Origin: Lachnospiraceae bacterium
Lineage (GTDB): Bacteria > Bacillota > Clostridia > Lachnospirales > Lachnospiraceae
Direction: 5' to 3'
Assembly (NCBI GenBank): GCA_030526405.1
Contig: JAUNCZ010000021.1
Span: 1,740-48,284 of the forward strand
DNA: 46,545 nt
Both the position numbers and the translations under genes were made by a program. A model generated the notes under the pieces. That model searched no databases. It worked only from the letters and a program-made list of their open reading frames with translations, and was not told the DNA's origin. This document shows positions 1 through 46,545 of this stretch, in pieces. Positions within the stretch are counted from its first letter, which is position 1, and every line of letters begins with the position of its first letter.

Positions 1-61
1 GAAGCAGACAGTAGAGCCCGAAGGGCGGGAATTGCGAATGAGAGGAGGCGGGCAGGAAAAG

Positions 62-91
62 TTGCAGGTTGTATCCTTCTTACTATATAAT
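62..91 (+). promoter_or_regulatory. sigma-A-type promoter of the first operon
   Basis: TTGCAG at 62-67 and a perfect TATAAT at 86-91, with an 18-bp spacer. It lies 50 bp upstream of the first start codon. The transcribed leader (about 98-141) holds a CCGG-containing hairpin near 108-126. Positions 1-50 carry a sequence resembling the hairpin repeat found again near 2870 and 26905 (shared GGGAATTGCGAATG). Confidence 0.65.
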
Positions 92-141
92 AGAGGCTAA
101 GAACACTCCGGAGACTCTTCCGGTGAAAGGATGACAAGGAT

Positions 142-561
142 ATGACAAAGAAAGAGGAGTGGAATCGTTCCTATCATGGAGTGGGGATTAAACTGGAGCC
201 CCAGGTGGTGCGAATCGCCAATGATTTCGTTCTGGATGTGCATCTGCAGGAGAATTCAAAAAACTGTATGCGCCTGGCCAGAGAAATCCGCAATGCCTAT
301 GAACTGGAATATCAGGAACAGCTGAGGATTTCGGAGCGCTCACTGGCAATTGAGATCTATGCCCACTATAAGATTCAGAAGCTCTCTGAGAAGGTGGAGC
401 GGTATCTGGGAAGAACCCGACTCACCAGATGGCTCATCGGTCATACAGAGGTGATCGACTGTGGCTGCAGGGAGAAGGACAACAATCGATTTATCTGGGA
501 TACCCTCTGCGCTTTTACTGTGCTGGAGGACAGAATCCGCGGAAGAAGGGATAAGAATTAA
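142..561 (+). CDS. hypothetical cytoplasmic protein (139 aa)
   Basis: I do not recognise the family. The 139-residue product has no signal peptide or membrane segment and is rich in charged residues, with a predicted helical middle (about residues 35-90, many E/R/K) and a C-terminal CGC motif near residues 109-111. It is preceded by GAAAGG about 10 bases upstream of the ATG and follows a good promoter. It opens a run of tightly spaced genes (3-, 15- and 14-base gaps) ending with a DUF2284 protein, so cotranscription is likely. Coding character is supported by spacing and amino-acid composition. Function is unknown. Confidence 0.7.
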   Translation: MTKKEEWNRSYHGVGIKLEPQVVRIANDFVLDVHLQENSKNCMRLAREIRNAYELEYQEQLRISERSLAIEIYAHYKIQKLSEKVERYLGRTRLTRWLIGHTEVIDCGCREKDNNRFIWDTLCAFTVLEDRIRGRRDKN

Positions 562-564
562 TAT

Positions 565-969
565 ATGGAACAGACAAAAGAACTGGCAGGCGGACAAAGA
601 ATTGAGGAGGCGATCCTTCAGGTTCAGAAGGAGCCCTCTCAGGAGTCCCTTGCCCATGCACTTACTATCATAAGAAGAGAGATGAAAGCGGAAACCCATC
701 TGATCGTGGCGGTGGACAGCATTCCCGGGGATGCGCAGATTTCTCTTCGCACTGTAACCACAGAGGACGGAAAACGCTGGTTTGCAGCATTTACCAGTTT
801 TGAGGAGCAGCTGAAGGGCAGCAACCCGGTGATGTCGGCATTTACCGCACCCATTGCCCAGGTGTTTGATACAGCTCTGTCCACCGGTCTGGTGGAGGGC
901 GTTATTGTAAACCCCTGGAATCGTACCATGCTGCTGGACAAGAATCTGATTCGAATCATTATTGGATAA
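565..969 (+). CDS. SseB-like N-terminal domain protein
   Basis: This 134-residue cytoplasmic protein resembles the SseB N-terminal domain family: an alpha/beta fold beginning with a helical segment, a central stretch reading WFAAFTSFEEQ, and the typical ending VEGVIVNPWNR...LDKNLI. Such domains are common in Firmicutes as stand-alone proteins of unknown role; the name comes from E. coli SseB. It starts 3 bases after the preceding gene, so translation is probably coupled. No strong Shine-Dalgarno is visible (GAAGAAGGGATAAG lies inside the upstream gene). Family assignment is by eye. Confidence 0.7.
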   Translation: MEQTKELAGGQRIEEAILQVQKEPSQESLAHALTIIRREMKAETHLIVAVDSIPGDAQISLRTVTTEDGKRWFAAFTSFEEQLKGSNPVMSAFTAPIAQVFDTALSTGLVEGVIVNPWNRTMLLDKNLIRIIIG

Positions 970-984
970 AAAGGAGAATACACA

Positions 985-1173
985 ATGCTGGAGATGCTTT
1001 TAATTACATACAGAGACCAGTTTGGGGTGGAATTCCCACTGGAAAAATGTGAGGGAATGTCTGAAATCGATGTGATTAATCTGGTGTACAACTGTCTGGA
1101 CAGCAACAAACCCTTTGACGGCAACACAGAGGTGAAGGAGAATCGTTTCCCCTATGCACCGGGACTGAAATAA
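985..1173 (+). CDS. small hypothetical protein (62 aa)
   Basis: A 62-residue acidic protein with a strong ribosome-binding site (AAAAAGGAGAATACACA before ATG), 15 bases downstream of the SseB-like gene and 14 bases upstream of the DUF2284 gene. The N-terminal half looks amphipathic (LEMLLITYRDQFG) and the C-terminus is extended (RFPYAPGLK). No recognisable domain. Position and RBS strongly suggest a real gene in the same operon. Confidence 0.7.
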   Translation: MLEMLLITYRDQFGVEFPLEKCEGMSEIDVINLVYNCLDSNKPFDGNTEVKENRFPYAPGLK

Positions 1174-1187
1174 AAGGATGGTTTACT

Positions 1188-1757
1188 ATGGAGAATATTG
1201 AAGCCTATCTGGAGGAGCTGATGGGAGAGTATCCCATCTGTGAGTATGCCTTCGGCACTGTTGATCAGATTCCCTTTTCCGATAAGGTGTTTATGATCTG
1301 TGAGACGGACTGTAAGCGATATGGCCATTGCTGGGCCTGTCCTCCAAATGCGGGAACTATTCAGGATAATATTGCAAGGATTGGAGGATACAGTCGTTTT
1401 CTTGTGTTTTCCACGGTGTGGGAGGTGTCCGATGCCTTCAACTTTGACGCCTGTCTCTTTGTGAGAAAGGAGCATGAGGCCCTGACAAGGGAATTCAGAG
1501 AGAAACTTCTGGCTCATTATGGATTAAAGAAGGAGTCCCTGGAAGAAAATGCTGCCCCCCCTATCTACTGTTTATCTGCAGGCTGCTCTGTCTGTGAGGA
1601 GTGTGCCTGTCCGGAAGAGCCCTGCCGTCACCCGGAGGACCGGCTTATGAGTATGGAAAGTCACGGGATCCTGATCATGAAGCTGGTGGAGGATCTGGGG
1701 CTTACCTATGCCTACGATGGAACCACGGTGGTGTATTTTTCCGCCATTCTGTTCTGA
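1188..1757 (+). CDS. DUF2284 putative metal-binding protein
   Basis: A 189-residue cysteine-rich cytoplasmic protein matching the DUF2284 pattern. An early CETDCKRYGHCWACPPN block (about residues 41-58) and a late cluster CLSAGCSVCEECACPEEPC (about residues 128-147) would together suit a metal or Fe-S site. The family is widespread in anaerobes and has no established reaction. RBS AAAAGGATG lies 8 bases before ATG. It is the last gene of the 5' operon; a 147-bp repeat-bearing gap follows. The CPPN motif and cysteine spacing make the family call fairly secure. Confidence 0.8.
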   Translation: MENIEAYLEELMGEYPICEYAFGTVDQIPFSDKVFMICETDCKRYGHCWACPPNAGTIQDNIARIGGYSRFLVFSTVWEVSDAFNFDACLFVRKEHEALTREFREKLLAHYGLKKESLEENAAPPIYCLSAGCSVCEECACPEEPCRHPEDRLMSMESHGILIMKLVEDLGLTYAYDGTTVVYFSAILF

Positions 1758-1774
1758 GTCGACTGCCTGCCTGG

Positions 1775-1895
1775 GATGCTGGTGATGAAGACGTGTTGTA
1801 ACATATTTCATAGGGCTGTGGGGGGCAAAGATGCGTTGTAACGTATTCCACAGGGATGTTGGCGATGAAGACATGTTGTATTATATCGTACGAGG
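1775..1895. repeat. three tandem imperfect copies of a 40-bp unit
   Basis: The intergenic segment contains three copies in exact 40-bp register. GTTGTA begins at 1795, 1835 and 1875, each preceded by a GATGAAGAC/CAAAGATG-like block and followed in copies 1 and 2 by AACRTATTYCAYAGGG. Copies 2 and 3 are diverged. 40 is not a multiple of 3 and the segment lies between genes, so it is not a protein repeat. It immediately precedes the Nudix gene. Confidence 0.75.
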
Positions 1896-1903
1896 TATTT
1901 TGA

Positions 1904-2473
1904 ATGAATAAGGAAGAACTGATCAGAAGGATAGATGAATACCCACCCTGCAATGAGCAGGAGGAGAGGGATCGAAAACAGATCCTGAGCTGGATCTGCA
2001 GCCGTGAGGATGCATTTTCAAGGGAGAATGAACTGGCCCACATGACGGCCTCTGCCTGGGTGGTGAACCGGGATCGCAGCAAAGTACTGATGGTATACCA
2101 TAATATCTACAATTCCTGGTCCTGGCTGGGGGGACATGCAGATGGAGAAACGGACCTTCTCTCTGTGGCCATGCGGGAAGTGAAGGAGGAGGCGGGGATT
2201 ACCCGACTTCAGCCTGTATCGGAGGACATTTTTTCTCTGGAAATCCTTACTGTGGATGGACATGAAAAGAAGGGACGTTATGTACCCTGCCATCTTCATA
2301 TGAATGTGACCTATCTTCTGGAGGCGGATGACAGGGAAGGGGTGTCTGTGAAGGAGGATGAAAACAGCGGTGTGGGCTGGTTCAGCCCGGAGGATGCCCT
2401 GAGAGCCTCCACAGAACCCTGGTTCGTGGACAGGATCTATTCCAAACTGATCAGAAAGGTGGAATCATTATGA
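1904..2473 (+). CDS. Nudix hydrolase
   Basis: This 189-residue protein has a Nudix box reading GGHADGE...AMREVKEEAG at about residues 77-99. The REVKEE metal-binding core is intact; the GGHADG.TDLL variant, with Thr where the canonical box has Glu after G-x5, is common in clostridial members. Nudix enzymes hydrolyse nucleoside diphosphates linked to another group; this substrate cannot be told from sequence. The N-terminal ~45 residues are helical and charged and may be an accessory region. Its TGA overlaps the start of the receiver-domain gene (ATGA), so the two are translationally coupled. RBS: GAGG about 8 bases before ATG. Confidence 0.85.
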   Translation: MNKEELIRRIDEYPPCNEQEERDRKQILSWICSREDAFSRENELAHMTASAWVVNRDRSKVLMVYHNIYNSWSWLGGHADGETDLLSVAMREVKEEAGITRLQPVSEDIFSLEILTVDGHEKKGRYVPCHLHMNVTYLLEADDREGVSVKEDENSGVGWFSPEDALRASTEPWFVDRIYSKLIRKVESL

Positions 2474-2856
2474 AAGTTTTGCTGGTGGAGGATAATGTCT
2501 ATAAGGCAGTGGATTTTACAAAGGCTCTGAAGAGTCTTTTCCCAGATCATCTGGAGATCTGTGAGGCGGAAGACCGGGAAACAGCCCAGGAGTATCTGGA
2601 GAGGCAGAAGTTTGACCTGGTTCTGCTGGATATGTTCTTTCCGGATTGCAAGGGAGGCTACGAGGAGCCCTGGTGCGGCCTGAAGATACTGGATTATCTG
2701 AAGGAGAAGCCCTATCGGACTCCTGTGATCTGTACCTCCACGGTACGATGCTCTCTGATGGACTATCCGGATTGCATCGGTCAGGTGGTGTACGGGAAGG
2801 ATGAGACAGATTTCCGACTGAAAGAGCTGGTGGACCAGATTCCCTATCTGTTCTGA
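2470..2856 (+). CDS. stand-alone response-regulator receiver-like domain
   Basis: A 128-residue CheY-like protein. It opens with MKVLLVEDN (acidic pocket E7-D8), has the phospho-acceptor region LVLLDMFFPD at about residues 50-59, a conserved Thr/Ser in ICTST near residue 82, and a lysine in YGKDE near residue 99. No output domain follows. An insertion (CKGGYEEPWCG) after the acceptor Asp separates beta-3 from helix 3. Overlap with the Nudix gene (ATGA) argues for a shared function, perhaps an adaptor or allosteric partner. No histidine kinase is nearby. Confidence 0.75.
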   Translation: MKVLLVEDNVYKAVDFTKALKSLFPDHLEICEAEDRETAQEYLERQKFDLVLLDMFFPDCKGGYEEPWCGLKILDYLKEKPYRTPVICTSTVRCSLMDYPDCIGQVVYGKDETDFRLKELVDQIPYLF

Positions 2857-2867
2857 ACAGAGTAAAG

Positions 2868-2914
2868 CGGACATTCGCAATCCGCTTCGCTACTTGCTCA
2901 TGAACCACTTGCGG
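2868..2914 (-). repeat. intergenic hairpin repeat, family C, copy at Nudix/TRAP junction
   Basis: Read on the minus strand this segment (GTGGTTCATGAGCAAGTAGC onward) matches 26901-26947 almost base for base. It contains the inverted pair AGCGGA / TCCGCT around CATTCGCAA, so it can form a short hairpin. It lies between convergent genes, just past the receiver gene stop. Confidence 0.8.
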
Positions 2915-2923
2915 AGACCTGGC

Positions 2924-2950
2924 GCGGGATTCTGGTCAGCTTTAGCTGAC
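2924..2950 (+). repeat. 27-bp direct repeat, left copy flanking the TRAP operon
   Basis: GCGGGATTCTGGTCAGC followed by TTTAGCTGAC. The same 27 bp with one change (C for A in the loop) recurs at 6019-6045. It includes the small hairpin GTCAGC-TTTA-GCTGAC. The two copies are in direct orientation and bracket the two-gene TRAP operon. Confidence 0.8.
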
Positions 2951-2967
2951 ATCTTCCTGATCTATAC

Positions 2968-3017
2968 AAAAGAGAGAGGCATCTATTGCAGGAAAACAAT
3001 AGATGCCTCTCTCTTTT
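2968..3017. terminator. bidirectional intrinsic terminator between convergent genes
   Basis: A perfect 21-bp inverted repeat (2968-2988 with 2997-3017) around an 8-base loop. The stem starts AAAAGAGAGAGGC and the 3' arm ends in TTTT on either strand. It serves the receiver-domain operon on plus and the TRAP permease on minus. A related stem core occurs at 43354-43392. Confidence 0.92.
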
Positions 3018-3037
3018 AATAGGGTCTTGCTTTCTGT

Positions 3038-4972
3038 TTATGCCAGCTGACGATGAGTCATTCTCTGGAGTACAACAGCTGCTGCGATTACAGCCAGTCC
3101 GATTACATCTGTAAGCAGACCTGGAACGATCAGCAGAAGTCCTCCGGCAATAAGTGCGATACGGATTACCGGATTCAGCTGTCCCATGAGATATCCGCCA
3201 AGGGCTGCGGATACACCGAAGATTCCGATGAAGGAGGTTACGGCGATCAGTACAACCTCAGCTGCTGTGGTATCGATCAGCAGAAGGGCAGGATTGAAGC
3301 AGAATACGTAAGGTACGATGAAAACAGCGATGGCAAGGCGGGATGCATTGAAGGCTGTTTTCATAGGATTCGCCTTGGCAATGGCGGATCCTGCGTAGGC
3401 TGCCAGAGCTACCGGTGGTGTGATATCTGCAACGATACCGAAGTAGAATACGAAGAAGTGTGCTGCAAGGGCAGGTACACCCATTCGGATCAGGATCGGA
3501 GCACAGGTAGCTGCCATGATACAGTAGTTTGCTGTGGTAGGTACACCCATTCCAAGGACGATACAGCACAGCATGGTCAGTACCAGAGCGATGATCAGAT
3601 GACCATTTGCAATGGTGATAATGCCGTTGATCAGCTCATTTGCCAGACCGGTCATGGTGATGGAGCCGGCAATGATTCCTGCAACACCGCAGGCTGCAGC
3701 AACGGTGATGGTTCCTTTACCGCCTGCCTCCAGAGCATCGATGCATTTACTGAAGGAAATGCGGTGGTTCTTGTCAAATAAGGAAACAACAATGGCCAGT
3801 ACAATGGCATAGCTTGCTGCCTTCTGCATGGTCATATAGTTTCCGGATACCCAGATTACCAGCATCACCAGTGGAAGCAGCAGATACAGCTTCTTGAACA
3901 GGTGACGGAATTTTGGCAGCTGCTCAGCAGGGATTCCGGACAGCTTCAGGCGTTTTGCCTCCAGATGAACGGAGATAAAGATACCTGCAAAGTACAGAAC
4001 AGCCGGCAGGATGGCTCTTGAGAGGATTCCTGAGTAAGGAACACCGATAAAGTCTGCCATCAGGAAGGCTGCGGCACCCATGATCGGAGGCATGATCTGT
4101 CCTCCTGTGGAGGCTGCGGCCTCAACGGCTCCTGCGAATTCAGATTTGTAGCCTGTCTCCTTCATCATCGGGATGGTAACAGAACCGGTGGTAACGGTAT
4201 TTCCAACAGAGGAGCCGGAAACCATTCCGCAAAGTGCGGAGGAGATAACGGCAACCTTTGCAGGACCGCCGGCATATTTACCGGCTGCACAGTTTGCAAG
4301 AGAGATAAAGAACTGGGAAATTCCTGTTCTCTCAAGAAATGCTCCAAAGATAATAAACACGATAATATATTTGGAACATACGTTTACCGGTGTGGAGAAG
4401 ATACCCTCCTTTGTATAGAAGAGGTTTCTGATAAAATAGCGGACTCTTCCGAAGAAATCCGGGTTGGTAAGACCGATGGCCAGCGCGTAGATGATGAAAA
4501 ATGCTGCCACGCAGAGGATCGGAATTCCTACGGAACGTCTGGTGAGCTCCAGCAGAACCAGAACAGCCACCACACCGATGACAATCTGGTAAGGTTTAAA
4601 GCGTGTACCCTGCTGGATGATGGAGTTCGCATTGAATGTAAAATACAGATAAGAGGCAGTTCCAGCCACCATCAGTACCACATCATACCAGGGCATATGG
4701 TTTGGTTTCATCTCTCCCTTTTTGGCAGGGTAGATCAGGAAGCCCATCAGCACGATCAGCGCCATGAAGGAGGTAAGTCGGATCTCCTCCAGGAAGGTTG
4801 CAAACAGAGTAACGTAGATACACCACAGGGAAAATGCTGCCATCAGAAGACGGATAGCCATCTTGTATTTTCCGGTCCAGATTCTCTGGTTGGACTCCCT
4901 GTCGTATTTTTTCATGATTGAGTCGATTTCAGCCTGGGAAGCAGCCTGATTCACAGTGTTTTCATTGTTCAT
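3038..4972 (-). CDS. TRAP transporter fused small/large permease (TAXI type)
   Basis: A 644-residue, very hydrophobic membrane protein of the TRAP 4TM/12TM fusion family, in which the DctQ-like and DctM-like parts are one polypeptide. After a polar N-terminus (about 35 residues) come several TM segments, then the DctM core with conserved stretches GMVSGSSVGNTVTTGSVTIPMMK (about 255-277), STGGQIMPPIMGAAAFLMADF (about 291-311) and VPTTANYCIMAATCAPI (about 475-491). It would import a carboxylate-type solute with cation coupling, using the TAXI binding protein encoded just upstream. RBS GAGGAGGAGAAC lies within the preceding gene; the gap is 2 bases. Substrate is not deducible. Confidence 0.93.
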   Translation of the reverse strand: MNNENTVNQAASQAEIDSIMKKYDRESNQRIWTGKYKMAIRLLMAAFSLWCIYVTLFATFLEEIRLTSFMALIVLMGFLIYPAKKGEMKPNHMPWYDVVLMVAGTASYLYFTFNANSIIQQGTRFKPYQIVIGVVAVLVLLELTRRSVGIPILCVAAFFIIYALAIGLTNPDFFGRVRYFIRNLFYTKEGIFSTPVNVCSKYIIVFIIFGAFLERTGISQFFISLANCAAGKYAGGPAKVAVISSALCGMVSGSSVGNTVTTGSVTIPMMKETGYKSEFAGAVEAAASTGGQIMPPIMGAAAFLMADFIGVPYSGILSRAILPAVLYFAGIFISVHLEAKRLKLSGIPAEQLPKFRHLFKKLYLLLPLVMLVIWVSGNYMTMQKAASYAIVLAIVVSLFDKNHRISFSKCIDALEAGGKGTITVAAACGVAGIIAGSITMTGLANELINGIITIANGHLIIALVLTMLCCIVLGMGVPTTANYCIMAATCAPILIRMGVPALAAHFFVFYFGIVADITPPVALAAYAGSAIAKANPMKTAFNASRLAIAVFIVPYVFCFNPALLLIDTTAAEVVLIAVTSFIGIFGVSAALGGYLMGQLNPVIRIALIAGGLLLIVPGLLTDVIGLAVIAAAVVLQRMTHRQLA

Positions 4973-4974
4973 CT

Positions 4975-5952
4975 TCAGTTCTCCTCCTCAAGTGTGTCAA
5001 CGGTGATGCCGTGTTCAGCGTAATATCTTGCTGCTCCTGCATGGAATGGTGCTGCCATTCCCTCGGTGGCATTTTCAAGATTCAGCTCATTTCCCTTTGC
5101 GTTCTCTGCAGCGATCTCCTCTGCATGGTCAAAGATAGCAGCTGTCATATTGTAAACAGTGTCCTCGTCCAGGGCAGCAGATACCACAACAGTGGCTTTT
5201 ACAGTGATGGTATCCACCGGATCATCCTGTCCAGGATAGGTTCCGGCAGGAATCTGCAGGGGAGCGTAGTATGGGCAGGATGCAAGGATTGTGTCTCGCA
5301 GTTCATCCTGAATATTCACCAGGTATACACCGTTTGTAGTGGCCAGCTCTGTGATGGCTGTGGTGGGGGCACCTGCCACAATGAAGGCTGCCTGGATCTT
5401 TCCGTCCTTCAGGGCCTCCTTGGAGCCCTCGAAGCTCTGGTACTGAGGTTTGATATCATCCAGTGTCAGGCCGGCTCCTGTGAGTACGTCGATGGCGTTG
5501 AAGTATACGCCGGAGCCTGCCTCACCGATGGAGACACTTTTTCCTTTCAGATCCTCCACGCTGGTGATGTTTTCATCCATGGTGATGAGCTGTACTGTCT
5601 CTGCATAGAGACCGCCCAGAACACGGAAATCATGGGTAGGGCCGTCCTTTTCAAAGGATTTTGTTCCCTCCCAGGCGTATGCCATTACATCAGACTGGGT
5701 AAAGCCCAGCTGGAAATCTCCATCCTGTACGGACTGGATATTCACCTTAGAACCTCCTGTGGATACTGCGGTAACCTTTACATCGGCATAATTGTGGATA
5801 TACTGACCGATGATTCCGCCGTAGGCATAGTAGGTGCCGGCTGTTCCTCCGGTTCCAAACATCATTCGTTCTCTGGATCCACAGCCTGTGAGCAGACTTC
5901 CGGTGAGAAGCACAGATGCCAGAACAGCGGCGATGCGTCTTGTTTTTCTCAT
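4975..5952 (-). CDS. TAXI-family TRAP solute-binding lipoprotein
   Basis: A 325-residue secreted binding protein. The signal peptide ends in the lipobox LLTGC, with Cys24 as the anchored residue. The mature part begins with the family motif FGTGGTAGTYYAYGG and continues with VSTGGSKVNIQ and SIGEAGSGVYFNA, typical of TAXI proteins. I chose the ATG at 5952 over an in-frame start at 6015 because AAGGAGGACAATT stands directly before it and the signal peptide then begins properly with MRKTRR. It heads the TRAP operon, 2 bases before the fused permease. Confidence 0.93.
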   Translation of the reverse strand: MRKTRRIAAVLASVLLTGSLLTGCGSRERMMFGTGGTAGTYYAYGGIIGQYIHNYADVKVTAVSTGGSKVNIQSVQDGDFQLGFTQSDVMAYAWEGTKSFEKDGPTHDFRVLGGLYAETVQLITMDENITSVEDLKGKSVSIGEAGSGVYFNAIDVLTGAGLTLDDIKPQYQSFEGSKEALKDGKIQAAFIVAGAPTTAITELATTNGVYLVNIQDELRDTILASCPYYAPLQIPAGTYPGQDDPVDTITVKATVVVSAALDEDTVYNMTAAIFDHAEEIAAENAKGNELNLENATEGMAAPFHAGAARYYAEHGITVDTLEEEN

Positions 5953-6018
5953 AATTGTCCTCCTTCTTTTGGATTTTTCATCTGGATTCATTTCAGTGGA
6001 TGCCTGGGGAGGCATGAA

Positions 6019-6045
6019 GCGGGATTCTGGTCAGCTTTCGCTGAC
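6019..6045 (+). repeat. 27-bp direct repeat, right copy flanking the TRAP operon
   Basis: Matches 2924-2950 at 26 of 27 positions, including the GTCAGC / GCTGAC hairpin. It lies in the leader region of the TRAP binding-protein gene, so the operon and both its ends sit between two direct repeats about 3.1 kb apart. Confidence 0.8.
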
Positions 6046-6166
6046 ACCGTTCTGTCAGAATCGCTGCCCATCCCTCCTGGAGCATTTTATTCCAGATGTG
6101 ATGTAAAATACGGAAACGCACTCTGCCCTCTACTATATAGGAAATATTGTCGGAGGGCAAGAAAAC

Positions 6167-6196
6167 TTGACAAAAGTGAGGGTTTCTTCTTGTGAT
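6167..6196 (+). promoter_or_regulatory. possible promoter for the DUF554 gene
   Basis: TTGACA at 6167-6172 and TGTGAT at 6191-6196 with an 18-bp spacer. The -35 is perfect, the -10 weak. On the opposite strand, ACTATA at 6131-6136 (TATAGT read on minus) could be a -10 for the TRAP operon. The 5953-6260 gap thus looks like a divergent promoter region plus the repeat at 6019-6045; no gene is visible in it. Confidence 0.45.
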
Positions 6197-6260
6197 TTTT
6201 GCCCGGAATCAGTAAACTGATAGGGAAATAACTGAAAAATGACAGAGAAAGGGAAAAACT

Positions 6261-6941
6261 ATGTTAGGTACAATTGTAAACACAGGCACGATCCTGGTGG
6301 GCAGTATCACCGGCAGTGTCATCAGAAAGGGAATTAAGGAGGAGTATAAAGAGGTTCTCTTTAATGCCATGGGACTGGCGGCAGCGGGACTGGGAATCCG
6401 GTCGGTGGTGGTGAATATGGGGAACAGCAACTACCCTGTTCTCTTTATTGTGGCGCTGGCTCTTGGCAGTCTCATCGGCGAGATGCTGGATATCGATGGA
6501 GCATTTCAGAGGCTGGTGGCAAGATTTTCCGGAAAGGGACGGCTGGGAGAGGGCCTGTCCACAGGTATTCTTCTGTACTGTATCGGTACCCTGTCCATTC
6601 TGGGCCCCATCAACAGTGCACTGTACGGTGACCACACCTATCTGTTCACCAATGCCACACTGGATCTTGTTACCTCCACGGTGCTGGCCTCTGCCTATGG
6701 AATAGGAATGACCCTGGCAGCGGGAGTGCTGTTTTTGTGGCAGGGTGGTATCTATATGCTGGCATCATTTCTTGGGGATTTTATGAGCGCTGATCTGATG
6801 ACGGAAATATCAGTGGTGGGCGGCTTTCTGATTGCCAGCTCAGGAATCTCCATCCTTGGTATCAAGAAATTCAAAACCCTGAATATGCTGCCCTGTCTTC
6901 TGGTGCCGGTGCTGTTTTTTGTGATCAGAGGACTTTTCTGA
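6261..6941 (+). CDS. DUF554 family membrane protein
   Basis: A 226-residue integral membrane protein of the DUF554 (YdfK-like) family. It begins MLGTIVNTGTILVGSITGS, has the GLAAAGLGIRSVV and LGSLIGEMLDIDGAF stretches, a central GTLSILGPINSALYGDHTYL loop typical of the family, and about six or seven hydrophobic segments ending in FFVIRGLF. No molecular function is established. RBS AGAGAAAGGGAAA precedes the ATG. It is probably monocistronic; the next gene begins 141 bases later. Confidence 0.88.
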   Translation: MLGTIVNTGTILVGSITGSVIRKGIKEEYKEVLFNAMGLAAAGLGIRSVVVNMGNSNYPVLFIVALALGSLIGEMLDIDGAFQRLVARFSGKGRLGEGLSTGILLYCIGTLSILGPINSALYGDHTYLFTNATLDLVTSTVLASAYGIGMTLAAGVLFLWQGGIYMLASFLGDFMSADLMTEISVVGGFLIASSGISILGIKKFKTLNMLPCLLVPVLFFVIRGLF

Positions 6942-7082
6942 AACAGGAAAATGCTGCCAGGTGTAAGGGGTGGATTTTCTGTGGGAAACCGGCCATCCGG
7001 CGGACAGATTACTGCTTTACAGGAATAAAGGAAACCGCTACAATATAGGAAGAAAATGGAGTAAAGAGAGGGTGCTTTGCAC

Positions 7083-7565
7083 ATGAGATATCATGTGAGA
7101 TTATCAAGACAGATGAGGAGGCTGCAGATTGCTCTGATGGCCTGTGTGCTGACTGCAGGCTTTGCAGGGGCTGTCTATGGGATTCTGGCAGCGAATACGG
7201 GAATTTGGAAATTGTGGGAGCCCGCTGGCTATGTGTTTGCTGCAGCGGCACTTCTGATTTCCCTTTTGATCGCCTGGAACGGGTATTGTGAGATTACAAC
7301 CAGAGTGATCGTATATCCGGGACGGAAGATCATTGTTCACAAGGGACGATCTGTGAAGGTATACAGGTTTGAACAACTGAAAAAACCGAAGCCGGCAAAA
7401 AGAAATCCACGACTCAGGGAGGACCAGGGGGACAGGGAAGATTCTGATGATAAGTATGGACTGTCCATGGTTCTGAGGCTGAAAAACGGGAAGGAGATTG
7501 TGAAGCTTTCCACTTCCTATAAATATGTAAGAAGACTTGAGGAGGATCTCTGCAAATACCTGTGA
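7083..7565 (+). CDS. hypothetical two-TM membrane protein
   Basis: A 160-residue protein with a short basic N-terminus, two adjacent membrane segments (about residues 14-36 and 45-65), then a cytoplasmic PH-like part (VIVYPGRKIIVHKGRSVKVYRFEQL) and a charged C-terminus (RLREDQGDREDSDD). No family recognised; the beta-rich tail after two helices recalls bacterial PH-domain membrane proteins, but that is only a suggestion. The ATG at 7083 is preferred over TTG at 7077 for its spacing from GAGAGGG. Confidence 0.65.
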   Translation: MRYHVRLSRQMRRLQIALMACVLTAGFAGAVYGILAANTGIWKLWEPAGYVFAAAALLISLLIAWNGYCEITTRVIVYPGRKIIVHKGRSVKVYRFEQLKKPKPAKRNPRLREDQGDREDSDDKYGLSMVLRLKNGKEIVKLSTSYKYVRRLEEDLCKYL

Positions 7566-7602
7566 CAGGTCAGCGGAGTGACAGGAAAGAGGGGGAATGA
7601 CC

Positions 7603-8103
7603 ATGACCAGAAGAGAAAGAGAAGTGACAGATCCGGCAGAGATCAAAAAGATGCTGGATCAGTGCATGGTGGTGCATATCGGATTGGTGGATGATGGAAT
7701 GCCTTATATTGTGCCCATGAATTACGGTTATGAGTTTATTGATGATCAGCTGGTGATCTATGTACATGGTGCACGCAAGGGATATAAGACAGACATTATC
7801 ATGAAAAATCCGGTGTGCTGCTTTGAGATGGAGTGCAATGTCCAGCCCTTTGAGGGAAGACTGCCCTGTCAGTATGGAACTGTGTATGAATCCATTATGG
7901 GCAGAGGCATGATTGAGATTCTGGAGGATCCGGAGGAGAAGATCCATGCCATGACTGTTCTGATGAAGACCCAGAGTGGAAAGGATTTTACATTCAACGA
8001 GAAACTGGTGAGCATTGTCAGTGTGATGCGGATCCGAGTGTCAGAATATTCTGCAAAGAGAAGACCTCTTCCTGTCGCCAAGGCTGTGGAGGTAAAGCAT
8101 TGA
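7603..8103 (+). CDS. pyridoxamine 5'-phosphate oxidase-like (NimA-like) flavoprotein
   Basis: A 166-residue protein of the split-barrel flavin-binding group. It has the typical opening REREVTDPAEI.KML..C, then VVHIGLVDDGMPYIVPMNYGYEF, LVIYVHGARKGYKTDII and NPVCCFEMEC, as in the NimA/5-nitroimidazole resistance-like branch. These proteins bind FMN and may reduce small molecules; no substrate can be named. The ATG at 7603 sits 7 bases after AGAGGGGG, whereas the in-frame ATG at 7597 would abut the RBS. It ends at a terminator shared with the convergent AraC gene. Confidence 0.85.
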   Translation: MTRREREVTDPAEIKKMLDQCMVVHIGLVDDGMPYIVPMNYGYEFIDDQLVIYVHGARKGYKTDIIMKNPVCCFEMECNVQPFEGRLPCQYGTVYESIMGRGMIEILEDPEEKIHAMTVLMKTQSGKDFTFNEKLVSIVSVMRIRVSEYSAKRRPLPVAKAVEVKH

Positions 8104-8113
8104 GGGAAAGAAA

Positions 8114-8151
8114 AAAGGGCGTTGACAGCGATCTGGCTGTCAGCGTCCTTT
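8114..8151. terminator. bidirectional terminator, PNPOx / AraC junction
   Basis: AAAGGGCGTTGACAGC pairs with GCTGTCAGCGTCCTTT around GATCTG, giving a stem of about 16 bp with two wobbles. It is flanked by A-runs on the left and TCTTT on the right. It overlaps the last codons of the minus-strand AraC gene (stop at 8140). Confidence 0.85.
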
Positions 8152-9045
8152 CTTTAACTCTGTTTGTTTGTCCAGGTGCAGTTTCCGGAACTGCAGAGGG
8201 GTGATCCTGAAAGCTCGGGAAAAGCTCTGGGTAAAATGACTCTGATGGGAGAACCCGCAGCGGTCGGCAATCTCGGAAATGGACAGAGAGGTATCTGCCA
8301 GCAGAGTCTGGGACTGGCTCAGCCGATAGCTCATGATAAAACCCGCAGGAGTGTCCTCTGTAAATTTCTGAAACAGCTGAAAACAGGTATTTCTTGAGAT
8401 AGATGCCGCTTTGCACAGGTCCTCTATGGAGATCTTCTGATGATAATTACGGAGAATATAATCCATCAGGAGACGGAGGGTTTCTGCGGTACGACCGTCC
8501 ACATTTTTCGTTTTCAGATACTTATAATGCTGAAGGTTGCAGAGATACTGAAGAATCTCATAGCATTTTGCAGCCAGAAGCAGTTCATAGGCCGCTGTTT
8601 TTGCTGTAATAATACAATGAATCTCCACAAAGGTCTGGTACAGAGGCTGATACAGGGATGAAGAAGGGGGGATGTGGACAAAATCCGGTTTGAAACAGTG
8701 AAAGACCGGATTAAGAAAACGCTCCGTCATGTTTTTGGTTGCGAAGAAGAGAGACTCAGATAAAAGTCCCACATAATACACGCATTCTTCTGTATCTGCA
8801 GTCTGAAAAAAATGCAGACAGCCGGGATCGATGATAAAGATATCCTTGGCCCGAACCAGACTTTTGCATCCGTTTACAGTGACATACATGGATCCCCTGT
8901 CCATGAACAGTATCTCCAGATCGCTGTTCCAGTGTGAGGGAGTACGCCCCTGGGGCTGGAGTGTCAGGTCCTCCTTTGCAGAATACAGAGGAAGAGACCC
9001 CACATTATATACGTTATGAAAGGAATAGTCCTGGTTTATTTTCAT
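8140..9045 (-). CDS. AraC-family transcriptional regulator
   Basis: A 301-residue regulator with an N-terminal cupin-like sensing domain (about residues 20-160; SHWNSDLEILFMDRGSM and DPGCLHFFQ are typical) and two C-terminal helix-turn-helix motifs (about 195-295): ISIEDLCKAASISRNTCFQLFQK and LSISEIADRCGFSHQSHFTQSFSRAFRITPLQFRK. The ligand and targets are unknown. RBS CAGGAAGAAC precedes ATG. It is divergent from purM across a 428-bp gap and convergent with the PNPOx-like gene. Confidence 0.92.
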   Translation of the reverse strand: MKINQDYSFHNVYNVGSLPLYSAKEDLTLQPQGRTPSHWNSDLEILFMDRGSMYVTVNGCKSLVRAKDIFIIDPGCLHFFQTADTEECVYYVGLLSESLFFATKNMTERFLNPVFHCFKPDFVHIPPSSSLYQPLYQTFVEIHCIITAKTAAYELLLAAKCYEILQYLCNLQHYKYLKTKNVDGRTAETLRLLMDYILRNYHQKISIEDLCKAASISRNTCFQLFQKFTEDTPAGFIMSYRLSQSQTLLADTSLSISEIADRCGFSHQSHFTQSFSRAFRITPLQFRKLHLDKQTELKKGR

Positions 9046-9348
9046 GTTCTTCCTGAGACCTCCTCTGATTGTTCAGAAGTCTGCACACACTGGTGCATTC
9101 TGACGTGTTTTTCTATGACCTGGGTCAGCTTTATCGACGTTTTTTGATGTCTGTAAATCCATCCGCCTGTTTATGGCGATAGTAAACAATTGCCCATTTG
9201 CATCATATTAGTATTGAATGGAAAAAAAAGCAAGAAAGGAAAGCAGAAAAGAATGGCAATTTTTGAGTTTTGAGTAAATATGCTAATTTTCTGATGGATT
9301 TGACGTGAATTTTCTATTGGTTTTATTTTCAGAATCAGCAAGAAAGAA

Positions 9349-9414
9349 TTGATTTTCTTATTTAAAATGTATATATTGTAGATAGAAATCGGCTCAAGGG
9401 GTAACTTTGTGCCG
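9349..9414 (+). promoter_or_regulatory. purM promoter and structured leader
   Basis: TTGATT at 9349-9354, 17-bp spacer, TATATT at 9372-9377. The transcript would start near 9384. A leader hairpin pairs CGGC (9390-9393) with GCCG (9411-9414), enclosing CAA/TTG, followed by TTTT; the palindrome AACTTAGAAGTT follows at 9420-9431. I do not recognise a purine, PRPP or ppGpp riboswitch. The rest of the 9046-9473 gap is AT-rich and presumably holds the AraC promoter; no gene seen. Confidence 0.6.
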
Positions 9415-9473
9415 TTTTGAACTTAGAAGTTTATTAAACATACCAGAAAACTGGTTAGGAAAGGAATACTTTT

Positions 9474-10511
9474 ATGGGTAAATCACATTCAGCATCGTAT
9501 GCAGCTGCCGGCGTTAACATTGAGGCTGGTTACGAAGGCGTACGTCTTATGAAAAAACACGTGGCAAGAACCATGATTCCTGGTGTTGTATCTGACATCG
9601 GTGGATTCGGAGGTCTGTTCACACCGGATGTTGCAGGCATGGAGACACCAACTCTTGTTATGGGAACTGACGGAGTAGGAACAAAACAGAGAATTGCACA
9701 GCTGATGGATAAACATGACACAGTGGGAATTGACTGTGTTGCTATGTGCGTAAATGATATTGTTTGCTGCGGTGCAAAACCAATCGCATTCCTGGATTAT
9801 ATTGCAATCGGAAAAAATGATCCTGAGAAGGTTGCTACACTGGTATCCGGTGTTGCAGAGGGCTGTGTACAGTCTGGCTGCGCCCTCATCGGAGGCGAGA
9901 CAGCTGAGCATCCTGGAACCATGGCTGCTGACGACTATGATCTGGCTGGATTTGCAGTTGGTATCGTTGACAAGGCAAAGGTTCTGGATCAGAACAAAAT
10001 GAAGGCAGGAGATGTTGTTCTTGCTCTGCCTTCCAGCGGAATCCATTCCAATGGATATTCCCTTGTTCGTAAGGTATTTGATGTTGAGAGCGCAGATCTT
10101 AACAAATACTATGATGAGCTGGGACAGACACTGGGAGAGGCTCTGCTTACCCCAACTGTAATTTATGTAAAACCTGTTCTGGCAGCAATCGAGGCTGCTG
10201 AGGTACACGGTGTAAGCCATATTACAGGCGGTGGCTTCTACGAGAACATTCCTCGTTGTATCCCAGACGGATTATGTGCAAAAATTAATAAAGCGGATAT
10301 TAAGGTGCTTCCAATCTTTGACCTTCTTCAGAGAGAGGGAAATATTCCTGAGAGAGATATGTACAATACCTACAACATGGGTGTTGGAATGGCTCTGATC
10401 GTAAGCTCTGATACAGCAGATAAGGCTATCGCTGCTCTGGCAGCAGAGGGCTGCAATGCATATCAGATCGGTGTGATCACAGAGGGACCTGATAAAGTAA
10501 CCGTTGAGTAA
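9474..10511 (+). CDS. purM: phosphoribosylformylglycinamidine cyclo-ligase
   Basis: A 345-residue AIR synthetase, converting FGAM and ATP to AIR in step five of purine synthesis. Family landmarks: opening [28 protein letters not shown] (about 63-74), [21 protein letters not shown] (about 86-106), [11 protein letters not shown] (about 139-149) and [14 protein letters not shown] (about 182-195). Length fits the family. RBS AGGAAAGGAA lies 8-9 bases upstream. It is followed by purL after a hairpin-bearing 108-base gap, and its codons look optimised for high expression. Confidence 0.97.
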
Positions 10512-10522
10512 AATAGGTTTGA

Positions 10523-10548
10523 GTCGGGACGGCGTATGCCGCCCTGAC
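10523..10548 (+). terminator. GC-rich hairpin between purM and purL
   Basis: GTCGGGACGGC (10523-10533) pairs with GCCGCCCTGAC (10538-10548) around a GTAT tetraloop, with one mismatch and one G-T pair, followed by TTCTTCTATTA. It could be an intrinsic terminator or a partial attenuator/stability element within the purine operon. The T-tract is interrupted, so read-through is likely. Confidence 0.55.
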
Positions 10549-10619
10549 TTCTTCTATTAATAGATAGAAGAGGGAATTCTGAGTATTTCCAATATATCTG
10601 CAATACAGGAGGGAAAATA

Positions 10620-13600
10620 ATGGTACGACGTATTTACGTTGAAAAGAAAGAGGGGCTTCGTCTTGAAGCAGCAGGACTGCTGAACGAGTTAAGAACAGTT
10701 CTGGGAATCACATCCCTTGAGGGACTTCGTCTTGTGAAACGTTACGATGTTGAGGGCCTTGAGGAGGATGTATTTGAGAGAGCAGTTCAGACTGTATTCT
10801 CTGAGCCTCAGGTAGATGACATCTACAGAGAGTGTCCTGCAGGAGAGTTTCAGATGTTTGCAGTAGAGTCTCTTCCAGGTCAGTTTGATCAGAGAGCAGA
10901 TTCTGCAAGCCAGTGTATCCAGCTGATGACTCAGAGCGAGCGTCCTCTGGTCCGTACTGCAAAGGTATATCTTCTTTTCGGAGCAGTAACTCCGGAGGAA
11001 GTTGAGAAAATCAAAAAATACGTAATCAACCCTGTTGAGGCTCGCGAGGCTGGCCTTGAGGAGGTTGAGACTCTTCATATGGAATATGATGTTCCTACAA
11101 TGGTTGAGACAGTTGAGGGATTCATCGGAATGGACGAGGCAGCTCTGGCAGAGCTTCTGGATCGTCTTGGTCTTGCAATGGATCTGGATGACCTGAAATT
11201 CCTGCAGGCATATTTCCGTGATGATGAGCACAGAGATCCTACCATCACAGAGATCCGTGTAGTAGATACCTACTGGTCTGATCACTGCCGTCATACCACA
11301 TTCTCCACACATCTGGACAATATCACTATCCATGATGCTGAGATCCAGGCTGCATACGATCGTTACCTGGCACACCGTATCGAGGTTTACGGTGAGGAGA
11401 AAGCATCCAAACGTCCTCAGACTCTGATGGATATTGCTACCATCGGTGCTAAAACACTGAAAAAACGCGGTCTGCTTCCTGAGCTGGACGAGAGTGAGGA
11501 GATCAATGCCTGCTCCATCCATGTAACTGCAGAGGTGGACGGAGAAGAGCAGGATTGGCTGCTGATGTTCAAGAATGAGACTCACAACCATCCTACAGAG
11601 ATCGAGCCATTCGGTGGCGCTGCTACCTGTATCGGTGGATGTATCCGTGATCCGCTTTCAGGACGTGCTTATGTACACCAGGCAATGCGTGTAACAGGTG
11701 GCGGAGACCCACGAGTTGCTCTCAAAGATACATTATCCGGAAAACTTCCTCAGCGTAAGCTGGCTCAGACAGCAGCTGCAGGATATTCTTCCTACGGAAA
11801 CCAGATCGGTCTTGCAACAGGACATGTAGCTGAGATCTATCATGACGGATATATTGCAAAACGTATGGAGTGTGGTGCTGTAGTTGGTGCTGCTCCTGCA
11901 TACAATGTTCGTCGTGAGCGTCCGGCAGCCGGTGATATCATCGTTCTTCTGGGTGGACGTACAGGACGTGACGGAATTGGTGGTGCTACAGGTTCCTCCA
12001 AGAGCCACAACCTGAAATCCCTTACAACAATGGCTTCTGAGGTTCAGAAGGGTAACGCTCCAGAGGAGAGAAAGATCCAGAGACTGTTCCGCAACAGCGA
12101 GGTTACACGTCTCATCAAACGCTGCAACGACTTCGGTGCAGGCGGTGTTTCTGTAGCAATCGGTGAGCTGGCAGATGGTCTGAAGATCAACCTGGATGCA
12201 GTTCGCAAAAAATATGATGGTCTTGATGGAACTGAGATCGCAATCTCTGAGTCCCAGGAGCGTATGGCTGTGGTAGTTGCTCCGGAGGATGTGGATAAAT
12301 TCATCGCAGAGGCAGAGAAAGAGAACCTTGAGGCATATGTTGTTGCTGTTGTTACAGAGGAAGCTCGCATGGTAATGGAGTGGAACGGTGTGACAATCGC
12401 TAACCTGAGCCGTGATTTCCTGAACACCAACGGTGCTGTAAAACATGCAGACGTTGCTGTTGCAGAGAAGGACAGAAGCTCTTTCAAAGCTGCTAAAGGT
12501 GCATCCCTTCGTGAGATCGCAGGAAGTCTGAAATCTGCTTCCCGCCGTGGTCTTACAGAGAGATTCGACGGAACCATCGGTGCAGGCTCTGTTCTGATGC
12601 CATTCGGTGGAAAGACACAGCGTACACCTGCACAGGCAATGGCTGCTCTGTTCCCTGTAATGCCTGAGCAGAATACAGATCAGGCCAGCGTAATGTCCTG
12701 GGCATGTGATCCTGAGCAGACAACTGCAGATCCATACACAGGTGCTTACAACACAGTTTACACCTCCATGGCTAAGATCGTAGCCGGTGGTGCTGATTAT
12801 AAGAAAGCATACCTTACCTTCCAGGAGTTCTTTGAGAAACTTCGCCTTGAGGCTGATCGCTGGGGCAAACCATTCTCCGCACTTCTGGGTGCGCTGGATG
12901 CACAGGTTGAGCTGGGTGCAGCTGCAATCGGTGGTAAGGATTCCATGTCCGGTTCCTTCCTGGATCTGGATGTACCTCCAACACTGATCTCCTTTGCTAT
13001 TGCTCCGCTGAAAGCACAGGAAGTACTTTCTCCTGAGTTCAAGGCTGCAGGAAATCCTGTATACCTGTTTGCAGGAGAGACAGCAGATGAGAAGAAGGCT
13101 GCATGGGAGAAATTCTATGAGCTTCACATGGCTGGAAAGGTAAATGCTGCATGGGCAATCGAGAATGGTATTGCTGAGGCAGTTATGAATATGTCCTTCG
13201 GTAACATGATCGGCTTCAAGGCTGAGGCTGAGATGGCATGGGATGCTATCTGCCCAGGCGGAATCATCGCAGAGCTGACAGAGGATGTTGAGGGTGCTGT
13301 TAAAGTTGGTTCTACCACTGCAGAGCAGATGGTGGTTCTGGGAGATGACAGTGCTTCCATCGAAGAGCTTCTGGCACTGAACGAGGCTGTTCTTGAGGGT
13401 GTATATCCAAACAGAACAAAAACAGATGAGACTGCTGTTCCTGTACTGGAGACAAAGACTGAGTCTTATCCTGCACCTGCAATCGCTGTTGCAAGACCTA
13501 AGGTTGTAATCCCGGTATTCCCTGGAACAAACTGCGAGTATGACAGTGCACGTGCGGTAGAGAAAGCAGGACTTGAGCCTGAGATCATCGTTGTAAACAA

Positions 13601-14297
13601 CCAGTCTGCACAGGGCGTTGCTGATTCTGTAAGTCGCTTTGCAGCACAGGTCAGAGAGAGCCAGATCATCTTCGTACCGGGTGGATTCTCCGGCGGTGAT
13701 GAGCCAGACGGTTCCGGTAAATTCATCACAGCATTCTTCCGTAACCCAGAGGTAAAAGAGGCTACCATGGATCTTCTGAAACAGCGTGATGGTCTGATGC
13801 TGGGTATCTGTAACGGATTCCAGGCTCTGATCAAGCTGGGGCTTGTTCCATATGGTGAGATCATCGATACAGATGATACCTGCCCAACACTGAGCTACAA
13901 CGTGATCGGACGTCACCAGTCCAAGATCGTTCATACTCGTGTTGCTTCCACAAAATCTCCATGGCTGTCCAGGGTTCAGACCGGAGACATCATCTCTGTT
14001 CCGATCTCCCATGGTGAGGGACGCTTCCTCTGTGATCAGGCACTGCTTCAGAAGCTGGCTGAGAACGGACAGATCGCTACACAGTACGTTGATCTGAATG
14101 GAGTTCCAACTATGGATGTGGACTTCAACCCTAACGGATCCTACTGGGCAATCGAGGGTATCACTTCTCCGGACGGACGTGTTCTTGGTAAGATGGGACA
14201 CTCTGAGCGTATCGGTGAGGAGCTGTACCGCAACGTTCCTGGTAATTACGATATGCACCTGTTTGAGGCTGCTAAGGATTACTTCAGTGTTAAGTAA
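10620..14297 (+). CDS. purL: phosphoribosylformylglycinamidine synthase, fused single-chain form
   Basis: A 1225-residue large-type FGAM synthase that combines the PurS-like, PurL and PurQ functions. It uses FGAR, ATP and glutamine to make FGAM. The N-terminal and linker regions are followed by the motif TYWSDHCRHTTF (about 217-228), the ATP-binding core (FKNETHNHPTEIEPFGGAATCIGG) and a second PurM-like half. The C-terminal class I glutaminase begins near PVFPGTNCEYDS (about 965-976), with catalytic Cys1064 in GICNGFQ and a His in SHGEGRF. RBS CAGGAGGGAAAATA precedes ATG. The fused form is typical of Lachnospiraceae and other clostridia as well as Proteobacteria. Confidence 0.96.
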   Translation: MVRRIYVEKKEGLRLEAAGLLNELRTVLGITSLEGLRLVKRYDVEGLEEDVFERAVQTVFSEPQVDDIYRECPAGEFQMFAVESLPGQFDQRADSASQCIQLMTQSERPLVRTAKVYLLFGAVTPEEVEKIKKYVINPVEAREAGLEEVETLHMEYDVPTMVETVEGFIGMDEAALAELLDRLGLAMDLDDLKFLQAYFRDDEHRDPTITEIRVVDTYWSDHCRHTTFSTHLDNITIHDAEIQAAYDRYLAHRIEVYGEEKASKRPQTLMDIATIGAKTLKKRGLLPELDESEEINACSIHVTAEVDGEEQDWLLMFKNETHNHPTEIEPFGGAATCIGGCIRDPLSGRAYVHQAMRVTGGGDPRVALKDTLSGKLPQRKLAQTAAAGYSSYGNQIGLATGHVAEIYHDGYIAKRMECGAVVGAAPAYNVRRERPAAGDIIVLLGGRTGRDGIGGATGSSKSHNLKSLTTMASEVQKGNAPEERKIQRLFRNSEVTRLIKRCNDFGAGGVSVAIGELADGLKINLDAVRKKYDGLDGTEIAISESQERMAVVVAPEDVDKFIAEAEKENLEAYVVAVVTEEARMVMEWNGVTIANLSRDFLNTNGAVKHADVAVAEKDRSSFKAAKGASLREIAGSLKSASRRGLTERFDGTIGAGSVLMPFGGKTQRTPAQAMAALFPVMPEQNTDQASVMSWACDPEQTTADPYTGAYNTVYTSMAKIVAGGADYKKAYLTFQEFFEKLRLEADRWGKPFSALLGALDAQVELGAAAIGGKDSMSGSFLDLDVPPTLISFAIAPLKAQEVLSPEFKAAGNPVYLFAGETADEKKAAWEKFYELHMAGKVNAAWAIENGIAEAVMNMSFGNMIGFKAEAEMAWDAICPGGIIAELTEDVEGAVKVGSTTAEQMVVLGDDSASIEELLALNEAVLEGVYPNRTKTDETAVPVLETKTESYPAPAIAVARPKVVIPVFPGTNCEYDSARAVEKAGLEPEIIVVNNQSAQGVADSVSRFAAQVRESQIIFVPGGFSGGDEPDGSGKFITAFFRNPEVKEATMDLLKQRDGLMLGICNGFQALIKLGLVPYGEIIDTDDTCPTLSYNVIGRHQSKIVHTRVASTKSPWLSRVQTGDIISVPISHGEGRFLCDQALLQKLAENGQIATQYVDLNGVPTMDVDFNPNGSYWAIEGITSPDGRVLGKMGHSERIGEELYRNVPGNYDMHLFEAAKDYFSVK

Positions 14298-14314
14298 GAA
14301 ATAATGATATTTCC

Positions 14315-14391
14315 GGTTCACCCATCCACTGTCCGGTCCAGGCCTGTGTTTGCACAGTGGCGCATGCAGGACAGTGGATGCAGGGTGCACC
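14315..14391 (+). promoter_or_regulatory. long hairpin between purL and guaB
   Basis: GGTTCACCC (14315-14323) pairs with GGGTGCACC (14383-14391), and the perfect 12-bp pair CATCCACTGTCC / GGACAGTGGATG lies just inside. An inner CTGTG-TTTG-CACAG hairpin caps it. No U-tract follows (CTTAATAG), so this is more likely a processing/stability element or leader structure than a simple terminator. Confidence 0.75.
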
Positions 14392-14437
14392 TTAATAGAA
14401 CAGATAAATAAACATACAATAAGTGAGGTAAAGACGA

Positions 14438-15940
14438 ATGGCATTTTATTATTCAGAACCATCCCGTACATTCAGCGAGTATCTTCTTGTACCGGGATAT
14501 TCTTCTGCAGACTGTATCCCAGCGAATGTTTCTCTGAAAACACCGGTTGTAAAATACAGAAAAGGTCAGGAGGAGTGTCCTCTTACAATGAACATCCCTA
14601 TGGTATCTGCAGTTATGCAGGCCGTATCCGGTGAGAAGATGGGTGTTGCCCTTGCAAAAGAGGGTGGAATTGCTTTCATCTACGTGAACCAGCCAATCGA
14701 TGAGCAGGCTGAGATGGTTCGCCGTGTAAAAGCTGCTAAAGCTGGCTTTGTTGTAAGTGACTCTAACCTTTGTGCAGATGACACTCTGGCAGATGTTCTG
14801 GAGAAAAAAGAAGAGTCCGGTCATTCTACCATGGCTGTTACAGATGACGGAACCGGTACAGGAAAACTGCTGGGTATCGTTACAAGCCGTGATTACCGTG
14901 TAACACGTATGGATCCTTCCACAAAGGTAAGCGAGTTCATGACTCCACTGGAGAAACTGATCACAGCTCCTGAAGGAATCACTCTGAAAGAGGCAAACAA
15001 CATCATCTGGGATAACAAGCTGAACTCTCTTCCTATCGTAGATGAGAATGGACATATGGTTGCTTTCGTTTTCCGTAAAGATTACGATCTTCATAAGAGC
15101 AATCCAATGTCTCTGATGGATTCTCAGAAACGTTACGTTGTAGGTGCTGGTATCAATACCCGTGACTATGCAGAGCGTGTTCCTGCTCTGGTGGAGGCTG
15201 GTGCTGATGTTCTGGTTATCGACTCTTCTGAGGGATATACTGAGTGGCAGGCAATTACACTGAAATGGATCCGTGATCACTACGGTGACAGTGTAAAAGT
15301 TGGTGCAGGAAACGTTGTAGACGGAGAGGGATTCCGTTTCCTGGCTGATGCAGGTGCTGACTTTGTTAAGATCGGTATCGGTGGTGGTTCCATCTGTATC
15401 ACCCGTGAGACAAAGGGTATCGGACGCGGACAGGCTACAGCAGTTATTGATGTAGCAGCTGAGCGTGACAAATACTTCCAGGAGACAGGTGTTTATGTTC
15501 CGATCTGTTCCGATGGTGGTATCGTTCAGGATTACCATATGACTCTGGCTCTGGCTATGGGATCTGATTTCTGTATGCTGGGACGCTACTTCTCAAGATT
15601 TGATGAGTCTCCAACAAACAAGATCTTCATCAACGGAAGCTATGTAAAAGAGTACTGGGGCGAGGGAAGTGCCCGTGCTAAAAACTGGCAGAGATACGAT
15701 ATGGGCGGAAAGAAGAAATTAAGCTTCGTAGAGGGTGTTGATTCCTACGTTCCATATGCAGGTGCTCTGGCTGACGGTGTTGAGGCTACTCTGTCCAAGA
15801 TCCGTTCCGGAATGTGCAACTGTGGTGCAATGAACCTGGAGGAGCTTCGCGATAAGGCTAAGATCACTCTTGTTTCTTCTGTATCCATCGTTGAGGGTGG
15901 TGCTCACGACGTTATCCTGAAGGACAAACAGGCTGAGTAA
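14438..15940 (+). CDS. guaB: IMP dehydrogenase
   Basis: A 500-residue IMP dehydrogenase that oxidises IMP to XMP with NAD+, the committing step to GMP. Landmarks: N-terminal barrel segment ending NIPMVSAVM; two CBS modules (about 95-225: [43 protein letters not shown]); and the catalytic loop [10 protein letters not shown] with Cys320. Farther on come [11 protein letters not shown] and the flap region [20 protein letters not shown]. It has RBS GTGAGG 8 bases before ATG and shares the codon style of purL. A terminator lies about 120 bases downstream. Confidence 0.96.
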
Positions 15941-16062
15941 TTTCCTCAGATGAAAGATATCATGCGTACGCTCTGATGTATTCCATGGGTGGTCCTCTAT
16001 GGTCCGGTCTGGGATATCAGGTCTGATAGTCTGAAAGAAATAATAATACAAATACGATAAAT

Positions 16063-16097
16063 AAAAGAAACCGGCAGATCATCTGCCGGTTTCTTTT
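16063..16097. terminator. intrinsic terminator after guaB
   Basis: A perfect inverted repeat: AAAAGAAACCGGCAGAT (16063-16079) and ATCTGCCGGTTTCTTTT (16081-16097). The 3' arm runs into TTTTATTT. The 15941-16062 stretch has small inverted repeats (GATATCA / GATATCAGG) and no gene. 16100-16290 is AT-rich and carries TACTAAAGT twice (near 16143 and 16178), possibly part of the next promoter region. Confidence 0.93.
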
Positions 16098-16287
16098 ATT
16101 TGGATTCGCAAATTAACGGATCAATCGGATATAGTGGTAATGTACTAAAGTGGTAAAGGATTTTTGTTTTAAATTACTAAAGTATATAATGAAAACTACG
16201 AAAAACCCAGGGATTTGTTGGAAAAAACAGCATATTATCTGAAAATGTAAAGGGCTTTTTCAATAAAATTGTGTTATATTACAAATG

Positions 16288-16344
16288 GGTATTGGAAACC
16301 AGATTTTTTTGTGATATACTGACACCCTAGTAAACTAGGAGGTG
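16288..16344 (+). promoter_or_regulatory. OPT-gene promoter with SD-overlapping hairpin
   Basis: TTGGAA (16292-16297), 17-bp spacer, TATACT (16315-16320) inside an extended TGNGATATACT. The expected start point is about 16326. CCTAG (16326-16330), TAAA, CTAGG (16335-16339) form a small hairpin right at the 5' end. Its 3' arm shares AGG with the Shine-Dalgarno AGGAGGTG (16337-16344). GGTATTGGAAA at 16288-16298 recurs in two promoters near 42.0-42.4 kb. Confidence 0.7.
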
Positions 16345-16351
16345 TTCTGTT

Positions 16352-18244
16352 ATGAACAATAATGAATTCAAGCCTTATGTTCCGGCTGAAAAGATCACAC
16401 CGGAAATTACGGCTACGTCCATTATTATGGGTATCATCCTTGCAGTCGTTTTTGGTGCTGCAAACGCATACCTTGGACTTCGTGTAGGAATGACCGTATC
16501 TGCGTCTATTCCTGCGGCAGTTATTTCCATGGCTGTCATTCGTGTAATCATGAAAAAAGACTCAATCCTTGAGAGCAATATGGTTCAGACCGTAGGTTCA
16601 GCAGGAGAGTCCCTGGCTGCAGGTGCAATCTTCACCCTGCCTGCTCTTTTCCTGTGGGCAAAAGAGGGTGTTATGGAGCAGCCAAGCCTTCTTGAGATCT
16701 CCATCATCGCTCTTTGCGGTGGACTTCTTGGTGTTCTCTTCATGGTGCCACTGAGAAACGCTCTGATCGTAAAAGAGCATGGTACTCTTCCTTATCCGGA
16801 GGGAACAGCCTGTGCTGAGGTTCTTCTGGCTGGAGAAGAGGGTGGTGCATCCGCAAAATCTGTATTTGCAGGTATGGGATTCGCAGCACTGTTCAAAATG
16901 CTGGTGGATGGATGTGGTGTTGCTGCCGGAGTAGTAACTGCTCCTGTAAAAGCTCTGAAAACTGAGCTGTCTGCAGAGGTATATCCTGCACTGATCGGTG
17001 TTGGTTATATCTGTGGCCCACGTATCTCATCCTTCATGTTTGCCGGTGGTCTCATCGGATGGTTTGTTCTGATCCCTGCCATCGTTACCTTTGGTGCAAA
17101 CATCATCATGTATCCGGCAGACGTTACAATCGCCGAGCTGTATGCCAACGGTGGAGCATCTGCAATCTGGAGCAGCTATATCCGTTACATCGGTGCCGGT
17201 GCCGTTGCTGCCGGTGGTATCATCAGTCTGATCAAGACTCTTCCTCTGATCATCCGCACCTTTGCAGATGCTGTTAAGGGTCTTAAAGGAAGCTCTTCAG
17301 CAGGAAATCTTCGTACAGAGCAGGATCTTGATATGAAGGTAATCGGAATCGGTATCCTTGCAATGGTTCTGATTCTGTGGCTGGTACCTGCAGTACCTGT
17401 ATCTCTGCTGGGTGCTCTTGTTATCGTTGTATTTGGTTTCTTCTTCGCTACAGTATCCTCCCGTATGGTAGGTCTTGTAGGAAGCTCCAATAACCCTGTT
17501 TCAGGAATGGCAATTGCGACTCTTCTGATCGCAACAGCTCTTCTGAAGGCAACAGGAAGCGTTGGTTCTGCAGGAATGCAGGGTGCCATCGCTATCGGTT
17601 CCATCATCTGTATCGTAGCTGCTATGGCTGGAGATACATCTCAGGACCTGAAAACAGGTTACATTCTTGGTGCAACACCTAAGAAACAGCAGATGGGTGA
17701 GGTAATCGGTACAATCGCAGCTGCTCTGGCAATCGGTCTGGTACTGATCCTTCTTGATACTGCATGGGGATTCGGAACATCTGCTATCCCTGCACCACAG
17801 GCAACTCTGATGAAGATGATCGTTGAGGGTGTTATGAACGGCAACCTGCCTTGGACACTGGTATTCATCGGTGCATTCATCTCCATCTCCTTCGAGATCG
17901 TTGGAATCTCTGCTCTGCCTGTAGCAATCGGTCTCTACCTGCCACTGGAGCTGAGCTCCACAATCATGATCGGTGGACTGGTTCGTCTCGTATTTGATAA
18001 AGTAAGCGAGAGAAAAGGAAATAAAGAGAAGAATGCTGATGCTGGAAGCGGAATCCTGTTCTGCTCCGGTATGATCGCAGGAGAGGGTCTTGTTGGTATC
18101 CTTCTTGCAGTATTCGCAGTATTCGGAATTGACGGAAAACTGAATCTTTCCAATATCGTAAATACAGGACAGATCGGTGGAACAGTACTTCTTGTACTGA
18201 TGGTTGCTCTGACCTGGATATACGCAAACAAAAAATCCAAATAA
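16352..18244 (+). CDS. OPT-family oligopeptide transporter
   Basis: A 630-residue polytopic membrane protein of the OPT superfamily (oligopeptide/metal-chelate uptake), with about 14-16 hydrophobic segments. Recognisable stretches: N-terminal EITATSIIMGIILAVVFGAANAYLGLRVGMTVSASIPAAVISM, then HGTLPYPEGTACAEVLLAGEEGG (about 145-167), IGVGYICGPRISSFMFAGGLIGW (about 215-237) and SSNNPVSGMAIATLL (about 379-393). It probably imports small peptides or peptide-like chelates by cation symport. RBS AGGAGGTG 7 bases upstream. It is followed 15 bases later by the PqqD-like gene, so the two are probably one transcript. Confidence 0.93.
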   Translation: MNNNEFKPYVPAEKITPEITATSIIMGIILAVVFGAANAYLGLRVGMTVSASIPAAVISMAVIRVIMKKDSILESNMVQTVGSAGESLAAGAIFTLPALFLWAKEGVMEQPSLLEISIIALCGGLLGVLFMVPLRNALIVKEHGTLPYPEGTACAEVLLAGEEGGASAKSVFAGMGFAALFKMLVDGCGVAAGVVTAPVKALKTELSAEVYPALIGVGYICGPRISSFMFAGGLIGWFVLIPAIVTFGANIIMYPADVTIAELYANGGASAIWSSYIRYIGAGAVAAGGIISLIKTLPLIIRTFADAVKGLKGSSSAGNLRTEQDLDMKVIGIGILAMVLILWLVPAVPVSLLGALVIVVFGFFFATVSSRMVGLVGSSNNPVSGMAIATLLIATALLKATGSVGSAGMQGAIAIGSIICIVAAMAGDTSQDLKTGYILGATPKKQQMGEVIGTIAAALAIGLVLILLDTAWGFGTSAIPAPQATLMKMIVEGVMNGNLPWTLVFIGAFISISFEIVGISALPVAIGLYLPLELSSTIMIGGLVRLVFDKVSERKGNKEKNADAGSGILFCSGMIAGEGLVGILLAVFAVFGIDGKLNLSNIVNTGQIGGTVLLVLMVALTWIYANKKSK

Positions 18245-18259
18245 TCGTTGAGGAATCCT

Positions 18260-18640
18260 ATGGCTAAAAAGAAAGCGGCAGTTTCTGCCAACTATCTTGA
18301 TTTTGTTCCGGTGCATAATCCGGAATATGAATATAAGATTGATGAGGAGGGCCGTGTAACGATCCTTCAGGAAAACAAAGGTTTATTTAACAAGATCGCT
18401 CAGATGTTTTTCAAGAAACCTCGGATTTCCAATATCCATCTGGACGAGATGGGAAATTTCCTGTGGCCGCTGATGGATGGAAAGAGATCCATTATGGATC
18501 TTTCAGTACTGGTGAAGGAGGAGTTTGGTGAGAAAGCCGAGCCTCTGTACAACAGACTGGTCCAGTATGTGAAAACACTGGAAGCGTATGGATTTATCTC
18601 AGTGGAGAAGACTCCCACCTCAATAGGCGGTGAGCATTGA
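18260..18640 (+). CDS. PqqD-family (RRE-like) protein
   Basis: A 126-residue protein with a PqqD-like winged-helix fold in its C-terminal ~90 residues: ISNIHLDEMGNFLWPLMDGKRSIMDLSVLVKEEFGEKAEPLYNRLVQYVKTLEAYGFIS. PqqD domains bind precursor peptides in RiPP pathways, but many stand-alone copies have unknown roles. The start at ATG 18260 (MAKKK) follows GAGGAATCC. No radical-SAM enzyme or precursor peptide is visible nearby. Its partner is the OPT transporter 15 bases upstream, an association worth noting. A perfect 11-bp hairpin at 18692-18720 follows. Confidence 0.8.
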   Translation: MAKKKAAVSANYLDFVPVHNPEYEYKIDEEGRVTILQENKGLFNKIAQMFFKKPRISNIHLDEMGNFLWPLMDGKRSIMDLSVLVKEEFGEKAEPLYNRLVQYVKTLEAYGFISVEKTPTSIGGEH

Positions 18641-18691
18641 CAAATTAGTCTCCGCAAGCGTCGACTTGAATAAATTGAACAAATGAAATAG

Positions 18692-18720
18692 AAGGGGCTG
18701 TCGCACTAAGACAGCCCCTT
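18692..18720 (+). terminator. hairpin after the OPT-PqqD operon
   Basis: AAGGGGCTGTC (18692-18702) and GACAGCCCCTT (18710-18720) are perfectly complementary around a 7-base loop. No T-run follows directly; a second hairpin (18730-18762) with a six-T run stands ten bases further and may complete termination. Confidence 0.75.
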
Positions 18721-19117
18721 CCCAAATCGAGAGATATCTGATGTGAAACATTGGACGTCTCTCTTTTTTATATACATGCCAGCTGGTGATGACTATGACG
18801 TCAGACATGCTTCGTTTGCTACTCGGTCCGCGCGCCTATTATGCGCCCTACGCGCTAATACTCGCCCTTGCGGGCTCAGACAGTGCACTTCGGGCGCAAG
18901 CTAGCGCGTTCCCTCCTTACGCAAGCCTTGCAATCGTCTGCCTTACATAGTCACCACCAGCTGGCATGATTTACGTTTTTGAGACTTCTTTTTGTTTTTT
19001 ATCAGATATAGTTCGATTTCCGCCACGCCCGATGCCGGGGCAAGTTGTGCTAGTCTCTACTTTTTTGCTTTTTTTGCACACAACAAAAGCCAGACTCCGA
19101 AGAACCTGGCTTAAGTG
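18715..19117 (+). repeat. ~400-bp composite intergenic repeat A, copy 1
   Basis: Aligned by eye with 30594-30987. In order: CCCCTTCCCAAATCGAG; a terminator-like hairpin (18730-18762) followed by T6; the 194-bp core (18775-18968); a T-rich stretch; a segment closed by GAGACT (18981-18986) and AGTCTC (19052-19057); and a final hairpin AAGCCAG / CTGGCTT (19087-19112). The outer parts differ from copy 2 by substitutions and small indels. The core does not. No credible gene was found here. Confidence 0.92.
18775..18968 (+). mobile_element. 194-bp inverted-repeat-bounded core element, copy 1 (MITE-like or structured RNA)
   Basis: Bounded by 23-bp inverted repeats (18775-18797 and 18946-18968) that differ at one position and start CATGCCAGCTGGTG. 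Nested pairs inside include CAGAC (18802-18806) / GTCTG (18936-18940), ACGCGCTA (18850-18857) / TAGCGCGT (18902-18909) and GCCC-TTGC-GGGC. The whole can therefore fold into one long rod. A 53-codon frame (18789-18950) starts in the left and stops in the right inverted repeat. It is identical by eye to 30653-30846. No transposase lies in the window. Confidence 0.75.
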
Positions 19118-19173
19118 GTATATTTTTAACTGTTTATGAATAATAGATACAAAAACCTTTCTGCAAAAAGAGT

Positions 19174-19472
19174 CACCAGGAGACCTGGTATTTCAGGGCA
19201 TCCGGGGGTGACGGGGATACAAAAAAGGAGGATGTAAAAAGAATGCCCCAGGAGACAGATGCAGGATTCATTGCTGGCGAGCTTAGAGATTCTCAGCGAG
19301 AGGAAAGAAAACCAAGGGAGAAAAGCTGTTATCAAAAACAGCTTTTCAGCGAACTGAGACGAGTTTTCATCAGGAAAACTCGTTGAATTGAGCGGTACCC
19401 GAAGGTTAGCTTTCATCGAGTGTGAAGAATCTCAAGCAAGCCAGTAGAATCCCCAGCTGCTCCTGGGGCATT
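19174..19472 (-). repeat. degenerate large inverted structure with hairpin array
   Basis: Outer arms AATGCCCCAGGAG (19242-19254) and its complement (19460-19472) are perfect and extend imperfectly for about 50 bases each. Between them are two further perfect hairpins: AAAAGCTG / CAGCTTTT (19321-19346) and CGAGTTTT / AAAACTCG (19360-19382). ACCAGG-AGA-CCTGGT (19174-19188) stands on the left and CCCCAG / CTGGGG (19451-19468) inside the right arm. It lies just downstream of the minus-strand permease gene. 19118-19504 shows no credible gene. Confidence 0.65.
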
Positions 19473-19504
19473 ATACTTTTACAGCATTCCCATTGTTTCA
19501 GGGA

Positions 19505-20896
19505 TTATTTCTCTTTGGGGAGAACAATATTCAGCACAATAGCCACCAGCGCTGCCGGAACAATTCCGGAGCCACCGAAGATCAGCTGTACTGTTGCAGG
19601 TGTATTGGCAAGAATACCGGAGTTTGCACCCATACCATAGCCAACACCAAGGGCTACGGAAACGATGGAAAGATTTCTTCCTGTAAGAGGAGTCTTTGTG
19701 ATCAGCTGGATTCCGCTTACAACGATGGAAGAGAACATCATTACGGCAGCTCCTCCAAGAACAGCCTGAGGCATGATGGAAACGAGAGCTCCCAGTTTAG
19801 GGCAGAGACCACAGAGAATCAGGAAGATTGCTCCTGTAGCCAGTGCAAAACGGTTTACAACCTTTGTCATTGCCACAAGACCTACGTTCTGGCTGAAGGA
19901 GGTGTTTGGAAGAACACCAAACAGGGCTGCGAAGGAGGATCCGACACCGTCACAGATTACTCCGCCGGACAGCTCCTTATCAGTAGCCTCACGTCCGAGA
20001 CCACCCTCCATAACACCGGAGATATCGCCTACAGTCTCCACGGCAGTAACCACGAACATGATGATTACAGGAATGATGGCACGTACATCAAAGACTGGTT
20101 TTACAGGCATCAGTTTTGGAATCTCAAACCATGGTGCATTGGCAACCTTGCTCCAGTTCAGCACCCATGCCTTTGTATACTCAGCACCTTCAGCATCGAT
20201 TCCTGTGGTTGGAAGAACCAGTCCCATGATGATGGCTGCAATGTATCCACAGATGATTCCCAGCAGAATGGCAGAGGAGCTTGTGAAGCCCTTTGTGAAG
20301 TGCTTGAAGATCAGGATCATAACAAGAACAAATACTGCCAGAAGCAGGTTCTCCATGGAACCGAAATCAGCAGCCTTGTTTCCACCACCGAAAGAATTGA
20401 TACCTACGGAGATCAGGCTGAGACCGATGGAAAGTACAACTGTACCGGTTACAACGGATGGGAAGAATTTTCTCAGTGGTTTCAGGAAGAAACCGAGAAC
20501 ACCCTCAAAGAGTCCACCGATGATGGAGGCTCCCATAATGGCACCGTAGGCAAGAACACCGCCGCCCATGGTGGCTGCAACACTGTTGAATACTCCGATG
20601 AAACCGGAGGAGGTTCCCATGATGATAGGGACTCTTCCGCCCACAGGTCCAATGGAGAACAGCTGTACAAGGGTAACGATTCCGGCAATCAGCATGGCGT
20701 TCTGGAGAAGAGCAAGCTGCAGGTCAGCAAATTCGCCGCCGGCAATGCCGCAGGCACCGGTGATGATCAGAAGCGGTGTCAGGTTTCCAACGAACATGGC
20801 AAGAACATGCTGCAGACCAAGTGGAATGGCCTGGGCCAGCGGAATTCTGCCGTCCAGCTGAAATGCCTCTTTGGGCAGTTCAAAAGTTTTTTTCAT
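19505..20896 (-). CDS. NCS2-family xanthine/uracil permease
   Basis: A 463-residue nucleobase:cation symporter-2 with about 14 TM segments. Family landmarks: opening IPLAQAIPLGLQHVLAMFVGNLTPLL, then IMGTSSGFIGVFNSVAATMGGGVLAYGAIMGASIIGG, the central VETVGDISGVMEGGLGREAT (substrate/cation region) and GVICDGVGSSFAALFGVLPNTSFSQNVGLVAMTKVVNR. The start at 20896 (MKKTF) follows AAAGGAAC; an upstream in-frame start at 20989 lies within repeat B and lacks an RBS. The neighbouring xdh genes and purine-synthesis genes suggest xanthine or another purine, by inference. Confidence 0.92.
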   Translation of the reverse strand: MKKTFELPKEAFQLDGRIPLAQAIPLGLQHVLAMFVGNLTPLLIITGACGIAGGEFADLQLALLQNAMLIAGIVTLVQLFSIGPVGGRVPIIMGTSSGFIGVFNSVAATMGGGVLAYGAIMGASIIGGLFEGVLGFFLKPLRKFFPSVVTGTVVLSIGLSLISVGINSFGGGNKAADFGSMENLLLAVFVLVMILIFKHFTKGFTSSSAILLGIICGYIAAIIMGLVLPTTGIDAEGAEYTKAWVLNWSKVANAPWFEIPKLMPVKPVFDVRAIIPVIIMFVVTAVETVGDISGVMEGGLGREATDKELSGGVICDGVGSSFAALFGVLPNTSFSQNVGLVAMTKVVNRFALATGAIFLILCGLCPKLGALVSIMPQAVLGGAAVMMFSSIVVSGIQLITKTPLTGRNLSIVSVALGVGYGMGANSGILANTPATVQLIFGGSGIVPAALVAIVLNIVLPKEK

Positions 20897-20922
20897 AATA
20901 TAAAAGTTCCTTTCATAAAACT

Positions 20923-20949
20923 GGCTTCGGATGAAAAACATCAGAAGCC
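20923..20949 (-). promoter_or_regulatory. leader hairpin of the permease gene
   Basis: GGCTTC (20923-20928) pairs with GAAGCC (20944-20949) and GATG with CATC inside. On the minus strand the stem is followed by AGTTTTATGAAAGGAAC, that is, a short T-run then the permease ribosome-binding site. It could be an attenuator. I see no purine-riboswitch core. Confidence 0.5.
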
Positions 20950-20957
20950 TTAATTTG

Positions 20958-21041
20958 CGCGAGCAACGAGCCAAAGTCCGTGCTTGCACGAAACTGTGGC
21001 GACTGCCGCAATAACTTGAGAAACTCTAAGTGTTTCTCAAG
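20958..21041 (+). repeat. intergenic repeat B, copy 1
   Basis: CGCGAGCAACGAGCCAAAGT and the following ~65 bases recur at 41811-41895 with few changes. It contains CGTGC-TT-GCACG and the perfect 10-bp pair CTTGAGAAAC / GTTTCTCAAG (21015-21041). It sits between the permease leader and the 3' end of xdhA, and may help end xdh transcription. Confidence 0.85.
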
Positions 21042-21072
21042 TTACGTTAGTAATGTACTGGAAAAACAGCAA

Positions 21073-23364
21073 TTAGTCAATAAGGGACATAGCTATTTTT
21101 TCCGGGGTGATGGGCAGCTCCTGATGCCATACACCTGTAGCTCGATAGATGGCATGGGCAATGGCAGGACCAGGAGTATTGATTACAATCTCTCCGATGG
21201 ATTTTGCACCGAAGGGGCCTGTAGGCTCATAGCTGTGCTCGAATTCGATTTTCAGATTTCCCATATCCAGACGGGTAGGGATTCTGTACTGCATCAGAGA
21301 ATTCTCCGCCAGTTTGCCATCCTGGCTGAAGGTGACATTTTCGAAGAGTGTATGGCCGATACCCTGAACAATACCGCCCTCTGCCTGAATAGTGGCCAGA
21401 GCAGGGTTGATAGGGATACCACAGTCCACAACAGCCATGTAATCCAGAACGGTAACCTGGCCGGTGAATTTATCCAGCTCAATCTCCACCATGCCCACCA
21501 TGTAAGGAGGAGGAGATACAGTGGAGGTATGCTTTGCGGTGGCCTCAGCGGAATACAGATCAAAGACCTGGCTCTTATAGGCAATATCCTCACGGCTGAC
21601 AGTTTCCTCAGTGATAATGTTTCGTACCACACCATTCTCATATACCATCTCAGAAGCGTCGCATTTCAGGATTTCTGCTGCAATCTGACACAGCTCCTTT
21701 TTCAGCTTCTCGCAGGCCTTCACCACAGCCTGTCCTGTAATGTAGGTGGTGGAGGAAGCGTAGGATCCGGAATCGTAGGGGGAAGCATCTGTATCTGCTC
21801 CGAACACAGCAATATCATCCACTGAGCAGTCCATACACTCTGCCGCCATCTGGGCCAGGATGGTATCACAGCCGGTACCCATATCTGCGGCACCGATCAG
21901 CAGGATAAAGGTTCCGTCGTCTGTGAGCTTCAGGGTGGCAGAACCTACGTCCACAAAGGAAATGCAGGAGCCCTGCATAGCCATGGCCACGCCGGCAGCA
22001 CGAACCTTTCCGTTGCCCATATCCCGTACAGGATATCGTTTATCCCAGTCAAACATTTCCTTGCAGTGGGCAAGGCAGCGGTCCAGGGCGCAGGAATTGG
22101 CTGTTTCGCCGTAGTAAGCAGGCATCAGCATACCCTCACGAACCATGTTTTTATCACGGATCTCAGTGGGATCCATACCAATCATCTCAGCCAGTTCATT
22201 GACAGCGGACTCAAGACCGAAGATACCCTGTGTGGCACCGTAGCCTCTGTAAGCACCGGCAGACATGGTGTTGGTATACACAACATCGTAGTTGAAACGA
22301 TGTGCCTCCAGACTTCCGGAATACAGAGGGATGGACTTGTGGCCTGAGAGGCCAACAGTGGTGGGACCATGCTCACCATAGGCTCCGGAGTTGGAAAGAG
22401 TATAAACATCTACCACACGGATCTTTCCCTCTTTTGAGGCTCCAAGGCGGACTCTCACCTCCATTTCGTGGCGGGGAGAACCATTTTCCATGGATTCTTT
22501 TCTGGTTAAGATAAGTTTGGCAGCCCGGCCTGTCTTCAGGGTGACAAAGGCTGGGTAAACTTCACATACAGCTGTCTGCTTTGCACCAAAGCCGCCTCCG
22601 ATTCGGGGTTTTTCCACACGGATCCTGCTTTTGGGGATTCCCAGGGCATTGGACAGGATTCGTCTGGCGTGGAATACGATCTGGGTGGAGGACACCACAT
22701 GAAGACGTCCGTAGCGGTCCAGCTCTGTGTAGGTGCGGAAGGTCTCCATAGGAGTCTGGCTGAAGGCCTTCATATGATAGGTTCTGTCAATGACATAGTC
22801 ACAGTCGGCCATGACAGCATCCACGTCTCCGTGGGAGCTTTCCTCACTGGCCACCAGGTTTCTTCTGTTGTCGCCGCCTACAGGGCAGGGAGCCACCCAG
22901 TTGTCCTCAGGATGCACAAGAACAGGATTGTCCTTGGCGGTTCTGAAATCCAGAACTGCTTCCAGCACCTCATAGTCCACCTTGATGAGCTTTCTTGCCT
23001 TCAGAGCCGCCTTCTCTGTTTCAGCAGCAATAATGGCCACCACATCCCCTACACAATGCACATGACGGTCGATGATCAGTCTGTCATAGGGCGAAGGCTC
23101 CGGATAGGTCTGGCCTGCAATGGCAAAGCGGTTGGTGGGAACATCCTCCCAGGTGTAAATATCCACGACTCCCGGCACCAGTTTTGCCTTTGATGTGTCA
23201 ATGGTCTTAACAATGGCGTTGGCATGGGGGCTGCGCAGCAGCTTTACCACAAGGGCGTCCTTGGGAGTGATATCATCGGTGTATACCGGTTTTCCCAGAA
23301 GCAGCTGCATGGAGTCTTTTTTTCTTACAGATTTATTGATTGATTTATATTCTCTGTGTTCCAT
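21073..23364 (-). CDS. xdhA: xanthine dehydrogenase-like molybdopterin subunit
   Basis: A 763-residue molybdenum hydroxylase large subunit of the xanthine oxidase family. After an N-terminal domain (about 15-125) come cofactor-binding stretches GGGFGAKQTAVCEVYPAFV (about 253-271), AYRGYGATQGIFGLESAVNE, DMGTGCDTILAQMAAE and GSYASSTTYITGQAV. Near the C-terminus is GAKSIGE, with the catalytic glutamate about residue 725. It hydroxylates an aromatic heterocycle, probably a purine. RBS AGAAAGAGGTG overlaps the end of xdhC, 1 base upstream. The selD/yqeB/yqeC genes nearby suggest a labile-selenium form; substrate is inferred, not shown. Confidence 0.92.
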   Translation of the reverse strand: MEHREYKSINKSVRKKDSMQLLLGKPVYTDDITPKDALVVKLLRSPHANAIVKTIDTSKAKLVPGVVDIYTWEDVPTNRFAIAGQTYPEPSPYDRLIIDRHVHCVGDVVAIIAAETEKAALKARKLIKVDYEVLEAVLDFRTAKDNPVLVHPEDNWVAPCPVGGDNRRNLVASEESSHGDVDAVMADCDYVIDRTYHMKAFSQTPMETFRTYTELDRYGRLHVVSSTQIVFHARRILSNALGIPKSRIRVEKPRIGGGFGAKQTAVCEVYPAFVTLKTGRAAKLILTRKESMENGSPRHEMEVRVRLGASKEGKIRVVDVYTLSNSGAYGEHGPTTVGLSGHKSIPLYSGSLEAHRFNYDVVYTNTMSAGAYRGYGATQGIFGLESAVNELAEMIGMDPTEIRDKNMVREGMLMPAYYGETANSCALDRCLAHCKEMFDWDKRYPVRDMGNGKVRAAGVAMAMQGSCISFVDVGSATLKLTDDGTFILLIGAADMGTGCDTILAQMAAECMDCSVDDIAVFGADTDASPYDSGSYASSTTYITGQAVVKACEKLKKELCQIAAEILKCDASEMVYENGVVRNIITEETVSREDIAYKSQVFDLYSAEATAKHTSTVSPPPYMVGMVEIELDKFTGQVTVLDYMAVVDCGIPINPALATIQAEGGIVQGIGHTLFENVTFSQDGKLAENSLMQYRIPTRLDMGNLKIEFEHSYEPTGPFGAKSIGEIVINTPGPAIAHAIYRATGVWHQELPITPEKIAMSLID

Positions 23365-23365
23365 A

Positions 23366-23827
23366 TCAACACCTCTTTCTGCTGTTCAGGAAATTGCGGA
23401 TGCCTCGAAGCTGTCCCTCGTAGCCGCTGCAGCGACAGAGATTTCCTGCAAGATAGGCACGGATCTCATCATCGGTGGGATCCGGATTCTCACGGAGAAG
23501 AGCGATGGTATTCATCACAAAGCCCGGGTTACAGAAGCCGCACTGATCAGCACCCTGATCAGCAATGAAGCCCACAAATTCAGAGGCCTCCTGCTGAAGT
23601 CCCTCCAGAGTCTGGATCTCGTGGCCGGAGGCACGGGCCGCCAGCATGGAGCAGGACAGAATGGGGGTGCCATCCATAAGAACGGTGCAGAGACCGCAGT
23701 TTGAGGTTTCGCAGCCTCGTTTTACACTGAAGCAGCCGTGGCTGCGGACAAAGTCAATGAGCAGCAGGTCGGCTTCGATGTCTTCTGTGATCATTTTTCC
23801 ATTTAATTTCAGTTTGATCTCCATCAA
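23366..23827 (-). CDS. xdhC: molybdenum hydroxylase 2Fe-2S subunit
   Basis: A 153-residue iron-sulfur subunit that passes electrons from the Mo centre to FAD. The plant-type cluster ligands are GCETSNCGLC (C39, C44, C47) and C59. The second cluster lies in QCGFCNPGFV and LCRCSGYEGQ in the C-terminal half. The start overlaps the xdhB stop (ATGA) and the stop is 1 base from xdhA, so all three are coupled. Length is normal for a stand-alone subunit. Confidence 0.94.
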   Translation of the reverse strand: MMEIKLKLNGKMITEDIEADLLLIDFVRSHGCFSVKRGCETSNCGLCTVLMDGTPILSCSMLAARASGHEIQTLEGLQQEASEFVGFIADQGADQCGFCNPGFVMNTIALLRENPDPTDDEIRAYLAGNLCRCSGYEGQLRGIRNFLNSRKRC

Positions 23828-24615
23828 AGACCTCCTTTCATCTCAGTTAATGTACGTTTTGTAAGTACCTGAACCAGTCTGGTTCTGTAGGCGGCACTTC
23901 CTCGGATGTTGCCCTCTGTCTTCACATGGGCAGCCGCATAGCGGGAAAATGCCTCCGCACTTTCCTCTGTGATGCCATTTTTAAGGATTTCCTCTTCATC
24001 AGTTACGATGACAGCCTTTCCAGGGCGGGCACCGATGGCAAGGGTTACTTTACCATTGATCTCTGAGGCGGCACAGGTCAGCACAGGGAAGTCCGTGCGC
24101 TGGATGCGCATGGCATTATAGCGGAATGCTCCCGGCTGTTTCTTAACGATGATGCGCACCAGAATGTCATTGTCCTTTTTCATGGCAGCGAACTCGGCAA
24201 GGGGAAGGATTCCTCCCTTGTACAGCTCCACATAGCAGTCCATGGTGAGGAATACGGTGAGCACATCGGAGAAACCAAAGCGACCCCAGATACTTCCACC
24301 GGCGGTGGCCAGGTTTCTGAACTGAACACCGATGATATCCTTCACGGCATCGCGGATTGCTCCGCTTGTGTAGGCGTTGAGGCCCTCATGAAGCTCCAGC
24401 TGTCGAAGGGTGGCATAGGCACCGATTGAAAATGCCTCCTCATCTTCCTCGATGATGTTCAGGCCAAGATCGCAGAGGTCAATGGCAGTGGTTACATTGC
24501 CGTTGCTCATCTTCATCCAGAGCATTCCGCCTACAATGCGGTTGCTCCGCTTCTGATTCAGCTGCCAGGCCTCTTCCAGACTCTGAGCCCGGACATAGGT
24601 TTTTATGTTCATCAT
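23824..24615 (-). CDS. xdhB: molybdenum hydroxylase FAD-binding subunit
   Basis: A 263-residue FAD subunit of the CoxM/XdhB type: RIVGGMLWMKMSNG near the N-terminus (where other members have GGTDL), IGAYATLRQLE, then the flavin motif ATAGGSIWGRFGFSDVL (about 110-126) and a C-terminal domain. The usual TIGGN motif is replaced by TAGGS. The start at 24615 follows AAAGGAGACTGCTGCTT; a longer frame to 24696 lacks an RBS. It is the first gene of the xdhBCA operon, divergent from the ModE-MocA gene. Confidence 0.9.
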   Translation of the reverse strand: MMNIKTYVRAQSLEEAWQLNQKRSNRIVGGMLWMKMSNGNVTTAIDLCDLGLNIIEEDEEAFSIGAYATLRQLELHEGLNAYTSGAIRDAVKDIIGVQFRNLATAGGSIWGRFGFSDVLTVFLTMDCYVELYKGGILPLAEFAAMKKDNDILVRIIVKKQPGAFRYNAMRIQRTDFPVLTCAASEINGKVTLAIGARPGKAVIVTDEEEILKNGITEESAEAFSRYAAAHVKTEGNIRGSAAYRTRLVQVLTKRTLTEMKGGL

Positions 24616-24781
24616 AAGCAGCAGTCTCCTTTTCTGATAATCTGTTAGTAATCTGAAGGGGATATCTGTGGGGAAATTACTTCTATATATATGCAAAATC
24701 TGGTGATTTCCAGAAGAATACGACAGAAAAACAGTGTATTGCCCACAAAACCCCTATGATAATCCAGTATACCAGTAAAAA

Positions 24782-24835
24782 TTGGATAAATCCACGTATC
24801 TGTGGTATAATGCGTTGTAGTATTTGGGCTACAAC
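24782..24835 (+). promoter_or_regulatory. promoter and palindromic operator of the ModE-MocA gene
   Basis: TTGGAT (24782-24787), 18-bp spacer, TATAAT (24806-24811). The perfect inverted repeat GTTGTAG-N8-CTACAAC (24814-24835) covers the start point. The downstream product has a ModE-like DNA-binding domain, so autoregulation here is a plausible inference. The rest of the 24616-24877 gap is AT-rich and should hold the divergent xdhB promoter; no gene seen. Confidence 0.65.
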
Positions 24836-24877
24836 GGAAGTGAAAAATCAGTAAAACTGGAAAAGGCGGGAAAAAAG

Positions 24878-25870
24878 ATGAGGGCTCAGTCCAGAATCAT
24901 ATTTTTTGATGATAATAATGAAAAATTCTTTGGGGAGGGCCCCTGCAGGCTTCTTCGTGAGGTGGAGAGGACCGGGTCTCTGAATGGGGCGGCAGCTTCT
25001 CTTGGTATGGCCTATACCAAGGCCATGAAGCTGATGAAAAATGCAGAAAAGGCCCTGGGATTTCCTCTGACTGTCCGGCAGGTGGGAGGACGATCCGGAG
25101 GAGGAAGTGTGCTGACAGAAAAGGGGCGGCTTTTCCTGGAACGTTATGAGGCCTATCGGGATGCCTGCATACAGGAAAATCACCGACTGTTCCGGGAGTT
25201 TTTTCCGGAACCGCTCTTTGGAAAAACTGCATTGGTGATCATGGCATCGGGACAGGGAAAACGCTTCGGCTCCAACAAGCTGCTGTGTGACTTTGACGGC
25301 CAGCCCATGATCAGAAGAATTCTGGATTCTTCGGAGGGACTTTTCCGGCAGCGTCTGGTGGTGACCAGACATAAAGAGGTGGAGGAGCTCTGCAGAAGTA
25401 TGGGAGTTGCCGTGATAGTTCATCAGCTGCCTGGGAGAAATGACACCGTACGTCTTGGTGTTGAAGCGCTGGATCCGGAAATCAGATACTGTATCTTCAG
25501 TCCAGGAGATCAGCCCCTTCTTTCCAGAGAGACACTGGTACGAATGGGAGAGGCAGCAGAGGAAGCAGATACAGGTGGGATAGAATCAGATGCTAAAGAA
25601 TCAGATGATAAAACATCAGATGCTACAGATGGAATAGTTTCAGATACAGAGAAACCGATTTTTCGTCTGGCGTATCAGGAGAGACAGGGGACCCCTGTGG
25701 CATTTCCTGCCTGGGCATTTCCCCTGCTGAAAACCCTTCCAGAGGGAAAGGGAGGAACTATCATTCTGAAGGAATATCCGGATCGGGTGAAGACACTGGA
25801 GGCGGCCGGCCAGTGGGAACTGATGGATGTGGACACCCCGGAGGATAGAGAGGAGTTACTACATATATGA
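24878..25870 (+). CDS. ModE-like DNA-binding domain fused to MocA-like cytidylyltransferase
   Basis: A 330-residue two-domain protein. Residues about 1-105 match the ModE winged-helix: [30 protein letters not shown] then [14 protein letters not shown]. Residues about 113-330 match MobA/MocA-type nucleotidyltransferases: [19 protein letters not shown] (the usual LAAGxSxRMGxxK motif, altered) and FSPGDQPLL. MocA converts molybdopterin to its cytosine dinucleotide form, used by xanthine-dehydrogenase-like enzymes. An Asp/Ser-rich insert (about 232-260) is probably disordered. The start at ATG 24878 follows AAGGCGGG; the TTG at 24824 is inside the operator. It overlaps selD by ATGA. Confidence 0.85.
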
Positions 25871-26889
25871 AAGACATTATTTTCTGCAAAGGCGGGGGCT
25901 GCACCGCAAAGCTTGGAGCGGGAGCCTTAAGCCGGGTGCTTTCGAAACTGCCCAAAAAAGAGGATCCCAATCTTCTTGTGGGGTTTGAGGGCAGTGATGA
26001 TGCAGCTGTTTACAGGATCAATGCCAGTCAGGCCATTGTATCCACCCTGGATTTTTTTCCTCCCATGCTGGAAGACCCCTATCTGTTTGGAAAGGTGGCG
26101 GCTACCAATGCCCTCAGCGACATCTATGCCATGGGCGGCCAGGTGCTCAGCGCCCTGAATATTGTCTGCTTTCCTGAAAAGATGGATCTGAACATCCTTG
26201 GAAAGATCCTGCAGGGAGGAAACGAGAAGGTTACCGAGGCGGGAGCAGTGCTGGCCGGGGGCCATTCCATTGCAGATGAGGATATCAAGTATGGACTCAG
26301 TGTAACCGGTCTGGTGGATCCGGAGAAAATCTGGAGAAATTCCGGATGCCGGGAGGGGGATGCTCTGATTCTTACCAAAAAGCTTGGAGTTGGCATTATC
26401 ATGACCGCCCACAGGATCAGGGAGGCCTCAGAGGAGGTGGTGAATCAGGCGGTGGAATCCATGACCACCCTGAATAAATATGCTTCGGAGATCCTGCGGC
26501 AGTACCAGGTTCATGCCTGCACAGATGTTACTGGTTTTGGATTTCTGGTGCATCTGAGTGAAATGCTGGAGGATGGCTGCTCTGCGGTGATCCAGGCAGA
26601 TCAGGTGCCCCGATTTGATAAGGTGGAGGCCTACGCGGAGGAGTTCTATCTCACTGCCGCTGCCCAGAAGAACAGAAACTTTATGGGGGATAAGGTGGAA
26701 TTTCAGAACGTGAGCTTTGCCATGGAGGAGGTGCTTTTTGATCCCCAGACCTCAGGCGGACTGCTGGCCAGCGTCAGCGGACAGGAGGCAGATTCCATAG
26801 TGGAGGAGCTTCAGAAGCAGGGAATTCCGGCACAGATTGTGGGACATGTGATTCCACGACAGGAAAAAACAGTGTATGTCAGGGGATGA
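25867..26889 (+). CDS. selD: selenide, water dikinase
   Basis: A 340-residue selenophosphate synthetase, making selenophosphate from selenide and ATP. The N-terminal catalytic motif is GGGCTAKLG, with Cys12 at the nucleophile position (no selenocysteine TGA) and Lys15. Further landmarks: [61 protein letters not shown], and the C-terminal [12 protein letters not shown]. It overlaps the ModE-MocA gene by 4 bases. No selA, selB or selC is in the window, fitting the orphan-SelD arrangement known for selenium-dependent molybdenum hydroxylases. Confidence 0.97.
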
Positions 26890-26900
26890 CGAAGTCAGCA

Positions 26901-26989
26901 GTGGTTCATGAGCAAGTAGCGAAGGGAATTGCGAATGTCCGCTTTACCTCATGAGCAGTGACAAGGCGGATTACAAATGTCCGCTTTAC
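26901..26989 (+). repeat. family C hairpin repeat, tandem pair between selD and yedF
   Basis: Two units of about 42-43 bp: TCATGAGCA at 26906 and 26949, and AATGTCCGCTTTAC at 26934 and 26976. The first matches the minus strand of 2868-2914. Each can form a hairpin (GCGGA / TCCGC in the second). The 185-base gap has no gene; a yedF promoter or processing site may be here. Confidence 0.85.
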
Positions 26990-27074
26990 ATCAATAGGAA
27001 GAAACTATTAGAAAACAGACCATAGTAAAACAACAGATCATAGTAAAGATTAAGAAAAAAGAGGTACATAACAT

Positions 27075-27689
27075 ATGAAACATACAGTAGATGCAAGGGG
27101 ACTGGCCTGCCCACTCCCGGTGGTAAATACAAAGAACGAGATGAAAAACATGCAGGAGGGTGAAACAGTAGAGGTTCTGGTGGACAATGAGATCGCTGTG
27201 CAGAATCTTACAAAATTTGCCAATGTGCGGGGCCATGGAGTACAGGCTGAGAAACTCTCTGACAATGAATTCCGGGTGGTGATCACAGCGGGAAAACCTG
27301 CTGAAACAGCAATTCCTGAGGAAGCAGAGGAACTGTGCCTTCCATCCTCAAAAACCAGCAACGTGGTGGTGTTATCCTCCAACTGCATGGGTGAGGGAGA
27401 GGAAGCTCTGGGAAAAGCCCTTATGAAGGCATTCATTTTTGCTCTTACAAAGCAGGATACCTATCCTGCAAAAATCCTGATGTACAACAGTGGAGCTTAC
27501 CTTTCCTGCCAGGGCTCTGACAGTCTGGAGGATCTGAAGCTTCTGGAGGCTGAGGGTGTGGAGATCTTCACCTGCGGAACCTGCCTGAATTTCTATAATC
27601 TGTCAGAGAAGCTGGCTGTGGGTTCGGTTACTAATATGTATGATATTGTGGAGATGATGAGCAGTGCAGGCAAGATTATCAAACCATGA
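27075..27689 (+). CDS. yedF: selenium metabolism protein YedF (TusA-DsrE type)
   Basis: A 204-residue protein with an N-terminal TusA-like domain (DARGLACPLPVVNTKNEM, with Cys12 in the CPxP motif) and a C-terminal DsrE-like domain (about 95-200) carrying FTCGTCLNFYNL, probably a second reactive cysteine pair. YedF proteins of this layout accompany SelD in selenium-using bacteria and are thought to carry or deliver selenium. RBS AAAAGAGGTACATA precedes ATG. Its last 26 bases overlap yqeB. Confidence 0.92.
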   Translation: MKHTVDARGLACPLPVVNTKNEMKNMQEGETVEVLVDNEIAVQNLTKFANVRGHGVQAEKLSDNEFRVVITAGKPAETAIPEEAEELCLPSSKTSNVVVLSSNCMGEGEEALGKALMKAFIFALTKQDTYPAKILMYNSGAYLSCQGSDSLEDLKLLEAEGVEIFTCGTCLNFYNLSEKLAVGSVTNMYDIVEMMSSAGKIIKP

Positions 27690-28527
27690 GAAACCACTGG
27701 TGGTGGTAAGAGGGGGCGGTGATATCGCCTCCGGCACCATTATGAAGCTGTATGCCGGTGGCTTTTCAGTGCTGGTGCTGGAGATTCAGCATCCATCTGC
27801 CATCCGGAGAAATGTGGCATTTTCAGAGGCTGTGTATCTGGGAACCCAGACTATTGAGGGAGTTACCTGTTATCTGGCGGAAGATTGCAGGGAGGCCCGG
27901 GAGTTTCTGCAGAGGGGAAGGCTTACCATGTTGGTGGATCCGGACTGCAGCTGTTTGGAGTATTTTCAGCCAGTGGCCCTGGTGGATGGCATTCTGGCAA
28001 AGAAAAATCTGGGAACCAGAAGAGATATGGCCCCCATTACCGTGGCCCTGGGCCCGGGTTTTTGTGCCGGTGATGGTCCTGAGGCGGATGTGCATGCGGT
28101 AATCGAAACCTGCAGAGGCCATAATCTGGGCCGGGTATATTATCAGGGAGGTGCCCTGCCGGATACCGGCGTGCCGGGAAAAATTGCAGGCTTTGATAAG
28201 GAGCGTGTGATCCATAGTCCCGGGGAGGGTATTCTCTTCAATGTCTGCAGCATTACTGATACTGTAAAAAAAGGTGAGATAATTGCTGTGATCGAAAATC
28301 AGATATCAGGCATGACTATTCCGGTGGAGGCCACCATCGATGGCCTTCTTCGAGGCCTCATCAGGAATGGATTTCCTGTCACAAAAGGCTTTAAGATTGC
28401 CGATATCGATCCAAGAACAGAGGAGTACAACAACTGTTTTACTGTGTCAGACAAAGCCAGATGCATCGCCGGCGGTGTACTGGAGGCCATTCTGTTCCTG
28501 ATGAGGGGACTGGAAGAAAGAGAATGA
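27664..28527 (+). CDS. yqeB: selenium-dependent molybdenum hydroxylase maturation protein YqeB
   Basis: A 287-residue protein of the YqeB/EF2563 family that accompanies orphan SelD and labile-selenium molybdenum hydroxylases. The opening reads LVVVRGGGDIASGTIMKLYAGGFSVLVLE, Rossmann-like and similar to XdhC-type maturation factors; later come VDPDCSCLEYFQP, VALGPGFCAGDGPEADVHAVIET and YYQGGALPDTGVPG. I take the GTG at 27664, with GGAG 10 bases upstream, inside the yedF end; a start a few codons later is possible. It probably helps insert selenium into the Mo cofactor, by inference. Confidence 0.9.
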   Translation: MQARLSNHEKPLVVVRGGGDIASGTIMKLYAGGFSVLVLEIQHPSAIRRNVAFSEAVYLGTQTIEGVTCYLAEDCREAREFLQRGRLTMLVDPDCSCLEYFQPVALVDGILAKKNLGTRRDMAPITVALGPGFCAGDGPEADVHAVIETCRGHNLGRVYYQGGALPDTGVPGKIAGFDKERVIHSPGEGILFNVCSITDTVKKGEIIAVIENQISGMTIPVEATIDGLLRGLIRNGFPVTKGFKIADIDPRTEEYNNCFTVSDKARCIAGGVLEAILFLMRGLEERE

Positions 28528-28549
28528 AAAAGAAAATTGTGAGAAAACA

Positions 28550-28579
28550 GCGAAGCGGATGGGGATTATCCGTTTTACC
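28550..28579 (+). repeat. degenerate family C-like hairpin between yqeB and yqeC
   Basis: GCGAAGCGGAT followed by ATTATCCGTTTTACC resembles the family C unit, with CGGAT (28556-28560) pairing to ATCCG (28568-28572). It sits in the 78-base gap of an otherwise tightly packed operon. Confidence 0.5.
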
Positions 28580-28605
28580 TGGAAGAAAAATGGGGTGAAG
28601 CAAAG

Positions 28606-29229
28606 ATGATCTACGGAATTGTGGGATCAGGGGGGAAAACCACACTGGTCCACAGGATGGCAGAAGAAAACAGAAAAAAGGGAAAAAAGGTTTTTGTCAC
28701 CACCTCCACCCATATGGCCATTGAGCCGGATACCCTTCTTACGGATGATCCACAGGAGATTATCCAGGAATTGGAGGAGAAGGGGTATGTGATGGCAGGC
28801 ATCAGAGAGGGGAAGAGGATCCGGGCATTGTCCCCGGAGACCTATGAACAGGTCTGTGCCCATGCAGATGTGGTGCTGGTGGAGGCGGATGGCTCCAATC
28901 GACTGCCTGTGAAATATCCCAATGCAACAGAGCCGGTGATCTACGATAATATGGAGGAGATCCTAGTGGTTTGTGCACCCCATGCAATAGGGAAAACATT
29001 GAAGGAGGCAGCATTTCGGAAGGAACTGGTGCTGGAGTGTCTTCAGGTATCGGAGGAGGAACGGATCCGGGCGTCCCACATCCAGAAACTGGTGCGGCAG
29101 GGATATCTGAAAAATCTGTGCGAGAAATATCCGGATAAGAGAATCAGGATCTGTCCGGCCCATCTGGACACACCGGAACAGATAGAGATTGCGAGAATGC
29201 TGGCAGAGGATAGAACAATATATGATTAA
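28606..29229 (+). CDS. yqeC: selenium cofactor biosynthesis protein YqeC
   Basis: A 207-residue P-loop protein of the YqeC family. Walker-like GSGGKTT is at residues 7-13, followed by VFVTTSTHMA, VVLVEADGSNRLPVKYPNATEPVI (a conserved acidic motif) and LVVCAPHAIGKTL. YqeC is a marker of selenium-dependent molybdenum hydroxylase loci; the precise reaction is not established. RBS: GGTGAAGCAAAG (weak). It overlaps the DUF3343 gene by 8 bases. Confidence 0.92.
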   Translation: MIYGIVGSGGKTTLVHRMAEENRKKGKKVFVTTSTHMAIEPDTLLTDDPQEIIQELEEKGYVMAGIREGKRIRALSPETYEQVCAHADVVLVEADGSNRLPVKYPNATEPVIYDNMEEILVVCAPHAIGKTLKEAAFRKELVLECLQVSEEERIRASHIQKLVRQGYLKNLCEKYPDKRIRICPAHLDTPEQIEIARMLAEDRTIYD

Positions 29230-29458
29230 AAAACAGAACAAACTGGTAATTACATTTAAAACCACCACCATGGCCATGATGATGGAAAGGGTCTGTAAGG
29301 AAATGCAGGCACCGGGCAGAATCATCCCTGTTCCCAAATCCATCTCTGCAGGCTGCGGACTGGCCTGGTGTGCGGATCCTGAAGCAGAAACTCAGTTGAG
29401 AACTCTGATGCAGGAGAAACAGATTACACCACAGGAGATTCATGTATGCATGATCTGA
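29222..29458 (+). CDS. DUF3343 small protein
   Basis: A 78-residue protein of the DUF3343 type: LVITFKTTTMAMMMERVCKEMQAPGRIIPVPKSISAGCGLAWCADPE. The family signature is the KTTT...ME..C start and the CGLAWC pair near residues 45-50, which could bind or carry selenium or sulfur. I chose ATG 29222, which overlaps yqeC by 8 bases; the longer frame starts inside yqeC. Its 3' end overlaps the lyase gene by 13 bases. This tight coupling suggests a partner role to the SclA-like enzyme. Confidence 0.85.
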   Translation: MIKKQNKLVITFKTTTMAMMMERVCKEMQAPGRIIPVPKSISAGCGLAWCADPEAETQLRTLMQEKQITPQEIHVCMI

Positions 29459-30588
29459 TCTATCTGGACAATGCAGCCACCACCATTCATAAGCCTGCTC
29501 AGGTGGTGAGTGCTGTTGCAGAGGCACTGTGTTCCGCCGGCAATTCTGGCAGAGGAGTTCACGGGGCTTCTCTGGATGCCTCCAGAATTGTCTTTGAAAC
29601 AAGAGCTCTGGCGGCGGAATTGTTCGGGGCACCGGATCCCTCCTGCATTGCCTTTACCAAGAACTCCACTGAGGCACTGAATATCGCTTTGCAGGGTCTT
29701 TTGCAGCCGGGAGATCATGTGATCACCACGGCAGCAGAGCATAACAGTGTGCTGCGACCTCTGTATCTGCTGGAAAAACAGGGAGTGGAACTCACCATCC
29801 TCCCCTGTGATGAAAAGGGAAATTTTGATGTGCAGGGATTTGAACGGGAGATCCGACGGAATACAAGGCTGCTGGTATGTACCCATGGATCCAATCTCAC
29901 AGGAAATCTTACGGATATCCAGGCTGTGGGGGAAATCGCTGAGAAAAAGGGAGTGCTGTTGGTGGTGGATGCCTCTCAGACAGCGGGGGTATTCCCTCTG
30001 CATGTGCAGGAGATGCATATAGATGTGCTGTGCTTTACGGGACATAAGGGACTGCTTGGTCCCCAGGGAACAGGAGGGCTGGTGGTGCGTCCAGGTCTGG
30101 CCATCCGGCCTCTGATGTCCGGTGGCAGCGGAGTACAGACCTACCTGAAGGAGCATCCCCGGGAGATGCCCACCGCGCTGGAGGCCGGCACCTTGAATAT
30201 TCATGGTCTGGCAGGGCTTCGGGCAGCTCTTTCCTGGTTGAAGGAGCAGGGACTGGATTCCCTGCGGGAGAGAGAGCTGGAGATGATGTGGGAGTTTTAC
30301 AGAAGGGTTTCAGACATTTCTGGTGTAAGGGTGTATGGAGATTTTTCAAAAAATGAACGGTGTCCCATTGTTACCCTCAATATCCGGGATTATGATTCCT
30401 CCCGGGTGGCAGATGTTCTGGCGGAGGAATACGGAATTGCCGTGCGGCCGGGAGCCCACTGCGCACCTCTGATGCATCAGGCTCTGGGGACGGTGGAGCA
30501 GGGAGCGGTACGTTTCAGCTTTTCCCACGGGAACACACTGGAGGAGATAAAAAAAGCGGCAGAGGCGGTGCGGGAGATCGCCGAATAA
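29446..30588 (+). CDS. class V aminotransferase-fold cysteine desulfurase / selenocysteine lyase-like
   Basis: A 380-residue PLP enzyme of the SufS/CsdB-like group. It opens IYLDNAATTIHKP; the PLP lysine is Lys201 in CFTGHKGLLGPQGTGG; His/Asp contacts lie in AEHNSVLRPL and VDASQTAGV; the reactive cysteine is Cys339 in RPGAHCAPLMH. It removes S or Se from (seleno)cysteine to give alanine. Its place at the end of the selD-yedF-yqeB-yqeC operon favours selenium delivery to SelD or to the cofactor; this is inference from context. It overlaps DUF3343 by 13 bases. Repeat A copy 2 follows. Confidence 0.9.
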   Translation: MHDLIYLDNAATTIHKPAQVVSAVAEALCSAGNSGRGVHGASLDASRIVFETRALAAELFGAPDPSCIAFTKNSTEALNIALQGLLQPGDHVITTAAEHNSVLRPLYLLEKQGVELTILPCDEKGNFDVQGFEREIRRNTRLLVCTHGSNLTGNLTDIQAVGEIAEKKGVLLVVDASQTAGVFPLHVQEMHIDVLCFTGHKGLLGPQGTGGLVVRPGLAIRPLMSGGSGVQTYLKEHPREMPTALEAGTLNIHGLAGLRAALSWLKEQGLDSLRERELEMMWEFYRRVSDISGVRVYGDFSKNERCPIVTLNIRDYDSSRVADVLAEEYGIAVRPGAHCAPLMHQALGTVEQGAVRFSFSHGNTLEEIKKAAEAVREIAE

Positions 30589-30593
30589 AATAA

Positions 30594-30987
30594 CCCCTTC
30601 CCAAATCGAGAGATATCTGATGTGAAACATTTGATGTCTCTCTTTTTTTATACATGCCAGCTGGTGATGACTATGACGTCAGACATGCTTCGTTTGCTAC
30701 TCGGTCCGCGCGCCTATTATGCGCCCTACGCGCTAATACTCGCCCTTGCGGGCTCAGACAGTGCACTTCGGGCGCAAGCTAGCGCGTTCCCTCCTTACGC
30801 AAGCCTTGCAATCGTCTGCCTTACATAGTCACCACCAGCTGGCATGATTTACTTTTTTGAGACTTCTTTTTTTGTTTTTTATCAGATATAGTTCGATTTC
30901 CGCCACGCCCGATGCCAGGGAATTTATGATAGTCTCTACTTTTTTGCAAACAACACAAGCCAGATTCCGAAGAACCTGGCTTAAGTG
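30594..30987 (+). repeat. ~400-bp composite intergenic repeat A, copy 2
   Basis: Same order as copy 1: CCCCTTCCCAAATCGAG, terminator-like hairpin (30609-30641) followed by a T-run, the 194-bp core (30653-30846), the GAGACT / AGTCTC segment and the final AAGCCAG / CTGGCTT hairpin near 30957-30982. It starts 6 bases after the lyase stop codon and ends 18 bases before the cupin gene stop, so its hairpins may terminate both. No gene was recognised. Confidence 0.92.
30653..30846 (+). mobile_element. 194-bp inverted-repeat-bounded core element, copy 2
   Basis: Identical by eye, and in length, to 18775-18968, in the same orientation. Inverted repeats are 30653-30675 and 30824-30846. The 53-codon frame is present at 30667-30828, its ends again inside the inverted repeats. 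No flanking target duplication is obvious, because the neighbouring bases are themselves part of the larger repeat. Confidence 0.75.
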
Positions 30988-31005
30988 AAAGTATTGACAA
31001 AACTA

Positions 31006-31479
31006 TTATTTGTAGGCGCCGCCGTTATAGCTGTTTCCTCTCATTAAGGAGAAATGGAATACCGGTTTATCCACCTTCAGGATACGCATGGGCATATGAG
31101 GGATATTTCCTGGAATCCATACAAGAGTGGATCGGGTGAGGAGACGTCTCTCCCCATTGATGGCAATCTCAATTTCAGCATTCAGATTATAGGGATCCTC
31201 CGGGTCGCTTCCGATGAAGCCAATGAGCTCGTCATCCGGGTGCACATGCTCCGGGAATACCGGATCCCGTTCCGGCACTGCATAATACCAGGCTGTATTC
31301 ATCTGCATGGCACCGGGAACCACATTGGTGTCCATCCAGAGAATGCGGTTTGAAAACTTTTTGTACATTTCCTGAAATGCCGCATCACCGGTTGCGGGAC
31401 ACTGAAGTGTCTGAACCACGTAATCGCTGTATTCACCTTTTTCGTCATTTAAATAGACCTTTTCTTTGTTTTCTGACAT
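31006..31479 (-). CDS. cupin-fold protein of unknown function
   Basis: A 157-residue cytoplasmic protein with a single cupin-like barrel. FPEHVHPDDELIGFIGSDPEDPYNLNAEIEIAINGE (about residues 74-109) supplies the His/Glu metal-site pattern (HVH...E), and LVWIPGNIPHMPMRI (about 119-133) the second cupin motif with its His. It may bind a metal and a small molecule; the reaction is unknown. RBS AAAGGGAGGGG precedes ATG. It is convergent with the selenium operon and separated from it by repeat A. Confidence 0.75.
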   Translation of the reverse strand: MSENKEKVYLNDEKGEYSDYVVQTLQCPATGDAAFQEMYKKFSNRILWMDTNVVPGAMQMNTAWYYAVPERDPVFPEHVHPDDELIGFIGSDPEDPYNLNAEIEIAINGERRLLTRSTLVWIPGNIPHMPMRILKVDKPVFHFSLMRGNSYNGGAYK

Positions 31480-31610
31480 AAGAACCCCTCCCTTTCATAT
31501 TCAAAGCACACAAAAAATCAGGAAAAAACTGCCGTTTATTGAAAAAAAGTATACCATGGGGATGAGCTTTGTGCAATGCGTCCAGGGGGCAGCTGGAACA
31601 GGATTGTTCA

Positions 31611-31628
31611 GGAAAACAGCTGTTTTCC
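31611..31628. promoter_or_regulatory. perfect 18-bp palindrome upstream of the pilus operon
   Basis: GGAAAACAGCTGTTTTCC is fully self-complementary. It sits 6 bases before the 11-bp repeat array and between the divergent cupin and pilus genes, so it is a candidate operator. The 31480-31822 gap contains no gene. Confidence 0.6.
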
Positions 31629-31633
31629 CGTGC

Positions 31634-31688
31634 CTGTTCCTGATCTGAACAGAATCTGTTCCTGGTCTGTTCAGAATCTGTTCAGGAA
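31634..31688 (+). promoter_or_regulatory. five tandem 11-bp direct repeats before the pilus promoter
   Basis: Five consecutive units begin at 31634, 31645, 31656, 31667 and 31678, consensus CTGTTCNNGRW (the second unit has CTGAAC). The period is exactly 11, about one helical turn. The likely promoter lies just downstream (TATGAT at 31718-31723, or TTGTCA at 31707-31712 as a -35). A leader hairpin CAGGATC / GATCCTG (31767-31788) and a seven-T run near 31753 follow. Confidence 0.75.
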
Positions 31689-31822
31689 GTGTCGGTGATT
31701 CCTGGATTGTCAAAGGGTATGATGATAGTAAAGAAAAGAGCTAAACAAAAAGTTTTTTTCTTTGCTCAGGATCAGCCGGCAGATCCTGTATCAAATCATA
31801 ATACGACAGGAGAATTGACAGT

Positions 31823-33052
31823 ATGAAATTCAGAAACAATAAGGCAGCAGCGGCTGCTATGGCACTTCTTGTTACAGCAGGCACAGTATTTCCTTCCACA
31901 GCAGTATTTGCGGTGAACCGTTATACACCCGTGCAGGGTACACAGGCATCCTTCGATAAATATCTGGTGATGGATAAGGAGGCTCAGGTTCCAAATGTAT
32001 CCTTCACCTTCACCATTACTCCTGGAAATGCTAAGACCTACAGTGTAGAGGGTAAAAAATTTGAGGTTCTGGCAGGAGTGGGAACCCCAACCATGGCAGG
32101 AGTGGGAACAAACCAGAAGAATACCATCGCCTTTGCCCCGGGGGACGGTTCTGATTCTGATGCAGCTCACAGCGAGGGAGATCTGGTGAAAAACCTGGAT
32201 ACCTCTGTTTCAAAATATGCAAAAAAGACTGCTGTGGTGGATTTTTCAGGCTGCAGCTTCACTGAGCCAGGTGTCTATCGCTATGTGATCACTGAGTCTG
32301 GCAGCAACCAGGCTGTAACCAATGACGCAGATCTTACCCGCATCATGGATGTGTATGTGATCGACGATAATGGAGTGTTGAAGGTGCAGTCCTATGTGCT
32401 CCATGCCAACGAATCGGATCTGATCATGGGTACCGGTCATGGAACAGAGGATATTGAGGAAAGCGAGATGAAGCCACAGGGCTTTACCAATGAGTACGAC
32501 ACATCAAATCTTACTTTCAGAAAGCAGGTTGCAGGAAACCAGGCTTCCCATGATAAGTATTTTGAGTTTACTCTGCAGATCACAGATGCCCAGCCGGGAA
32601 CTGTCTATGATGTACTCCTCACCGGCGCAGATGCTGTATCTGAGAAAAATGATGCCACCATTCCTGAGAATGCAGGGAAAACAAATCCTTCCACTCTTAC
32701 CGTAGGGGAGGACGGAACAGTACTGCAGAAATTCTATCTTCAGCACGGTCAGCAGATCACCGTTCAGGGAATTGCAAAGGATACCAGCTATACAGTGACA
32801 GAGAATCCGGAGGATTATAAGCCAAGAGCCAATACAGCAGCATCTCCTGTGGTGGAGATCTGTCAGGGTTCTGTATCTGCAGATACAGTGGGTGTGATCC
32901 AGGATAAAGATCTTACCACCGGATATCTGAATGAGAGACGTGGAGTGATTCCCACTGGAGTGATGATGACAGTAGCACCGTTTGCGGCAGTGACTCTCTT
33001 TGGTGGTCTTGGTGCAGCTACCATTATGATGAAGAGAAAAAAAGAAGACTGA
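31823..33052 (+). CDS. pilin backbone-like protein with class B sorting signal
   Basis: A 409-residue secreted surface protein. The signal peptide is about 1-30. Two Spy0128/FctA-like domains follow: the first about 35-225 with VYRYVITE (Glu158) and FTNEYD (Asn223); the second about 228-372 with LTFRKQVAGN (Lys234), SYTVTE (Glu327) and TGYLNE (Asn370). These Lys-Glu-Asn sets match self-formed isopeptide bonds. The C-terminus has IPTG (376-379), a hydrophobic helix and MKRKKED, suited to the class B sortase encoded downstream. It heads the pilus operon and is probably the major subunit. RBS ACAGGAGAATTG. Confidence 0.88.
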   Translation: MKFRNNKAAAAAMALLVTAGTVFPSTAVFAVNRYTPVQGTQASFDKYLVMDKEAQVPNVSFTFTITPGNAKTYSVEGKKFEVLAGVGTPTMAGVGTNQKNTIAFAPGDGSDSDAAHSEGDLVKNLDTSVSKYAKKTAVVDFSGCSFTEPGVYRYVITESGSNQAVTNDADLTRIMDVYVIDDNGVLKVQSYVLHANESDLIMGTGHGTEDIEESEMKPQGFTNEYDTSNLTFRKQVAGNQASHDKYFEFTLQITDAQPGTVYDVLLTGADAVSEKNDATIPENAGKTNPSTLTVGEDGTVLQKFYLQHGQQITVQGIAKDTSYTVTENPEDYKPRANTAASPVVEICQGSVSADTVGVIQDKDLTTGYLNERRGVIPTGVMMTVAPFAAVTLFGGLGAATIMMKRKKED

Positions 33053-33080
33053 TCCATGAGCAGAAGAAAAAGGAGATTCA

Positions 33081-33725
33081 ATGAGGACAGAGAAGAATAG
33101 AGCCCTGTTGTTTCCCTTCCGGATGAGAGCTGGTGTTCTGGTTCTGCTGGGTATTCTGGCTGTTCTTTTCTGCTTTCCCTGTAGCGCAGAGGCGGCAGTC
33201 CCTGTGTCTGTCAGGATTCCGGTGACCTGCTCCGGAGGGAAAGATGAGGAGAACTGTGTGATCGTGATGGAGATGGAAACAGAGGAACAGCAGACAGTGG
33301 ACCAGCTTCAGATCCGTTTGAAGCCAGGGGAGGAGGGAGCATTTTCCATCCATTATGTGGTTCCGGATACCTATCATTACAGAATCCGCCAGGAAGCGGG
33401 ATCAGACAGAGATGTTATCTATGACAGCAGGGTGTATGAGGTGGAGGTTTTTGTGACGGAGGACGATAAGGGGCAGCTTCATGGAGAAACGGTTGTATCG
33501 AAAATGGGAACCCGGGAAAAAAGTGCCGCTGTGCACTTTGAAAACTCTGTAAAGTCCACCCCTGTTAAGGGGAATCCTCCTGTAAAACCGGTCAATGTGC
33601 AGACAGGGGATTCTCAGCAGCCATTGTTGTATGTGGCATTTCTGCTGGCATCTATGGTGACGGTCCTCTATCTGGGTGCAGAGATCAGAAAAAAGAAGGG
33701 GGCAAAGGGACATGAAAAGGAATAA
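33081..33725 (+). CDS. minor pilin-like (FctB-like) surface protein
   Basis: A 214-residue protein with a signal peptide (cleavage near CSAEAA, about 30-38), one Spy0128/FctA-type domain (IPVTCSGGKDEENCVIVMEME; YHYRIRQE with the expected Glu; VEVFV; VHFENS), then a proline-rich linker and the sorting region VQTGD (173-177), a hydrophobic helix and EIRKKKG. The signal differs from the (I/V)PTG of its neighbours and might mark the anchoring base subunit. RBS AAAAAGGAGATTC. It overlaps the next gene by 14 bases. Confidence 0.82.
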   Translation: MRTEKNRALLFPFRMRAGVLVLLGILAVLFCFPCSAEAAVPVSVRIPVTCSGGKDEENCVIVMEMETEEQQTVDQLQIRLKPGEEGAFSIHYVVPDTYHYRIRQEAGSDRDVIYDSRVYEVEVFVTEDDKGQLHGETVVSKMGTREKSAAVHFENSVKSTPVKGNPPVKPVNVQTGDSQQPLLYVAFLLASMVTVLYLGAEIRKKKGAKGHEKE

Positions 33726-35370
33726 GGTACTGAAAAAGACCATGACTCTTGTGCTGGCAGCAGCCCTTCTGCTGGGCTCTGGCTCCTCGGCGCTGGCAGG
33801 GGAGATGGAGTACAGGGAAATTCAGTGGGAAGAGGATCAGTTTGCTACACAGGATTGCTCCGGGGATTGTATCCGGGAGTATAACAGAGAGACGGAACAG
33901 GTTTCTCTGGAGGCAGAACAGGAAAAAAGTCAGGAGGAGCAGGATCACACCGCACTGCCGGAAGACACTGGAGACGCTGGGACAACTGGCGGTCTGGAGA
34001 AACAGGAGAGACAGCAGAATGAGCAGAAGATTCAGGAGGATTCCTCTGAAGCAGTGAATCCGGAAGAGGAACACCAGGCTGCAGATCCACAGGAGGAAGA
34101 GAAGAATCAGGAAAAAGAGCAGGAGAAAGATCAGGAGGGAAATCCTGCGGATACTCCCTACCAGGAACTGCTGGCAGAGGAGAATCTGATCATTGTAACT
34201 GTGGAGCAGGGCAGCGGAGATGGGCAGGAGGAGATGGCTGTGGAAACCCTGGAGGAGCTGTCGGATGGCGAACTTCAGGCTCTGGAGGAATATATAGAGG
34301 ACCAGGGATATCCGGTGAGCACAGCAGCTATGCTGGATGCCGCTTCGGATACGCAGGTTCGTACCATCACCTTCAATATGAATGGCTTTATCTCTCTGGC
34401 TGCAGAGGGGTATGGCACCGGCTACGATGCCATGTTTTATGTAAATAAGGCGAATTGTCAGGGAAATGGCAACGCCTACTGTATTGACCCCTCCAAACAG
34501 GCGCCGGGACACAGTGATCAGGGAAGAGAACATTCCTACACCACCACAGTACGGGATTACAGAGATCCCCTTCTTCTGAAAATTATGTACTATGGCTTTG
34601 GAGGTCCCGGGGATATTACCGGAAGCTTTGCCCAGACAAATCCGGCAAGGCATATCCTCACACACCTGGTGGCCACCAGAAGGGCAGCAGAGCTGGGGAT
34701 CCCAGGAGCAGGAAATTATAAATACAGTGCAAACAGTACTGCTATTGCCAGGGCGGATGCCCTGTATGAGGCCATAAAGGGGAAAAAGGATATTCTTGGA
34801 AGGGTCAGTGTTCTGACACCTGTCCAGGGACAGCAGACCATTATGCTGCTGGCAGAGTACAGTGTGCCCCCTGAGAAGCCAAAGGAGACAGAGCTTTCTG
34901 TTGCCAAGACTGTTACAGGCACAGCAGGAAATAAGAATACAGCATTTCATTTCAGGCTGACTCTCACCGCTGAGAATGGCATCTCTTTGCCGGATTTCAT
35001 CAGCTGTAGTCAGAACGGCAGGGAATTTACCCTCCAAAAAGAGGCAGAAAGCACAAAAAAGACTGCAATCTACAGCTTTACACTGGAGCATGATCAGCGG
35101 ATTATCTTTCGGGATCTTCCTGTGGGGGTGAAATACCAGGTACAGGAAACAGATGGAGAGGGGCTGGGTTATACAGTGACATCGGAAAATGCAAAGGGTA
35201 CCCTGACGGAGAAAGCAGCGGAGGTATCCTTCCGCAACAGTAAGGAGATGATCGTTCCCACCGGAGCGGATCCTGATCAGGGAAGGAATCCGGCTGTGCT
35301 GATGCTGGCATCCATAGTTCTACTGTGGATACTGTTTGAGAACAGAAGAAAAGGATGTGACAGAGTATGA
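33712..35370 (+). CDS. thioester-domain-like pilus tip protein (Cpa-like)
   Basis: A 552-residue surface protein. Signal peptide about 1-29; a Glu/Gln/Lys-rich low-complexity segment (about 60-147); a thioester-domain-like region (about 215-380) with AYCIDPSKQAPG (Cys257), IMYYGFGGPG and RHILTHLVAT. A Spy0128-like domain follows (about 395-510; ELSVAKTVTG, KYQVQE, SFRNS), then VPTG (515-518), a hydrophobic helix and NRRKGC. In typical thioester domains a Gln (TQxA) pairs with the Cys; here that motif reads THLV with His318. ATG 33712 is chosen because the signal peptide then begins MKRNK. Probably the tip adhesin. Confidence 0.82.
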   Translation: MKRNKVLKKTMTLVLAAALLLGSGSSALAGEMEYREIQWEEDQFATQDCSGDCIREYNRETEQVSLEAEQEKSQEEQDHTALPEDTGDAGTTGGLEKQERQQNEQKIQEDSSEAVNPEEEHQAADPQEEEKNQEKEQEKDQEGNPADTPYQELLAEENLIIVTVEQGSGDGQEEMAVETLEELSDGELQALEEYIEDQGYPVSTAAMLDAASDTQVRTITFNMNGFISLAAEGYGTGYDAMFYVNKANCQGNGNAYCIDPSKQAPGHSDQGREHSYTTTVRDYRDPLLLKIMYYGFGGPGDITGSFAQTNPARHILTHLVATRRAAELGIPGAGNYKYSANSTAIARADALYEAIKGKKDILGRVSVLTPVQGQQTIMLLAEYSVPPEKPKETELSVAKTVTGTAGNKNTAFHFRLTLTAENGISLPDFISCSQNGREFTLQKEAESTKKTAIYSFTLEHDQRIIFRDLPVGVKYQVQETDGEGLGYTVTSENAKGTLTEKAAEVSFRNSKEMIVPTGADPDQGRNPAVLMLASIVLLWILFENRRKGCDRV

Positions 35371-35936
35371 ATGTCCCTGATAAAGAGAAGAATAAGGATA
35401 AGAATACAAATAAGGAAAAGAACCGGAGAAGGACTGATTCCAGATTGACCTCTGCTGCTGTGCAGAGGTTCCTTATTCAGTCAGGTATTCTGGTGGCGGC
35501 TTTGTTTCTGGTATTCACCTTTCTGATCTCGGTGAATCGGGCAGAAGGAAATACCATGTCCCCCTTTGTCAGGGACGGGGATCTCTGCATTTTTCTGAAA
35601 ACAGATCAACCCTCCCTGGGAGAGGTGGTTCTGTACCGGAATGAGAAGGGGGAAAGGCGGATCGGACGAATTGCAGCCACAGAGGGACAGGCTGTGGATT
35701 TTCCGGAAACAGGGGGCTATCTGGTGGATGGCTATCTGTATCCGGAGGAGAATCCCTATGAAACCCGGCCGGCAGAGGAGTCCGATGTGGAGTACCCCTT
35801 TCGGCTGTCTTCAAAGGAGGTGTTTATTCTGAACGATTTCAGAAGCATCACAGAGGACAGCAGAAGCTTTGGTCCGGTGGGAAATGCTGCTGTGGAGGGA
35901 ACACTGTTTTTTCTGTTGCGAAGGAGAGGATTCTGA
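35367..35936 (+). CDS. SipA/LepB-like signal peptidase of the pilus locus
   Basis: A 189-residue membrane protein of the signal peptidase I fold. After a Lys/Asn-rich cytoplasmic start (about 1-30) comes one TM segment (about 36-55). The nucleophile motif NTMSPFVRDGD carries Ser65. In the second motif, RRIGRIAATEGQ, the position of the general-base lysine (K-R-I-x-G-x-x-G in SipS) is Gly100. Streptococcal pilus SipA proteins are likewise degenerate. So it may be a pilus-assembly chaperone rather than an active peptidase. It overlaps the tip gene (ATGA) and the sortase gene by one base. Confidence 0.85.
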   Translation: MNVPDKEKNKDKNTNKEKNRRRTDSRLTSAAVQRFLIQSGILVAALFLVFTFLISVNRAEGNTMSPFVRDGDLCIFLKTDQPSLGEVVLYRNEKGERRIGRIAATEGQAVDFPETGGYLVDGYLYPEENPYETRPAEESDVEYPFRLSSKEVFILNDFRSITEDSRSFGPVGNAAVEGTLFFLLRRRGF

Positions 35937-36640
35937 TGATCAGATATCTGGTGAGACTGCTGATGAGACTGGAGGAACTGTCCCTACTGTTGCTGTGTCT
36001 TCTGATGCTTCTTGGAGGAGGGTATGGTCTGTACGACAGCTATCTGGTGTACCGGCAGGCCAATGACGACAGCATTCTGAAGCTTCGTCCTGACAGGCAG
36101 CAGGAACTTCCTGAAAAAGAACTCCAGGGAAGGGTTACAGGGTGGCTTACACTGGAAGGTACCGGCATCGATTATCCGGTCATGCAGGGGAAAGACAATT
36201 TTGAGTATCTCAACAAAAATCCCTATGGAGAATATGCTCTTTCCGGATCGGTTTTTCTGGATGCAGGAAACTCCCCTGATTACGCAGATGAATATTCCCT
36301 TCTGTATGGGCATCATATGGAGCAGGGGCTGATGTTTGGGGACCTGGACAGATACAGAGAGGAGGAATTCTTTCGTCAGCATCATACAGGCACCCTCCTT
36401 GTGGAGGGGGAGGAGAGGAATATCACGCTGATGGCTGTTCTGGATGTTCTGGCGACGGAAGAGAGGATCTTTTCACCGGCTTCCACCACAAAGGAGGCTG
36501 TTTGTGAAATAATACAGGAGAATGCCATTCATTGTCTGACAGAAGAGTGGGATGTGGAGGGGAAGCAGCTGATTGCCTTCTCCACCTGTAGAAAGACAGA
36601 TTCGATAGAAAGAACGGTTGTAATCGGATTATTCGATTAA
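35936..36640 (+). CDS. class B sortase (pilus sortase)
   Basis: A 234-residue membrane-anchored transpeptidase. N-terminal TM segment about 12-32; class B layout with GWLTLEGTGIDYPVMQGKDNFEYLNKN, catalytic His126 in LLYGHHM, Cys218 in IAFSTCRK and Arg226 in ERTVVIG. It should join pilin subunits carrying (I/V)PTG-type signals; class B-like sortases polymerise such pili in streptococcal FCT loci (SrtC1). TGATG overlap with the SipA-like gene. It is the last gene of the operon; no clear terminator before the liv promoter. Confidence 0.92.
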   Translation: MIRYLVRLLMRLEELSLLLLCLLMLLGGGYGLYDSYLVYRQANDDSILKLRPDRQQELPEKELQGRVTGWLTLEGTGIDYPVMQGKDNFEYLNKNPYGEYALSGSVFLDAGNSPDYADEYSLLYGHHMEQGLMFGDLDRYREEEFFRQHHTGTLLVEGEERNITLMAVLDVLATEERIFSPASTTKEAVCEIIQENAIHCLTEEWDVEGKQLIAFSTCRKTDSIERTVVIGLFD

Positions 36641-36727
36641 AACGACAGTTGGACAGACGCTTCATTCATTTTTGGGTTAAAAAAGTAACAATTCACACTG
36701 TTTTTTATGGGTTTTTGACGGATGTTG

Positions 36728-36808
36728 TTGACATTCTTTTCATTATATAATAAAATCAGTTCCATGATTGCAATGCATTACCGAACGAAAGTGTTCAAGT
36801 GATGCATT
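36728..36808 (+). promoter_or_regulatory. liv operon promoter and leader hairpin
   Basis: TTGACA (36728-36733), 17-bp spacer, TAAAAT (36751-36756). The leader carries AATGCAT (36772-36778) pairing with ATGCATT (36802-36808), with GAAC / GTTC inside. RBS AAGAAAGGAAG follows. The hairpin may stabilise the mRNA or serve control; it is not a recognisable riboswitch. Confidence 0.75.
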
Positions 36809-36826
36809 AAGAAAGGAAGTATATAT

Positions 36827-38095
36827 ATGAAAAGAAGAGTATTAGCTACAGTATTAGCTATGGCTATGGCATTCTCTTTTACAGCTTGTGGATCTTCTTC
36901 CGATTCAGCTGCAAAAAGTGAGTCCAAAGCGGAAGCAACAGAGGAAACAGCTGAAGTTGAGGGTGAGACAGTTGCTTACAACGAGGCTGTAACAATTTCT
37001 GAGAACCTGACAGGAACATTAAAACTTGGATGTATCGGACCTCTGACCGGTGGTGCTGCACTGTATGGAACAGCTGTTGCCAATGCAGGAAAGATTGCTG
37101 TTGAGGAGATCAATGCAGCTGCTGAGGGATTCGACATCGAGTTCAATGCACAGGATGATGAGCACGATGCAGAGAAATCTGTAAACGCATACAACAATCT
37201 GAAAGACTGGGATGTACAGGCAATCGTTGGTACAGTTACAACAACTCCATGTGTTGCTGTATCTGCAGAGGCTAACGCAGACAGAGTATTCATGCTGACA
37301 CCATCTGCATCTGCTACATCTGTAACAGCAGATAAAGATCAGACTTATCAGCTTTGCTTCTCTGATCCTAACCAGGGACTTGCATCTGCACAGTATATCA
37401 AAGACAACAACCTGGCAGAGAAGGTAGCTATCATCTACAACAACTCCGATGCATACTCAACAGGTATTTACCAGACATTCGTTGAGAAGGCAAAAGAGAT
37501 CGATCTGGAGGTTGTTTCCACAACAACATTTACAGATGACACTGCAAATGACTTCTCTGTACAGCTGGCAGACGCTCAGAAAAACGGAGCAGATCTGGTA
37601 TTCCTGCCAATCTACTATACACCGGCTTCTCTGATCCTGCAGCAGGCATCCACAAGCGGATATGCACCAACCTTCTTCGGTGTAGATGGAATGGACGGAA
37701 TCCTTTCTCTTGAGGGATTTGATACTTCCCTTGCAGAGGGTGTTCTTCTTCTGACACCATTCTCCGCTGATGCAGAGGACGCTCTTACAAAATCTTTCGT
37801 AGCAAAATATCAGGCTGCTAACAAAGACGTTCCAAACCAGTTCGCAGCTGACTCCTACGATTCAGTTTATGCTATTTATGCAGCACTTGGATATTACGCA
37901 GACAACAACGGTGGTCTTGATGTTACTGGTATGGGATATGATGAGATCTGTGAGATCCTGATCTCTGTATTCTCTGACAGCAACTTCAACGTTGACGGTC
38001 TTACCGGTGAGGGAATGACCTGGACAGCAGCAGGAGAGGTAAACAAAGCTCCTAAGGCTGTTGTAATCAAAGACGGCGTATATGTAGGTATGTAA
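36827..38095 (+). CDS. livK: branched-chain amino-acid ABC transporter binding lipoprotein
   Basis: A 422-residue type I periplasmic-binding-fold protein. Signal peptide with lipobox SFTAC (Cys21), then a Ser/Lys/Glu-rich linker (about 22-55) and the binding domain: LKLGCIGPLTGGAALYGTAVANAGKIAVEEINAA (about 65-98), AIVGTVTTTPCVAV and FMLTPSASATS. It captures leucine/isoleucine/valine or a related solute outside the membrane; exact ligand not known. It is the first gene of livKHMGF and has a high-expression codon profile. Confidence 0.93.
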   Translation: MKRRVLATVLAMAMAFSFTACGSSSDSAAKSESKAEATEETAEVEGETVAYNEAVTISENLTGTLKLGCIGPLTGGAALYGTAVANAGKIAVEEINAAAEGFDIEFNAQDDEHDAEKSVNAYNNLKDWDVQAIVGTVTTTPCVAVSAEANADRVFMLTPSASATSVTADKDQTYQLCFSDPNQGLASAQYIKDNNLAEKVAIIYNNSDAYSTGIYQTFVEKAKEIDLEVVSTTTFTDDTANDFSVQLADAQKNGADLVFLPIYYTPASLILQQASTSGYAPTFFGVDGMDGILSLEGFDTSLAEGVLLLTPFSADAEDALTKSFVAKYQAANKDVPNQFAADSYDSVYAIYAALGYYADNNGGLDVTGMGYDEICEILISVFSDSNFNVDGLTGEGMTWTAAGEVNKAPKAVVIKDGVYVGM

Positions 38096-38117
38096 GCTTT
38101 AGTCTGAAAGATAGTAT

Positions 38118-38149
38118 AAGACAGGCTGCCAGGCGGCGGTCTGTCTTTT
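38118..38149 (+). terminator. hairpin between livK and livH (attenuating)
   Basis: AAGACAG (38118-38124) pairs with CTGTCTT in 38141-38147 and is followed by TTCTGTATATT. A hairpin at this place commonly lets binding-protein mRNA exceed permease mRNA by partial termination or 3'-end protection. Confidence 0.7.
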
Positions 38150-38192
38150 CTGTATATTATTAAGTCTGTTGTTTTTTTAACGGAGGATCATT

Positions 38193-39068
38193 ATGTTATT
38201 AGCATTCCTTATCAACGGCATCAGCCTTGGAAGTGTATATGCGATCATCGCTCTTGGATATACCATGGTATATGGTATTGCAAAGATGCTGAACTTCGCC
38301 CATGGTGACGTAATCATGATCGGCGGCTATATCGCATTCTGCTCTACTTCCTATCTTGGACTGAATCCGATTCTGTCCATTCTCTGTGCCATCGCGGTTT
38401 GTACCGCCCTTGGTATCACTATTGAAAAACTGGCTTATAAGCCTCTGAGAAATGCCACTTCTCTTGCAGTTCTTATCACTGCCATCGGTGTTTCTTATTT
38501 CCTTCAGAATATCGCACTTCTGATCTGGACATCCAATCCGAAGTCCTTCCCGAACATGGTATCCTTTGTACCATCACTGAAACTGGGAACCTTCGCGATT
38601 TCCGGAACTGCGATGGTTACCATTGCAGCCTGCGTTATCATCATGCTTGTTCTTACCTTCTTCACAGAGCGCACAAAAATGGGTAAAGCCATGAGAGCTG
38701 TATCTGAGGATAAAGGTGCTGCAGAGCTGATGGGAATCAATGTAAACCGTACAATATCTCTGACCTTTGCCATCGGTTCCGGCCTGGCAGCAATTGCAGG
38801 TGTTCTTCTCTGTTCTGCCTATCCTACACTGATGCCTACTACAGGTGCAATGCCAGGTATCAAAGCCTTCACTGCAGCTGTATTCGGAGGAATCGGTTCT
38901 ATTCCGGGTGCCATGCTGGGAGGAATCCTTCTTGGTATCATTGAGATTTTTGCCAAGGCTTACATTTCCACTCAGTTATCTGATGCCATCGTATTTGCCG
39001 TTCTGATCATCGTGCTGATCGTAAAACCATCTGGTCTGTTAGGCAAATATGTACAAGAGAAAGTGTGA
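38193..39068 (+). CDS. livH: branched-chain amino-acid ABC transporter permease LivH
   Basis: A 291-residue membrane permease with about 8 TM segments: INGISLGSVYAIIALGYTMVYGIAKMLNFAHGDVIMIGGY near the N-terminus and the permease loop MRAVSEDKGAAELMGINVNRTISLTFAIGSGLAAIAG (about 168-204), characteristic of LivH. It forms the channel with LivM. RBS AACGGAGGATCATT. It ends 10 bases before livM. Confidence 0.95.
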   Translation: MLLAFLINGISLGSVYAIIALGYTMVYGIAKMLNFAHGDVIMIGGYIAFCSTSYLGLNPILSILCAIAVCTALGITIEKLAYKPLRNATSLAVLITAIGVSYFLQNIALLIWTSNPKSFPNMVSFVPSLKLGTFAISGTAMVTIAACVIIMLVLTFFTERTKMGKAMRAVSEDKGAAELMGINVNRTISLTFAIGSGLAAIAGVLLCSAYPTLMPTTGAMPGIKAFTAAVFGGIGSIPGAMLGGILLGIIEIFAKAYISTQLSDAIVFAVLIIVLIVKPSGLLGKYVQEKV

Positions 39069-39078
39069 GGTGGGCAAT

Positions 39079-40116
39079 ATGAAGACAATGAAAAAAGCAT
39101 CAAGAGATTCCTTTATCAACTACGGAATCGTAATTGCGTTCTTTGCTATCTTCCAGATTCTTGCCATGACTGGTATTCTTACCAACTCCATGGCGGGACA
39201 GCTGGTGCCGATCTGTGCATACATCATTATGGCCATTTCCCTGAATCTTGTTGTTGGAATCTCAGGTGAGCTGAGCCTTGGCCATGCCGGATTTATGTCT
39301 GTTGGAGCCTTCACAGGAGTTGTTGTTTCTACACTGCTTCAGAACAAGATTCCTGCGGAACCCCTTCGCCTTGTTGTGGCTATTCTTGCTGCAGCTGTGC
39401 TGGCGGCTGTTGCCGGTTTCCTGATCGGTATTCCTGTACTTCGTCTTCGTGGCGATTATCTGGCCATCGTTACACTGGCATTTGGCGAGATTATCAAGAA
39501 CGTACTGAACTGTCTGTATCTGGGCTATGACAAAGTGGGCTTCCACTTCAGCTTAAGCGATGCAGATTCCCTGGGCCTTTCTGAGGATGGAATCGTAATC
39601 CTTAACGGACCTATGGGTGCGCTGGGAGTGAAGAAGCTTTCCTCTTTCCTGGCAGGAATCATCCTGCTTCTGGTGGCTCTGTTTATTATCCAGAACCTGG
39701 TTAACAGCCAGCAGGGTCGTGCTATTATGGCTATTCGTGATAACCGTATCGCAGCTGAGGCCTGTGGTATCGGAATCACTCATTATAAGCTGATGGCATT
39801 TGTTACATCCGCAGCAATCGCCGGATCTGCAGGTTGTCTGTATGCTCTGAACTTCTCTACAGTTGTTCCGAAGAAGTTTGATTTCAACACCTCTATTCTG
39901 ATTCTTGTATTCGTTGTACTGGGTGGAATCGGAAATATGAGAGGTGCCATGATCGCTGCTGCTGTTCTGACAATCCTTCCTGAGCTGCTCCGTCAGTTTG
40001 CTGATTATCGTATGCTGATCTACGCAATCGTGCTGATCGCAGTTATGATCATCTCAAACAATGAGAAGGCTAAGCAGTTCATCGCAGGCTTTAAGAAAAA
40101 AGGAGGTGCCGAGTAA
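39079..40116 (+). CDS. livM: branched-chain amino-acid ABC transporter permease LivM
   Basis: A 345-residue membrane permease: ISLNLVVGISGELSLGHAGFMSVGAFTGVVVSTLL, LRLRGDYLAIVTLAFGEIIKNVLN, and the coupling loop GRAIMAIRDNRIAAEACGIGITHYKLMAFVTSAAIAGSAGCLYA. The ATG at 39079 follows GAGGTGGG at short spacing; an alternative start inside livH (39049) would give a longer, unusual N-terminus. The stop overlaps the livG start (TAATG). Confidence 0.94.
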   Translation: MKTMKKASRDSFINYGIVIAFFAIFQILAMTGILTNSMAGQLVPICAYIIMAISLNLVVGISGELSLGHAGFMSVGAFTGVVVSTLLQNKIPAEPLRLVVAILAAAVLAAVAGFLIGIPVLRLRGDYLAIVTLAFGEIIKNVLNCLYLGYDKVGFHFSLSDADSLGLSEDGIVILNGPMGALGVKKLSSFLAGIILLLVALFIIQNLVNSQQGRAIMAIRDNRIAAEACGIGITHYKLMAFVTSAAIAGSAGCLYALNFSTVVPKKFDFNTSILILVFVVLGGIGNMRGAMIAAAVLTILPELLRQFADYRMLIYAIVLIAVMIISNNEKAKQFIAGFKKKGGAE

Positions 40117-40961
40117 TGAAAAGAGCAGAGACAAAACTGGTAACGGTGCCATCCCAGAATAAGATCCCTGAGAGAGATATCGACAAATCACCGATTCTTG
40201 AGGTTTCCCATCTTGGTATCGACTTTGGTGGCCTGAAGGCGGTTGATGACTTTAATATGGCAATCGGACGTACTGAGATTACCGGTCTCATCGGACCAAA
40301 CGGTGCCGGAAAAACAACACTGTTCAACCTGCTTACAAAGGTATATGAGCCAACCCGTGGCTCCATTATGCTGGATGGTCAGGAGCTTGGAAAAATGTCC
40401 ACTGTTCAGGTTAACCAGCACGGTATTGCCAGAACCTTCCAGAATATCCGTCTCTTTGACAAGCTGACTGTAGAGGAGAATATCCGTATTGGTCTCCATA
40501 ACCATGTAAAATACGGTATGCTGGACGGAATCTTCCGTACACCAAGATACAGAAAAGAGGAGAAGTGTATCCATGATAAGTCAATGGAGCTGTTAAGCCT
40601 CTTTGACATGGAGGATATGGCAGATGTGAGAGCGGGATCCCTTCCCTATGGTGCTCAGAGACGTCTGGAGATCCTTCGTGCCCTGGCAACTGAGCCAAAA
40701 CTGCTTCTGCTGGATGAGCCGGCAGCTGGTATGAACCCTTCCGAGACTGCTGAGCTGATGGATACCATCCGCCGCATCCGTGATGAGTTCCAGATTGCCA
40801 TCCTTCTTATCGAGCATGATATGAATCTGGTAATGGGTATCTGTGAGGGTATTGCCGTTCTGAACTTCGGCCGTATCATTGCAAAGGGAACTCCTTCTGA
40901 GATCCAGAGCAATCCACAGGTAATTGAAGCATATCTTGGAAAGAAAAAGGAGGAAAACTGA
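40116..40961 (+). CDS. livG: branched-chain amino-acid ABC transporter ATPase LivG
   Basis: A 281-residue ABC ATPase: Walker A GPNGAGKTT, signature LPYGAQRRLEI (the usual LivG variant), Walker B LLLLDEPAAGM with the C-terminal LivG-type end. A longer N-terminal extension (about 25 residues: ETKLVTVPSQNKIPERDID) precedes the domain. It powers LivH-LivM. One-base overlap with livM, RBS AAAGGAGGTGCC. Confidence 0.95.
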   Translation: MKRAETKLVTVPSQNKIPERDIDKSPILEVSHLGIDFGGLKAVDDFNMAIGRTEITGLIGPNGAGKTTLFNLLTKVYEPTRGSIMLDGQELGKMSTVQVNQHGIARTFQNIRLFDKLTVEENIRIGLHNHVKYGMLDGIFRTPRYRKEEKCIHDKSMELLSLFDMEDMADVRAGSLPYGAQRRLEILRALATEPKLLLLDEPAAGMNPSETAELMDTIRRIRDEFQIAILLIEHDMNLVMGICEGIAVLNFGRIIAKGTPSEIQSNPQVIEAYLGKKKEEN

Positions 40962-40962
40962 C

Positions 40963-41670
40963 ATGAGTCTTTTAAAAGCTGAAGATGTCCATGTATATTA
41001 TGGCAGCATCCATGCCATCAAGGGAGTTTCCTTCGAGGTAAATGAGGGAGAGATCGTTACGCTGATCGGTGCAAATGGTGCCGGTAAATCCACAACACTG
41101 AATACTGTATCCGGTCTGTTAAAGCCAAGATCCGGTATTATTGAGTTTGATGGACAGTCTCTGGTGGGCGTTCCTGCTTCCAAGATGGTAAATAAAGGAC
41201 TGGCTCTCTGTCCGGAGGGACGTCGTGTATTCCTTCAGATGACAGTGGAGGAGAATCTGGAGATGGGTGCATTTACCAGACCAAAGGGAGAAATCAAGGA
41301 TTCTATCGCTGAGGTGTATGACCGTTTCCCACGTCTGAAGGAGAGATATAAACAGGTATCCGGAACTCTTTCCGGTGGTGAGCAGCAGATGCTGGCTATG
41401 GGCCGTGCTCTGATGAGTAAACCAAAACTGCTGATGCTGGATGAGCCATCCATGGGTCTTGCTCCTATCCTGGTAGACCAGATCTTCCAGATCATCAAGG
41501 AGCTGAATGATGCGGGAACCACCATCCTTCTGGTAGAGCAGAATGCCCAGATGGCCCTGTCCATTGCTGACAGAGGATATGTTCTCGAGACCGGAACCAT
41601 CGCAGCAACAGGAACAGGAGAGGCTCTTCTCCATGATCCTGCTGTTCAGAAGGCATATCTGGGAGGCTGA
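40963..41670 (+). CDS. livF: branched-chain amino-acid ABC transporter ATPase LivF
   Basis: A 235-residue ABC ATPase: Walker A GANGAGKST, signature LSGGEQQMLAMGRALM, Walker B LLMLDEPSMGLAP, and the LivF-type ending LLHDPAVQKAYLGG. ATG 40963 follows AAGGAGGAAAACTGAC, one base after the livG stop; an earlier start inside livG is unlikely. It closes the livKHMGF operon ahead of a terminator. Confidence 0.95.
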   Translation: MSLLKAEDVHVYYGSIHAIKGVSFEVNEGEIVTLIGANGAGKSTTLNTVSGLLKPRSGIIEFDGQSLVGVPASKMVNKGLALCPEGRRVFLQMTVEENLEMGAFTRPKGEIKDSIAEVYDRFPRLKERYKQVSGTLSGGEQQMLAMGRALMSKPKLLMLDEPSMGLAPILVDQIFQIIKELNDAGTTILLVEQNAQMALSIADRGYVLETGTIAATGTGEALLHDPAVQKAYLGG

Positions 41671-41761
41671 TAAGAAGTCTGCATACAGGTGTGTTGTTAC
41701 ACATCCTCTCGGGGTTCTGTTAACGTCAGTCAGAAATCCCGGGTTATTGAAAAATGGTATC

Positions 41762-41805
41762 AAAACTGTCCTGTGGGCTATTATACCTGCAGGGCAGTTT
41801 TTCTA
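41762..41805 (+). terminator. terminator after the liv operon
   Basis: AAAACTGTCCTG (41762-41773) pairs with CAGGGCAGTTTT (41790-41801), one G-T pair, followed by TCTATTTT. The stem lies about 90 bases after livF. Confidence 0.85.
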
Positions 41806-41810
41806 TTTTA

Positions 41811-41895
41811 CGCGAGCAACGAGCCAAAGTCCGTGCTTGCACGAGACCTTGGCGACTGCCGCGATAACTTGAGAAACTCGCAAAGCGTGTTTCTC
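41811..41895 (+). repeat. intergenic repeat B, copy 2
   Basis: Matches 20958-21041 over CGCGAGCAACGAGCCAAAGT, CGTGC-TT-GCACG and AACTTGAGAAAC; the closing arm GTTTCTC (41889-41895) is shorter and the loop differs. Same orientation as copy 1. Confidence 0.85.
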
Positions 41896-41896
41896 A

Positions 41897-41973
41897 TAGT
41901 TTGGAAAATGCGTTGCAAACGCACTGTATTGTTTATGGAAAGAGCTGAAAAGCGGCTGTGCTTTCCTAAACTA
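41897..41973 (+). other. long imperfect inverted structure next to repeat B
   Basis: TAGTTTGGAAA (41897-41907) pairs with TTTCCTAAACTA (41962-41973). Inside are TGCGTT-GCA-AACGCA and AAAGC / GCTTT hairpins, giving a branched fold. It lies between the liv terminator and the pspC promoter; no gene is apparent in 41671-42073. Confidence 0.5.
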
Positions 41974-42001
41974 CAAACCTGACACATTTCTATGGAATGC
42001 A

Positions 42002-42034
42002 GGTATTGGAAATGCTCATCAGGGCATGTACAAT
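42002..42034 (+). promoter_or_regulatory. pspC promoter with shared extended -35
   Basis: GGTATTGGAAA (42002-42012) contains -35 TTGGAA (42006-42011); after 17 bp comes TACAAT (42029-42034) followed by AGAAACAGA. The same layout and the same flanking bases recur at 42355-42387. Confidence 0.7.
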
Positions 42035-42073
42035 AGAAACAGAACAACAAACAACCCTTAAGGAGGAATCAGT

Positions 42074-42316
42074 ATGCTCAAACTTTTAATATGGATCGCA
42101 ATTATTGTGGCGGTGGTGGGATTCTTAAAAGGAAGAAATACACCTGTGAGAAAGAGCCGCTATAACAGGAAAATCTCCGGAGTCTGCGGAGGGATCGGAG
42201 AGTGTCTGGGAGTGGACCCTACCATAGTACGTCTGGTATGGATCCTGTTCACTGTCTATGGTGGTAGTGGGATTCTGGCCTATATCCTTGCAGCAATCAT
42301 CATGCCGGAGTATTGA
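42074..42316 (+). CDS. PspC-domain small membrane protein
   Basis: An 80-residue protein with an N-terminal hydrophobic stretch (LLIWIAIIVAVVGFL) and a PspC domain: RKSRYNRKISGVCGGIGECLGVDPTIVRLVWILFTVYGGSGILAYILAAIIMPEY. PspC proteins take part in membrane-stress responses in other bacteria; here the role is unproven. The extra N-terminal TM segment before the PspC core is a small variation. RBS TTAAGGAGGAATCAGT. It has its own promoter. Confidence 0.92.
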   Translation: MLKLLIWIAIIVAVVGFLKGRNTPVRKSRYNRKISGVCGGIGECLGVDPTIVRLVWILFTVYGGSGILAYILAAIIMPEY

Positions 42317-42354
42317 GCTTCCTTTTTTGAAAAAAGTCTGCTGCAGATATAGTC

Positions 42355-42387
42355 GGTATTGGAAAATATACCCTCAGGCTGTACAAT
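42355..42387 (+). promoter_or_regulatory. promoter of the DUF3786 gene
   Basis: GGTATTGGAAA (42355-42365) with TTGGAA at 42359-42364, 17-bp spacer, TACAAT (42382-42387), then AGAAACAGA. Nearly a copy of the pspC promoter. A weak CTTTTTT / AAAAAAG hairpin (near 42321-42336) may terminate pspC before it. Confidence 0.7.
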
Positions 42388-42426
42388 AGAAACAGATAGT
42401 TTAGCCGAAAAAGGAGGAGTATGCCA

Positions 42427-43041
42427 ATGCCGATGGATATGAAAAAGACAAAGGACGAGATCCAGTGGGAGATGATTACCAGCCGTTTTCTGTCTTATGA
42501 TCAGGAAAAGTTTATCAGGATCTTTGGACTGGAGCACGATGAGGAAAAGGTCTATATCACCTTTATGGGAAGAGATTACACCATCATGCGGAAAACAGGT
42601 CTTATGTATGAAGGGGATCGTCAGGCCACCATTGATGAGACAGTATCTGTATATGAGCTTCTGACCAATTCAGAGCATGCGCCCTGTCTCAGCGGGAAAT
42701 GGGAGTCCATCTCTTCTCTGTGTACCAACACCACGGATACCTCTCTTGGAAGATATATTGATTATCTGAAGCCGTTTGGAGATGATGCCCAGCTGATGCA
42801 GAAGACATTGCTGGAGATGGGAGCAGAGCCTGCCAATAAAGGAGATGTCAGTGCCGTGCTCACGGTATTTCCAAATATTCCTGTGTGGTTCCAGTATTGG
42901 GTGGCAGACGATGAATTCCCTGCTTCCATCCAGTTTCTTTTCGATGGAGGGATTGCAGAGCATTACCGTTGGTCTCTGTTGTGGAATCTGATGACAATGA
43001 TCACTGACCGTATGCTGGAGACAGCTGGACTGGAAAGATAA
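42427..43041 (+). CDS. DUF3786 domain protein
   Basis: A 204-residue cytoplasmic protein of the DUF3786 type, common in anaerobes: EKFIRIFGLEHDEEKVYITFMGRDYTI, VYELLTNSE, then LQ-type FPNIPVWFQYWVADDEFPASIQFLFDGGIAEHY and the ending HYRWSLLWNLMTMITDRML. It has no known reaction. ATG 42427 is 9 bases after AGGAGG; the ATG at 42421 is only 3 bases from it, so I chose the former. Followed 29 bases later by the DUF6485 gene. Confidence 0.85.
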   Translation: MPMDMKKTKDEIQWEMITSRFLSYDQEKFIRIFGLEHDEEKVYITFMGRDYTIMRKTGLMYEGDRQATIDETVSVYELLTNSEHAPCLSGKWESISSLCTNTTDTSLGRYIDYLKPFGDDAQLMQKTLLEMGAEPANKGDVSAVLTVFPNIPVWFQYWVADDEFPASIQFLFDGGIAEHYRWSLLWNLMTMITDRMLETAGLER

Positions 43042-43070
43042 ATAAGAGTTAAAAAATAAGGAGAAAATTA

Positions 43071-43238
43071 ATGGAAAACTGTAAAGCTTGTTCTAATACC
43101 AACCCATGTACCTGTCCTCATGAGAACTGTGAACGCCATGGTCGTTGCTGTGAGTGTGTTGCCTTTCACAGAGACGAAAAGGGCGGGCTGCCAAACTGCT
43201 TTAAGCAGGCAGGTATTGAAACAGTGAAAAAGGACTGA
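43071..43238 (+). CDS. DUF6485 cysteine-rich small protein (55 aa)
   Basis: A short gene of 55 codons. The product starts MENCKACSNTNPCTCPHENC and continues ERHGRCCECVAFHR, then LPNCFKQAG. Nine or more cysteines in CxxC-like groups suggest a zinc or Fe-S binding protein. It matches the DUF6485 pattern found beside other anaerobe genes. RBS AATAAGGAGAAAATTA. Its place after DUF3786 and before a strong terminator supports a two-gene operon. Confidence 0.85.
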   Translation: MENCKACSNTNPCTCPHENCERHGRCCECVAFHRDEKGGLPNCFKQAGIETVKKD

Positions 43239-43271
43239 AGGTACAGTGGAAAAAGAAAGAAAAGTTTTTTG

Positions 43272-43311
43272 AAAAGGGACTACCACAATACTTGTTGTGG
43301 TGGTCCCTTTT
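43272..43311 (+). terminator. terminator after the DUF3786-DUF6485 operon
   Basis: AAAAGGGACTACCACAA (43272-43288) pairs with TTGTGGTGGTCCCTTTT (43295-43311), one G-T pair, loop of 6, ending in TTTT. It is nearly bidirectional in form. Confidence 0.92.
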
Positions 43312-43353
43312 GGTAGTATAAGAAGTTGTATCAATTTACTATGCTCACAAAAA

Positions 43354-43392
43354 CCAGAGGCATCCATTGTTAAATACAATAGACACCTCTGG
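43354..43392 (-). terminator. terminator of the lacI gene
   Basis: CCAGAGG at the left and CCTCTGG at the right, with ATTGT / ACAAT inside. On the minus strand it is followed by TTTTTG. Its core (AGGCATC.ATTG) resembles the terminator at 2968-3017. Confidence 0.88.
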
Positions 43393-43410
43393 ATTTTGGG
43401 AAGGGGTTCT

Positions 43411-44433
43411 TTATTTCAGCGATTTCACCGAGCTCCGCTTCACAAGAGCAGGAGGAATAGAGATCCTGTGGGAATCATCCTCCCGCATTCCGTTTTCAAT
43501 AATATGGACCAATGCCCGGACCGCCTTTTCTGCTGCCTTCTGTTTGCGCTGGTCAATGGTTGACAGCTGGATGGTTGGCAGAGAGCTGTACAGGATATTG
43601 TCGTAGCCCAGCAGTGAAAAATCCTCCGGAATACGAAGTCCATACTCATCCGCGGCCTGCATGATTCCAAGGGCTACGGAGTCCGTTGCTGCGAATACAG
43701 CAGTGATATCCCCCAGGTTCTGACAGAACTTCTTTCCCAAAACATGTCCAGCCTCCACAGAGGAGCTGGAATCGGTATTTTCCAGTACATCAAAGGTCAG
43801 CCCCGCCTTTTTCATGGCAAAGGAAAAACCATCAAATCGATGCTGGTGAGAGATGGAAGCCTCTCTGTGGCCCACATACAGGATGTTTCTGTGGCCTGCC
43901 TCGATCAGATAGGATGCCGCCAGATGCCCTCCCACATAGTTATCCGTGGATACTGTACAGAGGTTTGTAACATCCACCGCGTGGAAGGAATCTCCCAGAA
44001 GAATGGTGGGCACGATCTCAGAGTATTTTTTCACCAGCTTAAATGCCTCGTTGGTGGAGTTGGCAAGGATGATTCCGTCCACCCTGTGGCTGATGAGAAA
44101 ATCGAACTGATCAGAAATACTCCGTTCCGGGTGACAGCTGTTTACCATGATCACGTTGTAGTTGTTCTGATAGGCATTTTTTTCGATATTCAGGGATAAT
44201 TCTGAATAAAAAGGATTTGTTACATCCGGAACGATAACACCGATCACATTGGTCCTGTTGGCGTTCAGGCTTCCGGCCAGAGCGTTCCTGTAATAGCCCT
44301 CTTCTCTGCAGATCTGTTCTATTTTTTCTCTGGTTGCATCACTGATGCAGGGGGAGCCCGCAAGAGCTCTGGACACAGTGGAGTAGGATACCCCTGCGAT
44401 TTTTGCGATGTCTTTGATGGTTACTCGTTTCAT
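43411..44433 (-). CDS. LacI-family transcriptional repressor
   Basis: A 340-residue regulator: HTH and hinge at the N-terminus (VTIKDIAKIAGVSYSTVSRALAGSPCISDATREKI...), then a periplasmic-binding-like effector domain (about 60-335) with VIGVIVPDVTNPFYSEL, VDGIILANS, LGDSF, and the C-terminal LLGYDNILYSSLPTIQLSTIDQ. It likely controls the nearby PfkB kinase and HAD genes via GAAAACGTTTGC sites, and perhaps itself. Effector sugar unknown. RBS AAAAGGACTGAATTAC. Confidence 0.94.
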   Translation of the reverse strand: MKRVTIKDIAKIAGVSYSTVSRALAGSPCISDATREKIEQICREEGYYRNALAGSLNANRTNVIGVIVPDVTNPFYSELSLNIEKNAYQNNYNVIMVNSCHPERSISDQFDFLISHRVDGIILANSTNEAFKLVKKYSEIVPTILLGDSFHAVDVTNLCTVSTDNYVGGHLAASYLIEAGHRNILYVGHREASISHQHRFDGFSFAMKKAGLTFDVLENTDSSSSVEAGHVLGKKFCQNLGDITAVFAATDSVALGIMQAADEYGLRIPEDFSLLGYDNILYSSLPTIQLSTIDQRKQKAAEKAVRALVHIIENGMREDDSHRISIPPALVKRSSVKSLK

Positions 44434-44457
44434 GTAATTCAGTCCTTTTATCGTATT

Positions 44458-44469
44458 GACGTTTTCGTC
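44458..44469. promoter_or_regulatory. palindromic site in the lacI upstream region
   Basis: GACGTTTTCGTC is an inverted repeat (GACG / CGTC) about 25 bases before the lacI start. It resembles the AACGTT-centred sites farther on, so autoregulation is possible. 44434-44549 otherwise contains only the lacI promoter region. Confidence 0.5.
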
Positions 44470-44549
44470 TTTTTATTTGCCCTTATCATAACGCAAATAG
44501 TCTTTCTTTTCCATGTGCGAAATAAATAAAAAATGTCAATCCAGACGTT

Positions 44550-45428
44550 TTAGTAAAATTCCTTGATATATTCCTCCACAGAGGCTCTGTTGCCGGAGAT
44601 GGGGCCTGGCTGTTCCATCTTATAGGATACGGCAGCTGTGGCGAACTGGAGTGCCTCCGGAATGGATTTTCCTGTGATTCTCTCGCTGATGTAAGCGCCG
44701 AAGGTGGTATCTCCGCGGCCTGTTCTTCCGGAAAGATTTCTTGCCTTTACAGGACAGGTATAGAACTCACTTCCATCGTAAACCAGCATTTCGGAATTGT
44801 GGGAGATCAGAACCTCCTTTACACCCCAGCCGATCATGATCTTCGCTGCCTCTCTTCTGTCATCGGTTCCGGTGAGGATTTCAGCCTCTGCAGCGTCCGT
44901 CTTCAGAATATCAAAATACTTCAGGTATTCCAGTTTCTGGCTCCAGTCGTGGAAGTTCATGGTTCCATTCTCATTATGACGGAGAAAGCCCTGAATATCT
45001 GCTGTAACCTTTCCTTTTTTTGACAGCTCCAGGATCAGTTCATTTGGGAAATCTCCATAGAGGAGACCTGCCAGGTGATACAGCTTGCAGTCTGCCTCAG
45101 GAATCACAGAGGGGGAGATGGGATCAGACTGTGCCAGACATTCTGATTTTCTTCGTTCTCTGTCAGCGGTAAAATAGGTATTTCTCATTAAAGTGGTTTT
45201 CCCTGAAGGGATCAGCACGGTATCGGCTGTTTCTGGAAAGGAGTCCAGGATATCCTGATCCTCCGGATGGATAGCAACGGCAGAGATCACCCTGGCCCCT
45301 GTGATGGCAGCAGCATGGGCGCAGAAGAAAACTGCACCTCCGGTTTCATGTACTTCCTTTCCTGTAAAGTCAATATTCACATCTCTCGTTGCTGGTCCAA
45401 TGATCATCACATCATATTTTTTGTTCAT
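44550..45428 (-). CDS. PfkB-family carbohydrate kinase
   Basis: A 292-residue ribokinase-like sugar or nucleoside kinase. Landmarks: VMIIGPATRDVNIDF at the start, HETGGAVFFCAHAAAITGA, and the C-terminal GRTGRGDTTFGAYI with catalytic Asp240 (consensus DTxGAGD altered to RTGRGD). Substrate not deducible; the usual N-terminal GG motif is present as TGGA. ATG 45428 follows AGGGGGAATCGTT; the longer frame to 45470 crosses the RBS. Divergent from the HAD gene with LacI operators between. Confidence 0.88.
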   Translation of the reverse strand: MNKKYDVMIIGPATRDVNIDFTGKEVHETGGAVFFCAHAAAITGARVISAVAIHPEDQDILDSFPETADTVLIPSGKTTLMRNTYFTADRERRKSECLAQSDPISPSVIPEADCKLYHLAGLLYGDFPNELILELSKKGKVTADIQGFLRHNENGTMNFHDWSQKLEYLKYFDILKTDAAEAEILTGTDDRREAAKIMIGWGVKEVLISHNSEMLVYDGSEFYTCPVKARNLSGRTGRGDTTFGAYISERITGKSIPEALQFATAAVSYKMEQPGPISGNRASVEEYIKEFY

Positions 45429-45477
45429 AACGATTCCCCCTGAATCCTGATAATGAAATAGTTTGCACAAATACTAT

Positions 45478-45525
45478 GAAAACGTTTGCATAAAAAGTAT
45501 AGCAAATGTTTGCGCTGGAATACAA
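45478..45525 (-). promoter_or_regulatory. pfkB promoter with two LacI-type operators
   Basis: On the minus strand: -35 TTGTAT (45520-45525), 18-bp spacer, -10 TATACT (45496-45501). GCAAATGTTTGC (45502-45513) fills the spacer and GAAAACGTTTGC (45478-45489) lies just past the -10. Both match LacI/CcpA-type operator form. Confidence 0.75.
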
Positions 45526-45599
45526 TGGTTATAATGCATAAAAGAACTGGTTGAAAAGGGGATAATATAAACAAAAACACCATTTACTTAAAAATTTCG

Positions 45600-45655
45600 T
45601 TGACAATAGAGGTGACTAACTGGTAGTATTGAGTCAACAAAAGGAAAACGTTTGC
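45600..45655 (+). promoter_or_regulatory. HAD gene promoter with LacI-type operator
   Basis: TTGACA (45600-45605), 18-bp spacer, TAGTAT (45624-45629). GAAAACGTTTGC at 45644-45655 lies about 8 bases past the likely start point, identical to the site at 45478-45489, so the kinase and HAD genes probably answer to the same repressor. Confidence 0.7.
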
Positions 45656-45736
45656 ATTAAAGTTATGCAAAAAGTGCAGTGCTTCTGTTCCATCTGTTCA
45701 AGAGATGAAGGGGAAGCAACAGTGAGGGAGGTCAGT

Positions 45737-46495
45737 ATGAAGGCGATATGGTTCGATATCGGAGGAACAATTCATACTCAGAAAGCCACACCGGAAAATG
45801 ATGTCATTTTCACAGAGAAGCTGATGAAGCTGCTGGAGGAGAAGGAAATCCACCATGGAATGACAGGAGAGGAGCTGCTGAAGCAGATCGACAAGGGCTC
45901 GAAGACATATAAGAAGCATGTGGAAGCGGAGCTCATCGAACTTCCGGGAGAGGTAATCTGGACAGATTTTTTTCTTGAACCTGTTCGGAATGAAGAGGAC
46001 AGGGAAAAGATCAGAGCGATCAGCGAGGAATTAAGCTATCTGTTTGATCGCCACAGAAAGGTGATCACAAGACGTGAGGGTCTGGTGGAGACACTGGAGG
46101 CTCTGAAACAGATGGGCTACCGGCTTGGTGTCATTTCCAATATTATGAGCAGGACTTTTGTTCCAAGGGTTCTGGAGGAATACGGAATCAGGGAGTATTT
46201 TGAGGAACTGGTGCTTTCCAGTGAGTGCGGAATCAGGAAACCCAATCCAAAGATCTTTGATATTGCTCTGGAAAAAACGGGACTTACAAAAGAGGAGTGT
46301 TGCTATGTGGGTGACACAGTATCCAGAGATATTATCGGAACAAGGAGGGCTGGCTGGAACATGATGATCCAGATCGACAATCCGCTGACCTACAAGAAGG
46401 ATGAACATCTGAGACAGGAAGGATGGGCACCTGATCATCAGATTTTTCGATTGGAGGAGATTCCTTCAATTTTGAAAAAAAGTAAGGAAAATTAG
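45737..46495 (+). CDS. HAD-superfamily hydrolase
   Basis: A 252-residue HAD subfamily IA protein with a helical cap (about 16-100). Motif I reads WFDIGGTI: the nucleophile Asp7 is present, but the usual second Asp (D-x-D) is Gly9. Motif II lies in LGVISNIM, and motif IV in CYVGDTVSRDIIGTRRAGW. Known HAD enzymes without the second Asp include non-phosphatase branches, so activity is open. ATG 45737 follows GAGGGAGGTCAGT; earlier frame starts lie in the operator region. The last 50 bases of the window (46496-46545) show no feature. Confidence 0.87.
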   Translation: MKAIWFDIGGTIHTQKATPENDVIFTEKLMKLLEEKEIHHGMTGEELLKQIDKGSKTYKKHVEAELIELPGEVIWTDFFLEPVRNEEDREKIRAISEELSYLFDRHRKVITRREGLVETLEALKQMGYRLGVISNIMSRTFVPRVLEEYGIREYFEELVLSSECGIRKPNPKIFDIALEKTGLTKEECCYVGDTVSRDIIGTRRAGWNMMIQIDNPLTYKKDEHLRQEGWAPDHQIFRLEEIPSILKKSKEN

Positions 46496-46545
46496 CCTGA
46501 ATTATTCATGGGACAGATTTCCAACTGAAATCCATGCCATAAGTC

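Follow-up and report, generated by a model that had tools for sequence, protein, structure and literature searches.

REP sequences, which are 20–40 bp long, and the BIME and TIRYT TIR repeats described with them (PMC3733652) are intergenic palindromic families known from several phyla, as single units or as inverted pairs, and in these respects they resemble the element considered here. The element differs from REP/BIME in its larger size and in having a conserved apex in place of a conserved tag at one end, GTAG or CGTC at the foot of the hairpin. Bacterial MITEs are likewise short, non-coding and multicopy with inverted ends, which in the element are those of core B, and in one relative genome, G362, the likeness extends to target duplications and an empty site. 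Unlike a MITE, however, the element forms a single long foldback throughout. Its apex is found again in other phyla but its arms and ends are not, the arms appear homogenised within each copy, and no parent transposon was found.

Two other published systems resemble the apex and the arms. A DNA oligonucleotide in which a GNA or GNNA loop stands on at least two G-C pairs forms an extraordinarily stable, nuclease-resistant mini-hairpin, d(GC-GNA-GC) (PMC4686876). The apex of the element has the same kind of loop on at least two G-C pairs, but the published mini-hairpin is a synthetic molecule, whereas the apex is a recurrent genomic sequence with conserved, GA-containing flanks whose stability is predicted. 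Its two G-C pairs, moreover, were demanded by the search pattern. In RNA genes, evolution by template switching (the quasipalindrome process) produces stems whose arms change together while the loops are conserved, and GNRA loops are enriched at instantaneous compensatory changes (PMC8794818). The arms of the element also change together while its loops are conserved; the cases described there are RNA genes with short stems, whereas here the arm is about 45–50 bp, the repeats are multicopy and mobile, and switching is the putative cause.

Architecture and copies of the element

I will refer to the whole stretch of DNA analysed, 46,545 nucleotides from a Lachnospiraceae bacterium, as the window. 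The initial annotation had described a 194-bp element present twice, at 18775-18968 and 30653-30846, with 23-bp inverted ends and the capacity to fold into one rod. The identity of the two copies is complete, the inverted ends were found on both with one mismatched position, and the 194-bp strand does fold into a single rod (RNA MFE -92.4 kcal/mol, z -8.2, matched by 0 of 200 shuffles). The element is real, but 194 bp is too small for it, since both similarity and pairing extend further. Positions 18720-19019 and 30599-30899 are alignable along their full length, and the former (copy 1) is a single 300-nt rod, with an RNA MFE of -127.5 kcal/mol and z of -10.6, or z of -7.4 when folded as DNA. 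A non-coding foldback of about 300 bp, A-B-A', has the 194-bp repeat as its core, B, and its outer segments are also paired.

All features are given on the plus strand. To the left of copy 1 lies a boundary hairpin, GGGGCTGTCgcactaaGACAGCCCC (18694..18718), common to most copies of module A and flagged by the terminator scan as terminator-like on the minus strand. Module A itself (18720..18769), delimited from the sequence and the copies, is a hairpin followed by T6, and I read it as a putative terminator; the scan gave it no flag, the hairpins flagged around copy 1 lying at 18690-18722 and 19087-19112, both on the minus strand. Core B (18775..18968), a palindrome seen in sequence, fold and copies, has CATGCC as its foot. 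The apex, ACTCGCCCTTGCGGGCTCAGACA (18860..18882), was placed by the consensus of its class and reads on the opposite strand TGTCTGAGCCC-GCAA-GGGCGAGT, the loop being of GNRA type. Segment A' (18981..19019), the complement of module A by the fold of 18720-19019 and by pair counts, is followed by the right boundary segment CCGCCACGCCCGATGCC (19020..19036), the boundary segment right of A' being CGCCACGCCCGATGCC; CCGCCACGCCCGATGCC marks this end too in a genome of another genus, G320. The outermost boundary segments bear no inverted-repeat relation to each other, whereas the ends of core B pair, as do A and A'. Alignment with copy 1 places copy 2 at 30599..30899, with its core B, the same letter for letter, at 30653..30846 and its apex at 30738..30760.

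Both window copies stand, as annotated, after an ORF on the plus strand, and each is followed by one on the minus strand. The 53-codon frame reported inside the core is present, with its ATG at 18789, but indels break it in the second subfamily described below, and the reading of the element as a short ORF was dropped. Two other repeats were noticed in the window. One (18593-18671) has several matches in the congener G001 and overlaps the 3' end of a 130-codon ORF upstream of copy 1, so the end of that ORF may fall within the repeat. The other is a dispersed repeat of 44 bp (26904-26947), 82–87% identical to many sites in the same congener.

Nine near-complete copies, each about 300 bp, are dispersed over seven contigs of the source genome and fall into two subfamilies of three and six. 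Subfamily 1 consists of three near-identical copies, the two of the window and one on contig C97. The six of subfamily 2 are 85–86% identical to positions 14-184 of B, and a copy from this subfamily is also one 300-nt rod (z -11.0). Fragments are found of B on C11 and of A joined to a truncated B on C78, and there is one additional diverged tip on C83. Among the matches listed, module A occurs without B in 15 more places, four of them cut by the end of a contig. Five contigs (C3, C48, C67, C79 and C121) end in or beside module A, which may make the copy count of the family too low. The initial annotation had named two outcomes that would speak against the element, namely its absence from related genomes and a single recent duplication with no other occurrences. 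Core B indeed has no match in two other genomes of the same genus; on the other side are the seven further copies in the source genome and the relatives in other genera.

Other repeats accompany the copies. Of the six subfamily-2 copies, five contain an inserted second repeat, module C, about 95 bp long, which lies to the right of A' in four and between A and B in one; this hairpin repeat, GCGAGCAACGAGCCAAAGTCCGTGCTTGCAC..., also stands alone at 20958-21040 in the window and is seen at L020-L024 and L032. The hairpin AAGCCAGACTCCGAAGAACCTGGCTT, at 19087-19112 in the window, lies 3' of several copies (also L020-L022, L027 and L041), and where B is missing it comes directly after module A (L027/L029, L041).

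RNAalifold was given eight aligned copies, the one bearing module C between A and B being excluded. Its consensus has 81 pairs, 11 of them changed on both sides, with module A paired to itself and not to A'. With the copy 1 fold imposed on the family, 86.5% of cells pair, as compared to 30.6–46.1% when the fold is slid. Cells with both sides changed then number 18, against 8.2 in shuffles; the pairs so changed number 6, which is not above shuffles, and subfamily 2 breaks 10 of the 24 A-A' pairs. The two subfamilies amount to one comparison, and covariation in the window family is for that reason weak evidence taken alone.

A recurrent hairpin apex

A DNA search of 397 genomes of the family, the source genome included, found relatives of the element in four more. 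In two of these, 118–127 bp of the core are alike at 74–76%, while in the other two the likeness covers only about 30 bp around the tip, which sits atop long hairpins with different arms. The recurrent form of the apex is AACTC[GC..GC]TCARACA; the arms change in distant relatives. The pattern AACTCGC-N(2-14)-GCTCARACA, which itself demands the closing GC/GC, has 419 matches in 67 of the 397 family genomes, as compared to 4 for the reversed pattern, and in 20 genomes chosen for having tips the same general pattern gives 254 matches versus 2. The three subfamily-1 copies, including both in the window, have TACTC in place of the consensus AACTC and stand outside the 419; they do match a narrower tip pattern.

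That narrower pattern has at least 120 matching stretches among genome contigs of several phyla. To judge from record titles, the matches listed include Zoogloea, Denitromonas, Acidithiobacillus, Thiobacillus, Geobacter, Desulfobacterales, Nitrospirae, Armatimonadetes, Oscillospiraceae and others, and some (L052, L091, L161) look like chance hits within genes. For the 120 listed tips with enough flank, pairing of the flanks beats all 50 right-flank shuffles in 84 and does not in 36, and the median duplex energy is -30.9, versus -14.3 for flanks taken from different tips. An exact pattern for the right arm of the core had no match in genome contigs. The tip class is present far above chance. 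No description of it was found in the literature searched, which omits most subscription journals.

On the opposite strand (here the G.A strand) the tip reads TGTYTGA[GC..GC]GAGTT, with GA opposite GA; its middle is variable, yet mostly self-complementary. Loops were compared in 113 listed family tips, at most 10 per genome, with three genomes counted separately. On the G.A strand of these tips, GNA makes up 51 of 66 triloops and GNNA 20 of 31 tetraloops (16 GNYA versus 4 GNRA), and the remaining 16 tips have longer loops. A GNA, GNRA or GNNA loop is found on the G.A strand in 71 of the 113 and on the other strand in none, nor did the other strand carry one in any tip set examined. GNA accounts for 13 of 13 triloops on the G.A strand in G362, for 13 of 16 in a tip-rich genome, G283, and for 110 of 119 among the cross-phylum tips listed, where one loop base is fixed by the search pattern. 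Within the window family, the GCAA loop of subfamily 1 on the G.A strand fits the mini-hairpin type and the CTAAA loop of subfamily 2 does not. To the eye, the arms in several phyla bear further, repeated TC/TC mismatches, which are GA/GA on the opposite strand.

The apex is predicted to act as an extraordinarily stable mini-hairpin of single-stranded DNA. In the folding program neither strand of the bare 19-nt tips was unusually stable, so this step depends on the published properties of such hairpins (PMC4686876). The cap would then fold as DNA in the cell.

A side observation concerns the length that arms may reach. Palindromes with arms well over 100 bp each are usually unstable in E. coli. 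At L048 (G017:C72), a tip element has near-perfect palindrome arms, each well over 100 bp.

Complementary arms and insertion in relatives

Relative genome G362, with 62 tips and elements of about 290 bp, allows arms to be compared across many copies. In 17 copies, the 45-bp middle arm shows 97.8% identity within a copy and 67.9% between copies, whereas the inner 75 bases show the opposite trend (76.7% within, 89.7 or 87.2% between). In the 16 that were aligned (one was excluded for an insertion), both sides have changed in 54 of 119 pairs and in 38 of 48 middle-arm pairs. Pairing is 94.1%, as against at most 49.1% when slid, the fold having been derived from one of these copies, and the middle arms, which pair at 90.5%, pair at 65.8% on average (at most 73.0%) once right arms are swapped among copies. 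In 21 copies from G283, the outer 25 bases agree with the right arm of their own copy at 86.5% and with the right arms of others at 68.6%; the corresponding values are 89.6% and 71.7% for a set of ten copies drawn from Acidithiobacillus and an unclassified proteobacterial bin. In all three groups the arms drift between copies and stay complementary within a copy. The apex is conserved, as is the inner part with its mismatches. Insertion into the loops of unrelated, pre-existing hairpins was also considered; the outer arms in Acidithiobacillus look mutually alignable by eye, which makes diverged copies more likely, and the idea was dropped.

The arms have probably been rewritten by template switching, although covariation by itself is equally compatible with compensatory selection. 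The latter would hold that the palindrome is mobile but that selection on structure, together with compensating mutations, keeps the arms complementary, with no special part for template switching. Covariation alone cannot separate the two. The disparity within and between copies of the G362 middle arms leaves few half-compensated pairs, however, and this weighs against compensation, as do some G283 loci where the paired arms continue 60–85 bp into locus-specific sequence. At one of these loci (L272), a terminator-like hairpin is present on both sides as an inverted duplicate, an arrangement that resembles A and A' in the window. I regard compensation by itself as a possible explanation, but an improbable one.

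The initial annotation offered a MITE-like element as one of three guesses, and it is the best of the three: the copies are dispersed, and G362 has inverted ends, 8-bp duplications and an empty site, though no target duplication was found at the window copies. The ends of the G362 element, GTNACNGTTCA, are definable by their inverted GT.. pattern in 15 of 17 fetched copies, and 14 of these 15 are flanked by 8-bp target duplications (9 of them exact, the criterion being at least 6 identical bases of 8 in the flanking 8-mers), as compared to 0 of 210 mismatched pairs. The congener G048 has, at one site, the uninterrupted sequence with a single copy of the 8 bp, and at a second the element is also missing from G048 and the junction has diverged; the listed contamination is 11% for G362 and 8% for G048. 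Insertion in G362 is of the transposon type. No target duplications were seen for the window family or for G320, which has the boundary segments of the former, no direct repeats at a consistent offset appeared in seven other element groups, and no empty site of the window family was found in congeners G001 and G002. That the window copies, too, moved by transposition is probable by analogy with G362.

As to what moved them, the analysis turned up no mobilising gene for the window family, and clusters of neighbouring ORFs, which are unannotated, showed no obvious shared mobile gene. IS66 transposons resemble the G362 element in their 8-bp duplications and GTA.. ends, which were seen at 2 of 9 loci examined with a GT start required; on this ground an IS66-type enzyme is a candidate for G362 and no more. 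They are unlike it in their terminal sequences, and tips were not found beside the IS66 loci examined. A search by end pattern, confined to the IS66 family, found no pair matching the G362 ends at 12 IS66 loci, and IS66 as direct parent was dropped on account of those missing ends. In five of the 13 genomes examined, one of them G283, IS66 gave no match. The long inverted repeats at another locus, L325, are a duplicated IS66 gene. An origin in phages or plasmids was also dropped, as the window element has no match in either. A G362 element has none in plasmids, the narrow tip pattern has one match in a viral contig, and an element from Curvibacter matches one Variovorax plasmid record over 63% coverage.

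Competing explanations and their consequences

Of the other two guesses in the initial annotation, a structured RNA element would be a 3' untranslated region or small RNA whose rod-folded transcript is under selection. The RNA folds are very stable, a plus-strand gene precedes both window copies, there is covariation in G362, and GNRA loops are stable in RNA as well (PMC8794818). Rfam, however, gave no match at gathering in the window, three weak matches far below gathering in region 18640-19140, and only tRNAs at 18 related loci. The loops, moreover, are mainly GNA triloops and GNYA rather than GNRA. Nor is orientation clearly biased: by crude ORF calls, the upstream ORF of the nine window-family copies is on the same strand in five and on the opposite strand in four, and tips classified against their flanking genes divide 23/18/15/11 of 67. 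With tips lying on both strands of the G283 chromosome (13 and 13, the origin not being mapped), this argues against a role on the mRNA strand and lends no support to a lagging-strand mechanism. The guess of an RNA gene is left unsupported, and I consider an RNA element unlikely.

The remaining guess, a REP/BIME-type repeat family mobilised by a hairpin-recognising RAYT (Y1) transposase, fits the intergenic position of the hairpins and the inverted pairs about 204–235 bp apart found in some genomes. A Curvibacter genome (G407:C1, the source of L130) has 30 tips with ten such pairs, 204–235 bp apart and BIME-like, and G170 has inverted tip pairs at two loci. Y1_Tnp (PF01797), with matches in 4 of 7 genomes searched, has none, however, in two that bear tips, G099 and the source genome (94.8% complete), and mobilisation by a RAYT was dropped for the latter. 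The size is also wrong, the element being about 190–330 bp (core 194, foldback 300) against the 20–40 bp of a REP, and the equal division of tips between the strands of G283 counts further against the idea, which I judge very improbable.

The explanation I prefer is that the element is a mobile palindrome, non-autonomous, that is capped by a conserved DNA mini-hairpin and has arms homogenised by template switching, a reading to which I give an even chance. When the strand bearing TGTYTGA[GC-GNA-GC]GAGTT becomes single-stranded, the apex would fold first, as the published properties of mini-hairpins suggest. The arms would close next, and a polymerase may at times switch template in the hairpin, so that one arm is recopied from the other. 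Rewriting of this kind would let the arms drift between copies and yet stay complementary within each copy. A transposase that makes 8-bp target duplications, for which an IS66-type enzyme is the candidate, would have moved the relatives in G362. For the window itself, I hold with moderate confidence that the palindrome of about 300 bp, non-coding, is a member of a cross-phylum repeat class that shares a hairpin apex, and that it has likely spread in the manner of a MITE.

A broader proposal is more tentative. In a repeat class that spans phyla, the only universal part may be the stable single-stranded DNA mini-hairpin with its tandem G.A pairs, and this part may serve as an active nucleus that shuts the long arms, drives their rewriting and protects or licenses the palindrome, thereby sustaining elements with unrelated arms and ends. 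If this is right, one short DNA fold would be the common denominator of hundreds of hairpin repeats in several phyla, and the arms of the elements would be natural recorders of template switching. For the study of mutation they would offer ready-made test loci present in many copies, and annotation would gain a simple rule for recognising a kind of non-coding repeat outside Rfam. The question it poses is what recognises or tolerates one apex from Clostridia to Betaproteobacteria.
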